Source of the DNA: Desulfosarcina alkanivorans | GTDB taxonomy: Bacteria > Desulfobacterota > Desulfobacteria > Desulfobacterales > Desulfosarcinaceae | Length of the DNA stretch: 64,000 bases | NCBI RefSeq assembly: GCF_009688945.1 | Contig: NZ_AP021874.1 | Span: forward strand, 1,426,001 to 1,490,000 | Direction: 5' to 3' | In this document: piece by piece, positions 1-64,000 of the stretch | How positions within the stretch are numbered: position 1 is the stretch's first letter | Layout: every line of letters starts with the position of its first letter | Made by a program: the position numbers and the translations under genes | Notes under the pieces: model-generated | Told to the model about the DNA's origin: nothing | The model's database searches: none | Seen by the model: only the letters and a program-made list of their open reading frames with translations

Positions 1-192
1 ACGCCCCGCTTGTGGCTGCTGGAGGACAGCGCCCTGATTCTCGAACCCTGGGACCCGGAGTACGGCCGGGAAACCGTGTCCGTAAACGTTGATCGCCTGG
101 AAACGGATGTCCTGCCGGTGGGAGCGCCATTTTCACGGCTATGGCACCACCGGGGTCGCTCGCTGCCGGTGAGATGCAGGGGGGAAGGCTGA
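1..192 (+). CDS. C-terminal end of an unidentified protein (partial)
   Basis: An open frame enters from the left edge of the window in frame 1 and ends at TGA 190-192, giving the last 63 residues of a protein whose start lies outside. It is tryptophan- and arginine-rich (for example LILEPWDPEYGRE) with no domain I can name. There is no ribosome-binding site inside the window, so I read it as a truncated C-terminus rather than a short gene. It is followed directly by an AT-rich inverted repeat. Confidence 0.45.
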   Translation, partial: TPRLWLLEDSALILEPWDPEYGRETVSVNVDRLETDVLPVGAPFSRLWHHRGRSLPVRCRGEG

Positions 193-201
193 CGGGTTAT
201 G

Positions 202-283
202 TTTGAATTGAAAATTTTGAATTTTGAATTAAGGTCGTCCGGGCGATCAAAAATTTAAAACTCAAAATTCATCATTCAAAATT
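202..283. repeat. AT-rich inverted repeat built from reiterated TTTTGAAT words
   Basis: The left arm (202-232) repeats TTTTGAAT-like words, and the right arm (254-283) carries the reverse complement, ATTCAAAA. A short GC-richer centre separates them. It fills the gap between the partial gene and the 3' end of the minus-strand membrane protein gene. It has the same architecture as the elements near 14.1, 21.6, 26.0 and 29.2 kb, but with a different word. Whether it acts as a transcription terminator for the flanking convergent genes is inference. Confidence 0.6.
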
Positions 284-294
284 GGTGGTGTTGT

Positions 295-705
295 TCAAAG
301 GCGCTTCAGGCTGATTTTTCCATCACTGGCGGCAGTTACCTGGAAGTCGTCATCACCCAAGCGAAAGCCCTTGCGGGCCTGTCGCTCCTCGATCTGGTGG
401 GGGTAGCCGTAATGCGGGTCCAGTTCGAGGATGAACAGATCCATGTGAAGGGTGCCGCTGTGGCTGCCACGGTAGACGATGCGGGCGTTGCCTGCCCGGG
501 CGCCATGATTTTTGGCAATGATGACGCGACCGTTTTTTTCCAGCACCCGATCCGGGAACTCAGCGGTCGCACCGGGGGATGACTGCCAGTAATAGTCCGG
601 GTCCAATGCCCCGGCCCACAGGTACCAGACACATCCGAAAAAAAAGAGGCCGCAGGTCAGGAAGAAAACCACCGCCGGCCATTTGTGTTCATCGAAATTA
701 TTCAC
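295..705 (-). CDS. Small single-pass membrane protein, unknown function
   Basis: Predicted 136-residue protein. I choose the GTG at 705 because AAAGGTGG sits about 9 bases upstream; an open frame extends further (to 822) but without such a site. One hydrophobic segment at residues ~8-32 (AVVFFLTCGLFFFGCVWYLW core) is followed by a soluble, mostly polar C-terminal part, so it is probably anchored with the C-terminus outside. I do not recognise a family. Its upstream region contains a perfect 12-bp inverted repeat at 730-759. Confidence 0.6.
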   Translation of the reverse strand: MNNFDEHKWPAVVFFLTCGLFFFGCVWYLWAGALDPDYYWQSSPGATAEFPDRVLEKNGRVIIAKNHGARAGNARIVYRGSHSGTLHMDLFILELDPHYGYPHQIEERQARKGFRLGDDDFQVTAASDGKISLKRL

Positions 706-729
706 GGAGCAACCACCTTTCACAACAAA

Positions 730-759
730 ATTTGTTCCTCTTTCCAGAGAGGAACAAAT
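730..759. promoter_or_regulatory. Perfect 12-bp inverted repeat upstream of the membrane protein gene
   Basis: Arms 730-741 (ATTTGTTCCTCT) and 748-759 (AGAGGAACAAAT) are exact reverse complements around a 6-base centre. It lies 25-54 bases upstream of the chosen GTG start at 705 on the minus strand, where an operator or a leader hairpin would sit. No T-run follows on either strand, so an intrinsic terminator is less likely. Confidence 0.4.
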
Positions 760-849
760 CAAGGTATGCCCCTGAGCCATCTTTTTCAAGAAAAATCTGA
801 ACCAGTGCCCTGAATCCGCCATTGGGGCATTAGCCTGCGGAGGCGACCG

Positions 850-2406
850 ATGCTGCGTGTTTTCCAGACCGATATCTCAGACCCGGCGCAATTCGTCGTC
901 ACCCTGGAACTGGTGCCCGGCCGCGAATCAACCGGGCGTTCGGTGGACACGGTGATGGGCATTGCCAAAGATGCCTTTGCCGACGGGCGCATTTCGGCAG
1001 TCTCCATTACGGACAACCCCGGCGGCAACCCGTCGTTGAGCCCCGATGCCATCGGCTACCGGATTTTTTCAATCGGCATGGATGTCATCGTTCACTTTAC
1101 CTGCCGGGACATGAACCGCGTGGGCATGGAAAGCCGGGCCCTGCAGCTGGCCATGATGGGCATGAAAAATATCCTTGCCCTGACCGGCGATTATTCCGGC
1201 AAGGGATTCGGCGGGCAGGGGGCGCCGGTGTTCGACCTGGATTCCGTCAATCTGCAGATCATGCTCATGCTGATCAGCCGGCGCATGGCGGCCGCCGGCG
1301 ACCCGGACGGGTTTTTCACCGGCTGCGCGGTCTCTCCGTTCAAGCACACGGAAGGCGAATGCGTGGCCCAGTACGCCAAGATGAGCCGGAAAGTAGCGGC
1401 AGGCGCGCAGTTCATCATTACCCAGTTGGGTTACGACGCCCGCAAGTTTCACGAGCTGATCGGTATTCAACGGCACATGTCGCTCCAGGTCCCTACACTG
1501 GGCTCGGTTTACGTCCTCACGCCCAACGCGGCACGCATCATGAACCGCGGCCGGGTTCCCGGTGCCGTGGTCAGCGACCCGCTCCTTGGTGCCGTACAGC
1601 GGGAATGGCAGGACAGGCGCCAGGGGAAACAAGCCGCCATCGAGCGGGCCGCCCGCCTGGGGGTGGTCATGCAGGGCCTGGGGTATCGGGGCATTCACCT
1701 CGGCGGCATCCACCACGATTTTTCGGCCGTGGGAATGATTTTAGACCGTATGGAGCAGATCAGGGAGCACTGGCAGGCGTTTCTGCCCCAGTTCAATTTT
1801 CCACACCCCGGCGGTTTTTATGCATTCCGCGAGAAACCGCCCCAGGCGGCCACCGTTCCCCGTTTCGGCCTGCACCCCCGGCCGGTGCCGGTCCTCGACC
1901 GGGCGCTCTATCCACTGATGCGGCATTCCCACGGCCTGTTTTTCAATTTTGATTCCCCGGCAGCCCCCTTTTTTAAAACCATCTGTAAAACCCTGGACAG
2001 CGGTTTGGTCGGCCGGCTGTTCATGCACCTGGCCGAACATCCCGTCAAGCGCATGCTGCTCGGATGCCAGCAATGCGGCGACTGCGCGATTCAGCACGTG
2101 GGGTTCCTGTGCCCCGAATCCGGATGCCCCAAACACACCCGCAACGGTGCCTGCGGCGGCAGCCGTGACGGCATGTGCGAGGTCAATCCGGACCGGCAAT
2201 GTGTCTGGTACCGTGCCCACAGCCGGCTGGCAGCCCACGGGAACATCAAGTCCCTGTGCGAGGGGTGCGTCCCCCCGCGCATGTGGGAACTGAACCACAC
2301 CTCCTCCTGGCTCAATTTTCATCTGGGGCGGGATCACCAGAGCAACGGCAGCGAGATTGCCGGATTTTGCCGCCAGGCCACCTGCCGGTTGCTGGCGGAG
2401 GAGTGA
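850..2406 (+). CDS. metF: Methylenetetrahydrofolate reductase fused to a MetV-like C-terminal domain
   Basis: 518 residues. The first ~300 residues match the MetF TIM-barrel flavoprotein (opening VVTLELVPGRES, then SITDNPGGNPS, and NILALTGDYSG). Residues ~400-500 form the cysteine-rich MTHFR C-terminal domain (GCQQCGDC, then CPESGCPKHTRNGACGG). MetF reduces methylene-THF to methyl-THF. In acetogens and sulfate reducers the second domain occurs as MetV, a partner in the methyl branch of the Wood-Ljungdahl pathway. Here both are on one chain. The start ATG has GGAGG 6 bases upstream. The next gene begins 10 bases after the stop, so they are probably co-transcribed. Confidence 0.9.
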   Translation: MLRVFQTDISDPAQFVVTLELVPGRESTGRSVDTVMGIAKDAFADGRISAVSITDNPGGNPSLSPDAIGYRIFSIGMDVIVHFTCRDMNRVGMESRALQLAMMGMKNILALTGDYSGKGFGGQGAPVFDLDSVNLQIMLMLISRRMAAAGDPDGFFTGCAVSPFKHTEGECVAQYAKMSRKVAAGAQFIITQLGYDARKFHELIGIQRHMSLQVPTLGSVYVLTPNAARIMNRGRVPGAVVSDPLLGAVQREWQDRRQGKQAAIERAARLGVVMQGLGYRGIHLGGIHHDFSAVGMILDRMEQIREHWQAFLPQFNFPHPGGFYAFREKPPQAATVPRFGLHPRPVPVLDRALYPLMRHSHGLFFNFDSPAAPFFKTICKTLDSGLVGRLFMHLAEHPVKRMLLGCQQCGDCAIQHVGFLCPESGCPKHTRNGACGGSRDGMCEVNPDRQCVWYRAHSRLAAHGNIKSLCEGCVPPRMWELNHTSSWLNFHLGRDHQSNGSEIAGFCRQATCRLLAEE

Positions 2407-2416
2407 GAAATCAATT

Positions 2417-2764
2417 ATGAACGTCATCGCAGACCTGTGCATCGTGCCCATCGGCGCAGGCGTATCCGTCTCGCCTTACATCGCCGCCTGTCAGCGGATT
2501 CTGACCGACGCCGGACTGGATATCCGGCTGCATGCTTACGGCACCAACATCGAAGGTGAATGGGAGGCCGTGTTTTCCGCCATTCGTCGCTGTCATGAAC
2601 AGATCCACCGCATGGGGGCGCCACGGATCACCACCACTTTGAAATTCGGCACCCGCACCGACCGGGAGCAGCACATGGCCGACAAGGTGGAAAGTGTCGT
2701 CACCAAGCTCCATCAAGATGGACCGGAAGATTTTTTTTCGGAAATTCGCCGATCCTCCGGGTAG
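2417..2764 (+). CDS. MTH1187 family thiamine-binding protein
   Basis: 115 residues, matching the small ferredoxin-like MTH1187/YkoF family (DUF77): N-terminal ADLCIVPIGAG, then HAYGTNIEGEWEAVF and the conserved IHRMGAPRITTTLKFGTR segment. Members bind thiamine or related pyrimidines. The role beside a folate reductase is not clear. The start at 2417 is preceded by GAGAAAT. The 3' end overlaps by 52 bases the convergent small gene at 2713-2922. Confidence 0.85.
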   Translation: MNVIADLCIVPIGAGVSVSPYIAACQRILTDAGLDIRLHAYGTNIEGEWEAVFSAIRRCHEQIHRMGAPRITTTLKFGTRTDREQHMADKVESVVTKLHQDGPEDFFSEIRRSSG

Positions 2765-2922
2765 CTTAACAGTCGCCTGAGCCGGCGGTCGTATCCGCTT
2801 CGCCGGTCCCAGTTGGTTCGCTGTTCACGGGCAAACGGCACCGAAACCAGAAACCGCCGATCACGCACCCGGCGCCTGCCACCGTTGTCGGTGATCTCAA
2901 TGGCCGTCAGAATTTTATCCAT
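2713..2922 (-). CDS. Small arginine-rich protein, unknown function
   Basis: 69 residues, very basic, with reiterated RDRR/DRR motifs (RRRVRDRRF, then WDRRSGYDRRLRRL). The ATG is preceded by a strong GGGGAGG 5-11 bases upstream, the main reason to call it real. The 3' end overlaps the convergent MTH1187 gene by 52 bases. A nucleic-acid or polyanion role is only suggested by charge. I do not recognise the family. Confidence 0.6.
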   Translation of the reverse strand: MDKILTAIEITDNGGRRRVRDRRFLVSVPFAREQRTNWDRRSGYDRRLRRLLSYPEDRRISEKKSSGPS

Positions 2923-3364
2923 CCGTCACCTCCCCTGCCAGTGATCTCGAATCGGGCAAAACGGCGGGCCAGGAAGAACGCGCGAAGAGAGGACCGAATG
3001 ACGGGGACAGGAACGAATACGAAAAGAGGACATCAGGGACAGAAGCGATTGGTATGGGCTGCCATCTCAGATAATAGTCGACCGGGCCGTATCTGTCAAA
3101 ACGATTTCTGCTTTGGGTTGGCAAGCCCCCGGAACCAGAACCGGTACCCCTCACCCCAGCGTTGCAAACGCCTGTGCGCTTCAGCGCTGCGGCGACAAGG
3201 GTGACGCCGTCGTGTTTTATTACTGCGAACCCTTGGCAACAAAGGCGATGGCGTGCTCAGGTGTGCCCGTAAGGGCAAAAAAATAAAAAGCTCGGACAGG
3301 TTCCTTGAACAAACCGACGGTCAAGCCCTGCCCAAAACACAATAAGCACCATAACCTTTTGCAT
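2923..3364. other. Intergenic region without a recognised gene
   Basis: About 440 bases between the 5' end of the small arginine-rich gene and the 3' end of the flavoprotein gene. Open frames on both strands are short and lack ribosome-binding sites or family resemblance. The part at 3190-3270 has two loosely similar GGCRACAARGG stretches. I looked for riboswitch or RNA signatures and could support none. Confidence 0.4.
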
Positions 3365-4525
3365 TCATAGTATTTTATTTCTTAACCAAATCTTTTTTAT
3401 GAAACGGTGGGGGTTAAAAAATATGTCCGGTAACGGCATACCGCATGCGAAGCCATCCATCAGCGGAGATCCGGCAGCGGGTGAAGCAAGCAGCAGATGC
3501 CCCGCCGCAGGCAGGCTATAAAAAACGGCCGACGCCAGTCGAGAAAAAAGAAGGTCGCGCCGGACCGGTAACAATCTCCTGGCGTAGGATCGGCAGGCAT
3601 CGCCTCCGGTTTCCAACGCCTCCGAAACCGCGGATGCGGCTTGCTGACCACTGATGACGGCATGGTACACCCCTTCCCCCAGTAACGGGTCGACCAGCCC
3701 GGCGGCATCCCCGACCAGAAGAATCCGGCCGTGGCCGGGGCGATATCGCCATCCGCCGAGTCCCAGGTGAAACCCGGCCACATGCATCGGCAACGGCCCG
3801 CCAATCCTCGCAGATGCATAGTCGAGCAAGTCCTGACGGGTAATCCTGACATCCGCCCTCGATGTATAGAGTCCAACATTGAGGTGCCCCGCTTTGGGAA
3901 AGACCCACCCATATCCGCCGGGTACCCGGCTGAAATCGAAACCCAGGCACCGCTCCCGGGTCGGGATCGATTCCACGATACCTTCAACGCCAAGGCCGGC
4001 CCGAATCTCCGGAAACCGCCCCGTCAGTTGCCGGACCCGGCTGTGAACACCGTCGGCACCGATTAAAAATCGGCAACGAATCCGGCCCCCATCGGTAACC
4101 AATGAAACGCCCCGAACCGTTTCCGCAACGTGATGGATGCGTCCCACGACCGCGAACCGGACGCCGGCCGCCATGGTCTGCCGAAGGCAATAATGATCGA
4201 AAGCCGATCGCTCGACCATATGGCAAACGGGATCGACACCGGAAAGCTGTCGCCGGTTGCGCATCCGGCAACTGATGGACAGGCTGCTCACCGTTTTGCG
4301 GATGACCGGATCAATCGGATACCGAAGGGCACGAACCGCCTTAACCGTCAGCCCGCCGGCACAGATTTTCCTGCGCGGGAATTCGGTCCGGTCCAACAAG
4401 AGCACCCGAGCACCCCTGATCGCCAGGTCATAGGCGGCGGCACACCCGCCCGGCCCGGCGCCGACGATCAGCACATCCGCCTTTCGTGAATCGGCTGGCC
4501 GGTCGACGAACGGGTCAGGGCACAT
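3365..4525 (-). CDS. Geranylgeranyl reductase family FAD-dependent oxidoreductase
   Basis: 386 residues. N-terminal Rossmann motif ADVLIVGAGPGGCAAAYDLA, then the family's PRRKICAGGLT segment, FLIGADGVHSRVR near residue 160, and the second FAD motif ILLVGDAAGLVDPLLGEGV near residue 285. These are hallmarks of the GGR/ChlP group of flavoproteins that saturate isoprenoid chains, for example of quinones. The substrate here is unknown. GGAG lies about 7 bases before the ATG. The start overlaps the end of the DUF4185-like gene by 11 bases, so it is the last gene of that minus-strand run. Confidence 0.85.
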   Translation of the reverse strand: MCPDPFVDRPADSRKADVLIVGAGPGGCAAAYDLAIRGARVLLLDRTEFPRRKICAGGLTVKAVRALRYPIDPVIRKTVSSLSISCRMRNRRQLSGVDPVCHMVERSAFDHYCLRQTMAAGVRFAVVGRIHHVAETVRGVSLVTDGGRIRCRFLIGADGVHSRVRQLTGRFPEIRAGLGVEGIVESIPTRERCLGFDFSRVPGGYGWVFPKAGHLNVGLYTSRADVRITRQDLLDYASARIGGPLPMHVAGFHLGLGGWRYRPGHGRILLVGDAAGLVDPLLGEGVYHAVISGQQAASAVSEALETGGDACRSYARRLLPVRRDLLFSRLASAVFYSLPAAGHLLLASPAAGSPLMDGFACGMPLPDIFFNPHRFIKKIWLRNKIL

Positions 4526-5690
4526 GGTCGCTCCGCCTTGACTTAATCGTGGTCAAAAAAGCACCGCGAACTACCCGCGGGTAGTACAATGCCGGATAGT
4601 CGTTCAGGCGTTCCGGATCCATATGGTTGGTGGCGTAGGTGATGGCCAGGCCGTTCCCGGTCAGGAAACAATGGGGTTTGGCGGCATAGATCAGCACGCC
4701 TGGGATGGTTTTTTCCGGCGGCAGGTAAAACCGGGTCAAGGCCCCCCAGGGGCCCTGGGGAGAGGCTGCGGTTCTGAACCCCAGGTCGGCGGCACCGAAA
4801 CCAATGGTCTGAATCTGTACGTAGCGATTGAGATGCGGTTCGTGGCAGACGCCGAATTCGCTCTGCGCATCGGCGAACAGAACGGCCGGCCCTGCCTGCA
4901 TCCGGTTTTCCGCGAGCCAACCCGCATCGTCTCCGCACCACCACTGTGGATCCCGCAGGTCTCCGGCAGCGGCATTATTTTCCGGCCAGCGCGCCAGATA
5001 GGCGCGCTGGCCGGAAGCGTCGCAGCCATAGGCATAGACAAATCCGTCCCGGGCCAGGATGCCGCCGGTGCCCGGTATGATGCCAAACCGGGTCGGATCC
5101 CGTTTGGCCCGGAAGCTCCGCCACCGGTCCGGCGTTTCATCCGGATTGTCGACCATCACCGCCTGCCATCCGGTCAAGGCAAACCCCAATGGGTTGGGGG
5201 CGGTGTTGACCGCGGCAAGAAAAATAAGCAGGCGCGTGCCGATGCGAATCCCGTCACCGGGCCAGTACCACGTCGCGCCCCGTTCAGGAAAAAACGACGC
5301 CGGCTCGGCATGCTGCGCCCGTTTCCAGAAAAAAGCCATGCTGGCCCCTGCCGGGTCATATCCCTTCTGGATGCCGATACTGTTGCGGATCATCCCGGCC
5401 TGCCGGCGGCTGCCCTGCCCTTGGGCGTCCACCAGCGTGTCCCCGAACAGCCAGAGAACCCGGCCCTTCCCCAGGTCAACGCTATGGGCATCATCGGCGC
5501 CCATCCACCGGCCATCCTGACGGAAGAGACGCTCGGCCGCCGGCCATGGGCGCACCGATAAACGCGGGGTCGGTTCATCCGCAGCCGGGCCATCACTTCC
5601 CGCACAGGCGGTGCACACCGCCATCATGAACGACAGGAACAGGGCCCGCAGCCTTCCTGCCGGAATCATGGCCCGCCCGCCTGCAGTCAT
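4515..5690 (-). CDS. DUF4185-like exported beta-propeller protein
   Basis: 391 residues from the ATG at 5690; a second ATG at 5669 is also possible. An N-terminal hydrophobic segment ends in CTACAGS, an imperfect lipobox, so it is probably exported and perhaps lipid-anchored. The body carries VLWLFGDTLVD near residue 75, then MIRNSIGI, WYWPGDGI, GPAVLFADAQ and LAITYATNH. This pattern resembles DUF4185, five-bladed glycosidase-like propellers. It starts 2 bases after the penicillin acylase stop and runs into the flavoprotein gene, so the three form one transcription unit. Enzymatic activity is unproven. Confidence 0.65.
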   Translation of the reverse strand: MTAGGRAMIPAGRLRALFLSFMMAVCTACAGSDGPAADEPTPRLSVRPWPAAERLFRQDGRWMGADDAHSVDLGKGRVLWLFGDTLVDAQGQGSRRQAGMIRNSIGIQKGYDPAGASMAFFWKRAQHAEPASFFPERGATWYWPGDGIRIGTRLLIFLAAVNTAPNPLGFALTGWQAVMVDNPDETPDRWRSFRAKRDPTRFGIIPGTGGILARDGFVYAYGCDASGQRAYLARWPENNAAAGDLRDPQWWCGDDAGWLAENRMQAGPAVLFADAQSEFGVCHEPHLNRYVQIQTIGFGAADLGFRTAASPQGPWGALTRFYLPPEKTIPGVLIYAAKPHCFLTGNGLAITYATNHMDPERLNDYPALYYPRVVRGAFLTTIKSRRSDHVP

Positions 5691-5692
5691 GA

Positions 5693-8098
5693 TCAGGGCG
5701 CCGCCGCCCGGGGCGTCAAGGTCAGCACGGATCGTGCGTGCCCGTTGATCTCGCGATCACTGAACCACCAGTACATCTTGCGGCCGTCCATGAATGCCGC
5801 CACCTGGTCCTTGGCATGGGGGTGGAACACCCGACCGGCCACCCCGCCGGAGATCACCGCCAGCACCTTGTCCTCGTCGGCCAGGTCGGCAACCATGCGC
5901 AGGGCTGCGGAGACGCTTACCGAATACGGGTCATCGTATTCATATCTTCCCCGGTAGAGCGCCTCCACGGACCCGGATGCCGGATGCGTCCCTGCGCCCA
6001 GAAACCCCTTGCCGAATCCGTTTCGACGAATGGGACTGACGAACGTGTGCCGGTGCACGTTTCCCCACTGCCAGCGGTCCGGATGGCTTCCCAGGGAGGC
6101 CGACAGGCCGGCCTGAGCGTCCCTGGCCGCCCGGACCAGGATATCCCGCCTGGTTTCGACCCTCCCCTCGGTGGTCGTGTCATCGAACCAGTGGGCCAGG
6201 GCGTTGGTCAGCACCATCTGCTGAAACCGCTCCTGCCAGAAATACCAGACCTTGAGCATCTTTGCGGCCAGGTCGTCTCCCAGTTCATCGGCGAAGGTCA
6301 GCCAGGCGAAGCGTTCGTAGACGGCATGAAACACGGTGGCGCCCACGGCGTCGATGTCGTCATGCCGGTCCCACTGGTCCAGTATCTCGGCCAGTTCCCG
6401 GGTTTCCGGGCTGCCGTTCAGAACCGCTGCAATGTAGGGCACCAGTTTTTCGGCCATCAGGTTGCGGGTATCCCGCTGGTAATGCCAGTGATCGTCGACG
6501 CTTTTCTGTCCGGGGGCGTCCATCAGCGCCCTGAGCCGCCGGTATCGATAGGAGGGAGACTGGTAGGACGAGTAGTAATAGGGATAATCGTGCGTTACCG
6601 TGTGATGGTTGCAGGTGCCCACCCATCCCTTGTCCGGGTTGTAGGCGTGGGGCATCTGTTCGAAAGGCACAAAGCCGCGCCAGTTGTCACTGCTGTCGGT
6701 CACCGCCAGGGGAACGGTTCCGTCTCCGGCGGAACGAACGGGCAGCCGGCCCGAGACGTGCCAGCCGATGTTGCCGTCCGTATCGGCAAAAACGAAATTC
6801 AGCATGATGACATTGGCCCGGGCCAGCGCACGCCGGATGTCGGCCACATTCCGCGCGCTGATCATCCCGGTGACCCCGATGGCCGGGGCCATGGTTTCAA
6901 GGGGCGCCCACCTGAGGCTCATCACCGTGTCCGTTTCCAATCCCTTGAGCACATCGGATACCACCGGCCCCCGGCGGGTGTATCGCAGGGTCAACGATTC
7001 TTCCCTGAACCCTGATTCAGCATGCTTGTCCCGGATCCTCATGGTTTCCCGGACAACGGTAAACGGAATGGAGCGATCGCCCTCCAGGTAGTGCCCGGGG
7101 TTTTCCGGATCAACCGTTTCCACATACAGGTCCTGCATGTCGCCGTAGGCATTGGTAATTCCGACGGCAACATGCCGGTTGCGAAAAATCGGCATCAACG
7201 GCAGCCCCGGGATGTGAACACCGACGACCCGGCTGTCCGGCGTGAAGAGCCCGGCCGGATACCATGGGCCGGGAAGGATGCGGGTTTCCAGGTGGGGATC
7301 ATTGCAGACGACCGGCATGCCGCCGGCGGACATCCGGGGACCGGCCACCCAGTTGTTGCTGCCCACTTCGAGGGGGCCCGCATCGAGAAAGCCCAGCAGG
7401 GCCGCATCTGTCCGGATATTGCTTGAAGCCGTCGGAGAAGCGGACAGCTTAGCCGGGGGGGGGGGCTCATCATCCGGGTTGATGTTCAACGGGAAAATTT
7501 CTCTGGCCCGCGCTTCCCCGAGCCGTTCCACGAGCATCTGGGCGACAATCTCGGTCTTCAGGTTGGCCGACGTATCCCAGCTCATGTAATACAGAATGGC
7601 CAGGCTGTCGGCAATCGACCACGGTTCCGGTGCCAGACCGGCCAGTTTGAATTCAAGCGGAAAAGAGTCCTGGCCGGTCCTGATGTAGGCATTGATGCCG
7701 TCCACATAATTCTGGAATAACCGACGGGGTTCCGGGGCCAGTATCCTGGCATGGGCGATGGCCTGCCGGTGCAGGCCGAGGGTCCGGTGCCGGATGTCCA
7801 GTTTTCTGGCTTTCTCTCCGGCCAGTTCGCAGATTCGGCCTTCGGCAAAAAGCCGTGTCAGGGTCATCTGGAACAACCGGTCCTGGGCGGTGACATACCC
7901 CAGGGCCCGCATGGCATCATCCATTGTATCGGCATGGATATAGGCCATGCCCTTATCATCCCGAACCACTTTTACGGGGGCATCGATGCCCGCCAGGACC
8001 AGGCTGCCCCCGGTCGGGTAACGGTTGAGTCCGGCACATCCGGCAAACACAGACAAGCTGAGCATCAGCGGCAACCAAAACCGGGCCATCAGGCGCAT
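5693..8098 (-). CDS. Penicillin acylase family (peptidase S45) lipoprotein
   Basis: 801 residues. The signal peptide ends in the lipobox VFAGC, with lipidation predicted at Cys21. The precursor is an Ntn-hydrolase of the S45 family. The N-terminal alpha region has VVRDDKGMAYIHA and GYVTAQDRLFQM. The autocatalytic site is at EVGSNNW, where Ser247 would become the nucleophile of the beta chain. NDPHLE and the GITNAYGDMQDLY segment follow as in the family. Such enzymes cleave amides such as acyl-homoserine lactones or beta-lactam side chains; the substrate here is unknown. AGGAGG precedes the ATG. Confidence 0.88.
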   Translation of the reverse strand: MRLMARFWLPLMLSLSVFAGCAGLNRYPTGGSLVLAGIDAPVKVVRDDKGMAYIHADTMDDAMRALGYVTAQDRLFQMTLTRLFAEGRICELAGEKARKLDIRHRTLGLHRQAIAHARILAPEPRRLFQNYVDGINAYIRTGQDSFPLEFKLAGLAPEPWSIADSLAILYYMSWDTSANLKTEIVAQMLVERLGEARAREIFPLNINPDDEPPPPAKLSASPTASSNIRTDAALLGFLDAGPLEVGSNNWVAGPRMSAGGMPVVCNDPHLETRILPGPWYPAGLFTPDSRVVGVHIPGLPLMPIFRNRHVAVGITNAYGDMQDLYVETVDPENPGHYLEGDRSIPFTVVRETMRIRDKHAESGFREESLTLRYTRRGPVVSDVLKGLETDTVMSLRWAPLETMAPAIGVTGMISARNVADIRRALARANVIMLNFVFADTDGNIGWHVSGRLPVRSAGDGTVPLAVTDSSDNWRGFVPFEQMPHAYNPDKGWVGTCNHHTVTHDYPYYYSSYQSPSYRYRRLRALMDAPGQKSVDDHWHYQRDTRNLMAEKLVPYIAAVLNGSPETRELAEILDQWDRHDDIDAVGATVFHAVYERFAWLTFADELGDDLAAKMLKVWYFWQERFQQMVLTNALAHWFDDTTTEGRVETRRDILVRAARDAQAGLSASLGSHPDRWQWGNVHRHTFVSPIRRNGFGKGFLGAGTHPASGSVEALYRGRYEYDDPYSVSVSAALRMVADLADEDKVLAVISGGVAGRVFHPHAKDQVAAFMDGRKMYWWFSDREINGHARSVLTLTPRAAAP

Positions 8099-8167
8099 GG
8101 GGTCCTCCTGAAAAATCTGGGTGAATGGGGATGGAAAAACGCGGCGTTCTGCTTTTTCAATAATCCG

Positions 8168-8863
8168 TCAGGAACGGTAAAACTGCCGGATATAATCCTC
8201 GTAATAGGAAAAGGACCAGTGCCGGTGCTGCAGCAGGTCGGCAGCCGCCTGGCCGTCTCCGGCACGGATCAGTTCAACCAGCTGGCCATGTTCCCGGCAG
8301 TTGTGACGCTCCCATTCCCGAATGTAGCGCCGGCGGGGAAAATCGTACAGCCGCTGCTTGAAGGGCAGGACGATTTTTTTAATCTGCCGGTTGTCGGACA
8401 GGTCCAGAAAAAGGTTGTGAAAGGCAATGTTGGCCTCTAAAAATTCAGCATAATGACCGTCAAAATCGTCTTGTTCGATCAAGGCCGTCATGCCGTTGTT
8501 GATCGCCGTCATGGCATCGAGGCGATCGTCTGTGAACCGGTCGCAGACCGCCGCGATCACGGAGGCTTCCAGGGCCCCCACGATGCCATAGGCGTCGGCG
8601 ACGTCCTGGAGGGTCAACCGGTTCATCAACACCCCCCGCCGGGGCAGGATGGTGACAAATCCTTCGCACTCCAGCTGGATAATCGCATCGCGAAGCGGCG
8701 TTTTGCTGATCCCCAGCCGCTCACTCAGTTCATTGAGCCGGATATATTCGTCGGGAACGATCCTGCCGCTTTGCATTTCAGCGCGAAGATACCGGTAGAC
8801 CTGCTCCCGCAATGATCGCAGCTCAAAAGGGGTGGCCGCTTTTTTATCTGTTGGCGCAAGCAC
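8168..8863 (-). CDS. GntR family transcriptional regulator with FCD domain
   Basis: 231 residues. The winged helix at residues ~15-80 reads LREQVYRYLRAEMQSG, then LNELSERLGISKTPLRDAI and GFVTILPRRGVLM. A FadR C-terminal (FCD) helical ligand-binding domain follows, with the metal-binding histidine segment HNLFLDLSDN. It begins 9 bases after the aminotransferase stop with a GTG start, so it is co-transcribed with that gene. It probably regulates it, perhaps through the palindrome at 10345-10360. Confidence 0.88.
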   Translation of the reverse strand: MLAPTDKKAATPFELRSLREQVYRYLRAEMQSGRIVPDEYIRLNELSERLGISKTPLRDAIIQLECEGFVTILPRRGVLMNRLTLQDVADAYGIVGALEASVIAAVCDRFTDDRLDAMTAINNGMTALIEQDDFDGHYAEFLEANIAFHNLFLDLSDNRQIKKIVLPFKQRLYDFPRRRYIREWERHNCREHGQLVELIRAGDGQAAADLLQHRHWSFSYYEDYIRQFYRS

Positions 8864-8872
8864 TTGTTTTTC

Positions 8873-10276
8873 TCATCCAAACACCGTTTCAATGCCTTTT
8901 TTCGTGGCATCGACCATCCGGTCGACCTCTTCTCTGGTGATGACCAGGGCCGGGGCATAGTACAATGTGGTGTTGAGTCCGGGCAGGCTGCTGTTGGTGC
9001 GGCCGAGCAGCACGCCCCGGGCCTTGACGGCATCCACCACCGCGGCCATCTGCGCCTCGCTGGGGGGCGCCTTGCCCTGCCTGTCGGTGACCAGTTCCAC
9101 ACCGCAGAACAGGCCTTTGCCGCGGACGTCCCCCACGACGGGAAGCGCCAGCAGTTCCCGGAGCCGTCCGAGCAGATAGTCGCCCATCACCCGGCTGTTT
9201 TCAACCAGGCCTTCGGCTTCCATGATGCGGATATTCTCCAGGGATGCCGCCATGACCCCGGCACAACCGCCATAGGTGGAAATATCCCGGAAAAAATGCA
9301 TGCGCCTGTCCGGGTCGGCCGGATCGTTGAGAAAAAGGTCGTAGATGTGCTGTTTGACCACCGTGGCGGAGACGGGTTCATAGGCGCTGGCCATGCCTTT
9401 GGCCAGGGTGACCATGTCCGGATCCACGTCGAAATGCTGGTATCCGAAGAACTTGCCGGTTCGTCCGAAGCCGGCCACGACTTCGTCGATCACCAGGAAG
9501 ACCCCGTATCGACTGCATATCTCCTGGAGTATGGGGAAATACTCATCGACGGGGATAATAATGCCGCCGCCGGCGGTAATGGGCTCCACGATCAACCCGC
9601 CCACGCTGTCCGGGCCCTCCTTGAGGATGATGTCCTCCACGGACCGGGCACACTGGATGTCGCAGTCCGGGTAGGTTCTGCCAAAGGGGCAGCGATAGCA
9701 CAGGCAGTGGGGAATCTGGACGAACCCCTCCGGGAAAGGCCCGAAATCCTTTTTGCGCTCGGCCTGGCCTGAGGAAGCCAGCACGGCAATGGTGGTGCCA
9801 TGGTAGTCCCGGTCGCGGTACAGAATCTTGTATTTGCCCCTGCGCGACGGATCGATGGTTGATGCCTGGCGGATGATCTTGTAACTTTTTTCGTTGGCCT
9901 CGGATCCGCTGTTGGAAAAATACACCTTTCCCATTGTCGTCATCATTTCCAGCAGCTTGCCGGAAAGCTTGATGGAAGGAATCGTGCCGACGCTGCCGGC
10001 GAAGTAGGCCATCTGCTTCATCTGGGCGGCCACGGCATCGGCAATGCTGTCCCGGCCGTACCCCACATTGACGCACCACACGCCGCCGGAGGTGGCATCC
10101 AGGTATTCCCGTCCCCGGATATCCGTAACCGTCAATCCCTTGCCGGACACGATGATCATCTGCTCCTGGGTCTGGAAACAGGCGTGGGGTTTGATGTGGT
10201 GCCACAGGTGATTCCTGTCGCCACCGATCATTTCATCCACACCGTAGTCTAAAACGTGCGACAATCGATCGTCCAT
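8873..10276 (-). CDS. Class III aminotransferase, taurine:pyruvate aminotransferase-like
   Basis: 467 residues, a PLP fold-type I omega-aminotransferase. Visible are SNSGSEANEKSYK (phosphate/PLP binding), the DYHGTT motif, FLVIDEVVAGFGRTG with the pyridine-N aspartate, and LAKGMASAYEPVSA with the Schiff-base lysine at about residue 293. The N-terminal NHLWHHIKPH and the CLCYRCPFG insertion are of the type seen in taurine- or beta-alanine:pyruvate transaminases. Taurine deamination to sulfoacetaldehyde would suit a sulfidogen but is inference. No downstream taurine genes are in the window. AAGGAG precedes the ATG. Confidence 0.8.
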   Translation of the reverse strand: MDDRLSHVLDYGVDEMIGGDRNHLWHHIKPHACFQTQEQMIIVSGKGLTVTDIRGREYLDATSGGVWCVNVGYGRDSIADAVAAQMKQMAYFAGSVGTIPSIKLSGKLLEMMTTMGKVYFSNSGSEANEKSYKIIRQASTIDPSRRGKYKILYRDRDYHGTTIAVLASSGQAERKKDFGPFPEGFVQIPHCLCYRCPFGRTYPDCDIQCARSVEDIILKEGPDSVGGLIVEPITAGGGIIIPVDEYFPILQEICSRYGVFLVIDEVVAGFGRTGKFFGYQHFDVDPDMVTLAKGMASAYEPVSATVVKQHIYDLFLNDPADPDRRMHFFRDISTYGGCAGVMAASLENIRIMEAEGLVENSRVMGDYLLGRLRELLALPVVGDVRGKGLFCGVELVTDRQGKAPPSEAQMAAVVDAVKARGVLLGRTNSSLPGLNTTLYYAPALVITREEVDRMVDATKKGIETVFG

Positions 10277-10344
10277 CGGACACTCCTTTTTAACGGGTTG
10301 GTATCATCCGGTTGGGGTAACGCCGGTCGTATCGCAGGCTGCAC

Positions 10345-10360
10345 ATCTGATATATCAGAT
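10345..10360. promoter_or_regulatory. 16-bp perfect palindrome, candidate GntR operator
   Basis: ATCTGATATATCAGAT is exactly self-complementary. It lies 69-84 bases upstream of the aminotransferase start, in the promoter region of the aminotransferase-GntR pair. Its size and symmetry suit an FCD-type GntR dimer. Autoregulation by the 8168-8863 regulator is inferred from position only. Confidence 0.5.
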
Positions 10361-10469
10361 ATCACCATAGAAAAGCAAGCCGCTGTCATCACCTGACCGG
10401 TGGCCGCTGGTTTTGGCATTTGACATCCCGGTGGATCTTGGGATACCAATCAGTGAATTGTGTCGTTAG

Positions 10470-10496
10470 GGATGCGGCCTTTTTCGGGCCGCATCC
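10470..10496. other. Leader hairpin before the cyclic-nucleotide-binding protein gene
   Basis: Perfect 10-bp arms, GGATGCGGCC at 10470-10479 and its complement at 10487-10496, enclose a 7-base loop, TTTTTCG. No T-run follows on the plus strand. It sits about 37 bases upstream of the ATG at 10533 and would form in that gene's 5' leader or act as a factor-independent stop for neither strand in particular. Confidence 0.4.
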
Positions 10497-10532
10497 AAAC
10501 TGCCATCTGCCTGTTCCAAGGACAAACAACCG

Positions 10533-11024
10533 ATGACGTCAATAAATTCAAAAAACGTACTTAAAAAAGCCATTATCAACTGCCTGGCCGGCATCCCTAT
10601 TTTTGCCGAACTGGATTCCGACGAATTGAACACGGTGGCGGACCACCTGCATGTATCCCGCCTCGAATCCGGAGATATCGTCTTCAGCGAAGGGGATCCG
10701 GGCGATGAAGTCTGTTTCGTGGTGGACGGCACCCTCGATGTGTTGAAACGCTATAATGGGAAAGTCGAAAAAAAAATCGCCATCAAAGCCCCGGGCGGCT
10801 CCATCGGAGAAATGGGCGTCATCGGCAATTTTTCCCGCACCGCCACGGTCAAAGCACAAACCGATGCCACCCTCCTCACGCTGACACGCAACCGGTTCGA
10901 CCAGATCTGCAATGGGCACCCGAAAATAGGCGTTAAAATTCTAAGGGCCATCGCCCAATTGCTGAGCCTGCATCTGAGAGACACCTCCCAGGAACTGCTG
11001 GAACGCATCTCGCCGCGCAATTGA
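10533..11024 (+). CDS. Cyclic nucleotide-binding domain protein
   Basis: 163 residues, almost entirely one cNMP-binding beta-roll: IPIFAELDSDEL, GDIVFSEGDPGDEVCFVVDG, then the phosphate-binding cassette-like GGSIGEMGVIGNFSRTATV and a C-terminal helix. No DNA-binding domain is attached, so it is not a Crp-type regulator. It is probably a stand-alone sensor or adaptor. The GEMGVI cassette resembles the FGEMALLTG..RTATV type rather than a strict cAMP signature. AAGGA precedes the start. It stands alone between two divergent or unrelated units. Confidence 0.85.
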   Translation: MTSINSKNVLKKAIINCLAGIPIFAELDSDELNTVADHLHVSRLESGDIVFSEGDPGDEVCFVVDGTLDVLKRYNGKVEKKIAIKAPGGSIGEMGVIGNFSRTATVKAQTDATLLTLTRNRFDQICNGHPKIGVKILRAIAQLLSLHLRDTSQELLERISPRN

Positions 11025-11167
11025 TATTCATCCATCCGGCCAGGCGACACGCGGACGCCCCGATTTCAGGCGCCGATGCCACCGGTCTCCGATACAGCAG
11101 CAAGGCCGACGTTTCCTGAGCCGGCATCGTGATCAAATTATTTCTTGACTTTATACCGGCCCCGTCT

Positions 11168-11184
11168 TAATGGGTGACCCATTA
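11168..11184. promoter_or_regulatory. 17-bp palindrome, candidate autoregulatory GntR operator
   Basis: TAATGGGTGACCCATTA is perfectly symmetric about its central G. It lies 45-61 bases upstream of the first possible start codon (11229) of the GntR gene that heads the ornithine/carbamoyl-phosphate cluster. Position and symmetry suggest an operator for that regulator. Confidence 0.5.
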
Positions 11185-11228
11185 TACTTATTTACCATCG
11201 AGACGTTCGCCATACCATCGCACTACGG

Positions 11229-11983
11229 ATGAAAACCATGTTTAAAAAAACCACCCAGCAACGGATTTTCGAGGACCTGGTCTCTCAGATCGAAGGGGCC
11301 ATTCTCGACGGAAGCCTGAAAACCGGGGATCGGCTGCCGTCGCAACGGGACATGGTGGATATGTTCCAGACCAGCCGGGGGCCCCTTCGGGAGGCGTTGC
11401 GCGTGCTGGAGCAAAAGGGCCTCCTGGACATCAAGCGCGGCGTTCGCGGCGGGGCGGTGGTCAAGCGGCCGGGCATGACCCCGGTGGCGGAAAGCCTGGG
11501 CCTTTTGGTACGCCATCGAAAAATCACCCTGGCCGAACTCTCCGAATTCAGGGAGGGCGTGGAAGGCAACGTGGCGGCCATTGCCGCCCAGCGGGCCGGG
11601 TCGGCGGATATCCGCCGGCTCAAGGAATTGCTGGCCCAGTCCAAAAAACATGTCGACGCCGGTGTCGCGGCCTGGGAGCTGTTCTGCCAGGTGGACAACC
11701 GCATTCATGTGGCCATCGCCAAAGCCGCCGGCAACCGGGTTTACGAATTTGTCCTGCGCATGGTCCACGACAACATCCAGCAGTACTATGAGGTGCACCC
11801 CCTCAAGGATCCGAAGTTCATGGATGAAAACTACCAGGATCTGTGCGACATCGTAAAAGCGCTGGAAAAACAGCAGGCCACGGCCGTGCGCACACTCATG
11901 CAAAGCCACGTGCGCCGCTTCAACCGCTATATGAACAGCCAACAGCCATCCGGCAAGCCATCGGATCCAAAAGGAGGAACACC

Positions 11984-11987
<4 letters not shown>
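11229..11987 (+). CDS. FadR/GntR family regulator of the ornithine-carbamoyl phosphate locus
   Basis: 252 residues. The winged helix at residues ~8-75 reads [25 protein letters not shown], then [19 protein letters not shown]. An FCD domain follows, with [14 protein letters not shown] and [14 protein letters not shown]. An alternative start is the ATG at 11238. The stop overlaps the ATG of the ornithine aminotransferase gene (ATGA at 11984-11987), so translation is coupled. Ligand unknown; ornithine, citrulline or a related amino acid is a reasonable guess from context. Confidence 0.88.
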
Positions 11988-14106
<2,119 letters not shown>

Positions 14107-14117
14107 CGGGCCCAAAA

Positions 14118-14245
14118 AATTCAGGAGACTGGAGTCAGGAGTCAGAAGACTGAAGAACATTGAGTTCACTTCGCTCCGTCGAATCGGAAAAATAGATATG
14201 AGCCGAAGGCGAATCCTCCTTCTGGATTCTGACTCCTGGCGTCTT
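14118..14245. repeat. Inverted repeat built from GAGTCAG/CTGACTC words
   Basis: The left arm, about 14118-14155, reiterates GGAGTCAGGAGTCAGAAG. The right arm, about 14210-14243, carries the complement around CTTCTGGATTCTGACTCC. The CAGGAGTCAGAA core is exact in both arms. The centre includes CTTCGCTCCGTCG. It lies between argF and carbamate kinase within an otherwise compact operon, so it would form a hairpin in the mRNA. Confidence 0.6.
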
Positions 14246-14293
14246 GTGCAGCAACTGACGCCGAACCCGTATTTCGTATCGGATCTTGATAAA

Positions 14294-15247
14294 ATGACCA
14301 AGCAACACCCCCAAAAAAAGCCCGTGCTGCTGGTGGCCCTGGGCGGCAACGCCCTGATCCGGAAAGGGCAGGTCGGAACCGTGGAGGAGCAGTTTGCGAA
14401 CCTCAGGATCCCGATGGCCGAAATCGCCCGGCTATCGCAGGATTACCGGATCATCATCACCCACGGCAACGGCCCCCAGGTGGGCAACCTGCTGCTTCAA
14501 CAGGAATGCTGCGATACGGTGCCCCGGCTGCCGCTCGAAATCCTCGTGGCCCAGACCCAGGGGCAGATCGGCTATATGATCGAATCCACCCTGGACGAAG
14601 CCCTCATGGCCATGGGCATCAACAGTCAGCCGCTGGTAAGCCTGATCAGCTATGTGGTGGTCGATGAAACCGACAAGGCCTTCAAATCCCCGTCCAAGCC
14701 CGTAGGACCGGTGTTTACCCGGGAAAAGGCCGCCACCCTGCCCTACCCAACGGTCGAAACGCCCAAAGGCTACCGGCGCGTGGTGGTGTCCCCCAAACCG
14801 GTGACCATCGTCGAAAAACGGGAAATCAGAACGTTGATCGATTCGGGATTTATCGTGGTCTGCTGCGGCGGCGGTGGCATTCCCGTGGTCCGCGCCGGGC
14901 GGACCTTTGACGGGGTGGATGCCGTGATCGACAAGGACCTGGCCAGTGCCCGCCTGGCCGAAGAAACCGGGGTGGACCTGTTCGTCATGGCCACGGATGT
15001 GGACGGGGTGGCCTTGAATTACGGCCAACCCGACGAACACTACCTGACCTCGTTGGATCTCGAGGCGGCGGCCAGGCACATTCTCGACGGCCATTTCTCG
15101 GCCGGTGCCATGCTGCCCAAAGTGGAGGCGGCCATGCAGTTCCTCGGCAGCGGCGGGAAACGGGCGGTGATCACCCGAGTCGACCGCATCGCCGATGCCG
15201 TTTCCGGAAAAGCAGGAACTGAATTCATAATTGAATCAGGTTATTAA
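14294..15247 (+). CDS. arcC: Carbamate kinase
   Basis: 317 residues from the ATG at 14294, matching the family length. An in-frame extension back to 14198 would run through the repeat arm and is unlikely. Motifs: VALGGNALIRKG at the N-terminus, ITHGNGPQVGNLLLQ, SPKPVTIVEKREI, VCCGGGGIPVV, and DKDLASARLAEETGVDLFVMATDVDGV, ending with FLGSGGKRAVIT. The enzyme transfers phosphate from carbamoyl phosphate to ADP. With the carbamoyltransferase it would allow ATP formation from citrulline. No arginine deiminase gene is in the window. Confidence 0.92.
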   Translation: MTKQHPQKKPVLLVALGGNALIRKGQVGTVEEQFANLRIPMAEIARLSQDYRIIITHGNGPQVGNLLLQQECCDTVPRLPLEILVAQTQGQIGYMIESTLDEALMAMGINSQPLVSLISYVVVDETDKAFKSPSKPVGPVFTREKAATLPYPTVETPKGYRRVVVSPKPVTIVEKREIRTLIDSGFIVVCCGGGGIPVVRAGRTFDGVDAVIDKDLASARLAEETGVDLFVMATDVDGVALNYGQPDEHYLTSLDLEAAARHILDGHFSAGAMLPKVEAAMQFLGSGGKRAVITRVDRIADAVSGKAGTEFIIESGY

Positions 15248-15347
15248 TATATAATTCCTCAACTGTCTGATTTATTTTCCAGATTGAGTATGGCAAGGTA
15301 CAATCATTCCCCATTAATCAATCACCATCAACAACAAGGATGTCCCC

Positions 15348-16286
15348 ATGGCTGATTTTACCCTGGACCACGTGATCGAGTCCCAGCAGTTCGACCGGAA
15401 CCTGCTGGAGGTGGTTTTCCGGACCGCCGACCGGATGAAGGCGGACCTTTACGGTGAGCGCCGCCTGGCCAAGTCCCTGGAGGGAAGGATCATGGCCTCC
15501 CTGTTTTACGAACCCTCCACCCGAACCCGTTTTTCATTTGAAAGCGCCATGTTGCGCCTGGGTGGATCGGTGATAACGACGGAGAATGCCCGCGAGTTCT
15601 CCAGCGCCGCCAAAGGCGAGAGCCTCGCGGACTCCACCCGCATCATGAACGGCTACGCCGACGTGATCGTCATGCGCCACAACGAGGCCGGCAGTGCGGC
15701 GCATGCGGCGGAAATCTCCTGCATCCCGGTGATCAACGCCGGCGATGGCGCGGGACAGCACCCCACCCAGGCCCTGCTGGACATGTACACCATCGTGGAT
15801 TCCTTTTCGGGCGCCGGCGGCCTGAAGATTGCCATGGTCGGCGACCTCCGCTACGGTCGGACGGTACGTTCCCTTTCTTACCTGCTCACCAAATACGAAG
15901 ACGTGGAAATCATATTCGTGTCCCCACCGGTGTGCAAAATGGAGGGCGACATCAAGGCCTACCTGGACAGAAACAACGTCCCGTGGCGGGAAGAGACCGA
16001 CCTGGCCGCCGTCGCCCCGGAGGTGGACTGCATTTACATGACCCGTATCCAGAAGGAACGGTTTCACAACCCCGAAGACTACCAGACGGCCGCCGGCAAA
16101 TATATCCTTTCCCCGCAGCGGGTTCAGACCATGAAACCCGGTGCCATCATCATGCACCCGCTGCCCCGTGTGGACGAAATCCCCAAGGAAGTGGACGACG
16201 ATCCCCGGGCACGCTATTTTCAACAGGCGCAAAACGGCCTTTACATTCGCATGGCCCTGCTGTACCTGCTGTTAAAAAAAGAGTAG
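15348..16286 (+). CDS. pyrB: Aspartate carbamoyltransferase catalytic chain
   Basis: 312 residues. It has the carbamoyl-phosphate motif EPSTRTRFSFESAM, the DGAGQHPTQALLDMYTI segment, VGDLRYGRTVRSL, the TRIQKERF aspartate-side loop and MHPLPRVDEIP, all typical of ATCase. It makes carbamoyl aspartate for pyrimidine synthesis. No regulatory chain (PyrI) follows. The 100-base gap after arcC suggests it could have its own promoter. Its neighbours all handle carbamoyl phosphate. AAGGATG lies upstream of the ATG. Confidence 0.92.
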   Translation: MADFTLDHVIESQQFDRNLLEVVFRTADRMKADLYGERRLAKSLEGRIMASLFYEPSTRTRFSFESAMLRLGGSVITTENAREFSSAAKGESLADSTRIMNGYADVIVMRHNEAGSAAHAAEISCIPVINAGDGAGQHPTQALLDMYTIVDSFSGAGGLKIAMVGDLRYGRTVRSLSYLLTKYEDVEIIFVSPPVCKMEGDIKAYLDRNNVPWREETDLAAVAPEVDCIYMTRIQKERFHNPEDYQTAAGKYILSPQRVQTMKPGAIIMHPLPRVDEIPKEVDDDPRARYFQQAQNGLYIRMALLYLLLKKE

Positions 16287-16431
16287 CACGCATCCATCCA
16301 CAAACGGCATCTTTTGGCCCGGGCCGGTCACGGTCCCGAAATCCTCGACGCAGCGCTGCTACGCCTCGGGTCTCAATACCGTTGTGGCCTTGGCCTGAAC
16401 CAAAATCTGCCGTTTGTGGACGGACACGCCT
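16287..16431. repeat. Long hairpin element, copy 1 of an intergenic family
   Basis: The two arms (left about 16287-16355, right about 16360-16431) are imperfect reverse complements, with CCACAAACGGCA exact at both ends. The plus-strand text shares a long series of words with the element at 24138-24254: GCATCTT, GGCC/GGCCGG, AATCCTCGACG, CGCCT and GGCCTTGGCCTG. It begins immediately after the pyrB stop and may also serve as its terminator. Confidence 0.65.
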
Positions 16432-16741
16432 GAGGCCAACTGGCTGTTTACTTATCCAGCGCTGGCTGCTCATCTTTTTTAACCTGCCGTTTTTCATGCC
16501 CCCGACATTTACACCATATATAGTATCACACATTATACAACCACCCCCTAAATTGTGCTTTCCGCTTTACAACCCGCGGCCATGGTGGTAATTAATGGCC
16601 AACGTCCGCCTCACCAGCGGCCGTTTCCCTGAATTTGACGACCATAAGGCAACCCTTCACCGTTTCGCCCCCGGGCGCAACAGCTGTTGCAATCGTTCGT
16701 CCGGCGTCAACCACCGGGCAGGCGATCAGGAGCAGGCAGCG
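16432..16741. other. Region upstream of smc
   Basis: About 310 bases between the hairpin element and the smc start. It includes an AT-rich part at 16500-16550 (TTTACACCATATATAG) that could hold the smc promoter, though no well-spaced -35/-10 pair stands out. The smc reading frame stays open from 16595, but nothing there resembles SMC protein. Confidence 0.35.
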
Positions 16742-19700
16742 ATGAAATTAAAAAAACTGGATATTATCGGGTTCAAGTCTTTTTTCGAAAAGGCCAGCAT
16801 CGCCTTCCCGCCGGGCATCTGCGCGGTGGTGGGACCCAACGGCTGCGGTAAGAGCAACGTGGTGGACGCCCTTCGCTGGGTCATGGGCGAACAGAGCATC
16901 AAACAACTTCGCGGCAAGGACAAGCAGGATATCATTTTTTCCGGGGCCAGCGGCAAACCGCCCCTGAACATGGCCGAGGTCTCCCTGACCCTGGTCAATG
17001 ACAACGGCAGTATGCCTGAAGAATACAGGGACTTCAGCGAGGTCATGGTGACCCGTCGTCTCTATCGAAGCGGCGAAACCGGCTACCTGATCAACAAGCA
17101 GCCCTGCCGGCTCAAGGACATTCATAACATCTTCATGGGCAGCGGTGTGGGTGCCCGCACCTATGCCGTGATTCAGCAGGGAAACATCGGCGCCATCACC
17201 GATGCCGGACCCGACGAACGGCGGGTATTCATCGAGGAAGCGGCCGGCGTCACCCGCTACAAGATGCGCAAGACCGAGGCCCTGCGGAAGGTCAACGCCA
17301 CCAACCAGAATCTGCTGCGGGTCAAGGATATCATCACCGAAATCGATCGCCAGATGTCCGGCCTCAAGCGCCAGGCGCGGAAGGCCGAACGGTTCAAAAG
17401 CTTGAAAGCGCAGGCCCGCCGGATCGACATCCGGCTTCTGCGCCACCACGATGCCGACCTGGGCCGGCAGATGGACGAGGCCGGCACCCTGCTCAAATCC
17501 CTGAAAGACGAGGACATCGGCCAGACGACCCGACTCAAAAAAATCGATGCGGCCATCGAGGCGATCAAACTGCGGCGGTCTGAAAAAGACCGGGACATCG
17601 CCACCCGCAAATCCCGGAAGTTCGAGATTCAGCGCAAGATCGACCGCATGGAGGCCGACCTGGCGCATATGAAGACCGATCGGGAGCGGCTGGTATGCGA
17701 AGTTGCCGAACTCGAGGCCGCCAGGACGGATCTGGAGGCCAAGAACAGCACCATCGTCTCGGAAATTGACCAGGTTCAGGTGCAGCACGAGCAACTGCAG
17801 TCCCAAATCAGCGAAACAAAGGCGACCATAGCGCAGGAAAACGCCGATTCATCCACCCTGCGCGGGCGCATCGACAGCTTGAACCGGACACTTGAAACCG
17901 GCAAGAGCGATCTGATGAAAATGGTGGCCGAGGAAGCCCGGGTCAAAAACACCCACCAGAACGCCGCCAACAACCGCGACAACCTCAAACGACGGCTCAG
18001 GCGCACCGACGAAGAGGCGGCCCTGGCCGACAAGACCGTCCGGGAGGCCGGCAGCCGCCGCGAAACGGCCGATGCCGAACTGGCCCAGGTCAAAAATGAC
18101 ATCCGGGAGCTGGAGGACCGGATCGCGTCGTTGAAGGCTGAACTGGACGCCGCCATCGCCTCGCTGTCCGCCCAGGTCAAAACCTCCCAGACCCTGGAAA
18201 TGGAGCGCAACAAGGCTCGCAGCAGCCTGAGCACCCTGAAAAAAATGGAAGCGAACCTGGACTGGTACAAGGACGGCGTCAAGGCCGTTCTCAACGCCGC
18301 CGGGCAGGAGACACCGCCCTCGGCAGCGCCTGCCCCCCCCACCGGTATCGTCGGTCTGCTGGCCGACGTCATCGAACCGGCCCCCACCTATGAAACCGCC
18401 GTCGAAGCGGCACTGGGCGAGGCCCTGCAGTATATCCTGGTTCAGGACCAGCCATCCGGTGCCGGCGCCATCGGCTACCTCCGGCAGGCCCAGGCCGGAC
18501 GGTGCGGGTTCATTCCTGTGGGCGCCGTGCGGGCCGTGGACGATCGGTCGGAAAAGCGCCCCGAAACCGGCCGTCTCCTGTTGAATCACGTCCGTATAAA
18601 GGACGGCTTCGAACCGGTAGCCGGCGCCCTGCTCGGACACGTGGCGGTGGTCGATACCCTGGATGAGGCCCGGGAGCTGTTCAACCGCAATGGCCGGGTG
18701 CAGACGGTGGTCACCCGAGGCGGCGACCTGCTGTCCCACCAGGGGGTGATGGTCGGTGGCAGCGCGGACAAATTGTCGGGTATCCTGGCCAAGAAGCAGG
18801 AAATCAAAACCCTGGCCGGGGAGTGCGACCGTCTGGACCGCCAAGTGACGGAGGCCCACAAGGTCCAGACGGAAATGGAAGTCCGGGTCCGCGGCCTCGA
18901 AAAGCAGCTGCAGGAAACCATTACCGAAAAAAACCACGCCGCCCAGGATGCCATGGAGGCGGAAAAAGCCCTTTACCGGGCCGACGAAGACCTGAAAAAT
19001 GCGCGGCGGCATCTGGAGATTGTCCGGCTGGAGCAGGAACAGCTCATGGGCGAAGAGATGGACCTGGACGAAGAGATCGAGCGAACCAACGCGCTGCTTG
19101 AGACCATCGCCGCCAATGTCAGCGAGGCTCAGGAGCAGGTGGCACGTGCATCGGCCCAGATCGAGGACACCGCCTCGCGTCTGGAAGCCTTCAACCAGCG
19201 TATCGTGGACCTGAAACTCAAACTCACCTCGGCCGGCGCCAATCTGGACAACTGCACCGGAACGCTTCGCCGCCTGAAGGACTTCCAGTCGGACGGAATC
19301 CGGCGCCTCGAGCAGCTCTCCCGGGACATCGCCGCCAAAACAGAAAAAATCGAAGGAACCGGCAAGCGCAGCGACATCGTCATGCGTGACCTGGCCGCCC
19401 ACTACGAGGCCCTCAAGGAACTGGACGCCCGCTTGAGCACGGACGAACGGGAGTTTGGTGACATCGACGCCCGGCTCAAAGAAAATGATGCCCGGATTTC
19501 CCGAATCCAGGACCAGCGCGAGTCGCTTCATCAGAAAATTCGCATGCTGGAAATGGATTTGGCCGAACGGCGGATCAAGCGCGAAAACCTGGAGAACCGG
19601 TGCCAGGAATATTACCACTGCACCATCGCAGCGCTCGAGAACACCGAAGACCGGCCGGAAGACGGTGCCGAAGCCAGTCCCGAGGAACTGGAAAAAAACC

Positions 19701-20356
19701 TTGCCACCATCCGCCAGAAGATCGTAAACATCGGAGACGTCAACCTGGAGGCCATACGGGAATTCGAGGAACAAAGGGAGCGCTACGACTTTCTGAGCGA
19801 ACAGCGCGATGACCTGGTCAACGCCATCGACGGGCTGCACAAGGTCATCCGCAAGATCAACCGCATCACCCAGGAGCGCTTTCTGGACACCTTCAACCGC
19901 ATCAATGAAAAACTCCAGGAAGTGTTTCCCCGGTTGTTTGAGGGCGGCAGTGCGCGGCTGGAATTGACCAATCCCGGCGAACCGCTGGAAACCGGCGTTG
20001 AGTTCATGGTTCACCCGCCGGGCAAAAAACTCACCCGCATGAGCCTGCTCTCCGGCGGCGAAAAAGCCCTGTCGGCCATCAGCTTCATCTTTTCCATCTT
20101 TTTGCTCAGACCGGCATCTTTTTGCCTCATGGACGAGATCGATGCCCCGCTGGACGACGCCAACGTCACGCGCTTCAACAACCTGATGAAGGTGATCGGC
20201 GAAAAATCCCAGATCATCATGATTACCCACAACAAGAACAGCATGGAATTTGCCGACACCCTGTTCGGCATCACCATGGAACAAAAGGGGCTGTCCAAGG
20301 TGGTATCGGTAAACCTGGACGGTGAAAACAAGAAAAAAGAACTGACCGCCGCCTGA
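16742..20356 (+). CDS. smc: Chromosome segregation protein SMC
   Basis: 1204 residues, normal for SMC. Walker A GPNGCGKS is at 31-38 and the family's GFKSFFEKA precedes it. Long heptad-rich coiled coils flank a hinge at about 535-680 (opening GIVGLLADVIEP). The C-terminal head has the ABC signature LSGGEKALSAI near 1102 and Walker B FCLMDEIDAPLDD near 1125. The ATG at 16742 has AGGAG about 10 bases upstream and begins MKLKKLDIIGFKSF as in homologues. SMC condenses and helps partition the chromosome with ScpAB. ftsY follows after 39 bases. Confidence 0.95.
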   Translation: MKLKKLDIIGFKSFFEKASIAFPPGICAVVGPNGCGKSNVVDALRWVMGEQSIKQLRGKDKQDIIFSGASGKPPLNMAEVSLTLVNDNGSMPEEYRDFSEVMVTRRLYRSGETGYLINKQPCRLKDIHNIFMGSGVGARTYAVIQQGNIGAITDAGPDERRVFIEEAAGVTRYKMRKTEALRKVNATNQNLLRVKDIITEIDRQMSGLKRQARKAERFKSLKAQARRIDIRLLRHHDADLGRQMDEAGTLLKSLKDEDIGQTTRLKKIDAAIEAIKLRRSEKDRDIATRKSRKFEIQRKIDRMEADLAHMKTDRERLVCEVAELEAARTDLEAKNSTIVSEIDQVQVQHEQLQSQISETKATIAQENADSSTLRGRIDSLNRTLETGKSDLMKMVAEEARVKNTHQNAANNRDNLKRRLRRTDEEAALADKTVREAGSRRETADAELAQVKNDIRELEDRIASLKAELDAAIASLSAQVKTSQTLEMERNKARSSLSTLKKMEANLDWYKDGVKAVLNAAGQETPPSAAPAPPTGIVGLLADVIEPAPTYETAVEAALGEALQYILVQDQPSGAGAIGYLRQAQAGRCGFIPVGAVRAVDDRSEKRPETGRLLLNHVRIKDGFEPVAGALLGHVAVVDTLDEARELFNRNGRVQTVVTRGGDLLSHQGVMVGGSADKLSGILAKKQEIKTLAGECDRLDRQVTEAHKVQTEMEVRVRGLEKQLQETITEKNHAAQDAMEAEKALYRADEDLKNARRHLEIVRLEQEQLMGEEMDLDEEIERTNALLETIAANVSEAQEQVARASAQIEDTASRLEAFNQRIVDLKLKLTSAGANLDNCTGTLRRLKDFQSDGIRRLEQLSRDIAAKTEKIEGTGKRSDIVMRDLAAHYEALKELDARLSTDEREFGDIDARLKENDARISRIQDQRESLHQKIRMLEMDLAERRIKRENLENRCQEYYHCTIAALENTEDRPEDGAEASPEELEKNLATIRQKIVNIGDVNLEAIREFEEQRERYDFLSEQRDDLVNAIDGLHKVIRKINRITQERFLDTFNRINEKLQEVFPRLFEGGSARLELTNPGEPLETGVEFMVHPPGKKLTRMSLLSGGEKALSAISFIFSIFLLRPASFCLMDEIDAPLDDANVTRFNNLMKVIGEKSQIIMITHNKNSMEFADTLFGITMEQKGLSKVVSVNLDGENKKKELTAA

Positions 20357-20395
20357 TAGCAAACGGCGTCTGCAACGCAGCATCGAAGGGTATCC

Positions 20396-21550
20396 ATGGC
20401 ATTCAACTGGTTTAAAAAGAAAAAAGACAAAACGGAGGCGGCCGAAAGTCCGGCTGTGCCTGTCGAGGAGGCCGTCGAGGCAGTCCCGGCGGATGAGACT
20501 GCCGAAGCGGACGCATCGGCCGGCCCGGCATCGGCTGCGCCGGCCGCGGCGGACCCGGAGGTCCTTGAGGACCGCACGCAGGGGCCATCGGCGGACGAGG
20601 CGCCCGAACCGGCACAGGCCGATCATGCACCCGCTGAAAAAACGGGCAAAGGCCTGTTCGCGCGACTCAAATCGGGACTGTCCAAAACCCGCCAAATCCT
20701 GACCACGGATATCGACGACCTGTTTCTCGGCAAAAAACTGGTTGATGACGACATGATCGAGGACCTGGAAGAGCTGTTGATTACCGCAGACATGGGCGTC
20801 GGGACCACCATGGAGATCATGGAAAAAATTGCCGGAAAACGGTCACGCATCGCCGGCGCCGGGGAATTGAAAAAGGTGTTGAAAGAAGAAATTCTGGCCT
20901 ATTTCGATGCCCTGCCCGCGCCGGCGCCCGCAGCTGCGGCCAAGCCCCACGTGGTCATGGTGGTGGGCGTCAACGGCGTGGGCAAGACCACGACCATCGG
21001 CAAACTGGCGGCCCACGAGTCCCGCAAGGGGAAAAAAGTGCTGATCGCCGCCGCCGACACCTTCCGGGCGGCCGCCGTTGAACAGATTGCCATCTGGGCC
21101 GAACGGGCCGGTGCGGACATCGTGCGCCACAAGGACAATGCCGACCCGGCCGCCGTGGCCTACGACGGCATCGATGCCGCCATCTCCAGGGGAACGGACA
21201 TCGTCTTCGTCGACACCGCCGGCCGCCTGCATACCAAAGTCAACCTGATGGAAGAGATCAAAAAGATCCGGCGCACCCTGGTCAAGCGCCTGCCCGACGC
21301 GCCCCATGAAGTGCTGCTCGTGCTCGACGCCACCACCGGCCAGAATGCCCTGTCACAGGCCAAACTGTTCGACGAGGCGCTGGGTGTCACCGGCATCGCA
21401 CTGACCAAGCTGGACGGTACGGCCAAAGGCGGCATCGTGGTGAGCATCTGCAGCGGCCTGAACATTCCGCTCAAATACATCGGTGTGGGAGAGGGTGTGG
21501 AAGACCTCCAGGCGTTCGATCCGGAAAAATTCGTAGCGGCGTTGTTCTAA
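20396..21550 (+). CDS. ftsY: Signal recognition particle receptor FtsY
   Basis: 384 residues. An acidic, alanine/proline-rich A domain (residues 1-~85) precedes the NG GTPase. G1 is GVNGVGKTTTIGKLA near 190, G3 DTAGR near 272, and G4 TKLDGTAKGG near 336. The closing GVGEGVEDLQAFDPEKFV matches the family. It docks ribosome-SRP complexes at the membrane. It sits close behind smc on the same strand, a common arrangement, and is followed by an inverted repeat. Confidence 0.95.
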   Translation: MAFNWFKKKKDKTEAAESPAVPVEEAVEAVPADETAEADASAGPASAAPAAADPEVLEDRTQGPSADEAPEPAQADHAPAEKTGKGLFARLKSGLSKTRQILTTDIDDLFLGKKLVDDDMIEDLEELLITADMGVGTTMEIMEKIAGKRSRIAGAGELKKVLKEEILAYFDALPAPAPAAAAKPHVVMVVGVNGVGKTTTIGKLAAHESRKGKKVLIAAADTFRAAAVEQIAIWAERAGADIVRHKDNADPAAVAYDGIDAAISRGTDIVFVDTAGRLHTKVNLMEEIKKIRRTLVKRLPDAPHEVLLVLDATTGQNALSQAKLFDEALGVTGIALTKLDGTAKGGIVVSICSGLNIPLKYIGVGEGVEDLQAFDPEKFVAALF

Positions 21551-21759
21551 AGGGGTAGGGTTCAAGGGGTCGAGGAGTCGATAATTCAAGTGAAATGAGT
21601 GGCAGGAGGACAGGCTGAAAACGCCTGACGGCCAGGTCGGAACAAATGCTGTAATTTTCTATCAGCTATATCGCCCCCCGAATTCAATACGCCCAATGAA
21701 TGATGTCCCTTGAACCCCTTGGCCCCTCGAACCCTCGAATCCTTGAACCCTATTATCCT
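21551..21759. repeat. Inverted repeat built from GGGTTCAAGG/CCTTGAACCC words
   Basis: The left arm (21551-21590) contains AGGGTTCAAGGGGTCGAGG. The right arm (21710-21759) carries the complement in several reiterations of TTGAACCC and CCTCGAA. TAGGGTTCAAGG, two mismatches, then TCGAGG is shared between the arms. It fills the gap between the convergent ftsY and the minus-strand gene ending at 21758, so bidirectional termination is possible. Confidence 0.6.
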
Positions 21760-22330
21760 ATACACCGGCCATCTGGCCCGTCTTTCGATAAAACTGAAGG
21801 CCGATTATCCCCGACTTTTTGATCTGATTGGCCGCTTCAAAGGCCTGCAGGGTTTTCAAGGCATCGGCATCGATTCCCGGAACCGCCACCACCGGACAGA
21901 TGTATTGTTCCCGTCGATTCGCCAACCCGGTCCCGTGAAGATCAGTCATGGTCAGGATGCCCAGCAGGCTGTACTGGCTGTCCGCTCCTGCCAGCACCGC
22001 CACAACCGAGGGATCGCACCTGATGTTGTTCAGGTAGAGATCCAGCGGGTTGCGGGTCCAGCGGGTGCTGAACACCCAGCGGCTGAGTTTTTTGGGATAC
22101 CCGCTGAGTTGCCATTGCCTGGCCCGGCGGTTATTGACCACGGCCACGGCGGAAAAGTCGCAGGCCCGGCCGCCGTCCATGGTGGTATGCCGGTTATAAC
22201 TCAGGTATCTCAGATTCTGCGTGGGTTTCGGCATGCCGCCGATGACCAGCACCTCTCTGAGCAGCGGAACGTTCGGCGTCACGACCCGCGTTACCGCCTG
22301 GATGAGGTCGTCGAGAAAATTATTTTTCAT
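21758..22330 (-). CDS. Conserved-looking protein of unknown function
   Basis: 190 residues starting at the ATG at 22330, preceded by GGGGGAGGTGGCAGG. No signal peptide or membrane segment. Recognisable patches are VVTPNVPLLREVLVIGGMPKPT, NRHTTMDGGRACDFSAVAVV and SVVAVLAGADSQYSLLGI, suggesting a soluble alpha/beta protein. I cannot name a family. The 3' end touches the inverted repeat behind ftsY. Confidence 0.65.
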   Translation of the reverse strand: MKNNFLDDLIQAVTRVVTPNVPLLREVLVIGGMPKPTQNLRYLSYNRHTTMDGGRACDFSAVAVVNNRRARQWQLSGYPKKLSRWVFSTRWTRNPLDLYLNNIRCDPSVVAVLAGADSQYSLLGILTMTDLHGTGLANRREQYICPVVAVPGIDADALKTLQAFEAANQIKKSGIIGLQFYRKTGQMAGV

Positions 22331-22485
22331 ATCCTGCCACCTCCCCCGGTTCAGGCCATTTTCACGATTCAATTCAATTTCCAGAGGCGTTAACGCCCGT
22401 ATGTGTTAACTGACATTTCCCCTGGCCATCCGTCAACGCTTTTTATGGCCGATCGGGAACACCCTCACCTTTTTTATGCGGTTTA

Positions 22486-23286
22486 TCAAAGGGCGGCGGG
22501 CATTGAATGCGGCCCTTGCCGGCGGATAAAATCAATCACCTGCCGGGCATACATCTGCGGGTAATGTTCGAAAATATTGTGCCCGCACTTGGGAAACACC
22601 AGCAACTCCCCCCGGGTCAGATGGCGGTAAAAAGCCACCCCCTGTTCCACGTCAAAAAAGTAGCCCCGGTCCGGATACATCACCAGGGTCGGGCAGGCCA
22701 CCTGGGAAATGACCGGCCGGAGATCGAAAAACCCCTTCTCACCGTAGCACCCGCCCCCTTGGGCGCAGATTTCGTAAAAGATCCGCCCCCGGTCCCTGCC
22801 ATGCCAGTGGATGTATTTTTTCTTCAGTTCCGGATCCAGGTCGTCAAAGGCGGCCGGCAGTTTCCGGCGGTTGAACGCTTCAATGGGAATGATGCTGTGA
22901 CACATGGTGCTGGCCGCCACAAGGGTCATGACCCGCCCGGGATAACGAACGGCGCAGTCCGCACCGACGACGCCGCCTTCGCACTGGCCGACGATGTGAA
23001 AACGGTCGATCCCCAGCCGGTCCACCAATTCGGCCATGGCGGACACACTTTTTTCACGAAACCCCGCATCCACATAGTCGCCGGCAAAGTCGGCACCACC
23101 GTCCGACCGGCCGTATCCGCACCGGTCGTACACCAGTACCCGAAAACCGGCCGCCACCAGCATGGGCCGGATCTCATCCCACATCATGCCGCAGGAAAAC
23201 CCGTTGTGCAGCAGCACGACGGTCTGCCCTTCCCCGTGGAGTTCATAGTAGGTGTCCAGACCATTTATTTTCAGTGTTGGCATCAT
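22486..23286 (-). CDS. Alpha/beta hydrolase with a cysteine nucleophile elbow
   Basis: 266 residues with the alpha/beta-hydrolase pattern: VVLLHNGFSCGMMW oxyanion-hole strand, VLVYDRCGYGRSDGG, then the nucleophile elbow IVGQCEGGVVG, with Cys102 in place of the usual serine. A late aspartate (MYPDRGYF) and histidine (KCGHNIFEHYP) complete a plausible triad. Cysteine at this place is known in dienelactone hydrolases, but the order of the rest is that of the epoxide hydrolase/esterase-like group. Substrate unknown. The exonuclease III gene lies 30 bases upstream on the same strand. Confidence 0.8.
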   Translation of the reverse strand: MMPTLKINGLDTYYELHGEGQTVVLLHNGFSCGMMWDEIRPMLVAAGFRVLVYDRCGYGRSDGGADFAGDYVDAGFREKSVSAMAELVDRLGIDRFHIVGQCEGGVVGADCAVRYPGRVMTLVAASTMCHSIIPIEAFNRRKLPAAFDDLDPELKKKYIHWHGRDRGRIFYEICAQGGGCYGEKGFFDLRPVISQVACPTLVMYPDRGYFFDVEQGVAFYRHLTRGELLVFPKCGHNIFEHYPQMYARQVIDFIRRQGPHSMPAAL

Positions 23287-23316
23287 GCATTTCCCCGCAA
23301 AGCGTTACGGTTTGAA

Positions 23317-24105
23317 TCATATTTCCAATATTAGTCCCACCGGACAGTGATCCGATCCAAAGATATCGTTGTCGATGAACGCGTCTTTCAACCATCCCTT
23401 CCGGATGATGTCCTCGGAAACGAAAAAGTAGTCGATGCGCCACCCGGCGTTGGTTTTGCGTGCATTGAAGCGATAAGACCACCATGAGTATTTCACCGTG
23501 TCGGGATATCGGTGACGGAACGTGTCGACGTAGCCCATGCCGACGATGCGGTCCAGCCACCGGCGTTCGACGGGCAGGAAACCGGAGCGTTTGGAATTGG
23601 GCCCGGGGTGCTTCAGGTCGATCTCGTTATGGGCCGTGTTGAAATCACCGGTGACAACCAGGCTTTTACCCTGTTTACGAAGCGCCTCGGCGTAGTCGAA
23701 AAAGGCCTGGTAGAAATCCAGCTTGTATTCGAGGCGCTCGTCGCTCATCTGGCCGTTGGGGAAATAGACGTTAAAAAATGTGAAGGCATCGAATTCCAAT
23801 TCCAGGATGCGACCTTCATCGTCGAACCGGGGGATGCCGATGCCGTGGCGCACCGCATTGGGGGCCATGCGCGAATAGGCGGCCACGCCGCTGTAGCCTT
23901 TCTTCACCGTGGAAAAGGAGAACGCCGCCTGGTAGCCGTCGAGTTCCTTCATGGCCCGGGTCAGCTGAGGCTCCTGGAGCTTGGTTTCCTGAAGGCCGAC
24001 GATGTCCGCATCCAGGCTGCCGATGGATGCCAGGAAATCTTTTTTCATGACGGCCCGGTAGCCGTTGACGTTCCAGGAGACCAGCTTGATGGTTTGTCTG
24101 GGCAA
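23317..24105 (-). CDS. xthA: Exodeoxyribonuclease III
   Basis: 262 residues from a TTG at 24105, chosen because GAGGAGGAGG lies 5-14 bases upstream and the protein then begins PRQTIKLVSWNVNGYR as in the family. Longer in-frame starts would read through the repeat element at 24138-24254. Motifs: LQETKLQ, VYFPNG, VTGDFNTAHNEIDL, and the C-terminal GSDHCPV. It is an AP endonuclease and 3'-5' exonuclease for base excision repair. endonuclease III is encoded just upstream on the same strand, making a BER pair. Confidence 0.92.
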   Translation of the reverse strand: MPRQTIKLVSWNVNGYRAVMKKDFLASIGSLDADIVGLQETKLQEPQLTRAMKELDGYQAAFSFSTVKKGYSGVAAYSRMAPNAVRHGIGIPRFDDEGRILELEFDAFTFFNVYFPNGQMSDERLEYKLDFYQAFFDYAEALRKQGKSLVVTGDFNTAHNEIDLKHPGPNSKRSGFLPVERRWLDRIVGMGYVDTFRHRYPDTVKYSWWSYRFNARKTNAGWRIDYFFVSEDIIRKGWLKDAFIDNDIFGSDHCPVGLILEI

Positions 24106-24137
24106 GGTTGCCTCCTCCTCGTCTCCATTTAAAAATT

Positions 24138-24254
24138 GCATCTTGCGGCCCAGGCCGGCGTTCTCGCCCTTTCCCAATCCTCGACGTAGCACCGCTGCGC
24201 CTGCGGCTGTGAAAACGGCTGCGGCCTTGGCCTGTCGTAAATCCCGCATCGCGG
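24138..24254. repeat. Long hairpin element, copy 2 of an intergenic family
   Basis: Imperfect inverted repeat around AATCCTCGACGTAGCACCGCT. It shares GCATCTT, GGCCC, GGCCGG, AATCCTCGACG, CGCCT and GGCCTTGGCCTG, in the same order and spacing, with the element at 16287-16431. The outermost stem sequences differ. It lies between the nth 3' end and the xthA start, in the 5' leader of xthA. Confidence 0.65.
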
Positions 24255-24405
24255 GGAACCACAATCACCCAATTTTGAATGGCAACGATTGTCTTTTTAA
24301 TTTAGTTAAAAGATAAATTTAATTTAATCAAACGGTTATTGTAAACAGTGTAAGGTTATTCATTACTTTTCTTTGTCTGCATTTATCATCCGGCCGATCA
24401 ACCGG

Positions 24406-25071
24406 TCAGCGGTGGCGGTCCACCCCGATTTGCGGGCACATGTCGGCGACCGGGCAGCGGCTGCAAAAAGGGGAAACGGGCCGGCACAGTACCTGGCCGA
24501 AAGCCACCAGCAGTTCATTGTAGCGCACCCAGTGCCGCCTGGGCAGCTTCTTTCTCAGGGCCAGTTCGGTCTTGTCCGCATTTTTGGTCTTCACGTAGCC
24601 GATGCGGTTGCTGATCCGGTGCACGTGGGTATCCACGCAGATGGCAGGGATTTTGAATCCCTCCACGAGGACCAGGTTGGCGGTCTTGCGGCCCACGCCG
24701 GGCAGGGCGGTGAGTTCCTCCAGGGTATCCGGCACCTTGCCCCCGTAACGGTCCAGCAGCAGGCGGCTGATGGCCAGCAAACGCCTGGCCTTGGTCGGAT
24801 AAAACCCCACCGGATAGATCAGCCGTTCGATTTCCTGCGGCGTCAGCGCAACCATCGTTTCCGGGGTTCGGGCCGCACGCAGCAATCGTCGGGCCGCGAC
24901 GCCGGTCACTTCGTCCTTGGTGCGCAGGGAAAGCAGGGTGGAAACCAGCACCTCAAAGGGGGTGGCGCCCCGGTTGGCGATGAAGGTGATGATGGGGGGG
25001 TCCCACTGGCGATAATTGGATTCGATGGTGGCCACAAAACGGTCGATATCGAGGATGCGCTTTCGGGTCAT
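24406..25071 (-). CDS. nth: Endonuclease III
   Basis: 221 residues. The helix-hairpin-helix LPGVGRKTANLVL carries the catalytic lysine, VDTHVHRISNR carries the catalytic aspartate, and the C-terminal CRPVSPFCSRCPVADMC has the C-x6-C-x2-C-x5-C spacing of the 4Fe-4S cluster. It is a bifunctional DNA glycosylase/AP lyase for oxidised pyrimidines. Slightly longer than E. coli Nth because of an N-terminal extension. It is upstream of xthA on the same strand and divergent from lexA. Confidence 0.93.
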   Translation of the reverse strand: MTRKRILDIDRFVATIESNYRQWDPPIITFIANRGATPFEVLVSTLLSLRTKDEVTGVAARRLLRAARTPETMVALTPQEIERLIYPVGFYPTKARRLLAISRLLLDRYGGKVPDTLEELTALPGVGRKTANLVLVEGFKIPAICVDTHVHRISNRIGYVKTKNADKTELALRKKLPRRHWVRYNELLVAFGQVLCRPVSPFCSRCPVADMCPQIGVDRHR

Positions 25072-25218
25072 GGCAATCGGTTCTTTCCGGATTCATGGGA
25101 GAGACGGTGCATCAGGCAAGAACGGCAACGCAGTGGCATCATACACTCCCGGCCCCGCCAGGTAAAGGCCCAAGGATCGGCGTTTTTGTAAAGCAAAAAA
25201 CGCATATAAAACTTTACA

Positions 25219-25246
25219 TTGACATTTACATATTGCCTTTTATAAT
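25219..25246 (+). promoter_or_regulatory. Sigma70-type promoter of lexA with overlapping direct repeats
   Basis: TTGACA (25219-25224), a 16-base spacer and TATAAT (25241-25246) form a near-consensus promoter 37 bases before the lexA ATG. The heptamer TTTACAT occurs twice, at 25213-25219 and 25225-25231, a 12-base period that brackets the -35 box. This is a candidate operator for LexA or another regulator. A similar TTTTACAT occurs once in the gap between lexA and the DUF72 gene. Confidence 0.6.
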
Positions 25247-25282
25247 AAAAACCACGCAACCATCGAGACATGGAGGGGCAAA

Positions 25283-25915
25283 ATGACACCCGAACTGACA
25301 CCGGGACAGAAACGGCTTTTCGACTATCTGAAAACCGCCATTGAAGGCACCGGGACCGCTCCCAGTCTGCGCCAGGCGGCCGGAGACCTGGGGGTCAGCC
25401 ATGCCGCCGTCTCCCAGGGGTTGAAGCTGCTGGAACAAAAAGGGGTGGTCAAACGCCAGGGCCGCTACAGCCGCACCCTTCACCTGATCGGCCCCACCGG
25501 TGAAACGGCGGCGGCCCAGCGATGGATCGAGGTGCCGGTGGTCGGCCGGGTGACCGCGGGCCTGCCCCTGTACGCCCAGCAGGAGTGGGAAGGCAGCCTG
25601 GTGCTGGACAGTGCCCTGTACCGGGGCCGGCACCTTTTCGCCCTTCGGGTCCAGGGGGATTCCATGCAGGGGGCAGGCATCCTGGACGGGGATATGGCCG
25701 TATGCACGCCGCGCCAGTACGCCGAAAACAACGAAATCGTGGTGGCCCTGATCCACGGGGAGGACGCCACGGTAAAACGGTTTTTTCTCCACCGGGACCA
25801 CGTGGAACTGCGGCCGGAAAACCCCGATTTTCCGGTCATGCGCTACCGTTTCGACGAGGTGCTGGTTCAGGGACGGGTGATCGGGATCCAACGGGGATTA
25901 ACGGGTATCCGATGA
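25283..25915 (+). CDS. lexA: LexA-type SOS repressor
   Basis: 210 residues. A winged helix (SLRQAAGDLGVSHAAVSQGL, residues 28-47) is followed by an S24 autoprotease domain. The cleavage site is Ala92-Gly93 (VTAGLP), the catalytic Ser127 lies in GDSM and Lys165 in ATVKRF. LexA represses DNA-damage genes and cleaves itself when RecA filaments form. The recognition helix differs from the E. coli type, so the operator is probably different too. GGAGGGG precedes the ATG. It is followed by the DUF72, ImuB-like and DnaE2 genes. Confidence 0.92.
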   Translation: MTPELTPGQKRLFDYLKTAIEGTGTAPSLRQAAGDLGVSHAAVSQGLKLLEQKGVVKRQGRYSRTLHLIGPTGETAAAQRWIEVPVVGRVTAGLPLYAQQEWEGSLVLDSALYRGRHLFALRVQGDSMQGAGILDGDMAVCTPRQYAENNEIVVALIHGEDATVKRFFLHRDHVELRPENPDFPVMRYRFDEVLVQGRVIGIQRGLTGIR

Positions 25916-25950
25916 CGCCTCACAAAAAGTCGAAAAATATTTTTTTAATA

Positions 25951-26036
25951 GGGTGTTAAGTTTTACATGTTAAGTGGTCAAGTTAAGGATTTGTATCGAT
26001 CCCCATCCTTTGCTTAACACTTGATCCTAATACCAA
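25951..26036. repeat. Inverted repeat built from GTTAAG/CTTAAC words
   Basis: The left arm (25951-25990) has GTTAAG three times in variants, ending TCAAGTTAAGGAT. The right arm (26005-26036) carries the complement, ATCCTTTGCTTAACACTTGATC. It lies between lexA and the DUF72 gene, directly abutting the latter's start region, and would interrupt or attenuate read-through from the lexA promoter. Confidence 0.55.
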
Positions 26037-26042
26037 TAATTA

Positions 26043-26885
26043 TTGACCGATCGAGAAATAGTGCCCATACATAACAGAAATAACACGTCCCCTTCCATTC
26101 TGGTCGGAACCAGCGGGTACGCCTACAGCGAGTGGGTGGATGCCGGCTTCTACCCGCCGGGCACCGGCACGGCCCGGATGCTGGCCCATTACGCCGGTGT
26201 CTTCCCGGTCAGCGAGATCAACTACACCTGGTACCAGATGCCCAAGGCACCGGCCATGGACCGCATGCGCCGCAGGGCACCGGAAGGGTTTCGCTTTGCC
26301 GCCAAGCTGACCCGCACCCTGACCCATGAGGTCGACGCCAACGGATGGCCGGCCCAGGCCGCCCGCTACCGGGAGGGCATCGCGCCGTTGGTGCAGTCGG
26401 GCCAGCTGCTGGCCGTGCTGGTTCAGCTGCCGCCTTTTTTCCGGCGCACCCCCCCAAACCGCACCTACCTGGCCCGGCTCCTGGACGCCCTTGCCGGCCT
26501 GCCCCTGGCCGTGGAGTTCCGGCATGCCTCCTGGGCCACGGACCGGGTGTTCGCCGGTCTCCACGCACGCCGGGTGGCCCTGGCCTGCGTGGACGCCCCG
26601 GAGCTAAATGACCTGTTCCCGCCGCTGGCCGTGGTCACCAGCCCGGACCTGTTCTACATCCGCTTTCACGGCCGCAATATCAACGGCTGGCGGTCGGCCA
26701 GCATGCAAAAACAGTTCGATTACGACTACAGCGACGACGAACTGGCCCAGTGGTCCCGGACCCGCATCCCCGAAATGGCCCGACAGGCGAAAACCGGCAT
26801 CATTTTTTTCAACAACCACGTCCGCGGTCAGGCGCCGAAGAATGCGCGTGCGCTGATGGCGCAGCTGGCGGAAGAAGATGGATGA
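26043..26885 (+). CDS. DUF72 (YecE-like) protein
   Basis: 280 residues, TIM-barrel DUF72 family: ILVGTSGYAYSEWVDAGFYPPG near the N-terminus, INYTWYQMP, APEGFRFAAKLTRTLTH, LAVEFRHASW, the YIRFHGRNINGW segment and the closing IIFFNNHVRGQAPKNA. The biochemical role of the family is not established. The TTG at 26043 is the first start; GTG at 26061 is equally possible, neither with a strong ribosome site. It lies where an imuA-type gene would be expected in lexA-imuA-imuB-dnaE2 cassettes. Confidence 0.85.
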   Translation: MTDREIVPIHNRNNTSPSILVGTSGYAYSEWVDAGFYPPGTGTARMLAHYAGVFPVSEINYTWYQMPKAPAMDRMRRRAPEGFRFAAKLTRTLTHEVDANGWPAQAARYREGIAPLVQSGQLLAVLVQLPPFFRRTPPNRTYLARLLDALAGLPLAVEFRHASWATDRVFAGLHARRVALACVDAPELNDLFPPLAVVTSPDLFYIRFHGRNINGWRSASMQKQFDYDYSDDELAQWSRTRIPEMARQAKTGIIFFNNHVRGQAPKNARALMAQLAEEDG

Positions 26886-26933
26886 GGGATGACGCGTAAC
26901 GCAGATATCGAATTTTTCACGAAACCGTCAGCT

Positions 26934-28106
26934 ATGGAACGATCCATCATTCACATCAACGTCGCCGACTTCGCCGTGGCCGTGGAGCAGGTACTGGACC
27001 GCCGGCTCGTCGGCCGGCCGGTGATCATCGCCCCGCAAGGGGCCGCCCGGGCCGCGGTGGTCGACATGAGCGAAACGGCCTTCCAGGCCGGGGTGCGAAA
27101 GCACATGCCCCTGAACCGGGCCCTTCGCCGCTGCCGGGACGCCCGGGTGCTGCCGCCGCGCCCGGATCGTTACGGCCAGGCCATGGCCCGGATGCTCGAT
27201 GCCGCCCTCCCCTGCTCTCCCCTGATCGAACCGGGCGACGGGGACGGGCACCTGTTCGTGGACGTCACCGGCAGCAGCCGCCTGCTGGGGCCGCCGGTGG
27301 ACGTGGCCTGGCGGCTGGGCCGCCGGATCCGGCGGGACCTGGGGCTGGCGCCCATCTGGTCGCTGGCCACCAGCAAGCTGATCGCCAAAACCGCCACCCG
27401 GCTGGTCAAACCCCTGGGCGAATACATCGTGGAGCCGGGCGACGAAGCGGCATTTCTGGCGCCCCTGCCCCTCTTTCTGGTGCCCGGCATCGAACGTGCC
27501 GACCTGGATCGATTTAACGACTTCAACATCACCCGGGTCTTTCAGGCCAACGGGCTCACCGCCGATCAGATGCAGATCCTTTTGGGCCACGGGGGAGACG
27601 TTGTCCGCGACCGGCTTCACGGCATCGACCCGTCGCCTGTTCGCCCCGTGGACCAGCCGACGCCGCGGGTCGTCGGCTGCCGGGAATTCGGCGACGACAC
27701 CAACCATCGCCCCCAGGTGGAAGGCAGCCTGTACCGTCTGGTGGAACAGGCCGGCCGGCAGCTGCGATGCCAGTCCCTGGCCGCCCGTCGGATCGGTCTG
27801 GTTCTGGAATACACCGACGGCGTCCGCCGGGTCCGCCAGACCCGTGCCAAACCGGCCACGGCCAATGATTTTTCGCTGTTCACCCATGCCCGGCGGTTGC
27901 TGATCCTGGCATGGACCCGCCGGGTCCGGCTGCGGTGCATGACCCTGGTCTGCGACCGCCTGACTTACCCGCCGGCCCAGCGCCTGCTGTTCGCGTCGGA
28001 GCGCGACATCGCCGAAAAGCAGGACCGGCTGGTGGCGGCCATGGATCGGATCCGCCGCCGCTTCGGCACCGGTGCACTGGCCATGGGACGGACACTGGCG
28101 GCGTAG
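26934..28106 (+). CDS. Catalytically defective Y-family polymerase homologue, ImuB-like
   Basis: 390 residues from the ATG at 26934 (MERSIIHINVADF). Alignable to DinB along the palm, fingers and little finger. The first metal aspartate of DinB (HVDMD) reads HINVA here, with Asn9. The second acidic pair (LDEAYLDVT) reads DGHLFVDVT, close to the DG-L-LDVTG of ImuB proteins. So at least two of three metal ligands are missing and polymerase activity is unlikely. A clamp-binding-like QRLLF lies near the C-terminus before the RIRRRFG tail. It lacks the long C-terminal extension of classical ImuB. Inferred role: mutasome scaffold for DnaE2. Confidence 0.8.
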   Translation: MERSIIHINVADFAVAVEQVLDRRLVGRPVIIAPQGAARAAVVDMSETAFQAGVRKHMPLNRALRRCRDARVLPPRPDRYGQAMARMLDAALPCSPLIEPGDGDGHLFVDVTGSSRLLGPPVDVAWRLGRRIRRDLGLAPIWSLATSKLIAKTATRLVKPLGEYIVEPGDEAAFLAPLPLFLVPGIERADLDRFNDFNITRVFQANGLTADQMQILLGHGGDVVRDRLHGIDPSPVRPVDQPTPRVVGCREFGDDTNHRPQVEGSLYRLVEQAGRQLRCQSLAARRIGLVLEYTDGVRRVRQTRAKPATANDFSLFTHARRLLILAWTRRVRLRCMTLVCDRLTYPPAQRLLFASERDIAEKQDRLVAAMDRIRRRFGTGALAMGRTLAA

Positions 28107-28116
28107 GCCGGAGGCG

Positions 28117-28246
28117 GGACGGCAGACGAGGGACGATAACGCGAACGTGTGAGAACGAAAGGTGCAAGAACAATAACGGGCGTGGGACGCATTCGATCCT
28201 CCCCCGTCGGAGCGAAGCGGTCTTCCATCGTCCATCGGTTCACGGC
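28117..28246. repeat. Possible inverted repeat with GGACGAT/ATCGTCC words
   Basis: Left GACGAGGGACGATAAC (from about 28125) and right TCCATCGTCCATCGG (from about 28223) are loosely complementary. The centre contains GGAGCGAAGCGG, the complement of the CTTCGCTCCG word in the 14.1-kb repeat. The arms match much less well than in the other elements, so this may be a decayed copy. It fills the gap between the ImuB-like and ROK genes. Confidence 0.3.
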
Positions 28247-28292
28247 ATCCCTAGCGATCTTAACAATCTAAACGATAACAACGGATAAAACC

Positions 28293-29207
28293 ATGGCCCA
28301 AAAACACCCCTATCGCCTGGGCATCGACCTGGGCGGCACCAAGATCGAAACCATCCTGCTGGATCCGGCGGGCCGCAGCCTGCTGCGGAAACGCGTGGCC
28401 ACCCCGCGTGATCCGGAGGGAGCCGCCGAATACGAAAAAATCCGGCGTGCCGTGCACACCCTGATCCGGCAAACCCTGGAAAAGGTGCCCCGGGATCGGG
28501 CCTGCACCATTGGCGTGGGCATTCCCGGCACGATCAACAATCGAACCGGCCGGGTCCAGAACGCCAACACCACCGGGCTCATCGGGCACGCCTTCCAGCA
28601 GAACCTGGAGCGGCTGCTGGATCGTCCCATCGCCATGGAAAACGACGCCAACTGCTTCACCCTGGCCGAAGCCCGGCAGGGCGCCGCCAAAGGATATGGT
28701 CTGGTATTCGGCATCATCCTGGGCACCGGCTGCGGTGGCGGCATCAGCGTGGACGGCCGCATCCACACCGGCCGGCACCGCATCGGCGGCGAGTGGGGTC
28801 ATTTCTCCGTGGACCCGGCGGGGACCCGCTGCTACTGCGGCAACCGGGGCTGCGTGGAAACCAAAATCAGCGGGGGCGGGGTGGCCCGATCCTTTTTCGT
28901 GCACACCGGCCGGCGGCTCACCCTGGAGCAGATCACCGACGGTTACCGGCAGGGCGATACCCAGTGTACGGCCGCTTTCAAACAGTTCCTGGACGATTTC
29001 GGCCGCTGCCTGGGAGGCCTGATCTCGGTCCTGGATCCCGATGCGGTCGTGCTGGGCGGCGGGGTCTCCAACATCGACGAACTCTACACCCTGGGAGTGG
29101 AACAGGTGCGCCGCTACGCCTTCCACGAACGGGTGGAGACGCCGATCCTGAAACATCAACTGGGCGATTCGGCCGGCGTGATCGGCGCCGCCTGGATCGG
29201 GAAATGA
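28293..29207 (+). CDS. ROK family sugar kinase
   Basis: 304 residues. N-terminal phosphate loop GIDLGGTKIE, GVGIPGTINNRTGRV, catalytic ENDANCF near residue 118, GTGCGGGISVDGRI, and the ROK zinc motif GGEWGHF plus CYCGNRGCVET. Such enzymes phosphorylate hexoses such as fructose, glucose or N-acetyl sugars; the substrate cannot be read from the sequence. No HTH domain, so it is not a repressor. Its place between the ImuB-like and DnaE2 genes is unexpected and may be fortuitous. Confidence 0.88.
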   Translation: MAQKHPYRLGIDLGGTKIETILLDPAGRSLLRKRVATPRDPEGAAEYEKIRRAVHTLIRQTLEKVPRDRACTIGVGIPGTINNRTGRVQNANTTGLIGHAFQQNLERLLDRPIAMENDANCFTLAEARQGAAKGYGLVFGIILGTGCGGGISVDGRIHTGRHRIGGEWGHFSVDPAGTRCYCGNRGCVETKISGGGVARSFFVHTGRRLTLEQITDGYRQGDTQCTAAFKQFLDDFGRCLGGLISVLDPDAVVLGGGVSNIDELYTLGVEQVRRYAFHERVETPILKHQLGDSAGVIGAAWIGK

Positions 29208-29208
29208 A

Positions 29209-29364
29209 TTAGCTGGCAGCTCGTAGCTGATAGCTCATAGAAAAGGTATTCCATCGATTTTACAGAAGAATAAGCCGTACTCCGTCATTTGGCATTTTTA
29301 TCGCTGCCAGACACCAATGACGGTTCCAACACCTGTCAGCCATCAGCTATGAGCGATCAGCTAA
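29209..29364. repeat. Inverted repeat built from AGCTGATAGCT words, overlapping the dnaE2 start
   Basis: The left arm 29209-29235 and right arm 29338-29364 are 27 bases each and match at about 23 positions as reverse complements. AGCT-containing words are reiterated. The right arm includes the ATG at 29349 and the first five codons of the DnaE2-type gene; the left arm begins just behind the ROK kinase stop. The element therefore separates the ROK and dnaE2 genes and would place the dnaE2 start in a long hairpin. Confidence 0.7.
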
Positions 29365-32300
29365 TTCCCCTCACCGTCCGCTCCCATTACTCCCTCATGC
29401 AGGGCACCGATTCGCCGGCAGCCATCTGCCGGGCGGCCCGGCGCATGGGATACGACCGCCTGGCCCTCACGGACACGGACAACCTCTACGGCCTGTGGCC
29501 GTTTCTGCATGCCTGCCGCGAGGAGGGGATCACCCCCATCGTGGGCGCCGAAATCACCGACCCGAACCACAACCACCGCGCCGTCTGCCTGGCCAGGGAT
29601 GCGGCCGGCTACGCCAACCTGTGCCGACTGATCACCCGGCGACACCGGGACCCGGCATTCGAACTGGCCGTCGCCCTGCCCGGCCTGGCTGACGGCCTGC
29701 TGGTGCTGGTCAACCAGGCCGGCCTGCTGGCAGCCTGGCACCGGGCCGGGGTTCACACGGCCGCGGCCCTGCCCCGGCACCCCCCATCCCCGTTCCACCC
29801 ATTGGTCCGGACGGCCCGGCGGCTGGGCATCCCCGTGGTGGCCACGCCGGGCAGTTTCTTTCTGGAGCCGGACGGGTTTGCCGTGCACCGTCTGTTGCGG
29901 GCCATCGCCGGCAATACGGCCCTGTCCCGGCTGCCCCCCGGCGACACCGCGCCGTCCGATGCCTGGCTGGCCACGCCGGGGGAATATTGCCGGCGGTTCA
30001 ACGGTTGCCGGGAAGCTGTAGAAAATACCATGGGCCTGGCCGACGAATTACGGTTCACCGGCCCCGGTTTCGGCCTGGTCATGCCGCCGTGGCGGGATAA
30101 AAATGGCCGCAGTGCCGACGACTGCCTGCGCCTGGCGGCCTATGCCGGCGCCCGGAAGCGTTACGGCGGTGAACTTGGCGAGGCCGTGGTGGAGCGACTG
30201 GAGCACGAGCTGGCCGTCATCGCCCGCATGGGGTTTTCGGCTTATTTCCTGGTGGTGAAAGAGATCGTCTCGCAGAGCCCGCGGACCTGCGGCCGGGGAT
30301 CGGCGGCCGCCTCCCTGGTGGCCTACAGCCTGGGTATCACCAACGTCTGCCCGGTAAAGCACAACCTCTACTTCGGCCGGTTCCTCAACCCCGGGAGAAG
30401 CGACCCGCCGGACATCGACGTGGATTTTGCCTGGGACGAGCGGGACCCGGTCATCGACGGGGTGCTCGACCGTTTTGCCGGTCATGCGGCCATGGTTGCC
30501 AGCCACATCCGGTTCCAGCCGCGCATGGCCCTGCGGGAAACGGCCAGGGTGTTCGGCATGCCCAATGGCGAAATCGGCCGGATCACCCGGCGCCTGCCCG
30601 GGTTCTGGCACCGGGGGGAACTGGATGCCGGCCTGCTGGAAGGTCTGCGAAAGCGCCCGGAAACCCGCCTCCTGGACTTCGTCGAACCCTGGCCGCAGAT
30701 CATGGCCCTGGCCCAGCGGATCATCGGAATCCCGCGCCACCTGTCCGTGCACCCCGGCGGCGTGGTCGTCACCCCGGCTCCCATGGACGGCTATGTCCCC
30801 GTGGAGAGGGCCCCCAAGGGGGTGCCCGTCATCCAGTGGGACAAGGACGGCGCCGAGGACGCCGGCCTGGTGAAGATCGACCTTCTGGGCAACCGCAGCC
30901 TGGGGGTGATCCGGGACGCCGTGGCCAACGTGGCGGCCAACGGCACCACTTTTGATGAGAACCGATGGGAGCCCGAGGATGATCCGGCCACCCGGGAAAC
31001 CGTGGCCCTGGGCCGCACCATGGGCTGTTTTTACATCGAAAGCCCGGCCATGCGGCTGCTGCACCGGAAAGCCGGCAGCGGTGATTTCGATCATCTGGTG
31101 ATCCACTCCTCCATCATCCGGCCGGCGGCCAACGTTTACATCCAGGAGTACCTGCGTCGCCTGCACGGCGGCAGCTGGGACCCCATCCACCCCCTGCTGG
31201 CCGACGTGCTGGACGAAACCTTCGGTATCATGGTTTACCAGGAGGATGTCTCCCGGGCGGCCGTGGCCCTGGCCGGGTTCTCCGATGCCGAGGCCGACGG
31301 CCTGCGCAAAATCATCGCCAAAAAGGACCGGCGGCGGCAATTGGCCGATTTCCGCGAGCGTTTCATGGCCGGGGCCGCTGGCCGGGGCGTATCGACGGAC
31401 CAGGCCGACGCCGTCTGGCAGATGATGATGAGTTTTTCCGGGTACTCTTTCTGCAAGCCCCACAGCGCCTCCTACGCCCGGGTGTCCTTCCAGGCGGCGT
31501 TTCTCAAAACCCACCACCCGGCCGAGTTCATGGCCGCTGTCATCAGCAACCGGGGGGGGTTCTACAGCACCTTTGCCTACGTGTCCGAAGCCCGGCGCAT
31601 GGGGCTGGCCGTCGACCCGCCGGACGTCGCCACCAGCCGGATCCGATGGACGGGCGACGGCCGGCGCCTGCGGGTGGGCCTGATGGCCGTCGGCGGACTG
31701 AGCGAGGCCACCATGGCGACCATTATGGCATGCCGGCAGCGGTCGGAATTCAGGGACCTGACCGATTTTCTGGACCGTGTGCATCCGGATGAAGATGAAG
31801 CCCGGGCATTGATTCACTGCGGCGCCCTGGACGCGCTGGACACCCATCGTTCACGGACCCGCCTGCTGTGGACCCTGGCCGGATGGCAGGCAAACCGGCG
31901 GCGGTCAAGGGGACAGGTGGACCTGTTCTCATCGCGACCTCTCGCGGGGCCTGAAACACCCCCCGCATTTCCACCGGAGGATGCCGCCACGCGCCTGCGC
32001 CGGGAATTCGCCGTCCTGGGATTCCTGTGCCGCCGGCATCCCATCACCCGGTTTGCCCATGTCATCAAGGCCCTGGACACGGTGAAGGCCGACCGGCTTC
32101 CGGGCCTGGTGGGCCGGCGGGTGCGCCTGGCCGCCTGGCTGATCACCGGCAAGGTGGTCCACACCCGCCACGGGGACCCCATGGAATTTCTGACGTTCGA
32201 GGATGAAACCGGCATCGTGGAAACCACCTTCTTCCCTGAGGCCTACCGGCGCTTCTGCCACACCATCGACCGGAACCGGCCTTACCTGCTGGCGGGAAAG

Positions 32301-32378
32301 GTGGAGGCGAACTGGGGTGCCGTGACCCTTACCGTGGATCATGCCCAGATGATACGGCGAAGGGGAAAACCGCCCTGA
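29349..32378 (+). CDS. dnaE2: Error-prone DNA polymerase III alpha subunit, DnaE2/ImuC type
   Basis: 1009 residues. An N-terminal PHP domain (VRSHYSLMQGTDSP, then ALTDTDNLYG, with the PHP histidine replaced) is typical of DnaE2. The C-family palm aspartates are all present: Asp355 and Asp357 in PPDIDVDF and Asp511 in VKIDLLGN. HSSIIRPAAN fits the DnaE2 branch. A clamp motif QVDLF lies near residue 870 and an OB fold ends the protein. So this is an intact polymerase, unlike its ImuB-like partner. The ATG at 29349 lies inside an inverted repeat and lacks a ribosome site; a TTG at 29289 is the only longer start. Confidence 0.9.
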   Translation: MSDQLIPLTVRSHYSLMQGTDSPAAICRAARRMGYDRLALTDTDNLYGLWPFLHACREEGITPIVGAEITDPNHNHRAVCLARDAAGYANLCRLITRRHRDPAFELAVALPGLADGLLVLVNQAGLLAAWHRAGVHTAAALPRHPPSPFHPLVRTARRLGIPVVATPGSFFLEPDGFAVHRLLRAIAGNTALSRLPPGDTAPSDAWLATPGEYCRRFNGCREAVENTMGLADELRFTGPGFGLVMPPWRDKNGRSADDCLRLAAYAGARKRYGGELGEAVVERLEHELAVIARMGFSAYFLVVKEIVSQSPRTCGRGSAAASLVAYSLGITNVCPVKHNLYFGRFLNPGRSDPPDIDVDFAWDERDPVIDGVLDRFAGHAAMVASHIRFQPRMALRETARVFGMPNGEIGRITRRLPGFWHRGELDAGLLEGLRKRPETRLLDFVEPWPQIMALAQRIIGIPRHLSVHPGGVVVTPAPMDGYVPVERAPKGVPVIQWDKDGAEDAGLVKIDLLGNRSLGVIRDAVANVAANGTTFDENRWEPEDDPATRETVALGRTMGCFYIESPAMRLLHRKAGSGDFDHLVIHSSIIRPAANVYIQEYLRRLHGGSWDPIHPLLADVLDETFGIMVYQEDVSRAAVALAGFSDAEADGLRKIIAKKDRRRQLADFRERFMAGAAGRGVSTDQADAVWQMMMSFSGYSFCKPHSASYARVSFQAAFLKTHHPAEFMAAVISNRGGFYSTFAYVSEARRMGLAVDPPDVATSRIRWTGDGRRLRVGLMAVGGLSEATMATIMACRQRSEFRDLTDFLDRVHPDEDEARALIHCGALDALDTHRSRTRLLWTLAGWQANRRRSRGQVDLFSSRPLAGPETPPAFPPEDAATRLRREFAVLGFLCRRHPITRFAHVIKALDTVKADRLPGLVGRRVRLAAWLITGKVVHTRHGDPMEFLTFEDETGIVETTFFPEAYRRFCHTIDRNRPYLLAGKVEANWGAVTLTVDHAQMIRRRGKPP

Positions 32379-32857
32379 GCCACGGTCGTCGATGGAAAGG
32401 GTCGGCGCATGCAGCCCGTTTCGACAAGGCGCATCCCGGTGAAAAGCCATCGTGGACGCCAATTTGACATGCACTTTTTTATGCCTACCCTAAGATTACA
32501 TCAAGTGTGGATGCCTATCAGTAAAGACGTGGTGCGAACGGCTCTGAGACAAACCATGCTGCCAATAGCAGGAACGCCGAAAATGATTTTTTGGGCCTGA
32601 TAAGCCCGGAAGCGGTTCGGATGCGGTCGTTTATGGTTCATTGCCTGTTCGTACATACGGAACACGTCTTCCCCGTCGCGTTAACGGCCACCACCGCTTC
32701 ACTCCGGTAAACCCCTGAAAATCCACATGCAGCCCATTCAAAAAGGGTTAGTATGCCCGGTTTACGGGCGCCCATGATCTATGACACCATGTCAGCGGCG
32801 GGGGCCCGGACGGATACCTTTCAATGAATATCATCGTCTGCGTGTGGCGGAGCGGAA
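32379..32857. other. Intergenic region downstream of dnaE2
   Basis: About 480 bases with no convincing gene. A TTGACA at 32464-32469 lies in an AT-rich patch (ATTTGACATGCACTTTTTT) but lacks a well-placed -10. Short open frames on either strand have no ribosome sites. The promoter of the following hypothetical gene is presumably here. Confidence 0.35.
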
Positions 32858-34198
32858 ATGAAAAACAATCCAAATAAAAAAAGAGGGCCAAAGCCTCGCG
32901 TGGAATTGACGGCCAGGGATCTTGAGCGTCTATTCGAAATTCATGGCACGGATTCAGCGGCGGCACTGGCAAAGCATACGGGCCTGACCTACATGCTGGT
33001 CTACAATATTGTCCATGGACGGGTGAACTCCGTCAGCAGCCGGAATTACCAGACACTTTTCGACTGTCCGGCCCCACCGCGTGAACCGTTGAAGGTGGAC
33101 GGTGCGGCCTTCAGGGCCATGGCTGACATGTGGCTGGTCCTCAATGACGGAATCAGCAGGGCCGACCTTTACAGGGATCTGTTTGGATTGCCCCCCGGCC
33201 GGAGGGTCGACCACCGGATTTTCAATGGCCGGATCAATACCATCGACGCCCGGCTTGAGCATGCCATGCGCCGGAAATTTGCGGATGCGGGCGTGGACCG
33301 GCAGTTGCTCGACCGGTGGCTGGACGAGTTCGAAGAGGTGCCCCGCGACGAACGGGTCCCTTACGAGCGCATACGGCCGGTGCTGCGCTATCTGGAAGAA
33401 CGCCTGGGCATACGCCCCACGTCGTTGTTGAATCAATCCGTCGCCAGATATGAGACCGGTATGCTCAAACGGGTTTCCCGGCGCGTCTATGATCGGGCCA
33501 TGGCACTGAAACGGGAAACGGAAAAGGCCCTGGCAGGCCAAGGCCAAAAGGACATGGACAAGATCAAGGAGGCCGTTGTCGGGGGAAAATCCGGTTATAC
33601 CCTCTATGCCGATATCAGGGAGGAGTTACACTTTCTTCGCAGGCATGCCAAAAAAAGCGCCAAACGTTATCTGGGAAGAGGCCTCTGGACCTATGAAACC
33701 GGAAAGGCCAAGCGGATCCGCAGTTGGCGGGCCCGTATGATCCAGGCGGACTGCGACCGGTTTATCCGTGAATCGCCGTCAACCCCCCTTTCCGACCTGC
33801 CGCCGTCCCGGCAGCAGGCGGGGGTTCGCACCCTGATTGACGTCCTGCTGGCCCGCACGGCCCAATTGCTTTCCGGGCAGGATGGCGTCGATTTCGAGAA
33901 ACGAATCCTGACGCCGTCCCATCGGCGGGATGAATACAACAACCAGTATCATGGATTCACGCCGTTTGACATGGCCTCCAGCGTATTGGGGATGAATCGC
34001 AGAGCCTTCGATTTGATGGTCGCCAGAAACTGCGAGATTTTCAGGTCCGTGGGCAAATTCACGCAACGCTGGTATCTCTCCGACCTGTACCTGAGAGAGC
34101 TTTCAAGGCGAAAAAATTTCGATCTGATTTCAGCCAAATACGAGTTGATGGCCAAAACAATGGGACGGTCGCGGCAGGCCGGGACATGCATGAACTAG
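32858..34198 (+). CDS. Large basic protein with N-terminal helix-turn-helix-like region, unknown
   Basis: 446 residues, basic, soluble, no membrane segment. The lysine-rich start (KNNPNKKRGPKPR) leads into ELTARDLERLFEIHGTDSAA, then LAKHTGLTYMLVYNIVHGR, which reads like a helix-turn-helix. The middle has an arginine/glutamate-rich helical part (YERIRPVLRYLEERLGI). The last 100 residues resemble another small helical domain (FDMASSVLGMNRRAFDLMV). I do not recognise the family. It could be a lineage-specific DNA-binding protein; that is inference from charge and the HTH-like segment. Confidence 0.7.
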   Translation: MKNNPNKKRGPKPRVELTARDLERLFEIHGTDSAAALAKHTGLTYMLVYNIVHGRVNSVSSRNYQTLFDCPAPPREPLKVDGAAFRAMADMWLVLNDGISRADLYRDLFGLPPGRRVDHRIFNGRINTIDARLEHAMRRKFADAGVDRQLLDRWLDEFEEVPRDERVPYERIRPVLRYLEERLGIRPTSLLNQSVARYETGMLKRVSRRVYDRAMALKRETEKALAGQGQKDMDKIKEAVVGGKSGYTLYADIREELHFLRRHAKKSAKRYLGRGLWTYETGKAKRIRSWRARMIQADCDRFIRESPSTPLSDLPPSRQQAGVRTLIDVLLARTAQLLSGQDGVDFEKRILTPSHRRDEYNNQYHGFTPFDMASSVLGMNRRAFDLMVARNCEIFRSVGKFTQRWYLSDLYLRELSRRKNFDLISAKYELMAKTMGRSRQAGTCMN

Positions 34199-34218
34199 CC
34201 GGCAGGAAGGACCCCGGA

Positions 34219-34503
34219 ATGTATCGGCCTGCTCGAGTGGACACGTTTCATTTTTTGTCCGGGCCCTATCAACTCGGGCGCCCCCCAGGGTTGCCGGTGA
34301 TCGCAACCGCTTTGCGCTGGAGGCCCTTGAAGATCATTGGAGAAAATGCGCTGATGGCCGGCACCGGGGAGAGGGAATTCCGGTCACGACAGACGATCTT
34401 CGAGGCTGCCTCCGGCAGTTTGCCATACCACGATATGCGTTGTGACGATTTCTGTGAAACCTCTCCGGAGGACGAGGAGTCAAACCAATTCAATGGACGC
34501 TAA
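34219..34503 (+). CDS. Possible small protein, unknown
   Basis: 94 residues from the ATG at 34219, with AAGGA about 9 bases upstream and the preceding gene ending 20 bases earlier. The C-terminus carries MRCDDFCETSPEDEE. No family resemblance. The ribosome site and spacing support it weakly; the composition is not clearly coding. Confidence 0.3.
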   Translation: MYRPARVDTFHFLSGPYQLGRPPGLPVIATALRWRPLKIIGENALMAGTGEREFRSRQTIFEAASGSLPYHDMRCDDFCETSPEDEESNQFNGR

Positions 34504-34553
34504 AAGCCGTGCCGCTGATTAAATCGTCAGGCCGGGGCAAACAAAAGGGAAAA

Positions 34554-34658
34554 ATGCAGATCTTGACCTGGGCGGAAGATGGCGCGGTGCGCGTGGACAT
34601 CGATGACTTCTGGCTCCCGTCGAACAACCCCGATTCCGAGTTGTGGTTCATGGATTGA
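34554..34658 (+). CDS. Possible 34-residue peptide
   Basis: The ATG at 34554 follows AAGGGA by 5 bases; the frame can also be opened from a GTG at 34509. The residues (LTWAEDGAVRVDIDDFWLP core) look more like folded protein than random sequence, so it may be a small gene or the remnant of a larger one. No family recognised. Confidence 0.25.
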   Translation: MQILTWAEDGAVRVDIDDFWLPSNNPDSELWFMD

Positions 34659-34698
34659 CGTTCGCCGCAACATATTGCCCCAACCAATCCGGGGAAGC

Positions 34699-34953
34699 CT
34701 ACTTCGAGGCCCGTTTCACCGCGCGCTGAAGGGCAGCGGTGATTTTCTTGGCCGGCCAGGCCGTCACCGACCAGCCGATGGCCATGATCATCAGCCAGAC
34801 CATGGCTTCCCCGCCCTGGCTCAGGTCCCGGCCCCGGGTCACCAGGGGGCCGAGCAAAACGGCGCAGATAAAACCGGCGGCAATGCGCCACGTGTCGGCT
34901 GAAAAAAGCAGGTAGAAAAAAACATAGGATATCGTAAACGGACGTTTTTGCAT
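34699..34953 (-). CDS. Small two-helix inner membrane protein
   Basis: 84 residues. The ATG at 34953 is preceded by GAGGAG. Two hydrophobic stretches, about residues 8-40 (ISYVFFYLLFSA and IAAGFICAVLLGPLV) and 52-66 (MVWLMIMAIGWSVTAW), end in a basic tail (KKITAALQRAVKRASK), suggesting a cytoplasmic C-terminus. Function unknown. The open frame continues further upstream but without a ribosome site or hydrophobic content. Confidence 0.6.
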   Translation of the reverse strand: MQKRPFTISYVFFYLLFSADTWRIAAGFICAVLLGPLVTRGRDLSQGGEAMVWLMIMAIGWSVTAWPAKKITAALQRAVKRASK

Positions 34954-35153
34954 GTTCACTCCTCTGGCAACCATCGGATCTGATACGGCCGTTGCATAAA
35001 AGCTTTTCGCGGCTGCGTCAAGTGCGGCGAAGCAAAACGACGGGCCGTGAATTCCGGCCGGCTGCCCCCCTCCAGGGTCTGAATCTGGATTGACACCCTG
35101 GTGCTTTTCACCTATTAAGTGTCCATTCAGGGGCTCGTCAACCGGGAAAAACA

Positions 35154-35780
35154 ATGGACTTAACGACAAGTTTAAACATACTGGGTCTGGATCCGACGGC
35201 GGATGAAGCGTCCGCCAAGCACGCCTACAAGGCGCAGGTACGTCGCTGGCATCCGGATCAGTTTCCCGAAGGGTCGCCCACCAAGGCCGGGGCGGAAGAG
35301 CAGCTGAAGCAGATCAATATCGCCTACGCCCGGGTCAAGGCACACCTGGCCTTCGTGCGTCCCGAGCCCAAGGCTGCCCCACCCCCGCCCCGCCAGCCGC
35401 AGGGCAGTGCCCCTCAAAACGATAATCCCGGCCAAAAACCCGAAAAGCGCTCCTGGGTCGATCATCTGTTCGACACCCTGAACGCCTTTGGGGGAAATCA
35501 TGACGCCAAACGCGACCCGGCACCTGCAGACGCATCTCATGCCAGCCGTCGAAAAACCTTCGGGCAGGTTCTCGATGAAATGGCCGGCGGCAACATTTCC
35601 TCCCGACCGGGACGCCCGGGACGCCGGTCGAGAAAACCGGGTGCGGTCCCGTCTCGCAGCGCAGGCGGCTATGGGGGCTGCCGCCGCCGTGGCGGCACCG
35701 TGGGTGCTGTTGGCGGAGCGGAACGCCCGGGGCCGGTCAGACCGGTTCACCGGGTTCGGGGAATCGGCAGAAGCCGATAA
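35154..35780 (+). CDS. DnaJ (J) domain protein with low-complexity tail
   Basis: 208 residues. The N-terminal ~65 residues form a J domain: LNILGLDPTADEASAKHAYK, RRWHPDQFP with the HPD triad, and LKQINIAYARVK. A proline-rich linker and a region ending in QVLDEMAGGN follow. From about residue 160 the sequence turns into glycine/arginine-rich text with poor codon use, while the +1 frame reads more naturally (AAMGAAAAVAAPWVLLAERN). A frameshift near 35635, at an A-run, is possible. J proteins stimulate Hsp70; the partner here is unknown. Confidence 0.75.
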   Translation: MDLTTSLNILGLDPTADEASAKHAYKAQVRRWHPDQFPEGSPTKAGAEEQLKQINIAYARVKAHLAFVRPEPKAAPPPPRQPQGSAPQNDNPGQKPEKRSWVDHLFDTLNAFGGNHDAKRDPAPADASHASRRKTFGQVLDEMAGGNISSRPGRPGRRSRKPGAVPSRSAGGYGGCRRRGGTVGAVGGAERPGPVRPVHRVRGIGRSR

Positions 35781-35808
35781 GGTGTGTCGGCCCGTTTTTC
35801 AGAGCCCC

Positions 35809-37266
35809 TCATTCTTCCGATCGAAAAGATTCCAGCAAGGCCGCCAGCAGCCGCCACACCCTCTCCACGGACGGCAGGTACAGCCGTTCCGACGGCGAAT
35901 GGGGATTTTCCATGGTGGGCCCCAGGGAAATCATATCCATGCCCGGGCACCGATCGCCGATCACGGCGCACTCCAGGCCCGCATGCATGATCTGAACAAT
36001 GGGCGCGGCATCGAATAACTCCCGATAAAGCGCCGTGCAGCGCTTGAGCAGCGGCGATTCCCGGTTCATCGGCCATGACGGATAACCGGCGCCGGTATGT
36101 ACGGTGGCACCGGAAAGACGCCCCGCCGCCTCGACCGTCCGGCATATGTCGTCCATCCGGGAAGGCACGGAACTTCGCTGGTTGGAGACCACCACCAGGG
36201 CATCGTTTTTTATCTCCACCATGGACAGGTTGGCGGACGTCCGAACCAGCAGCGGGAAATCTTCGGCCATTTCAACCGGGCCACTGGGCAGCGCTGCCAG
36301 CAGGTCCACCACCGTGGCCGTATCGTTTTCCGTGACGCCGCGGCCATCCTCAGCCGGCGGCCCTTTTTTTTCGATGTGAATGGTCACCCCGGGATCGGTC
36401 GTCCGGTACTCCCGTTCGATCGTCAGGGCCAGTGAACCGATTTCTCCCGCCAGCGCATCGATCCGGTCCCGACCACAGGCCACCACGGCGTCACAGGCAC
36501 GGGGAATCACATTCCTGCCGGTGCCCCCCTTCAGGGAAGCCAGTCGTATCGGCGCCGCCGCAGCACCGGCGCTCAGCAGCCGGGCCATGACCTTGTTGGC
36601 ATTGGCGCGGTGTTTGGCGATGTCGATGCCACTGTGCCCGCCTCGCATGCCCCGGGCGGACACGCCCAGCAGCTCGTATCCGCCGTCTATGGCCTGAAGA
36701 TCCAGTTGTCGATCGATGGTGGTGTTTCGCCCCCCCGCGCACCCGACCACAAAAACACCTTCATCCTCCGAATCCAGGTTGACGAGGATTTTACCCCTCA
36801 GGAGGGAAGGCGTCATGTTCAGCACGCCGGTCAGGCCGGTCTCCTCCTCCACGGTAAAAAACAGTTCCAGAGCCGGGTGGGAGATGTCCGGATCATCCAC
36901 CAGCGCAAGGGCAATGGCAATGGCAATCCCGTTGTCTGCTCCCAGGGTGGTCTCGCGGGCGCTGAGCCAGGAGCCCTCCCGGACCATACGGATCGGGTCT
37001 TTGGAAAAGTCGTGACCGGAGCCGGCCCGTTTTTCACAGACCATGTCCATGTGTCCCTGAAGAATGACGATGGGCGCCTGCTCGAACCCGTCTGAGGGCG
37101 GCACCCGCACCACCAGGTTGCCGGCGCTGTCTGTTTGCGCCTCCAGATCCCTGGACGCGGCCCACTGCCGAAGCCACCGGGAAACCTGCTGTTCCTGCTT
37201 CGAACAGCGGGGAATCCGGTTAATCCGTTCAAAAACATCGATGACCCTGCGGGTTGCCCTGTCCAT
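35809..37266 (-). CDS. pepD: Aminoacyl-histidine dipeptidase (PepD)
   Basis: 485 residues from the ATG at 37266, identical in length to E. coli PepD; AAGGAG lies 8 bases upstream. M20/M28-type metal ligands are visible: ILQGHMDMVCEK, TLGADNGIA, FTVEEETGLTG with the catalytic glutamates, and LVNLDSEDEG. The C-terminal HAGLECAVIGDRCPGMDMIS supplies the last histidine. It hydrolyses Xaa-His and other dipeptides in the cytoplasm. Its 3' end lies close to the convergent J-domain gene. Confidence 0.93.
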   Translation of the reverse strand: MDRATRRVIDVFERINRIPRCSKQEQQVSRWLRQWAASRDLEAQTDSAGNLVVRVPPSDGFEQAPIVILQGHMDMVCEKRAGSGHDFSKDPIRMVREGSWLSARETTLGADNGIAIAIALALVDDPDISHPALELFFTVEEETGLTGVLNMTPSLLRGKILVNLDSEDEGVFVVGCAGGRNTTIDRQLDLQAIDGGYELLGVSARGMRGGHSGIDIAKHRANANKVMARLLSAGAAAAPIRLASLKGGTGRNVIPRACDAVVACGRDRIDALAGEIGSLALTIEREYRTTDPGVTIHIEKKGPPAEDGRGVTENDTATVVDLLAALPSGPVEMAEDFPLLVRTSANLSMVEIKNDALVVVSNQRSSVPSRMDDICRTVEAAGRLSGATVHTGAGYPSWPMNRESPLLKRCTALYRELFDAAPIVQIMHAGLECAVIGDRCPGMDMISLGPTMENPHSPSERLYLPSVERVWRLLAALLESFRSEE

Positions 37267-37427
37267 GGATTTGTCTCCTTGGGTACTCGCCCCGTAATAA
37301 CCGCCCTCATCAGGCTCCGGGGGCATGGACGCCTGTTTTTGGAAAAAAGGAGGTCAAGATTGAAAAAAAAAGGCCGATACGCACTACAGGACAACAACGA
37401 CCTCACCTTTAGGGCCCAGGGACATCC

Positions 37428-37598
37428 GTGAACACCAAGCTACTGATGATCATTTCGTTTTTGTTTTATCTGTCCTGGAGGAAAGCTTCGGACAGCTTCC
37501 TTTTGTTCTGTGCGCTTTTTGCGGCCGGTCTGTGCGTTTGCGTAATGATCTACCGGATGGAAAACACCCGCATCGCAGCCGATGACGATGCCGACTGA
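37428..37598 (+). CDS. Small two-segment membrane protein (56 residues)
   Basis: Starts at GTG 37428 with AGGGA about 6 bases upstream and ends at TGA 37596-37598. It has two hydrophobic segments (LLMIISFLFYLSW and FLLFCALFAAGLCVCVMIY) joined by a short basic turn (RKASDS), and ends in an acidic tail (IAADDDAD). A helical hairpin anchored in the membrane is likely. It lies between the start of pepD and the end of the IMPase-like gene, on the opposite strand to both. Function unknown. Confidence 0.5.
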   Translation: MNTKLLMIISFLFYLSWRKASDSFLLFCALFAAGLCVCVMIYRMENTRIAADDDAD

Positions 37599-37618
37599 GC
37601 CATTACGGCGAACGCATG

Positions 37619-38419
37619 TCAGCGGCGCTTTTCCAGGCAGTCCAGAGCGGCCCGGCAGTTGCCCGGTGCGGTCACCAGAAGGTGTTCGTCGATCCGTTCT
37701 CCGTTGAGATAGTCGTTGAGGTAAAACTTTTCGCCGCTGGCTTTATAGAGCCTCCCGCCGGCAGCCTCGACAATCATCCGGGTGGCAGCCAGGTCCTGGA
37801 AGGACTCGTTGGCCGTCACCGCCGCATCCGCTCTCCCCATGGCCACGTAACACAGGTGTGCGCCGGTACATCCCAGATTCCTGATCTTTCCCGGAAACCG
37901 GGAAACGTAGTGCTGGTGAAATCTCGAAAAGGTGAACATCAGGCTTTCATCGTCAAGGGGGCGGTCATCGGTCATCCGGATCCGGTTCTCTCCCCAGAAA
38001 GCCTTTCCTCCGGCCCGGGCATGAAACAGGTCCCCGGTGGCCGGCATGTAAAAAGCGCCGAACACCGGCCAGAAATTTTCCAAGAGCGCCAGAGACATTC
38101 CCCAGATGGGAATGCCGGCCTGGTAATTATCCACCCCGTCGATGGGGTCGAAGATCCACATGTATCGCCGGCTGTCATGGGTGTAGGCGGTATCCGGCGT
38201 TTTGCTGGTAAACATCCGGTGGTCCGGATACTGGTTGTCCACCGCCTGCCGGAAACGTTTGTTGATCTGCAGCTCGGCCTGCGTGACCAGTCCTTCATCG
38301 AACTTGGCCGGCCCCCGGCCCTTGCCATAGCTGTCCATTGCCGCCTGGCCGGCATCACGGATGGCGTTGATGGCAAACGCCGTCAAGGCTTCGATCCCAT
38401 GGATTGGCTCCTGCTTCAT
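37619..38419 (-). CDS. Inositol monophosphatase family protein with altered metal site
   Basis: 266 residues from the ATG at 38419, with AGGAGG upstream. The family motif is present as WIFDPIDGVDNY (Asp91 and Asp94) and the C-terminal aspartate lies in SFQDLAAT before IVEAAGG. The usual first-motif glutamates (GEE, just before the DPIDG strand) are replaced by FTSK. One metal ligand is therefore missing, and activity may be reduced or changed. The substrate class includes inositol phosphate, histidinol phosphate, fructose bisphosphate or PAP. Confidence 0.8.
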   Translation of the reverse strand: MKQEPIHGIEALTAFAINAIRDAGQAAMDSYGKGRGPAKFDEGLVTQAELQINKRFRQAVDNQYPDHRMFTSKTPDTAYTHDSRRYMWIFDPIDGVDNYQAGIPIWGMSLALLENFWPVFGAFYMPATGDLFHARAGGKAFWGENRIRMTDDRPLDDESLMFTFSRFHQHYVSRFPGKIRNLGCTGAHLCYVAMGRADAAVTANESFQDLAATRMIVEAAGGRLYKASGEKFYLNDYLNGERIDEHLLVTAPGNCRAALDCLEKRR

Positions 38420-38681
38420 GTCACCTCCTGGTTGTTGAGAAAACGGTTTCCCTGGTGAACAGACAGGGGAGGAACAAAAATAAAACCGACGCATTGTTCT
38501 GAATAAGGTATGGTTCTATTGATGGCGAGAGGCATAAAAAATCGTCATGCAACGAAGCTGCCGGCAAACAGCTGGCAATGGCTACAGGTGACCATCCAGA
38601 TGTTAAGACAAAGAAAACAAAGCAGGTGGGAAACATCTTGGCAGCCCCGGTTTCCGGCTGGGGAAAACGGGGCGATGCCGG

Positions 38682-38867
38682 CTATTTTTTTTTCGACGAG
38701 GCGTACCCGTCAGCATACCATCCGCCGCCTTTCAGTTCGAAGCTGCACGCGGAAAGTATCTTCTTGGCTTTACCGTGGCATTTGGGGCACTCGACCGTTT
38801 TGGTATCCATCCGCACCAGCTCTTCGGTAATATGACCACATTTGCACTGGAACTCATAAACCGGCAT
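38682..38867 (-). CDS. FmdB-type zinc ribbon protein
   Basis: 61 residues. MPVYEFQCKCGHITEELV, then VECPKCHGKAKKILSAC, is the FmdB/putative regulatory CxxC pattern with four zinc-binding cysteines in two CxC/CxxC pairs. A lysine-rich tail follows the WYADGYAS segment seen in many family members. AAGGAT lies before the ATG at 38867. Function of the family is poorly defined. An upstream GC-rich hairpin at 38899-38919 lies in its leader. Confidence 0.85.
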   Translation of the reverse strand: MPVYEFQCKCGHITEELVRMDTKTVECPKCHGKAKKILSACSFELKGGGWYADGYASSKKK

Positions 38868-38898
38868 CACTTTATCCTTTCTGGGTCGGGCACATGCC

Positions 38899-38919
38899 GC
38901 AGGCGCCCTGGGCGCCTGC
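38899..38919. other. GC-rich hairpin upstream of the FmdB gene
   Basis: GCAGGCGCC (38899-38907) and GGCGCCTGC (38911-38919) pair perfectly around a 3-base loop. On the plus strand a run of nine Ts begins 11 bases later, but no plus-strand gene ends here. On the minus strand it lies 32-52 bases before the FmdB start, with an A-run preceding, so it would be in that gene's leader. Confidence 0.4.
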
Positions 38920-38980
38920 CATGGTCCGCTTTTTTTTTGCAACTTAGTTCCGTTTTCCGATCATGTCAAGGCCCGATCAC

Positions 38981-39072
38981 GACAGCCTTTCCGGCATCCG
39001 TGCGCCATGAAAACCGGCGGTCCCGGACCCTATGTCCGAGTCCGCCGATTGCATGGCGCGATCACGGCTGTC
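38981..39072. repeat. Imperfect hairpin behind the degP stop codon
   Basis: The left part GACAGCC, then GCGCCATG, GGCGG and CGGAC (38981-39028), is matched in reverse complement by 39034-39072, GTCCGAGTCCGCCGATTGCATGGCGC to GGCTGTC. The right arm touches the degP stop. It probably terminates degP transcription. It does not share the sequence of the other hairpin elements. Confidence 0.55.
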
Positions 39073-40513
39073 ATTCCCGTTCGATCTTCAGCACCAGGTA
39101 TCCGGCGTTGCGCCGTTTGACCAGCAGTTGAACGGTGTCACTGTCATCGTTCTTTTTCATCAGCCGGACAAAGCCCTTCCGGTCTTTCACGGCATTTCGA
39201 TTGATCTCCTTGATAATATCGCCGGGACGCAGATCGGCCGCCTGGGCCAGGCTCTCGTCCTTCACATCCGTGACCAGCACGCCGTTTTCTTTAGCGTCGA
39301 TGCCGAAGCGCCGGGCAATGTCCGAATCCAGATCGGTCACTTCGATGCCCAGCTCATCGTTTCCCCGACTCCGCGAGGCGACGATTTTCTCATCATCGTC
39401 CCGCTTGGCCAGCGTCACCGTCAGGCTTTTTTCCCGCCCGTCGCGTATCAGTTCGAGCCTGGTCTTGCTGCCCACCGGCGTGTTGGCGATCTTGGCGGAC
39501 AGCTCCCGTCCGGTCGATACGCTTTTCCCGTCCACGGACAGAATGATGTCGTTGACTTTGACCCCGGCGTTGTCCGCCGGATCGCCTTCGAAGACCTGGG
39601 TGACCAGGACACCCTTTTCAGCCTTGAGGTCGTAGTACTCCGCCAGTTCCGGAGTCAGGTCCTGAATACCCACGCCCAGCCAGCCACGGGTGACTTCTCC
39701 ATTGTCCTTGAGCTGGTCGATAATTCCTTTGGCCATGTTGATGGGAATGGCAAAGCCGATGCCTTGCCCGCTGGCGATAATGGCCGTATTGATACCCACC
39801 ACCTCGCCATCCATATTGAGCAGCGGACCGCCGCTGTTGCCCGGGTTGATGGAAGCGTCGGTCTGGATAAAATCATCATAGGGTCCCGAACCGATGATGC
39901 GGCCCTTGGCACTGACGATACCTGCCGTGACGGTCTGCTCCAGGCCGAAAGGACTCCCGATGGCCACCACCCAGGTCCCCACTTTCAGTCGTTCGGAATT
40001 CCCAAGTTCGAGGGGTTTGAGATTTTTGGCCCCTTTGATGCGAATCAGGGCCAGGTCTGTCTTGGGATCACGCCCCACCATTTCTGCATCGAATTCCTTG
40101 TCATCCGACAGGATCACCTTGATCTGATCGGCATCCTCGATCACGTGATTGTTGGTAACAATAAACCCGTCGCCATCGATAATAAATCCGGAGCCCAGGC
40201 TGCGCTGCTTGAAATCCCGCTGGTGGCCATCTCCCTGGAACGGACCGAAAAATTCATCAAAGGGGTTTTGCTTGCCGCCGAAGGGGTTGCCGAAAAAATG
40301 CCGGAAAACAGGGCTGCCGCCTTTGATGGTTTTCACGGTTCGAATGTTTACCACTCCGGGTCTGGCGGCTTCGGCCAGTTCGCTGAAACTTTCCGGCGCG
40401 GAGAAGGCGTACGCCGTTCGAGTCCCCGGTGTGCCCGTGGATATCAATGCTGCCGCACCCAACACCCCTAAAAAAAGGAAAAACGTCTGAACCGCTTTTT
40501 TGATCTCGATCAT
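39071..40513 (-). CDS. degP: DegP/HtrA-type periplasmic serine protease
   Basis: 480 residues. A hydrophobic signal (residues ~8-25) is followed by a trypsin-like domain with His123 (TNNHVIEDAD), Asp153 (PKTDLALIR) and Ser227 (NPGNSGGP). Two PDZ domains follow (RGWLGVGIQDLTPELAEY and ELGIEVTDLDSDIARRFG). It degrades or refolds misfolded envelope proteins. The ATG at 40513 is preceded by AGGAGGT; a longer frame to 40552 lacks that site. It stands alone between an imperfect hairpin and a 327-base gap. Confidence 0.94.
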   Translation of the reverse strand: MIEIKKAVQTFFLFLGVLGAAALISTGTPGTRTAYAFSAPESFSELAEAARPGVVNIRTVKTIKGGSPVFRHFFGNPFGGKQNPFDEFFGPFQGDGHQRDFKQRSLGSGFIIDGDGFIVTNNHVIEDADQIKVILSDDKEFDAEMVGRDPKTDLALIRIKGAKNLKPLELGNSERLKVGTWVVAIGSPFGLEQTVTAGIVSAKGRIIGSGPYDDFIQTDASINPGNSGGPLLNMDGEVVGINTAIIASGQGIGFAIPINMAKGIIDQLKDNGEVTRGWLGVGIQDLTPELAEYYDLKAEKGVLVTQVFEGDPADNAGVKVNDIILSVDGKSVSTGRELSAKIANTPVGSKTRLELIRDGREKSLTVTLAKRDDDEKIVASRSRGNDELGIEVTDLDSDIARRFGIDAKENGVLVTDVKDESLAQAADLRPGDIIKEINRNAVKDRKGFVRLMKKNDDSDTVQLLVKRRNAGYLVLKIERE

Positions 40514-40840
40514 ATCCGACCTCCTTTTGAATCCTGAAAAGATTTCACGCACAAGGCATGGAACACGTGAACGATTTTAATGCGACCAACATAAACCGGC
40601 AGGCTTACGGCAAGATGACGGAAAGATTACCGATTGGTAATCATTGATGGCCGGTTAAAAGTCGCATTTCAGGCGGCTCCGTAAAAAGCCCCATGTCAAA
40701 ACTTGCGAATCCAATGTAATGAAAAACACTTATGCATTCCCCGGGGACGTGGGATGGATCGTGACACCGATAGGGGACGGTTGGCGGGGCTGTCAAAGAC
40801 TGGGCACCTGCCCATCTGTTCCGGCATTGGGCATTGGGGG
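40514..40840. other. Region between degP and the hybrid sensor kinase
   Basis: About 327 bases holding no convincing gene. It includes AAAAGTCGCATTTCAGGCGG at 40647-40666, similar to AAAATCGGCATTTCAGACGG near 59411, a short dispersed motif. The degP promoter should lie at the left; the AT-rich stretch CTTACGGCAAGATGACGGAAAG near 40605 gives no clear boxes. Confidence 0.35.
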
Positions 40841-43177
40841 TCAAGAGCGGTTGTCGGCGGGCGCGGCAGCCAGTTGTTCCTTCAGTGCCATGCCGATCTG
40901 CTCCATGCGGTAGGGTTTTTTGATGTACCGGCCGGCCCCCAGGCGCTGGGCCTCCAGCACACGCTGTGACTCGGAAAAGCCACTGGCGATAATGGCCTTC
41001 TGGCCTGGAGCGATGGCCAGAATCTGGCGATAGGTTTCCAGGCCGTCCATCTCGGGATCCATGATCATGTCCAGGACCAGGATATCCACCGCGGCCCTGC
41101 GGATGAAATCAACCGCGTCCTGTCCGCTGGCAACCGTATCAACCCGGTAATTCAAGCGGTTGAGCATGAATGCAGCCATGTCGCGCTGTTCTTTGATGTC
41201 ATCCACCACCAGAACGGATTCGCCCGCGCCGCGGTATCGATCGAGGGGCAGGACCTCAGCCTCGGCTTCCAGATCCTGCCGGGAAACAGGAAAATAGAGG
41301 TCGAATACGGTCCCCCGGCCTTCCACACTGCGGGCGTCAATGAAACCATGGTGATCTTTCACGGTACCCCACACCACTGCCATTCCCAGACCGGTTCCGC
41401 TCCGGCCCATTTTTTTCTTGGTATAAAAGGGCTCAAAAACGCGTTCCAGGTTTCGCATCGGAATTCCGATACCGGTATCCGCCACCCGGAGGCGTACATA
41501 TTCGCCTTCGGGAACGGTCTCGAATCCGTGCATCGGGCGGTCCATATAGCAGTTGCGGGTGCTGATGGTAATTTCCCCGACATGGGGAATGGCTTCAGCA
41601 GCATTGGTGACCAGGTTCATAACGGTTTTTCCAAGATGCACCGCGGAGCCGACAATATTGAACACCGTCGGCTCCAGATCCGCCCTTATCGTCACTTGAA
41701 AATGAACCGATTTGAGTTTGGCCAGTTCAGGGCTGTCCAGGTAGTCCCGGACGATGCGGTTCAGACTGACCACGTCGTTAACCGGCACCCCCCGCCGCGC
41801 CAGGGCCAGCATATCCTGAACAATGGCCGCGGCCTTCTCACCCGAGTTTTTGATGGTTTCAACGATGGTTCGCGCATCGCTGCCTTCGGGAATGTCCAAG
41901 AGCAGCAGTTCCGGGTAGCCCACCAGCCCCGACAGGATATTGTTCAGATCGTGGGCCACCCCCCCTGCGAGTGTGCCGATCGCCTCCATTTTCTGTGCCC
42001 GTTGAAGACGCGATTCCATTTCTTTCATGGCCGTGATATCCGTAGCGACCTGAAGTTGTGCAATACGGCCGTCTTCCCACACGATGGCCCGGGCATAGAT
42101 GATGTACCAGCGGCCGTTGACCGGATTTTTTTCCTCCCAGGAACGGCCTTCCCCGGGTCGGCCGTTTTCGTCCACCAGCATGTGCGCCTTGCATTGCTGG
42201 CAGGGCTGCTCCTGCCCCATGACCGCCTGATGGCAGACCTGCCCCACGATATCGTCGCCATAGTTTTTTTTCATGTGCCGGTTGGCCAGCAGAATGCGCC
42301 TGCTTTCCATATCCGACAGGTGGATATCGGCATCAATGCTGTCGAGTATCGTTTCGAGCTGCTCGTGGCTGGCGCGGACCCGTCCCTCGGCCTGCTTTCT
42401 CTCGCGGATCTCTTTGTTCAGATCCCGGTTGATTCGCTGGAGCGCAGCAGTGCGCGCTTCCACCCGTTTTTCCAGGTTGCGGTTGATCTGCTCTGTCTTC
42501 TCTTTTTCCTTTTCCAACAGGTAATTCAGGAAAAAACTTTTGCGCTGGTGGATCTCGATGGAGTAGCAAATCAGCATCCCCAGCAGATTGATCCCCAGAA
42601 AATGGGCGCCGTAAATCAGTTGAATCACATCACTGGCATCCATAAGCCACATCATGGCTGCCTGGTAGCCGCCGACCACGAAAAAACCGGCAATCGAAGC
42701 GGTCACGAATCGGGCATGAATAAAGGTATATCCGAAAAAAACGCAAAAAATGGTACCGACTCCGTAAAAGTAGGATTCGGGCGCGGGCGTGATCACCACC
42801 ATGGCTATGTAGGCAACGCCGGTGACTATGATATAGAAGGCATTGATCGGCTGCCAAAACCGCCGGTAAACATCGGTGTAGGAAAAAATCAACCCCACGA
42901 GAAACACGGGGCACACCATCACATAGCGAATGAACCACAACTGGAATTTCTGTTCCGGAAACACATAGGCGTCCAGGATGCCGAAAATGCTGAAAAAGAG
43001 AATTGCGTAGAGCTTGCACCGTCGCACATGATCCAGGGAATTGGAAAAGTAGGCGCGCCTGAAGGGCTTTTCCAGGGTTTGGTCCCGCCCCGTAAAATCC
43101 AGGGTCAACGGATTCAGGCTGACCTGGATCATGCTGTAGGGGATGGCAACATCGATTTTATTCTTGGCCAGGTTCAT
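40841..43177 (-). CDS. Hybrid sensor histidine kinase (membrane, PAS, HK, receiver)
   Basis: 778 residues. Six or so membrane helices in residues ~55-220 are followed by a coiled coil, a PAS domain with its own C-x2-C motif (EQPCQQCKAH), the phosphoacceptor VAHDLNNILSG, and ATPase boxes NLVTNAAEAI, DTGIGIP and SGTGLGMAVV. A C-terminal receiver domain has LVVDDIKEQ and the phosphoacceptor aspartate in LVLDMIMDPEMDG. No output domain follows the receiver, so a separate phosphorelay or regulator is expected, but none is adjacent with the right architecture. The signal is unknown. Confidence 0.9.
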   Translation of the reverse strand: MNLAKNKIDVAIPYSMIQVSLNPLTLDFTGRDQTLEKPFRRAYFSNSLDHVRRCKLYAILFFSIFGILDAYVFPEQKFQLWFIRYVMVCPVFLVGLIFSYTDVYRRFWQPINAFYIIVTGVAYIAMVVITPAPESYFYGVGTIFCVFFGYTFIHARFVTASIAGFFVVGGYQAAMMWLMDASDVIQLIYGAHFLGINLLGMLICYSIEIHQRKSFFLNYLLEKEKEKTEQINRNLEKRVEARTAALQRINRDLNKEIRERKQAEGRVRASHEQLETILDSIDADIHLSDMESRRILLANRHMKKNYGDDIVGQVCHQAVMGQEQPCQQCKAHMLVDENGRPGEGRSWEEKNPVNGRWYIIYARAIVWEDGRIAQLQVATDITAMKEMESRLQRAQKMEAIGTLAGGVAHDLNNILSGLVGYPELLLLDIPEGSDARTIVETIKNSGEKAAAIVQDMLALARRGVPVNDVVSLNRIVRDYLDSPELAKLKSVHFQVTIRADLEPTVFNIVGSAVHLGKTVMNLVTNAAEAIPHVGEITISTRNCYMDRPMHGFETVPEGEYVRLRVADTGIGIPMRNLERVFEPFYTKKKMGRSGTGLGMAVVWGTVKDHHGFIDARSVEGRGTVFDLYFPVSRQDLEAEAEVLPLDRYRGAGESVLVVDDIKEQRDMAAFMLNRLNYRVDTVASGQDAVDFIRRAAVDILVLDMIMDPEMDGLETYRQILAIAPGQKAIIASGFSESQRVLEAQRLGAGRYIKKPYRMEQIGMALKEQLAAAPADNRS

Positions 43178-43254
43178 CGATCACCGCCGGGTATGGGTAA
43201 ATCAAACGGCATGCAGGCAGCAGGGACAAGCCGGATTCAGGATATGGATTCGAT

Positions 43255-44679
43255 TCATTTCAACGTCTTGCCATCGGGGGGCAGGCACAGGGTAAACGTA
43301 CTTCCTTTTCCTAGTGTGCTCTCGGCATTAATTTCTCCGCCATGGGCAGTGGCAATTGCCCTGGCCAGACTCAATCCCAGCCCGTAACCTCCGGTTGCCC
43401 GGCTCTGGTCGCATCGAAAAAACCGGGCGAAAATTCTGGGCAGATCCCCGGCGCCGATCCCGATACCATCATCTTTTACGAAAATGTTAATCTTTTCAAT
43501 ACCTTTATCATGAACGCCACGAATGTCAATGTTGCCCGGCGCCGGTGTATACTTGATGGCATTGTCAACGAGGTTGGCCATCGCCCGTTGAAGCATCTTC
43601 AGGTCTCCCTGCACCATCAACGTCTCAGGAACGTCGCAGGTCAGGGCAAGCCCTTTGTCTTCAGCCAGGGGGCCAAAAAGCGCCACCGCCCCCCGGACCA
43701 CGTCTGCCAGGTTCACCGGTTCCAGGGCGTCGCCACCGGCACCGGCGTCGGTTTTGGAGATGAACAGCATGGTATTGATCATATCCAGGAGCCGATCGCA
43801 CTCTTCGATGGTGTTGCCGGCCAGGGTCAGGTCCCCCCCGCCGTCCGGGGCGCCGGAGATACTGAGTTCAGCCATCCCGCGAATTCGGGCCACCGGACTT
43901 TTCAGGTCATGGGCAATATTGTCACCCATCTCACGGATCCCGACGACCAGTTTTTCGATACGGTCCAGCATCTGGTTGAAGGTCAGTGCCAGCTGGTCGA
44001 TCTCCTCGTGGCGTGCCATGATCGGTACCCGCCGGCCAAGTTCGGATTCGGAAATCTGCTGCGCCGTCCGGGTAACCGCTTCGACGCCGGAAAGGGCCCG
44101 CCTGGCCATGAACCAGCCGACCAGCACTGCCGTCAGAATCAACACGGACATGGTGACCAGAAAGATCTTCTTAAAGATGCCGATAAAGGCCGTATCGTTT
44201 TCCATGGAATAGCCCAGCTGGGCCACGACCCCCCTGCCGATGATACCATATACGATGCGCACCCGATCGGGGCGGCCGGGAATCGCCAGGGTTTCATAAA
44301 CCCGCGAATGGCCCTTCACCAGCCGGTTGACGGCACGCCTGTTGATCCCGATCTCCTTCCAATAGGACATATTGGATGAAGAAAAAGCGACCCCGCTGGC
44401 ATACAACAGGCGAAAGAAGATTTTCTTCTCACCAGCCGCCTGGGATTCCAGGAGCGCAGCGGCCTTGACCTCCTCAAGCCCCTGGATGTTGTAAATGGCG
44501 CCGAATTCAGAGATCTTTTCGGAAAGCCGGCTGTCCAGCCGCTGTCTCAGATGGGTGGAGATCAACACATAAAAGAAAACAAACGCCATGCATGACAGCA
44601 ATGAGAAAATAACCCCGTACCACAGGGTTAAACGGAAGGAAAGAGTTCGGGGCAGTTTAAGCATTCCGGCGAAGGGCAT
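43255..44679 (-). CDS. Membrane sensor histidine kinase
   Basis: 474 residues: N-terminal membrane helix (LTLWYGVIFSLLSCMAFVFFY), a periplasmic domain to about residue 155, a second helix (IFLVTMSVLILTAVLVGWFMA), a HAMP linker, the phosphoacceptor MGDNIAHDLKSPVARIRG, and ATPase motifs NLVDNAIKYTP, DDGIGIG and GYGLGLSLARAI. The frame overlaps the upstream response regulator by 23 bases, which couples the pair. A start at Met6 (44664) is also possible. It is an EnvZ/HeavyMetal-type orthodox kinase. Confidence 0.92.
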   Translation of the reverse strand: MPFAGMLKLPRTLSFRLTLWYGVIFSLLSCMAFVFFYVLISTHLRQRLDSRLSEKISEFGAIYNIQGLEEVKAAALLESQAAGEKKIFFRLLYASGVAFSSSNMSYWKEIGINRRAVNRLVKGHSRVYETLAIPGRPDRVRIVYGIIGRGVVAQLGYSMENDTAFIGIFKKIFLVTMSVLILTAVLVGWFMARRALSGVEAVTRTAQQISESELGRRVPIMARHEEIDQLALTFNQMLDRIEKLVVGIREMGDNIAHDLKSPVARIRGMAELSISGAPDGGGDLTLAGNTIEECDRLLDMINTMLFISKTDAGAGGDALEPVNLADVVRGAVALFGPLAEDKGLALTCDVPETLMVQGDLKMLQRAMANLVDNAIKYTPAPGNIDIRGVHDKGIEKINIFVKDDGIGIGAGDLPRIFARFFRCDQSRATGGYGLGLSLARAIATAHGGEINAESTLGKGSTFTLCLPPDGKTLK

Positions 44680-45334
44680 ACCCCACCCCGCGGACCGTAT
44701 GGATCAGTTTTTCGTTGCTCCCCTTGTCCACCTTGTCGCGGAGCCGGCAGATCCGCGCCTCAACGACATTGGTCTGCGGATCGAAATGGTAATCCCAGAC
44801 GTGCTCCATGATCATGGTCTTGGACACCACCCGGCCGGCGTTTCGCATGAGGTATTCCAGAAGGGAGTACTCCAGCGGCTGCAGATCGATCTTTACCCCG
44901 CCGCGGCGAACTTCGCGGGTCAGCATGTCGATGGTCAGATCGCCACAGGTCAGTCGGGTGGGCTCCTTGGCGCCGCTGGCACGCCGGATCAACGCCTGAA
45001 CCCGGGCCAGCAGTTCCGAGAAGGCAAAGGGTTTGCTCAGATAGTCGTCACCGCCCGTTTGCAGTCCCCTGACCCGATCATCGATGGCACTTTTGGCGCT
45101 GAGAATAATCACCGGTGTCATAACCTTTTCCCGACGCATCCGCCCGATGAGAGACAGGCCGTCCAATCCGGGCAGCATGATGTCCACCACGGCGGCATCG
45201 TAGGGTTCGGTAAGCGCAAGGTCCAGCCCGGACGTTCCGTCCGGGGCGTGGTCGACCGCAAAGCCCTCGGCCTTGAACCCTTTTTTGACAAAGGAGGCTA
45301 TTTTTTCGTCGTCTTCAATCAATAACAGTCGCAT
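44657..45334 (-). CDS. OmpR/PhoB-type response regulator
   Basis: 225 residues from the ATG at 45334. The receiver domain has LLLIEDDEKIASFVKKG, phosphoacceptor in AVVDIMLPGLDGL, and K-P in LSKPFAFSELLARVQA. A C-terminal winged helix carries VDLQPLEYSLLEYLMRNAG and RICRLRDKVDKG followed by IHTVRGVGYALRRN. A longer frame upstream to 45511 lacks receiver character. It is translationally coupled to the kinase at 43255-44679. The 14-bp palindrome at 45486-45499 lies about 150 bases upstream. Confidence 0.93.
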   Translation of the reverse strand: MRLLLIEDDEKIASFVKKGFKAEGFAVDHAPDGTSGLDLALTEPYDAAVVDIMLPGLDGLSLIGRMRREKVMTPVIILSAKSAIDDRVRGLQTGGDDYLSKPFAFSELLARVQALIRRASGAKEPTRLTCGDLTIDMLTREVRRGGVKIDLQPLEYSLLEYLMRNAGRVVSKTMIMEHVWDYHFDPQTNVVEARICRLRDKVDKGSNEKLIHTVRGVGYALRRNA

Positions 45335-45865
45335 CGCGTTTTCCCATGTCGCTTCGCCCCGGAAACCAGTGCCGGTTTGGCCGGCCCCGGTATATTCGGC
45401 GCTGAAACAGCGGTTATCGGCACGTGTTTCCGGACGGCAACCCGCCCCACGGGGGCGTCTCTCCGTTGGCCCGGCCTTGATGCCCTGCAACCGGTTGCAA
45501 CCCGGTGTCAAGAGGCGGCTGCTGACCAGACCGGGAGCAGTCCCAGTCGCGTTTTCCGGATGCCGGCATGCAATGAGAGTATAAACGTGTCTTTGCCCCT
45601 TGGCAAGCCGGGTATCGACAAAAATAGCATAAATGCAGGGTCTTATATCTACCCAGCAATTTTCTTGACAAAAGCGCCGGCCACTGAGACAGTGGTGCCC
45701 GTCCGAAGACGGTTAATTTACACGACATCCTGGCCACGCTTGAAATTTTATCTGCCGACGGTCAACCCGATGCCGGCGATTCAGTTTCCTCCCGGCCCGG
45801 ATAGCGGCACCAGTTTGGCGTTTACGGACGGGATCCTTCACAACGACAGTTCAAACGGTGAAAAA
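45335..45865. other. Divergent intergenic region between the OmpR-type regulator and a hypothetical gene
   Basis: About 530 bases without a convincing gene. It holds the perfect palindrome TGCAACCGGTTGCA (45486-45499) on the regulator side and a TTGACA (45665-45670) in an AT-rich part on the other side. No good -10 element follows. Promoters for the two divergent units should be here. Confidence 0.35.
45486..45499. promoter_or_regulatory. 14-bp perfect palindrome upstream of the OmpR-type two-component pair
   Basis: TGCAACCGGTTGCA is exactly self-complementary and is followed by a further ACCCGG. OmpR-family regulators usually bind direct rather than inverted repeats, so another regulator may be involved. 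It is about 150 bases upstream of the regulator start. Confidence 0.3.
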
Positions 45866-46465
45866 ATGAAGAAAAAACGGGTGGCCCTTCGATGGGAAGG
45901 GGCGTTTCTTGAGTTGTGCATGGGACGCATCACGGCGGACCAGCAAAATCATATGGATGCCCACGGCGCCGGCCTGAGCCGGGATGTCCAGTCCCTGTGG
46001 TACGAAAACCCGGAATTGTTGCGGTCGGTTTTCCAAGCGGACAACTGGTGGTCCGTGGATGACCTGGATCATGCCATGGGGCTCGTTTTTGCCGACCGGC
46101 CCACCCTCGATAAAGCACTGGCAACCATCGGCTTTGAAATCGACGGCACACCGGTATCCGTCGACCCCGATTCGCTGCAGCTGAGTTTTTATGCCCCTGA
46201 ACCCATCGATCAACTGAAAAAGGATGACCGGGTCGTCTGCCATGGCATCCGCCGCCAGGCCGTATTGCACTTGGAGGCCGAAATTGCGCCACCCTTCGAC
46301 CCGTCGGTGGTCGCCCTGTCCTTTCAGCACTATGCGGACTATGGCCACATCCTGATCGATATAGATATCGACGGACATGACGACGTCCGCTTCACCTGGG
46401 GGGACACGACCTATTTACCTCCCCGATTCCTGGGAAAGGAACATTTCGATGACACTTCAAGATAG
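45866..46465 (+). CDS. Conserved-looking soluble protein of unknown function
   Basis: 199 residues. ATG 45866 with a poor ribosome site. N-terminal ALRWEGAFLELCMGRITA, then LWYENPELLRSVFQADNWWSVDDLDHAMGL in the middle, and a C-terminal beta-rich part with IDIDIDGHDDVRFTWGDTTY. No family recognised; no signal peptide. It overlaps the yqeY gene by 17 bases, so they are translated together. Confidence 0.65.
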   Translation: MKKKRVALRWEGAFLELCMGRITADQQNHMDAHGAGLSRDVQSLWYENPELLRSVFQADNWWSVDDLDHAMGLVFADRPTLDKALATIGFEIDGTPVSVDPDSLQLSFYAPEPIDQLKKDDRVVCHGIRRQAVLHLEAEIAPPFDPSVVALSFQHYADYGHILIDIDIDGHDDVRFTWGDTTYLPPRFLGKEHFDDTSR

Positions 46466-46856
46466 GCTTAAAACAGATCTGAAATCGGCCATGAAGGCAC
46501 GTGACGAGGCCAGAAAAGATACGCTCAGGGTCATCATGGGAGAAATGGCCCGCCTGGACCAGAAACAGTTTTCCGATGACGAAATCATCAAAATACTCAA
46601 AAAGCTGATTAAATCGGAAAAAGAGATGCTTGAAAAAAGCGGGCGGGGGGAAGAGACATCCGCCTTTATCGAAATTATCGAGGCCTACCTGCCTCAAATG
46701 GTTTCGGAAGATGAAATCCGCCGGTGGATCACCGCCAATATCGATTTTTCCGATTTCAAGAATAAAATGCAGGCCATGGGCCCCATCATGGCCCACTTTG
46801 GTGCGTCGGTCGACGGCAACGTCGTCAAGCAGGTGCTTCAACGGTTTTCCGTCTGA
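46449..46856 (+). CDS. yqeY: GatB/YqeY domain protein
   Basis: 135 residues. YqeY-type helical domain: LQDRLKTDLKSAMKARDEARKDTLRVIMGEM, then SAFIEIIEAYLPQMVSEDEI and MGPIMAHFGASVDGNVVKQVL. The family resembles the C-terminal tail of the GatB amidotransferase subunit and probably binds tRNA. AAGGAAC precedes the ATG, which lies inside the end of the upstream gene. Confidence 0.9.
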   Translation: MTLQDRLKTDLKSAMKARDEARKDTLRVIMGEMARLDQKQFSDDEIIKILKKLIKSEKEMLEKSGRGEETSAFIEIIEAYLPQMVSEDEIRRWITANIDFSDFKNKMQAMGPIMAHFGASVDGNVVKQVLQRFSV

Positions 46857-46935
46857 CTCGGAAGGGTTGGATCAGCGTCGAAAAACAGGCCCGGGAAGGG
46901 CTTCCTGCCGGTGCCGTTGAACCATATCATATTGT

Positions 46936-48180
46936 CTAACCGGCCAGAATACCCACCACCGCGCCGGTCATACAGGTGGCCAGGGTGCCGGCAACGACCG
47001 ACCGCAGGCCCAGGGAGACGATCTCGCTGCGCCGGCCCGGGGCCATGGTGCCCAGCCCGCCGATCATGATCCCCAGACTGCCGGGATTCGCAAACCCGCA
47101 CATGGCGTAAGTCATGATCAGCATGCTGCGGTCGCTCAGTGTACCCGGCTGCAGCCGGCTGAGTTCCAGGTAGGCCAGGAATTCATTCAGGATGGTTTTG
47201 ACGCCCATGAGGCCGCCGGCGGCCGGCGCCTCCTGCCAGGGCACCCCCATGAGCCAGGCCAACGGCGCCATGATCCGCCCCAGCACCCGCTGGAGAGTGA
47301 TGGCCTGCCCCCCGATGTCGGGTAACAGCCCCAACAGCGTATTGGCCAGATGAACCAGGGCCACCAGCACAATCAGCATGGCGATGATGTTGATCAGCAG
47401 TTCGACGCCCTGGAGGGTACCCCGGGTGACGGCATCCATGCTGCCGGCGTCCGGCTGGTCCACCACCAGTTCGCCGCCGGTGGGTGAGGCGGTTTCGGGA
47501 ACCATGACTTTGGCCACGGTGACCGCGGCCGGAACGCTGATGATGGAAGCGGTGAGGATATGGCCCATGACACCGGGAATGACGTCGCCCAGAATACTGG
47601 CGTAGAGCACCATCACGGTACCGGCGATGGTGGCCATACCCGCCGTCATGAGGGCAAACAGCTCGCTGCGGGTCATCTTCTCCAGGTACGGCCGCACAAA
47701 AAGCGGGGATTCGACCATGCCCACAAACACGTTGGCCGACACCCCCAATCCCTCGGCACCGCCCAGCCCCATGGTTTTTCGAAGACACCAGGAAAATCCA
47801 CTGACCACCAGGGGAAGAACGCGCCAGTGAAACAACAGTGCGGACAAGGCGCTGATCACCAGAACCAGCGGCAGGGCCCGGAACGCCAGGATGAAGGAAG
47901 CACCTGGAAAGGCCTCGGCAAAGGGCAGCGCAGCGCCTCCGAGGAAACCGAACACAAACGAGGTGCCGGCCGTGGTGGCCGCCTCAAGGGCCATGACCCC
48001 GTCGTTCAGGATCATGAAAAATTGCCTGAAAACAGGCAGCCTCAGCAGGATCAGGCCCGTAACCAACTGGACGCCGATACCCGTTGCAATCAGTTTCAAC
48101 GAAACCTGTCTGCGATGTTCCCCCATCAGCCACGCCAGAAGGAGAAACGCCGCCAGTCCGGCTACTCCCTGAAAAACCAT
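46936..48180 (-). CDS. Concentrative nucleoside transporter (NupC family)
   Basis: 414 residues with about eight or nine hydrophobic segments. Motifs of the CNT family are present: FGFLGGAALPFAE, FRALPLVLVISALSALLFHWRVLP, GVSANVFVGMVESPLFVRPYL (the conserved NxFxGxxEAPL region), GVMGHILTASIISVPAA, and CGFANPGSLGIMIGGLG near the C-terminus. It imports nucleosides with H+ or Na+. GGGGA lies upstream of the ATG at 48180; an in-frame extension exists but is unlikely. Confidence 0.9.
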   Translation of the reverse strand: MVFQGVAGLAAFLLLAWLMGEHRRQVSLKLIATGIGVQLVTGLILLRLPVFRQFFMILNDGVMALEAATTAGTSFVFGFLGGAALPFAEAFPGASFILAFRALPLVLVISALSALLFHWRVLPLVVSGFSWCLRKTMGLGGAEGLGVSANVFVGMVESPLFVRPYLEKMTRSELFALMTAGMATIAGTVMVLYASILGDVIPGVMGHILTASIISVPAAVTVAKVMVPETASPTGGELVVDQPDAGSMDAVTRGTLQGVELLINIIAMLIVLVALVHLANTLLGLLPDIGGQAITLQRVLGRIMAPLAWLMGVPWQEAPAAGGLMGVKTILNEFLAYLELSRLQPGTLSDRSMLIMTYAMCGFANPGSLGIMIGGLGTMAPGRRSEIVSLGLRSVVAGTLATCMTGAVVGILAG

Positions 48181-48330
48181 GATATCTGTCCCCGGCCGCC
48201 CGATGGGACCGCAGCGGGATAAACACCCCGGAGGAGCCGTCATCCCTGCCGATGCCCTTACGTCACGGCGCCGCCTTGAGGGCCTGCCCGAAAACAAGGG
48301 GTGGGAGCTTGCATGGGCGGTTGAACACCC

Positions 48331-48588
48331 CTATCCGTTGTCCTGAACCAGTACCTTCGCGATCTGTATGTCATAGGCCCGGTTGGGATCGAAGCCACCG
48401 CGTTTATCGTACAGCACCCGGGCCTGCTGAATCGCACCATAGGGAACCCAGCCATGATCGTTCCAGATACTCGGGTCGTCCTCGTTTTTCATCCTGAATT
48501 CAACCTCCCCGCTCTTTTCGCGCACATACATGCGCACCCGTTTGTTTTCAGGGAAGGGATAGTAATAGATTCCGACTTTATCTTTCAT
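48331..48588 (-). CDS. Small conserved-looking protein, unknown
   Basis: 85 residues from the ATG at 48588, with GGAGG about 14 bases upstream. KVGIYYYPFPENKRVRMYVRE, then FRMKNEDDPSIWNDHGWVP and AIQQARVLYDKRGGFDPNRAYD suggest a small beta-rich fold. No family recognised. It is one of two small minus-strand genes between the transporter and the sensor kinase. Confidence 0.65.
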   Translation of the reverse strand: MKDKVGIYYYPFPENKRVRMYVREKSGEVEFRMKNEDDPSIWNDHGWVPYGAIQQARVLYDKRGGFDPNRAYDIQIAKVLVQDNG

Positions 48589-48705
48589 GCCGCTGTTTGT
48601 CCTCCGGTATTGGGGAGCCGCTTTGGACCGGGCTTTCGTAATGCAGGCGCCCTCATCCGGGAAGCCCGCAGTCAAGGTTACGAGACGGACGGTCATGGAC
48701 GCCGC

Positions 48706-49164
48706 CTAAAAAAGGTTGTTTTCCTTCAACACCGCCGCCGCCTGGCCGCCTATGCGGGTGACCCGGGTCAGGGCCTGGGTCAGGTGAAAGGTGGTTTCCT
48801 GCGGGACTCCGGAATTGATCATCACCAGTGCCATGTTGATTTTCTGACCGATCTCGTGCCAGCGGCGGTCATTGGTAACGCTGCCGGCCAGGTCCGATTC
48901 GTCGGCGACCATGTGGGCCAGGGTTTGAAGCAGGAGAACCCCCTGCTGCCGCCCCGGGCCCTCCATGGCGGCCACCTGGTCGGCAATCTGACAGATCCAG
49001 ATCAATCCCGACTTCACCTTCTCACTCTGGGCGTACGCCGAGACGGCCCGTTTGATGTCGCCGGTGCGATCCCCCTGTCTTTCCCTGGCTCGATTATCCT
49101 TCACCACAGGCGCCTGCCTTTTTGACGGTTGGAGATGTTCTAACGAATATTTTATTTTTTTCAA
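48706..49164 (-). CDS. Soluble helical protein, unknown
   Basis: 152 residues. A basic N-terminal stretch with AVVKDNR is followed by predicted helices (IWICQIADQVAAM, QGVLLLQTLAHMVADE, RWHEIGQKINMALVMI) and a C-terminal LTQALTRVTRIGGQAAAVLKE. No recognised family. It lies divergent to the PAS sensor kinase, sharing the AT-rich promoter region at 49140-49210. Confidence 0.6.
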   Translation of the reverse strand: MKKIKYSLEHLQPSKRQAPVVKDNRARERQGDRTGDIKRAVSAYAQSEKVKSGLIWICQIADQVAAMEGPGRQQGVLLLQTLAHMVADESDLAGSVTNDRRWHEIGQKINMALVMINSGVPQETTFHLTQALTRVTRIGGQAAAVLKENNLF

Positions 49165-49299
49165 AGTTTTTTCTTTTACAAATCAGGGTTCTGGGATAAC
49201 TTTTTGAATTGTGTCCGTCTGCAATCAGGCCAGCGGGCCATTCATGGACGGGCACATCCCCCCCATTATCGATTGTCAGCCAGCACGGGAGTCATCCGG

Positions 49300-51339
49300 A
49301 TGGACACGCAGAACCGATTGAAACACCTTGCCCTGCCGGCAAAGGAATACCCGCCCGATTACCGGGGTCGGCTTGCCGTCGAAACCCCTGCCGCCGGCCA
49401 CCGGCCCGCCCGGGATGTCCTCAAGGAACGGGATCTTCAGCTTTCTGCCATTATTCAGGCATTTGACGGTTTCGTTTACGTGAGCACCAAGGACTACCGC
49501 GTGGAGTTCATGAACCAGCGGCTGATCCAGCGAACGGGTTATGACGGCACGGGCCATCGCTGCTACAAGGTGCTGCACAACCTGGACGAGGTGTGTCCCT
49601 GGTGCTGCAATGACCGGATATTCAAGGGCGAAACCGTTCGCTGGGAGATTAAGAGCCCCAAAGACCAGCGATGGTATTATGTGATCGACACCCCTTTGTT
49701 TCGTCGGGACGGGACCATTTCCAAATTCGGCATGATCGTTGACATTCATGAGCGCAAGGAAGCTGAACAGGAGCTGGAACGGCACCGCCGCAACCTGGAG
49801 GAACGGGTTCGCTCGCGGACACGTGACCTCACGCTGATCAACGAACACCTGCTCAATGAAATCGAGGACCGCAAGAAGATTGAAAAAACGTTAAGAGAAA
49901 GCCAGGAACGGCATCGCATCATATTCGACGGATCGCGGGATGCTATTTTCATCAGCGCGGCGGATGGGGCCATCCTGATTTTTAACCGCAGCGCCTCCCA
50001 GTTGACCGGATACGGGCCGGATGAACTCAAGCGGCTTAAACTCTTCGATCTGTATGCCAGGGTCGACCCCGAGCGACACAGTGACTACTTCAAACGGATC
50101 TGGTCTGGTCAATCCATCTCCGGCGAGGCCAGAATTGCCAGAAAAGACGGCCGCACCATCTATACGGAATTCAGCAGCCGCAAGATCGTGATCGCAGGCA
50201 AAGCCTGCGCCCACACCATAGCAAGGGATGTAACCGCCCGCAAAAAATCCGAAGCCGCCCTGCGTCGCAGCGAAGCCAAATACCGGGAACTGGTGCAAAA
50301 TACCAACAGCATCATCATTCGATACGATCCCTTGGGGCACATCACCTTCTTCAATGAATATGCCCGGAGATTTTTCGGCTTTCCCGAGAAGGAGATCATT
50401 GGACGAAATATTCTGGGCAGCATCATTCCATGGCGTTCATCCGCCGGCCGGGACTATCGCTCCCTGATGATGGACTTCCTGAAATACCCGGAACGATACC
50501 CCACCAATGAAATCGAGAATGTCCGTCGCAATGGCTCGCGCGCCTGGATTGCCTGGACCAACAAACCCGTCCGCGACAAAACCGGCCGAATCAATGAGAT
50601 CCTGAGCGTCGGCATCGATGTCACCCAGCGCAAACAGGCCCAGGACCAGGTACAGTCGCTCACCCATCAATTAATCAAAGCCCAGGAAAATGAGCGTTTG
50701 AAGATATCCAGGGACCTGCATGACCACATTGCCCAGGATCTGTCCACCCTGAAAATCAGCCTGGAAACCCTGTTCAAGGACCAGCCGGCAGCCATCACCA
50801 GCAAGGTTTCCCAGCTATCCGGCCTTCTGCAGCGGTCCATTGCCTCGGTCAGGGATATGGCCTATGACCTGCGCCCCCCCGGCCTGGACCAGCTGGGCCT
50901 GGTAAGAACCCTTTACCTGTATTGTGAGGATTTTTCCAAATCCAACGGCGTGGAAATTGATTTCGCGGCAGCCGGTGTGGATGAGCTTGACCTGGAATAT
51001 GAAACGGAAATCAACATCTACCGGTTGATCCAGGAAGCCCTGAACAACATCAAACGGCATGCCGGTGCCGACCGGGCGACGATCCGGCTGGTCGCGTCTT
51101 CGCCGGATATCGTTATCCGCATCAAAGACAATGGCAAAGGCTTTGATGTGAATGACCGGCGAAGACGGGCATTGAAAGAAAAGCGAATGGGCCTGCAAAG
51201 CATGGTGGAACGGGTGGGTCTTCTGGGTGGAAAAATCAACATCCAGTCCAGACCCGCAAAAGGCACCTATATTCTGATAGAAATCCCATTGAAGGAGAAA
51301 GCCAGTGGCTTCCAAGAAGAGCATTCTGATCGTCGATGA
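49300..51339 (+). CDS. PAS-domain sensor histidine kinase of the NarX/HisKA_3 type
   Basis: 679 residues, no membrane helix, so cytoplasmic. Three PAS domains: residues ~45-155 (with a CPWCCN cysteine motif), ~205-330 and ~335-455, linked by coiled coils. The HisKA_3 phosphoacceptor lies in ISRDLHDHIAQDLSTLK. ATPase motifs: LIQEALNNIKRHAGA, IKDNGKGFDV and GLQSMVERVGLLGG. The stop overlaps the start of the response regulator by 35 bases. The cysteine cluster in the first PAS could bind a metal or sense redox; inference. Confidence 0.92.
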   Translation: MDTQNRLKHLALPAKEYPPDYRGRLAVETPAAGHRPARDVLKERDLQLSAIIQAFDGFVYVSTKDYRVEFMNQRLIQRTGYDGTGHRCYKVLHNLDEVCPWCCNDRIFKGETVRWEIKSPKDQRWYYVIDTPLFRRDGTISKFGMIVDIHERKEAEQELERHRRNLEERVRSRTRDLTLINEHLLNEIEDRKKIEKTLRESQERHRIIFDGSRDAIFISAADGAILIFNRSASQLTGYGPDELKRLKLFDLYARVDPERHSDYFKRIWSGQSISGEARIARKDGRTIYTEFSSRKIVIAGKACAHTIARDVTARKKSEAALRRSEAKYRELVQNTNSIIIRYDPLGHITFFNEYARRFFGFPEKEIIGRNILGSIIPWRSSAGRDYRSLMMDFLKYPERYPTNEIENVRRNGSRAWIAWTNKPVRDKTGRINEILSVGIDVTQRKQAQDQVQSLTHQLIKAQENERLKISRDLHDHIAQDLSTLKISLETLFKDQPAAITSKVSQLSGLLQRSIASVRDMAYDLRPPGLDQLGLVRTLYLYCEDFSKSNGVEIDFAAAGVDELDLEYETEINIYRLIQEALNNIKRHAGADRATIRLVASSPDIVIRIKDNGKGFDVNDRRRRALKEKRMGLQSMVERVGLLGGKINIQSRPAKGTYILIEIPLKEKASGFQEEHSDRR

Positions 51340-51982
51340 CCACCCGCTGTTCAGAGAAGGCCTGAAAGCCATCATTGCCGGCGACCCCAACTTTGTGGTC
51401 GAAGGCGAAGCCGGAAACGCACGCGATGGGTACGCCATGGCCAAAAAGATCAAGCCGGACGTGGCCCTGGTGGACATTTCGCTTCCCGATGAAAGCGGCA
51501 TGCAGATCACCCGCCGGATCCGGGAGGCGCTCCCGGACACGCGGGTGATGATCGTCAGCATGCATTCGAAAATCGACTACATTGTGGAAGCGTTTCAAGC
51601 CGGTGCAACCGGGTACGTCGTCAAGGAATCCGCCGCCGGCAGGCTGGTCCAGGGGCTTCACTCCGTCACTGCAGGGGAGTATTTCCTGGACAGTTCTATT
51701 TCTCACGAAGTGGTGTCTCGGCTGATGAAATCGCCGGTTCGTGAGGCGCGGGTCAGCGATACGGACTATGGCCGGCTCACCCCCAGAGAACAGGAAATTA
51801 TGCGACTGCTCGCCGAGGGCCATCCCAAATCGGAAATCGCCGACCAGCTTTGCATCAGCATAAAAACCGTCGAGAACCACCGGTCCAACATCATGAAAAA
51901 ACTTGATCTGCACTCCGCCATGGACCTGGTGCGATATGCCGCCAAATTGGGGCTCATCGATATCGACCTTTGGAAAGAGTGA
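51305..51982 (+). CDS. NarL/FixJ-type response regulator
   Basis: 225 residues starting at GTG 51305, within the end of the kinase gene. Receiver: ILIVDDHPLFREGLKAII, phosphoacceptor in VALVDISLPDESGMQ, and lysine in GYVVKESAAGRL. C-terminal LuxR-type helix-turn-helix: LTPREQEIMRLLAEGHPKSEI, then LCISIKTVENHRSNIMKKL. Cognate partner of the kinase. A GC-rich hairpin lies at 52159-52177, about 180 bases downstream. Confidence 0.94.
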   Translation: MASKKSILIVDDHPLFREGLKAIIAGDPNFVVEGEAGNARDGYAMAKKIKPDVALVDISLPDESGMQITRRIREALPDTRVMIVSMHSKIDYIVEAFQAGATGYVVKESAAGRLVQGLHSVTAGEYFLDSSISHEVVSRLMKSPVREARVSDTDYGRLTPREQEIMRLLAEGHPKSEIADQLCISIKTVENHRSNIMKKLDLHSAMDLVRYAAKLGLIDIDLWKE

Positions 51983-52409
51983 CTCGTATCATCATCGACG
52001 CCGGGTCAGCCGCCCGCCGCCTCAAAGGACAACAAGGATTGAGCCCCCGGCAAGTCCTCAACCCGACGTCAATGCGAATCGTGCGTTCCCCCGCCCGAAG
52101 CACTCATCCCGGCGTCGCCAATAGGGTTCCCCTTCTCACCCCCCCCGCCTTTCCCGCACCCGGGATTTTCTCCCGGGATATGGTAAAAAATCCTAAAAAA
52201 ATGAAGAAGCTGCCCTATAGACTTTTTGTTTTAAGCCGATATTATGGGTAACCAGAGAAGAGCCGGTGGCTAACGGGGTGGCATACCGGTTCATTTTGTG
52301 AGGATATCCGAAAAATATCCAGTGGACAGTCGACAGGTAGGTTACAACGGGTACCATCTTCTTTTAAATTCAAAAAATGGCAGGAAGATTGCCATGAAAG
52401 GAGAATAAG
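51983..52409. other. Intergenic region with a GC-rich hairpin
   Basis: About 427 bases. CCCGGGA (52159-52165) and TCCCGGG (52171-52177) pair perfectly around TTTTC and may terminate the two-component operon, though no T-run follows. The part at 52200-52400 is AT-rich and should carry the promoter of the small cysteine-rich gene. No other feature was seen. Confidence 0.35.
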
Positions 52410-52610
52410 ATGATATCTTCTCCATGCAAAACCTGTGAAAGAAGGAACGACCCGAAGGATGAATGTCTGAAAAACTGCAAAATCCTGCACGACGTTCAGG
52501 AATTTCATCTGATGACCGCAAAAAATATCTGTTACAGTGCCATCGATTGCACCGAGGAAAGCCGTTATCAAATCAAATCGCCCTCTTCTGCCGCCATGAG
52601 CCCGTATTAG
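52410..52610 (+). CDS. Small cysteine-rich protein with a CxxC-x9-CxxxC motif
   Basis: 66 residues. AAAGGAG lies 7 bases before the ATG. The N-terminus reads CKTCERRNDPKDECLKNC: Cys6, Cys9, Cys19 and Cys23, a likely zinc or Fe-S site, followed by an amphipathic helix (KILHDVQEFHLM) and a polar tail. No named family. It is followed by another small cysteine-rich protein (52828-53142). Confidence 0.65.
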   Translation: MISSPCKTCERRNDPKDECLKNCKILHDVQEFHLMTAKNICYSAIDCTEESRYQIKSPSSAAMSPY

Positions 52611-52827
52611 CGCATCCGCCGGCCGCCGGTCAACGACGGTTCTCTGCACGTTGCGTCGGTCGCAGCCGGGAATTTGGCGAACGGTCCGTGCAGCAGGGAT
52701 TGCCGGCAGTCTACCCGCAGCCATGCCGGTCATGGCGTCGACGCGTTTCAATCGTATCCGCCCGGCGGACAAACCCGGGTCATTGAAACGGCTCCTGTCC
52801 ATGGCCGGTGCCGATCAGCGATTAAAC

Positions 52828-53142
52828 ATGTTAACACCAACCCCAAAAGAGCCACCGAAGATGGATCAGCATCGATCTTCCGTTCCAGAGAACCAGGTGC
52901 CTTATCGTTCCAGTGACCGATCCGGCGAGATGCCCCGGGCCAACTCCCCCGGAAAAAAGACCCCACGTGGCGGGCAGGTCGATGTTATCGCCATGGTCCG
53001 GAGTCTGCAGAGAACGGCGGGCATGACGGATTGTTTCCGAAGGGGCAATGCCGACTGTGACATGATCGACTGCGACTGGCGGGCGCATTGCCTGGGAACG
53101 CCGTCCGATCAGCCCCCCAACGGAACGCGGCCAAAAAAATAA
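52828..53142 (+). CDS. Small protein with a C-terminal four-cysteine motif
   Basis: 104 residues from the ATG at 52828; ATG 52861 is also possible. The first half is proline- and arginine-rich and probably unstructured. The C-terminal half has CFRRGNADCDMIDCDWRAHC, cysteines spaced x7, x4 and x5, resembling a compact metal-binding knuckle. No strong ribosome site, so the start is uncertain. Unknown family. Confidence 0.5.
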   Translation: MLTPTPKEPPKMDQHRSSVPENQVPYRSSDRSGEMPRANSPGKKTPRGGQVDVIAMVRSLQRTAGMTDCFRRGNADCDMIDCDWRAHCLGTPSDQPPNGTRPKK

Positions 53143-53206
53143 CAGCAAAGCGGCCAAGGTTGGATCCGGTGCCCGGCGGCGCATGATTGCACCGGCATCG
53201 CCCCTG

Positions 53207-55546
53207 TCAGACGGCGGATGACCAGAACCGGTGGAGGCGTGCGGCCAGTTGCCGTTCTGATCGAACGACTGCGGCGGACCAGTGAACGGGCAGCAGCTGC
53301 TGGTAGCCGGGGCTGAAAAATCGCCGGTCCACCAGCAAAATGGCACCACGATCCGTATGGGTCCGGATCACCCGACCGGCGGCCTGAAGCACCCGGTTGA
53401 TGCCCGGATACCGGTATGCAAAGTCGAATCCAGCCCCCTGTCCATCGAAATACCGGCGAATCAGGTCCCTTTCCGGGCAGATGGCCGGCAATCCCACCCC
53501 CACAATGACGGCCCCGCTGAGCCGGTCGCCCACCAGATCGATCCCCTCTCCGAAAATCCCCCCCATGACGGCAAAACCGACCAGGGTCCGGTCGTTTTCT
53601 GCCGAAAAGCGCTCGAGAAACCGCGCCCGGCCGGCGTCATCCATTTCGCGGTCCTGCACCAGAACCTGGACGCCGTCCTCGGTTCCCTCAAATTGGCCGG
53701 CAACCATGTTCATGTATTCATAGGAGGGAAAAAAACACAGGTAGTTGCCTTTTCTGGAGCGGATAAACGTCCGCACCAATGCCCTGATGCGGTCCACACT
53801 CTGTTCCCGCTGGGCATAGTAGGTCGATATGCCCGTGGCGATGAGGACCTCCAGGTGCCGACGCGGGAAGGGAGACGGAACGGCCAGTCTGACAGCGGTC
53901 GGCTCGCATCCGAACAGGTCCTGAAAATAGGTTGCCGGCATCAGGGTGGCGGAAAAGAAAATGGTCGCCCGGGAGCGTTTCAATGCCCGTTTCAAGTGCC
54001 CGGAAGGGTCCAGGCAGAACAACTTGACCTGCAGGTCCCTGCCCGCCACCTGTCGGCAGGTGACGTAGCTGTCATCATACTGATCCCATACCCGCAAAAA
54101 TCCACTGGTCCCGAAATAACGGTCCATGACGATGTCCCGATACGAGGCCGGCTGATTCCTGGCCAGCCAGCGTTCCGATACGCGTAAAAAGGCTCGCAGC
54201 AGGGGTTCCAGGCCATCGGGAAGCCGGGCCTCGGATTGAAAGCCACCGGCTTCCCGCGCGCCTTTTCCGGCATGGCGCATCCAGGTGTTGATCTTTCCCG
54301 CCGCCCGATACACCGCCGGCAGGTGAGATTTCACCGCCCGCCGGAGCTCGAGGAATTCGGATTTTCTCAATCGGGCGGAAAACATCTCACGGGAGCGATC
54401 CACCAGGTTGTGCGCCTCGTCCACCAGAAAGGCATACGCGCCGTGTTCCTCATCGAAGAACCGCTTCAGGTAAACACGGGGGTCGAAGGCGTAGTTATAG
54501 TCGCAGACAATGCAATCCGCCCACCGGGAAAGCTCCAGGGAGAATTCGAAAGGACAGACCCAATGGGACCGGGCCACGGTCTCGATGGCATCGCGGTCCA
54601 GATTGTCCAGGACAAAGGCGTCATCCATGGCGGCCTGCAGCCGATCGAAATGCCCGCGCGCATAGGCGCACACATCCGGGTTGCAGGTGGCATCGGGACA
54701 AAAACAGATTCGGTCCTTGGCGGTCAGGGAGACCCTTTTCAATCGAAGCCCCCTTTCCTGGAGAATAGACAGGGCCTTGAGGGCGGAAGCCTTGCCGGTG
54801 TTGCGGGCGGTGAGAAAAAAAATCCGATCGATGTGGCCCTCCCCCATGGTCTTGATCGCCGGAAACAGCGCGGCCATGGTCTTGCCGATTCCGGTGGAAG
54901 CCTGGATGAGCGCCTGGCCGCCGTCGCGGATGGCCCGGTAAACGGCCACCGCCATGGGCCGCTGGCCGGTTCGATAAGCGGGAAAGGGAAAATCCAGGGC
55001 AAGGATGCCGGCATCCCTGAGTTGACGCCACCGGGCGAGGGTCACGGCCCACTTCAGATAGCGGTCGACCAGCTGTTGAAAAAAAGATTCCAGCCGGTCA
55101 GCGGTCATCCGCTCGACCAGTTCCAGGGTGTCGCCGCTGTCCAGGTGATAATAAGTCAGTCGCGTGGTCACGGCCGGTATCCCCTGCTCCTTTGCCAGCA
55201 GGTAGGCGTAGACCTTGACCTGGCCCCAATGGCAGGGATCGGTGGCCTTTTCGATGGATTCCAGGTCCCGGGTGGTGGATTTGATCTCCTCGACGATGGT
55301 GCCGCCCTCATTGTCGAGAACACCATCGATGCGGCCGCCGACCTCCAGGATCAGATCCGCCGTTTCAACATCCAATGAAACCGGCACCTCGGCACGATAC
55401 CCCTCGGGCCGCTGGCGCTGAATTTTCTGGTGGGCGCGAATGCCCTCGAGGGGGCGCCCGGGAGCGGCAAAACGCATATCCAGGTCGCCGGCTCGCAGTA
55501 CAACGTCCACCAGGGTTCTGACAGCGATTTTATGCCGCTCTTTCAA
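53207..55546 (-). CDS. Nuclease-helicase of the DinG/XPD type
   Basis: 779 residues from TTG 55546 (AAGAGGCGG upstream); a GTG at 55597 is an alternative. The N-terminus reads as a RecB/Cas4-like PD-(D/E)XK nuclease: GGRIDGVL, then VEEIKSTTRD and QVKVYAYLLA. The helicase part has Walker A QASTGIGKTMAAL, DEAH box FLVDEAHNLVDRS, a cysteine-rich insertion (CFCPDATCNPDVC, and later CIVCDYNYAFDP) as in Fe-S XPD-like helicases, FFSATLMPA and a C-terminal QAAGRVIRT motif VI. Probably a 5'-3' helicase for DNA repair. Confidence 0.85.
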   Translation of the reverse strand: MKERHKIAVRTLVDVVLRAGDLDMRFAAPGRPLEGIRAHQKIQRQRPEGYRAEVPVSLDVETADLILEVGGRIDGVLDNEGGTIVEEIKSTTRDLESIEKATDPCHWGQVKVYAYLLAKEQGIPAVTTRLTYYHLDSGDTLELVERMTADRLESFFQQLVDRYLKWAVTLARWRQLRDAGILALDFPFPAYRTGQRPMAVAVYRAIRDGGQALIQASTGIGKTMAALFPAIKTMGEGHIDRIFFLTARNTGKASALKALSILQERGLRLKRVSLTAKDRICFCPDATCNPDVCAYARGHFDRLQAAMDDAFVLDNLDRDAIETVARSHWVCPFEFSLELSRWADCIVCDYNYAFDPRVYLKRFFDEEHGAYAFLVDEAHNLVDRSREMFSARLRKSEFLELRRAVKSHLPAVYRAAGKINTWMRHAGKGAREAGGFQSEARLPDGLEPLLRAFLRVSERWLARNQPASYRDIVMDRYFGTSGFLRVWDQYDDSYVTCRQVAGRDLQVKLFCLDPSGHLKRALKRSRATIFFSATLMPATYFQDLFGCEPTAVRLAVPSPFPRRHLEVLIATGISTYYAQREQSVDRIRALVRTFIRSRKGNYLCFFPSYEYMNMVAGQFEGTEDGVQVLVQDREMDDAGRARFLERFSAENDRTLVGFAVMGGIFGEGIDLVGDRLSGAVIVGVGLPAICPERDLIRRYFDGQGAGFDFAYRYPGINRVLQAAGRVIRTHTDRGAILLVDRRFFSPGYQQLLPVHWSAAVVRSERQLAARLHRFWSSAV

Positions 55547-55682
55547 CAGGGCCGCCTCTTGTTTACGGTTCTCCTTGCCAATGACGCAAAGGCGCACTAG
55601 TGTAGAGGTCGAAACGGTTTTGGTCAAGCCGGAAGACCAGGAGCGTCCTGCGGCCGGCCATCGGTTAAAAAAGGGAGGTAAA

Positions 55683-56642
55683 ATGGAATCACGCGTATTG
55701 GGAAGAACCACGATCCGCCTTTCCCCGATCATCATGGGCACCTGGCAGACCGGCAAAGCCATGTGGGCCGGGATCGATGACAAGGAGAGCGAGAAAGCCG
55801 TCCGGGCGGCCATGGATGCCGGCATCACCACCTTCGACACCGCAGAGGTCTATGGAAACGGACACTCGGAAAAAGTGCTGGGCAAGGCCATCGGCACCCG
55901 GCGGGGCGAGGCCGTGATCATGTCCAAGGTGTTTTCCAATCATCTGAAATACGACCAGGTCGTCGGTGCCTGCAACCGCTCCCTGAAAAACCTGGGAACC
56001 GACTACCTGGACCATTATCAGATTCACTGGCCCCCGGGCTCATTTGGCGGCAAGAAGGTTCCCCTGGAAGAGACCATGCGGGCACTGACGGACCTCAAAG
56101 ACCAGGGGAAAATACGCGCCATCGGCGTATCCAACTTCTCTCTCGACCAGCTTAAAACCATCTGCGAAATAGGTCCCGTCGAAAGTCTCCAGCCGCCCTA
56201 TTCGCTGCTGTGGCGACATGTGGAAACCGGGACCCTGGCCTGGTGCCAGCAAAATCACGTGACCATCCTGGCCTACTCGCCCATGGCACAGGGACTGCTA
56301 ACCGGCAAGTTCGGTCCGGCCCACCAGTTTGAAAAAGGGGACCACCGCAGCAGCAATCGTCTGTTCCACGACGACGTCTATCCGCACGTCCAGCAGGCAT
56401 TGGACGCCCTTCGCCCCATCGCCGAGGCTAAAGGCATCAGCATGGCCCAGCTGGCCCTGGCCTGGGTGATCGCCAAGCCCGGCGTCTGCGCCATCGCCGG
56501 AGCCCGCAACGCCAGACAGGCGGTCGACAACGCCCAGGCGGCAGAGGTCCTGCTCACGGATGCGGAACTGGCGGAGATGGATCGCATCAGTCGCCCGGTC
56601 ACCGGTCTGATCGATGAGAATCCGGTGCAGTGGAAATGGTAG
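55683..56642 (+). CDS. Aldo/keto reductase
   Basis: 319 residues. AKR fold motifs: GTWQTGKAMW, the catalytic Asp/Tyr in TFDTAEVYGNGHSEKVLG, Lys in MSKVFSN, and the histidine in YQIHWPPG. AIGVSNFSLDQL and AYSPMAQGLLTGKF follow, ending with the cofactor-binding IAGARNARQ. It is an NADPH-dependent carbonyl reductase of unknown substrate. The ATG has GGGAGG 6 bases upstream. The start lies within 140 bases of the divergent helicase start, and the rhomboid gene follows after 11 bases. Confidence 0.92.
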   Translation: MESRVLGRTTIRLSPIIMGTWQTGKAMWAGIDDKESEKAVRAAMDAGITTFDTAEVYGNGHSEKVLGKAIGTRRGEAVIMSKVFSNHLKYDQVVGACNRSLKNLGTDYLDHYQIHWPPGSFGGKKVPLEETMRALTDLKDQGKIRAIGVSNFSLDQLKTICEIGPVESLQPPYSLLWRHVETGTLAWCQQNHVTILAYSPMAQGLLTGKFGPAHQFEKGDHRSSNRLFHDDVYPHVQQALDALRPIAEAKGISMAQLALAWVIAKPGVCAIAGARNARQAVDNAQAAEVLLTDAELAEMDRISRPVTGLIDENPVQWKW

Positions 56643-56653
56643 AAAGGACATCC

Positions 56654-57502
56654 ATGGTCGACGGGCGCTCCTCCCGGAAAAAAGCCCTGCTGTGCCCGGG
56701 CTGCCGCAGGCTGGTGAGTGCCGACGAGACGACATGCCCCTTTTGCGGGTTGCCGAAACCGGGTTCCCGGTGGAAAAACACGGTTTTCACCCGGGTATTC
56801 GACAGCGGCGACCGGCTCGTCAATGCCATCATTGCAGCCAATGCCGTCATGTTCGTGCTCTCCCTGCTGATCAGCAGCCGAGGATTTCAGCTGTCGGGGA
56901 ACCCGATGACCTTTCTCTCGCCGGACAGCCAGGGGCTCCTCCGGCTGGGGGCCACGGGCGCCATTCCCATCGATCGGCTGCACCACTGGTGGACACTGGG
57001 TTCCGCGTCCTTTCTTCACGGCGGAATCCTTCATATCGTGTTCAACATGCTGGCACTTCGCCAGATTGCCCCCCTGGTCATTCGTGAGTACGGCACCCAT
57101 CGCATGGTGGTGATTTACACGCTAAGTGGTGTGGGCGGGTTTCTGCTTTCTTATCTGGCCGGGGTCAACTTCACCATCGGCGCGTCCTCGGCCGTTTGCG
57201 GTCTCATCGGGGCGGCGCTGTATTTCGGAAAAAGTCGCGGCGGCATCTATGGGCGGGCCATATACCGCCAGGTGGGTGGCTGGGCCCTGGGAATCGTCCT
57301 GTTCGGGCTGGTGGTGCCGGGAATCAACAACTGGGCACACGGGGGCGGCATGGCCGCCGGCATGCTTCTGGGGCTGCTCACCGGATACCACGAGCGCAAA
57401 CGGGCAAACCGGCTTCACCGCCTTCTGGGGGTAATGTGCATGGCCGGCACCGCCCTCATTCTTTTATGGGCGGTATTCACGGGACTGGTCTCCCGAATAT
57501 AG
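56654..57502 (+). CDS. Rhomboid protease with N-terminal zinc ribbon
   Basis: 282 residues. The N-terminus has CPGC (14-17) and CPFC (28-31), a zinc ribbon facing the cytoplasm. Six or seven membrane helices follow. The rhomboid motifs are present: a long loop with LHHWWTLGSASFLHGGILHIVFNM, the serine in FTIGASSAVCGLIGA, and the histidine in NNWAHGGGMAAGMLLG. It cleaves membrane proteins within the bilayer. AAAGGA precedes the ATG at 56654, 11 bases behind the aldo/keto reductase stop. Confidence 0.9.
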   Translation: MVDGRSSRKKALLCPGCRRLVSADETTCPFCGLPKPGSRWKNTVFTRVFDSGDRLVNAIIAANAVMFVLSLLISSRGFQLSGNPMTFLSPDSQGLLRLGATGAIPIDRLHHWWTLGSASFLHGGILHIVFNMLALRQIAPLVIREYGTHRMVVIYTLSGVGGFLLSYLAGVNFTIGASSAVCGLIGAALYFGKSRGGIYGRAIYRQVGGWALGIVLFGLVVPGINNWAHGGGMAAGMLLGLLTGYHERKRANRLHRLLGVMCMAGTALILLWAVFTGLVSRI

Positions 57503-57512
57503 ACGTTGGAGA

Positions 57513-57651
57513 GTGTTCATCCAGAAATAGGCAAATTGGGTCGAGATCAAGGCGCGCGAAAAATTTTACCGCAGGCATATGGCTGATATTCCGAGGATTA
57601 AATTTTGAGCGCAACGCAGATATCGAACAAATTGGCCTTTATGGGTGGGCA
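57513..57651. repeat. Long imperfect hairpin between convergent rhomboid and galT genes
   Basis: Left arm 57513-57580 and right arm 57581-57651 are imperfect reverse complements, roughly two thirds of positions matching, with AAATT and GCGC blocks aligned. The right arm contains CGCAACGCAGATATCGAA, of which AACGCAGATATCGAA recurs exactly at about 26900 and in a weaker form at 58750. The right arm reaches the galT stop, so it may act as a bidirectional terminator. Confidence 0.65.
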
Positions 57652-58722
57652 CTAGGGGTGACCGATTGCTCCCTGTTGCGGCCAGAAGGCACGGGCCATC
57701 CGTGCGGTTTCTTCCGGTGCGCTGAAGGTGGCCATATCGCCCAGCATCACCTCGAAACCGGTGTGGTCGCTTCGGGTCCAGGGGGCATAGTTGGCGCGCA
57801 CCAGCATAACGGCCCGCAACTCCAGGGCGGATTGCGGCGTTTCCATTGAGAACAGGCCGAAATTATACCCGTTGCGGTGCAGGCTGCGATACAGCTTTTG
57901 AATCCGGATCATGCCGTCGGCCAGGCAGCCCCATTCGCTTTCATCCAGGGTCAGCAGGGAGGTCCTGCCGGGATACACGGCCCAGACCTCGAAAAACCCT
58001 TCCGGCGCAAAGGCGGCCATCCATTCCCACGGCCCGGTACTGCCGATATACCGATCACCCGTCTCGATCTCCTGGGCCGCATAATCGCCCAGCATCCCCC
58101 CTTGCGACCCGCGCTGGTAATCACGGGCCCTGTCGACCAGAAACCGTTGGTGGTTGGCGCCGATCCGGTCGGCATGGATCTGCAGGTGGGGATGCACCAT
58201 CGATCCGCCCGCCGATGGCAGGTGGTTTTGCGTGATGGCCATGAACGTCGCGACGGGATCGTGCCGTTGGACCCGCCTCAGATAATCGGCGCAATTGATC
58301 AGGCAGTCCGTGTAGGTGCCTGTTGCCGCCGTACCGATCTCAACGAAGTGGGTGTTGTCGAACAGGCTCACCGCGGAATAGGGGCCGTAAGGAAACAGGT
58401 TGGGAAACAAAAGCGAATCTCCCCGGGTCATCCGTCCATCCGGGTGGAGTTGAGAAATCATCCGGGGGGTGCGCACCAGCACCTGGGGCCGGCAAAATGG
58501 ACAGTGCGCCGTTTCCCCGGCATCCGGCGGCGCCGCCGGCAACCGGTCCGCCCCCGCCTCTTTTTCATCTGCCCGGCTGAAGGCAATTCGACTGGTGCGG
58601 CCGGAAATGGGGTTCCTGCGGATCTGAATGATACGATCGGCGGGCCCGCCGGAAGGCGCCAGAAGGCGGGCCCGGACGTTGTCAATCGTGAACCGGTCGG
58701 CCGAAACCGAAGTTGTCTTCAC
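57652..58722 (-). CDS. Galactose-1-phosphate uridylyltransferase-like protein
   Basis: 356 residues of the HIT superfamily GalT branch. A FRPQ/CPFC segment (HCPFCRPQ), FPNLFPYGPYSAV, the catalytic GGSMVHPHLQIHA (HPHxQ with the nucleophilic histidine), and AFAPEGFFEVWAV are visible. The zinc CxxC is present. It would exchange UMP between UDP-hexose and hexose-1-phosphate. The sequence differs from E. coli GalT in the HPH context (MVHPH rather than NPHPH), so the substrate may differ. It lies convergent with the rhomboid gene. Confidence 0.8.
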   Translation of the reverse strand: MKTTSVSADRFTIDNVRARLLAPSGGPADRIIQIRRNPISGRTSRIAFSRADEKEAGADRLPAAPPDAGETAHCPFCRPQVLVRTPRMISQLHPDGRMTRGDSLLFPNLFPYGPYSAVSLFDNTHFVEIGTAATGTYTDCLINCADYLRRVQRHDPVATFMAITQNHLPSAGGSMVHPHLQIHADRIGANHQRFLVDRARDYQRGSQGGMLGDYAAQEIETGDRYIGSTGPWEWMAAFAPEGFFEVWAVYPGRTSLLTLDESEWGCLADGMIRIQKLYRSLHRNGYNFGLFSMETPQSALELRAVMLVRANYAPWTRSDHTGFEVMLGDMATFSAPEETARMARAFWPQQGAIGHP

Positions 58723-59066
58723 GGCATGCTCCCGGGATAATAGGTTGCACGGAACGCAGACATCGGGCCAGACGATTAATCGTATATGCCCCCATACCTA
58801 TCACATGGCCGGCGTGACTTCAAACCACCCCATCCCGCACAGCAGGCAAGTGCATGCAATGTTAAAAGAATACAGCCCGGCAGGCCATGGTGGTCATCAC
58901 GACGGATCAGGGGCGCCGGGGCAGCACCCGACCGGCACAGATGACGGCCATCCGGTCTCATGGGCCACCATGTCCTTTTTGCGGGTTTGCCGGCTATTGA
59001 TTTTTTGCGCCACCCATACTAAATCTATTTTGTTGTAGTGATCGGCGACATCCAAAGGAGGCCAAA
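58723..59066. other. Intergenic region before the AF1514-like gene
   Basis: About 344 bases. GGAACGCAGACATCG near 58750 resembles part of the 57.5-kb hairpin arm. TTGATTTTTTGCGCC and CATACTAAATC near 59000 are AT-rich and could carry the promoter. No supported gene was seen. Confidence 0.35.
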
Positions 59067-59363
59067 ATGGTTAAAGCGCCATTGAAGTACCACCTGATCA
59101 ACCCAGTCAAAATCAAAACCGACCAGTCGGACCTGGATTTCATGGCCGCCCAGTCCATGGCCGATGAAAAGGTTAAATCATTGTGTCCGGATCCCATGCT
59201 GGTTTCATGGTATAACGCCACAACCGGAGAATCGTATCCGGACGTTGACTGCGCTGGTGCCGGCACGCCCGGGTGGCTTAACCATGCGAAATCCCGCAAT
59301 TGCGATATGACCGTTGACATAAATGACGAGCAGTTCGTGTTCATATACCGGACGCAGCCATAG
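59067..59363 (+). CDS. AF1514-like (DUF5619) small protein
   Basis: 98 residues. AAGGAGG precedes the ATG by 7 bases. Conserved-looking features are AAQSMADEKV, then DPMLVSWYNATTGESYPDV, GTPGWLNHAKSRNCDMTVDIN and FVFIYR at the C-terminus, which I associate with the AF1514/DUF5619 family of anaerobes. No signal peptide or membrane segment. Function unknown. Confidence 0.7.
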   Translation: MVKAPLKYHLINPVKIKTDQSDLDFMAAQSMADEKVKSLCPDPMLVSWYNATTGESYPDVDCAGAGTPGWLNHAKSRNCDMTVDINDEQFVFIYRTQP

Positions 59364-59669
59364 CCCCGCCACCTTTTTATTTCCGGTACCGAAAGATTGA
59401 TGCCCCCGTAAAAATCGGCATTTCAGACGGATTTGCTGAAAAACCGGGATCAAGGCCCGCGGTCCGGGATAGCGAGCATTTCTCCCGTCTGTGAGCGAAC
59501 TGGCAATCGATCATCATCCTTACGGCGGACATTCAGAGAACGCCCGATCCCGAAGAATGAGGCCTGCTGACGGTGTGCCGTCAGTCACGGGGGATGAAGC
59601 CTGACGCAGGTCATCGGCTTTCTTACCAATCCGTCAGAGGAGTCCCGATTATAGGGAGAAAGGAACACC
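59364..59669. other. Intergenic region before the thioesterase gene
   Basis: About 306 bases. AAAATCGGCATTTCAGACGG near 59411 resembles the motif at 40647. CTGACGGTGTGCCGTCAG near 59567 is an inverted repeat with 7-bp arms, CTGACGG and CCGTCAG. No gene was supported. Confidence 0.35.
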
Positions 59670-60125
59670 ATGAGCGAAAACGCATTTCAGGATGCCTACC
59701 CCGATGAATTGAGCCACTGCTATGGATGCGGGCGGCTGAATGCCGACGGGCTGCAGTTGAAAAGTTATTGGGACGGAGATGAGACCGTTGCCAGATTTAG
59801 GCCGCGCCCCAGCCACATGGCCATACCCGGCTATGTCTATGGCGGCCTGCTGGCCTCTTTAATTGACTGCCACGGTACCGGTTCGGCATCGGCCGCCGCC
59901 AGCCGTGCCCGTCCCGACGAGGCGCCGCTCCGTTTCGTCACCGCGTCGTTGCATGTGGACTACCTGCGCCCGACACCCATTGATGCCGAACTGGAAATCC
60001 GGGGGGTGATCAAGGAACTGAAGGAAAAAAAAGTGGTGGTTGCGGAAACCGTTTCGGCCAACGGGGAAATATGTGCCAGAGGCGAGGTGGTGGCGGTTCG
60101 GATGCCGGAACACATGTTTCGCTGA
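59670..60125 (+). CDS. PaaI-type hotdog thioesterase
   Basis: 151 residues. A short N-terminal CYGCGRLNADGLQLKSYW zinc-like segment is followed by the hotdog fold: PGYVYGGLLASLIDCHGTGSAS, then VTASLHVDYLRPTPIDAEL and the closing SANGEICARGEVVAVRM. The pattern matches the PaaI/YbgC thioesterase branch that hydrolyses acyl-CoA. The active-site residue of this branch usually lies in the GGLLA(S/T)LID helix. GGGAGAAAGGA lies before the ATG. Confidence 0.85.
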   Translation: MSENAFQDAYPDELSHCYGCGRLNADGLQLKSYWDGDETVARFRPRPSHMAIPGYVYGGLLASLIDCHGTGSASAAASRARPDEAPLRFVTASLHVDYLRPTPIDAELEIRGVIKELKEKKVVVAETVSANGEICARGEVVAVRMPEHMFR

Positions 60126-60259
60126 TGGCCTGCACCCGTTGACAAAAGCAGGATGCGGCTTTTTCCGGAGAAGGGTTGCCCGGGCAGGCGCCCCCGGTTC
60201 ATTGCAGGGACCAAACGGCGCCGCCCCGGCTTGAGGGATTTTTCACCAAGGGAACCTGA

Positions 60260-60925
60260 ATGCACATGTTTTCACTGGACCGCTTTCATCAGGCCTACGA
60301 CACGGTCACCCAGCCGGTAACGATCAACGGCCAGCCACTGGAACTGCTGACCCCTGCGTCCATCGACCGGTTCATCGACCCGGCCGACACGATGCAGAAT
60401 TTTCCTTTATGGGCCAAGATCTGGGAGGCCTCTATCCTCCTGGCAAGCCACCTTTCCGGTCTGCCGCCGAACCCGCTCAAAACCATGCTGGAAATCGGGT
60501 CCGGATTAGGGCTGGTGGGCATTGCCGCCGCCAAAGCGGGCCATTGCATCACCATGAGCGAGTGCAATCCCGACGCCTTGAATTTTGCACGGGCCAATGC
60601 CCTGGTCAACGGCTGCCCATCGCTATCCATAGAAAGGCTGGACTGGCAGGCCCCGCAACTGGAGAACCGGTTCGACTATATCGTAGGCTCCGAAATCGTC
60701 TACCAGTCCGAAACCATCGATTACCTCGAAGCCCTGTTCGACCGTTATCTCAACCCGGGGGGAACCATCATTCTGGCCGAGGCGGTGCGCGGCACCGGCG
60801 TCGATTTCTGGGAGCGGATGCGCCACCGCTACGAAGTAAAGGCGCGACGGCAGGCCCTTCGCTCCGACGAGGGCACCCGGCATCTGGTTCTGTTTTGCCT
60901 GCAGCCCAAGGCCGCGGAAAGCTGA
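60260..60925 (+). CDS. SAM-dependent methyltransferase (METTL21/PrmA-like)
   Basis: 221 residues. Class I methyltransferase: ASHLSGLPPN leads to motif I MLEIGSGLGLVGIAAAKAG, the acidic SECNPDA of motif II, and DYIVGSEIVYQSE (motif IV). PLWAKIWEASILLA before motif I is of the type seen in lysine methyltransferases (PF10294). Substrate unknown, probably a protein side chain. The WYL regulator gene follows 6 bases later. Confidence 0.85.
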   Translation: MHMFSLDRFHQAYDTVTQPVTINGQPLELLTPASIDRFIDPADTMQNFPLWAKIWEASILLASHLSGLPPNPLKTMLEIGSGLGLVGIAAAKAGHCITMSECNPDALNFARANALVNGCPSLSIERLDWQAPQLENRFDYIVGSEIVYQSETIDYLEALFDRYLNPGGTIILAEAVRGTGVDFWERMRHRYEVKARRQALRSDEGTRHLVLFCLQPKAAES

Positions 60926-60931
60926 CAGCCA

Positions 60932-61975
60932 ATGGCCAGAGGCGACCAACTCAGCCGTCAGTGGAAAATCATCCACACCCTTATCGCATCCACGGCGGGT
61001 AAAACCGTTCCCGACCTGGCGGACGAGCTGGGCTGCACCCCGCGAACGGTTTACCGCGATCTGGAGGCGCTTCAGGCCGGCGGGTTTCCCATCACCACGG
61101 AAACCCGTGACAACCGGAGTTTCTGGCTGATCCTCAACGCCAACCGCCAGCAGGTCCCCCTGGCATTCAGCATCCCGGAACTGATGGCCCTGTACTTCGG
61201 CAAGGACATGCTGAGGACCTACCGGGGAACCGTCTTTTACGACGCCATCGAATCCCTGTTGTCCAAAATCAAGGCCACCTTGCCCCCCCCATACATCGAC
61301 TACCTGGACCGGGTCCGGAACCGGGTCGATGCCGGCCCGGCCCCCAGAAAGGACTACACCCCCTTCGGAGCCATTATTGCAGATCTCAACCGGGCGATCA
61401 TCGAAGAGAAAAAAATCCGCATGGCCTACTTTTCCATGAGCCGCCGGAAGGAAAGCCGCCGGACGGTTCACCCCTATCGACTTCGCCATATGGAGGACAC
61501 CCTATACCTGATCGGCTACTGCAGCCTTCGAAAAGGGGTGCGGACATTTGCCGTGGATCGGATCCAAAGCGTCTCCGTGACCGATGAAGGGTTTCATATC
61601 CCTGCGGAATTCGACGTGCAGGCCTTTATGCAGGACAGCTTCGGCATCTACGAGGGTCCGCCGGTGACGGTGAAAATCCGCTTTTTGAAATCCGTGGCCG
61701 GCTACGTTCGCGAACGCATCTGGCACCGGAGCCAGCACCTTTCGGAACAGGCGGACGGGTCCGTGATTTTCACCGCCACCGTGGCCGGCATCGAGGAAAT
61801 CAGCCACTGGGTCCTGCGGTGGGGTGCCGGGGCGCAGGTACTGGCCCCGGACGATCTTTGCCGGGCCATCAGCCGTCATGCGACAGCCATGGCGGCTCAC
61901 TATCAGGGGGGAACCGGCGATATAAACCGCAGAAAACCGGCAAGCGGCAGGCCCCATGGAAGATCGGACGAATGA
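60932..61975 (+). CDS. WYL-domain transcriptional regulator
   Basis: 347 residues. N-terminal HTH: RQWKIIHTLIAST, then LADELGCTPRTVYRDLEAL. The WYL domain follows with RTVHPYRLRHMEDTLYLIGYC, in which the usual W-Y-L appears as L-Y-L. The C-terminal WCX part has VRERIWHRSQ. WYL domains sense nucleic acid ends or nucleotides and control DNA-damage or phage-defence genes in many bacteria, but here the neighbours are a methyltransferase and a nitrilase, without a defence module. Confidence 0.88.
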   Translation: MARGDQLSRQWKIIHTLIASTAGKTVPDLADELGCTPRTVYRDLEALQAGGFPITTETRDNRSFWLILNANRQQVPLAFSIPELMALYFGKDMLRTYRGTVFYDAIESLLSKIKATLPPPYIDYLDRVRNRVDAGPAPRKDYTPFGAIIADLNRAIIEEKKIRMAYFSMSRRKESRRTVHPYRLRHMEDTLYLIGYCSLRKGVRTFAVDRIQSVSVTDEGFHIPAEFDVQAFMQDSFGIYEGPPVTVKIRFLKSVAGYVRERIWHRSQHLSEQADGSVIFTATVAGIEEISHWVLRWGAGAQVLAPDDLCRAISRHATAMAAHYQGGTGDINRRKPASGRPHGRSDE

Positions 61976-62045
61976 CCCTTTTCCGGTTACGACAGCCGGT
62001 CGTCACCCAAAGGGATGGAACAACGGAACAGGCGGCGGAGGTGCC

Positions 62046-62825
62046 ATGCAGGATCTGAAAATCGCACTGATTCAAGCGGATCTGGTATGGGAAGATCCAG
62101 AGGCCAACCTTCACCGCTTCCGGGAAAAGATCGATCGGGTTCCTGCCGGCGTTCACCTCATCGTGCTGCCGGAGATGTTCTCCACAGGATTCTCCATGTC
62201 CCCCGCGCGCCTTGCCCATCAAGTGGACGGACAGACGGTAGGCTGGATGAAAGACCGTTCACGGGAAACCGGGGCCCACCTCACCGGCAGCCTGATCATC
62301 GAAGAAAAAGGCCATTTTTACAACCGCCTGTTCTGGGTCACGCCCGACGGCGGCGAATACCGTTACGATAAAAAACATCTGTTCCGCTACGCCGGCGAGG
62401 AAAAGGTGTATTCACCCGGTGACGGGCATCTGCTGGTGAGATGCCACGGCTGGAAAATCCGCCCGTTCATCTGCTATGATCTTCGATTTCCCATCTGGAC
62501 CCGCAATCTCAACAATGCCTATGATGCTGCCATCTTTGTCGCCAACTGGCCCCGGCGCCGTGCCTCCCACTGGAAGACGCTGCTGAAGGCCCGGGCCATC
62601 GAAAACCAGTGTTACGTAGCCGGTGTGAACCGGGTGGGCGTGGACGGCAACGGTTATACCTACAGCGGGGATACCTGCATCATCGACCCCACGGGCCGGT
62701 TGGTGGCCGGTATGAGCCACAAGGAGGCGATGGTTGCCGACATCTTTTCCGCTGAGGCATTGAACGGCTGCCGAAAGAACTTTCCGGCCTGGATGGATGC
62801 CGATGACCACATGGTAATCCGGTGA
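62046..62825 (+). CDS. Nitrilase-superfamily omega-amidase (YafV/Nit2-like)
   Basis: 259 residues from the ATG at 62046, with GGAGG 6 bases upstream; the frame can be opened earlier but the protein begins MQDLKIALIQADLVWEDPEAN as expected. The Glu-Lys-Cys triad is visible: LPEMFSTGFSM, YDKKHLFRYAGE and FICYDLRFP. ARAIENQCYVAGVNRVGVDGNG and GDTCIIDPTG follow. It hydrolyses omega-amides such as 2-oxoglutaramate. Confidence 0.92.
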   Translation: MQDLKIALIQADLVWEDPEANLHRFREKIDRVPAGVHLIVLPEMFSTGFSMSPARLAHQVDGQTVGWMKDRSRETGAHLTGSLIIEEKGHFYNRLFWVTPDGGEYRYDKKHLFRYAGEEKVYSPGDGHLLVRCHGWKIRPFICYDLRFPIWTRNLNNAYDAAIFVANWPRRRASHWKTLLKARAIENQCYVAGVNRVGVDGNGYTYSGDTCIIDPTGRLVAGMSHKEAMVADIFSAEALNGCRKNFPAWMDADDHMVIR

Positions 62826-62927
62826 CCCGCGCCATCCGGACGGCCGGCTTAACCCCTCGAGATCGGGGATGGTCAAGTCCCTAAAATCATCCGCCAAACG
62901 GGTTTCGACCGGTTAAGTAACCGTCAT

Positions 62928-63464
62928 CTATCGAAAGAGATACTGGCCGAGTTTGCCGTAGTGATCGGTGGTTTTAAACGCCAGACCGATAATATTGGAC
63001 TGGATGCGCTGGACGATGCCTTCCTCTCGAATCTTGGAGTGTTCCTTGTCATCGAGGGTGAACTCGATGACAAGCTTGTCCCCTATCTCGAATTCGGGCA
63101 TGCTGTTTACGGAGAATTGAATGCCGGACTGGGAGATATCACGGATTTTGATCAGCCCTTTTGCCGGACGATCGCCTGAGCCCTGAAAAAAAAACATCCC
63201 TATCAGGTTCACCGGCTTTCGGAAATGACGACGGCGCTCCACCAGCACCCGGTACACATTTCCACATCTGCATTTGCATTTGAGCCGAATCGCCGACCGG
63301 GTTCGGGCAAAGTCACTCAAGTCCTTGATCACCCCCCTGTCACACGCCGGACAGGTGAACGTCCCCTCCTCCCGATCGTTTAGAAAAACGCGTGCGATGG
63401 TCTTTTCAGCCGGCTGGCCGGCGGCTGTATCGGATCTTTGTTTGATACCGGCGTTCTGAACCAT
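62928..63464 (-). CDS. PilZ-domain protein with N-terminal zinc finger
   Basis: 178 residues. FTCPACDRGVIKDL and CKCRCGNVY form a likely zinc site in residues ~36-72. The C-terminal PilZ beta barrel has the c-di-GMP motif RRRHFRKPVNL and DISQSGIQFSV, matching RxxxR and (D/N)xSxxG. It should bind cyclic di-GMP and pass the signal to an unknown partner. GAGG precedes the ATG at 63464. The gap to the RNase HI gene at 63731 holds no supported gene. Confidence 0.88.
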   Translation of the reverse strand: MVQNAGIKQRSDTAAGQPAEKTIARVFLNDREEGTFTCPACDRGVIKDLSDFARTRSAIRLKCKCRCGNVYRVLVERRRHFRKPVNLIGMFFFQGSGDRPAKGLIKIRDISQSGIQFSVNSMPEFEIGDKLVIEFTLDDKEHSKIREEGIVQRIQSNIIGLAFKTTDHYGKLGQYLFR

Positions 63465-63730
63465 GAACCTCGCCTATCTGTTCTTCGGATTGACATCGTC
63501 AGGACTGAAAACGAAAGCAGAGGAGCGCCATGGCAGGAATTCTCCGCTCGTATTCAAGGCACCAACGGTTGCATGCGGGCATTACCCATATTCGTCGATG
63601 CGGCACGCCAACTGGGCGGAAAAGACAAGCGATGCGGCTCGATCTTTGATCGTTTACGTTCCTGAGGTGATTATCGCCATGTTAACGAAGGACTTTAGGC
63701 ACGTAAATGCCGATTTAATAATAGATGGGT

Positions 63731-64000
63731 TCAGTCTCGTTTTCCGGCAGCAGGCGAGAAAACCTTTTCATATTCGATGTCGGAAGGCAGGTTTGGCTGG
63801 GCTGCAGCCTGGGTGGCAAGCTGGTCGCAGCGTTCGTTCCCGGGGTTCCCCGCATGCCCTTTCACCCAGACGAACATCACGTCATGCCGCTCGCATAGCG
63901 ACAGCAGGCGCTCCCACAAATCGATGTTCAGGGCTTTATCGCCGGTGCTCTTGCGCCAGTCATTGCGCCGCCACTTTTTTGCCCACCCCTTGGTGATACC
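63731..64000 (-). CDS. rnhA: Ribonuclease HI, C-terminal part (partial)
   Basis: The last 89 residues or so of RNase HI, ending at 63731, with the start beyond the right edge. ITKGWAKKWRRNDWR, LWERLLSLCERH, FVWVKGHAGNPGNERCDQLATQAA carries the family's catalytic histidine and aspartate (NERCD). Ends with a short tail. It degrades the RNA strand of RNA-DNA hybrids. The missing N-terminal half should contain the first three acidic residues. Confidence 0.92.
   Translation of the reverse strand, partial: GITKGWAKKWRRNDWRKSTGDKALNIDLWERLLSLCERHDVMFVWVKGHAGNPGNERCDQLATQAAAQPNLPSDIEYEKVFSPAAGKRD

Follow-up and report, generated by a model that had tools for sequence, protein, structure and literature searches.

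The window analysed here, a 64,000-nucleotide stretch of Desulfosarcina alkanivorans DNA, carries on its plus strand, in this order, genes for a LexA repressor, a DUF72 protein, a dead Y-family polymerase (iPolY), a ROK-family kinase and a DnaE2-type polymerase. Open reading frames and Pfam/NCBIfam profile matches retrieved all five genes in the order and on the single strand that an earlier note on this DNA had described, with the following features (window positions):

25213–25231, plus strand: putative LexA operator TTTACATTGACATTTACAT, two direct TTTACAT repeats with a 12-bp period, perfect match
25219–25246, plus strand: sigma-70-like promoter, TTGACA at 25219–25224, 16-nt spacer, TATAAT at 25241–25246, by consensus match
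25283–25915, plus strand: lexA, 210-aa repressor with autocleavage residues (Pfam, NCBIfam, residue alignment)
26061–26885, plus strand: DUF72 gene, modelled TIM barrel; start taken as GTG, with TTG at 26043 as an alternative
26934–28106, plus strand: iPolY, catalytically dead Y-family homologue, 390 aa (PF00817)
27978–27992, plus strand: clamp-binding-like motif QRLLF of iPolY, residues 349–353 (from conservation)
28014–28103, plus strand: RecA-NT-like C-terminal tail of iPolY, residues 361–390, of which 361–382 align with RecA
28293–29207, plus strand: ROK-family kinase gene, late insertion outside the module (PF00480; rare in relatives)
29349–32378, plus strand: dnaE2-type error-prone polymerase, 1009 aa; a longer frame starts from TTG 29289

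The repressor matched Pfam LexA_DNA_bind and Peptidase_S24 and scored 159.7 bits with TIGR00498 (cut-off 110.95). It has the Ala-Gly pair at residues 92–93, which we take to be the cleavage site that the earlier note had called intact, along with Ser 127 (in GDSM) and Lys 165, presumably the catalytic residues. Upstream of lexA (up to 200 nt, two mismatches at most), the pattern TTTACAT-N5-TTTACAT was recovered in 94 of 114 loci (that of the window among them), compared with 0.9 predicted by shuffling; its absence from the other 20 counts against the reading favoured below. On sequence reading, the −35 box of the window lies inside the operator repeat, and the operon appears to be transcribed from one LexA-controlled promoter upstream of lexA. 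The 7.3-Mb genome holds only two perfect operator sites, including that of the window. A wider regulon of this LexA was discarded, since 33 genomic sites at up to two mismatches compare with 40 for a reversed control pattern, so that nothing beyond the two perfect sites is distinctive. A second operator before DUF72 was rejected as well: it occurs in 2/97 loci, and the window has there a half site, recognised by eye. A limited search of the literature on LexA operators of this group returned nothing relevant.

The Y-family protein (PF00817, E 5.8e-26) lacks catalytic acids, as had been claimed: their places, set by eye against the DinB motif, hold N9 in 130/133 and G105 and H106 in 133/133 aligned clade sequences, counting that of the window. 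The genome's two remaining Y-family genes keep SIDEAYLD/SLDEAFLD motifs, and thus both look active. iPolY further contains a QxxLF motif (QRLLF in the window), presumably clamp-binding, whose Q, L and F are found in 129, 129 and 125 of the 133 aligned clade sequences, respectively. The protein has no ImuB-C domain and ends directly after a tail that resembles the N-terminus of the genome's own RecA, with a BLOSUM62 score of 45 that none of 2000 shuffles reached. The 133 clade iPolY sequences, those from loci without DUF72 included, conserve this RecA-NT motif. By eye, an active PolY of the same genome bears a similar tail, which is not specific to iPolY.

In the polymerase, D357, D359 and D511, which we assume to be the palm catalytic aspartates and which the earlier note had reported complete, occur in 115/115 aligned sequences. 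(Alignments exclude short proteins and internal stops: 2 LexA, 2 DUF72, 1 iPolY and 6 DnaE2.) The enzyme passes the general DnaE model TIGR00594 and falls below the NCBIfam cut-offs for both DnaE1 (633 vs 1002 bits) and DnaE2 (560 vs 939), so that "DnaE2" denotes here a divergent DnaE2-type enzyme. Its PHP domain starts with LTVRSHYS, degenerate with respect to HxH, the motif that we would expect there; the main DnaE of the genome is located elsewhere, at 534195. As judged from composition and phylum, not from published trees, the polymerase part fits the DnaE2B-iPolY-RecA type rather than ImuA-ImuB. The pair had been presented as a new variant, a claim forestalled by the earlier prediction of DnaE2B-iPolY-RecA with a Geobacter-type iPolY in the accessible part of PMC12926913.

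The DUF72 gene is the only PF01904 match in this genome (E 1.6e-59; 202 bits against a cut-off of 25.3). The family is widespread, being present in 9/14 control genomes including E. coli and B. subtilis, and its crystal structures date from 2004 on. Our model of the window protein is a TIM barrel (pLDDT 92), which Foldseek matched to 1vpq and 1ztv at TM 0.85 and, more weakly, to endonuclease IV 1qum (E 4.5e-4, TM 0.53). Among the 50 matches listed, those beyond DUF72 were weak (TM about 0.4–0.55) and comprised sugar epimerases and dehydroquinase; no UV endonuclease was among them. Alignment, with residues counted by hand, equates Tyr47, Tyr48, Arg145 and Arg191 of TM1631 with W57, Y58, R154 and R201 of the window protein, each kept by 97% or more of 96 cassette DUF72s, which share 70 positions conserved to that degree. 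According to the accessible part of Konc 2013 (PMC3828134), these TM1631 residues are computationally predicted to contact the lesion, DUF72 crystals are devoid of the metals of endonuclease IV, and the DUF72 function is a computed proposal. The accessible text of the DUF72 literature surveyed reports no catalytic activity for any member, and functions as computed proposals alone.

We then compared neighbourhoods across 144 clade loci; excluding 21 with insufficient flank left 123. Loci were retrieved for 135 of the 146 genomes with iPolY, in addition to that of the window; 10 genomes with fragmentary matches and a second G708 fragment were left out. The arrangement of the earlier note, minus ROK, recurs in most relatives examined: DUF72 precedes iPolY on one strand, within 4.2 kb, in 98/123 loci (3.2 kb away in L166), and no more than 50 nt separate its stop from the beginning of iPolY in 60 of 100 loci, with overlap in 30. 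DUF72 was detected in 130/146 genomes with iPolY and in 50/243 without it (Fisher p 1.5e-42, kinship ignored), many of the comparison genomes being incomplete drafts. A GTDB scan, with patterns drawn from cassette DUF72s, the best 80 matches kept and some overlap with the comparison set, placed iPolY downstream in 66, and the whole lexA-DUF72-iPolY-dnaE2 in 53, of the 69 DUF72 loci at ≥53% identity; no cassette gene was detected at the remaining 11 (31–38% identity). Counting against the favoured reading, DUF72 is absent from 25/123 clade loci, and DUF72-iPolY lacks an adjacent dnaE2 in 5/123. DUF72 is also missing from the 7 loci of a deeper lexA-iPolY-dnaE2 clade, so the polymerase set can manage without it. 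On the large tree, a FastTree reconstruction with warnings on letter make-up and two joined long branches, DUF72 presence requires 15 changes over scattered lineages. Cassette-type DUF72 without iPolY occurs in L181 and L185 (with lexA or part of it), L184 (= locus L218) and L242.

Other candidate parts were eliminated. The ROK gene (PF00480, E 5.8e-68), a component in the earlier note, recurs in only 2/144 clade loci besides the window, both of the same genus; it is a passenger, inserted late. The divergent nth, considered together with xth, lies near the cassette (within about 4 kb) in just 14/133 clade loci and is therefore not general. Long open frames had hinted at fusions of DUF72 with iPolY, but none was established: in seven such loci, offsets calculated by hand place the two genes in different frames.

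Outside the order, where many families keep it, DUF72 is retained in two further families of the phylum (f25 and f103) and in Planctomycetota. Two MAGs of the latter hold DUF72-iPolY-DnaE2, one of them on a 3.26-Mb contig, and these three proteins stand at 1.04–1.3 times the mean distance, compared with 2.4–2.6 times for LexA. DUF72 distances track those of iPolY beyond the share of LexA (partial r 0.55), which is also expected from joint inheritance in one operon. A second DUF72 subfamily, grouped at 100 in another part of the tree, belongs to a separate lexA-DnaE-OB-DUF72 operon, and the accessible part of PMC11791011 describes DUF72 as "enriched to some degree" near polB2 mutasome genes.

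Collectively, we consider it probable that the locus is an SOS operon for a DnaE2B-iPolY-RecA translesion mutasome, to which DUF72 would belong as a fourth, dedicated protein acting enzymatically on damaged DNA. LexA would repress its own promoter together with DUF72, iPolY and DnaE2 by way of the operator whose direct repeats cover the −35 box. LexA cleaves itself in response to RecA filaments formed on damaged DNA, which would here open the operon. iPolY would be the scaffold, holding the clamp by QxxLF and RecA by the RecA-NT tail, and DnaE2 would synthesise DNA within the mutasome, as predicted for the DnaE2B-iPolY-RecA type in the accessible text of PMC12926913. The conservation of DUF72 inside a damage-controlled error-prone polymerase operon suggests that it acts on damaged DNA beside the polymerase. 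Most likely an endonuclease-IV/UV-endonuclease-like TIM-barrel enzyme, it may act at the lesion, binding damaged or gapped DNA and processing it before, during or after bypass. More tentatively, DUF72 proteins could form a broad class of partners that process lesions and that became linked, in separate events, to three or more error-prone polymerase systems (DnaE2-iPolY, lexA-DnaE-OB and PolB2); here DUF72 would open, trim or hold the damaged strand for DnaE2.

The main competitor, which we regard as rather unlikely, has DUF72 as an SOS-co-regulated damage endonuclease acting alone, sharing the promoter of the mutasome and not its work. Given one apparent LexA-controlled promoter, co-regulation alone could explain why the genes stay together; many iPolY loci have no DUF72 (25/123), lexA-DUF72 without iPolY exists (L185), and the repair genes nth and xth lie nearby in the family. 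Solitary action accords less well, however, with the Planctomycetota, where DUF72 accompanies the polymerases beside a different LexA, with the separate subfamily that also neighbours a DnaE, with the polB2 enrichment (PMC11791011, accessible part), and with the DUF72-iPolY covariation, although operon co-inheritance gives the same correlation. A metabolic or nucleotide-pool TIM-barrel enzyme handling sugars or damaged nucleotides, retained for another reason, would match the epimerases and dehydroquinase found by Foldseek, but is improbable in view of the repeated association with LexA and polymerases (clade loci, GTDB scan and the accessible part of PMC11791011) and of the conserved aromatic pair and arginines, proposed DNA binders. 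Still harder to sustain is the suggestion of the earlier note that DUF72 replaces ImuA as a RecA-like partner of iPolY. DUF72 does stand where imuA would, and whole-genome searches found no ImuA elsewhere: NF033429 matched RecA alone (45 bits against a cut-off of 150, which no control genome reached, so that this model has little power by itself), and only RecA exceeded the PF00154 cut-off. We rejected this candidate because the modelled TIM barrel is not a RecA fold and the conserved RecA-NT motif of iPolY, kept even without DUF72, matches the genome's own RecA, which makes RecA more likely than DUF72 in that role. Least credible is a neutral hitch-hiker in vertical operon inheritance, compatible with the 15 scattered presence changes but not readily with the retention of DUF72 in many families, f25, f103 and Planctomycetota or with its 70 highly conserved positions, the likely passenger ROK being, by contrast, so rare.

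Hence, the variant mutasome of the earlier note keeps its LexA-controlled look, DnaE2-type polymerase, dead Y-family scaffold, lack of a detectable ImuA and conserved DUF72, and loses DUF72-for-imuA, the ROK component and the novelty of the pair. The position of DUF72 in an SOS mutasome operon makes its function directly testable, and associations with polymerases now comprise two separate ones here and a third in print (PMC11791011, accessible part). If the mutasome reading is true, DUF72 adds an enzyme step to the bacterial mutagenesis machine; if the general-partner proposal is also true, translesion synthesis gains a nuclease- or lesion-handling step of a kind that we did not find described.

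A full-text search found no literature joining DUF72, dnaE2 and lexA. With ImuA-ImuB-DnaE2 of Mycobacterium, Pseudomonas and Caulobacter, the window shares the lexA link, a dead Y-family scaffold with a clamp motif and DnaE2; it differs in that no ImuA was found, in lacking an ImuB-C domain and in having DUF72. As far as the accessible part of PMC11791011 goes, the PolB2-iRadA-PPB2 mutasome of archaea and bacteria likewise has error-prone polymerase genes, with lexA (in bacteria) and DUF72 enriched nearby, but its polymerase is of the B family and DUF72 is not presented as a constant part of the operon. The Geobacter lexA-imuB-C-polY operon, reported to be damage-induced and to form one transcription unit, is another LexA-led translesion operon in Desulfobacterota; it encodes an active PolY with ImuB-C, and DnaE2 and DUF72 are not named in the accessible text (PMC6511836). 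The solved DUF72 proteins TM1631 (1VPQ) and EF0366 (1VPY/1ZTV) have the same fold and share the predicted lesion-contact residues, with no mutasome context given for TM1631 in the accessible part of PMC3828134; to endonuclease IV, whose metals DUF72 crystals lack (same source), our model shows the weak fold similarity noted above. The closest relative is DnaE2B-iPolY-RecA of the Geobacter bemidjiensis DinB2 type (PMC12926913 and PMC6511836, accessible parts), which has in common with the window a DnaE2-type polymerase beside an inactive PolY, RecA-NT in iPolY, and neither ImuA nor ImuB-C. The word DUF72 is absent from the main text of PMC12926913, whereas here DUF72 lies between lexA and iPolY in most clade members; with the type of the polymerase pair already predicted in that source, DUF72 is the new part of the system.

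The five genes that the earlier note had placed on one strand were all located there, in a genome of 7.32 Mb assembled as a single contig, of which the window takes up positions 1426001-1490000:

25213-25231: perfect TTTACAT-N5-TTTACAT, overlapping the TTGACA of a TTGACA-N16-TATAAT promoter
25283-25915, plus strand: lexA
26061-26885, plus strand: DUF72 gene
26934-28106, plus strand: Y-family polymerase homologue (iPolY)
28293-29207, plus strand: ROK gene
29349-32378, plus strand: DnaE-type polymerase gene (dnaE2)

The base-excision repair genes nth and xth (23317-25071, minus strand) diverge from this cassette, and nth was near it in 14/133 clade loci, that is, iPolY loci of the window's clade. 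A 35-nt inverted repeat (29206-29240 / 29333-29367, 80% complementary) separates ROK from dnaE2, covers the presumed dnaE2 start and is possibly a trace of ROK insertion.

To compare neighbourhoods, we screened 395 genomes from the phylum and 389 from the order for iPolY and then fetched the surrounding DNA. iPolY was detected at E <= 1e-60 in 146 of the 389 order genomes, the window's own included, and, the window apart, 144 clade loci were obtained, of which 123 had enough flank (113 plus a further 10). The complete lexA-DUF72-iPolY-dnaE2 arrangement occurred in 93/123 (in one of these, L294, dnaE2 matched as two pieces), lexA-iPolY-dnaE2 without DUF72 in 19, iPolY-dnaE2 alone in six, lexA-DUF72-iPolY without adjacent dnaE2 in three and DUF72-iPolY alone in two. 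Summing these counts, DUF72 lies upstream of iPolY in 98/123 loci, at 3.2 kb in L166. The DUF72 stop and the iPolY start are at most 50 nt apart in 60/100 loci, 30 of which overlap, and DUF72 is present in 130/146 order genomes with iPolY vs 50/243 without it (raw counts that ignore kinship). DUF72 is a real conserved member of the putative mutasome operon. ROK, counted as a component by the earlier note, is a passenger, found in 2/144 clade loci besides the window (L059 and L060, both of the same genus). Another genome of that genus, G658, carries two lexA-DUF72-iPolY-dnaE2 cassettes (L063 and L086).

On a FastTree phylogeny of 122 iPolY+DnaE2 rows (95 with and 27 without DUF72), DUF72 presence changes 15 times; a deeper clade of seven loci has lexA-iPolY-dnaE2 and no DUF72. 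Our reading of the 15 changes is that DUF72 was gained early and then lost several times, although the change counts alone fit gain or loss. Four loci of family f26 (L040, L042, L043 and L044) are iPolY-dnaE2 pairs beside which no lexA or DUF72 was detected.

GTDB was also scanned with patterns taken from cassette DUF72s, keeping the best 80 loci, 69 of them at 53% DUF72 identity or more. Among these 69, all four cassette genes were found in 53 and iPolY downstream of DUF72 in 66; one locus stops at a contig edge, and L218 and L242 lack every other cassette gene. No cassette genes were detected in the other 11 of the best 80 (31-38% identity), which belong to Treponema, Bacteriovoracaceae and Bacillota. 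Two loci drawn from DUF72 loci selected for absence of an iPolY match, L181 and L185, hold a cassette-type DUF72 with lexA or a piece of it and no iPolY. Carriers among the best 80 include Desulfosarcina, Desulfospira, Desulfobacula, Desulfoprunum, Desulfopila, Desulfogranum and two MAGs of Planctomycetota, L249 (from a contig of 3.26 Mb) and L275. The environmental sulfate reducers Desulfosarcina widdelii and Desulfogranum marinum carry all four genes, at L214 and L276. In L249 and L275, respectively, distances were 0.63 and 0.71 for DUF72 (vs a mean of 0.55 for the rest), 0.80 and 0.80 for iPolY (vs 0.77), 0.60 and 0.61 for DnaE2 (vs 0.57), but 1.32 and 1.47 for LexA (vs 0.56), which in L275 is encoded 2.6 kb away. 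With LexA far and the others near their usual distances, DUF72, iPolY and DnaE2 appear to have moved as one set next to another LexA. L275 also has an SRAP gene after the three genes and DUF5131 before them (5035-5769 and 12070-12819). DUF72 distances correlate with those of iPolY (r 0.80) and DnaE2 (0.77), as do LexA with iPolY distances (0.78); once LexA is accounted for, DUF72 and iPolY retain a partial r of 0.55, and shared inheritance also produces such a correlation.

The TTTACAT-N5-TTTACAT motif, with at most two mismatches, precedes lexA in 94/114 loci (0.9 expected from shuffles), is missing there in 20/114 and lies upstream of DUF72 in 2/97. Window LexA retains Ala-Gly (residues 92-93), Ser127 and Lys165, which we take to be its autocleavage and catalytic residues. 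We infer that the cassette would form one LexA-controlled, self-repressed operon. One other perfect motif occurs in the genome, at 5515150, where the gene downstream looks TPR-like by eye; sites with two mismatches or fewer number 33, vs 40 for a reversed control pattern. A second LexA over the cut-off is encoded elsewhere in the genome, as is a helicase frame that contains an S24 domain, and the cassette LexA may therefore serve its own operon almost alone. The helicase frame, which lies outside the window (663 aa; ~931.8-933.8 kb of the window's contig, G000:C1; L209:16-2007) fuses a UvrD-helicase, HSDR_N and a LexA-type S24 peptidase.

Aligned clade sequences, window included, have N9 of iPolY in 130/133 and G105 and H106 in 133/133, presumably positions that hold acids in active Y-family enzymes. 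This near-fixation indicates that iPolY is inactive by descent and carries no fresh lesion. The remaining two Y-family proteins of the genome keep the SxDEAxLD motif and look active. The iPolY tail bears a clamp-like QxxLF (Q and L in 129/133 each, F in 125/133), and the stretch behind it aligns with the N-terminus of RecA from the same genome (score 45; 0/2000 shuffles as high), corresponding to the RecA-NT motif in passages of Timinskas and Venclovas (PMC6511836). One active PolY of this genome ends, by eye, in a similar stretch, so iPolY is not alone in having such a tail. Palm aspartates of the DnaE-type polymerase are kept in 115/115 aligned sequences; the window protein passes the general DnaE model and falls below the NCBIfam cut-offs for the DnaE1 and DnaE2 subfamilies, and the main DnaE gene of the genome lies elsewhere, outside the cassette.

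The AlphaFold2 model of window DUF72 (pLDDT 92) is a TIM barrel resembling the solved DUF72 structures 1vpq and 1ztv (TM 0.85). Its similarity is weaker to MbnB, to sugar epimerases and to a structure of endonuclease IV with damaged DNA (1qum; E 4.5e-4, TM 0.53); no UV endonuclease was among the 50 structural matches listed. In 96 cassette DUF72s, window included, 70 positions are at least 97% conserved, several of them following strands of the barrel, the place of the active site in enzymes of this fold. For TM1631 (1vpq), passages of Konc and colleagues propose, on computed binding-site comparison and dynamics, that Tyr47-Tyr48 hold an extra-helical lesion with use of Arg145 and Arg191 (PMC3828134). 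After subtraction of a 12-residue tag by hand count, these residues align with W57, Y58, R154 and R201 of cassette DUF72, all conserved, making this DUF72 subfamily compatible with the proposed DNA contact; its fold also suits sugar enzymes.

Families f144, f112 and f163, which form another lineage within the order, carry a different DUF72 subfamily, in a lexA-DnaE-OB-DUF72 operon whose genes are often separated by only a few bases. Its DnaE (~860-883 aa) is missing the OB domain, and a separate OB-fold protein of 137-146 aa is encoded, apparently a split DnaE in a separate SOS-like operon. DnaE, OB and DUF72 co-occur in 9/13 examined loci with this type (L179, L180, L186, L187, L188, L304, L306, L307 and L308), seven of them with lexA; the L180 and L187 contigs end before it could show. 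L305 has just the OB gene next to DUF72, and in L189, L190 and L303 neither DnaE nor OB was found beside it. Close relatives of the OB-less DnaE (E <= 1e-250) occur in 12/389 order genomes, nine being the DnaE-OB-DUF72 carriers. A quick IQ-TREE of 58 DUF72 proteins puts the two types in different parts, the second united at 100.

In open-licence literature (main texts without supplements), we found no publication treating DUF72, dnaE2 and lexA together, and DUF72 does not appear in the passages of PMC3765255 covered; a 2025 paper reports that DUF72 is enriched to some degree around polB2 genes, both archaeal and bacterial (PMC11791011). As far as these searches go, two things are new: the regular presence of DUF72 in a LexA-linked DnaE2 operon, and the further link between DUF72 and an operon with a DnaE. 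A profile search found no ImuA in the window's genome, a weak test since no control genome reached the model's cut-off. The observation behind the earlier note is confirmed. Its interpretation is partly right: the variant mutasome and DUF72 membership hold up; DUF72 as a stand-in for ImuA does not, nor does ROK as a component. In a 2026 survey, DnaE2B-iPolY-RecA is presented as a putative complex that includes a group with a Geobacter bemidjiensis-type iPolY, and the main text does not contain the word DUF72 (PMC12926913). The window matches this complex by composition, and its dead-polymerase/DnaE2 pair is most likely a new member of that already predicted type.
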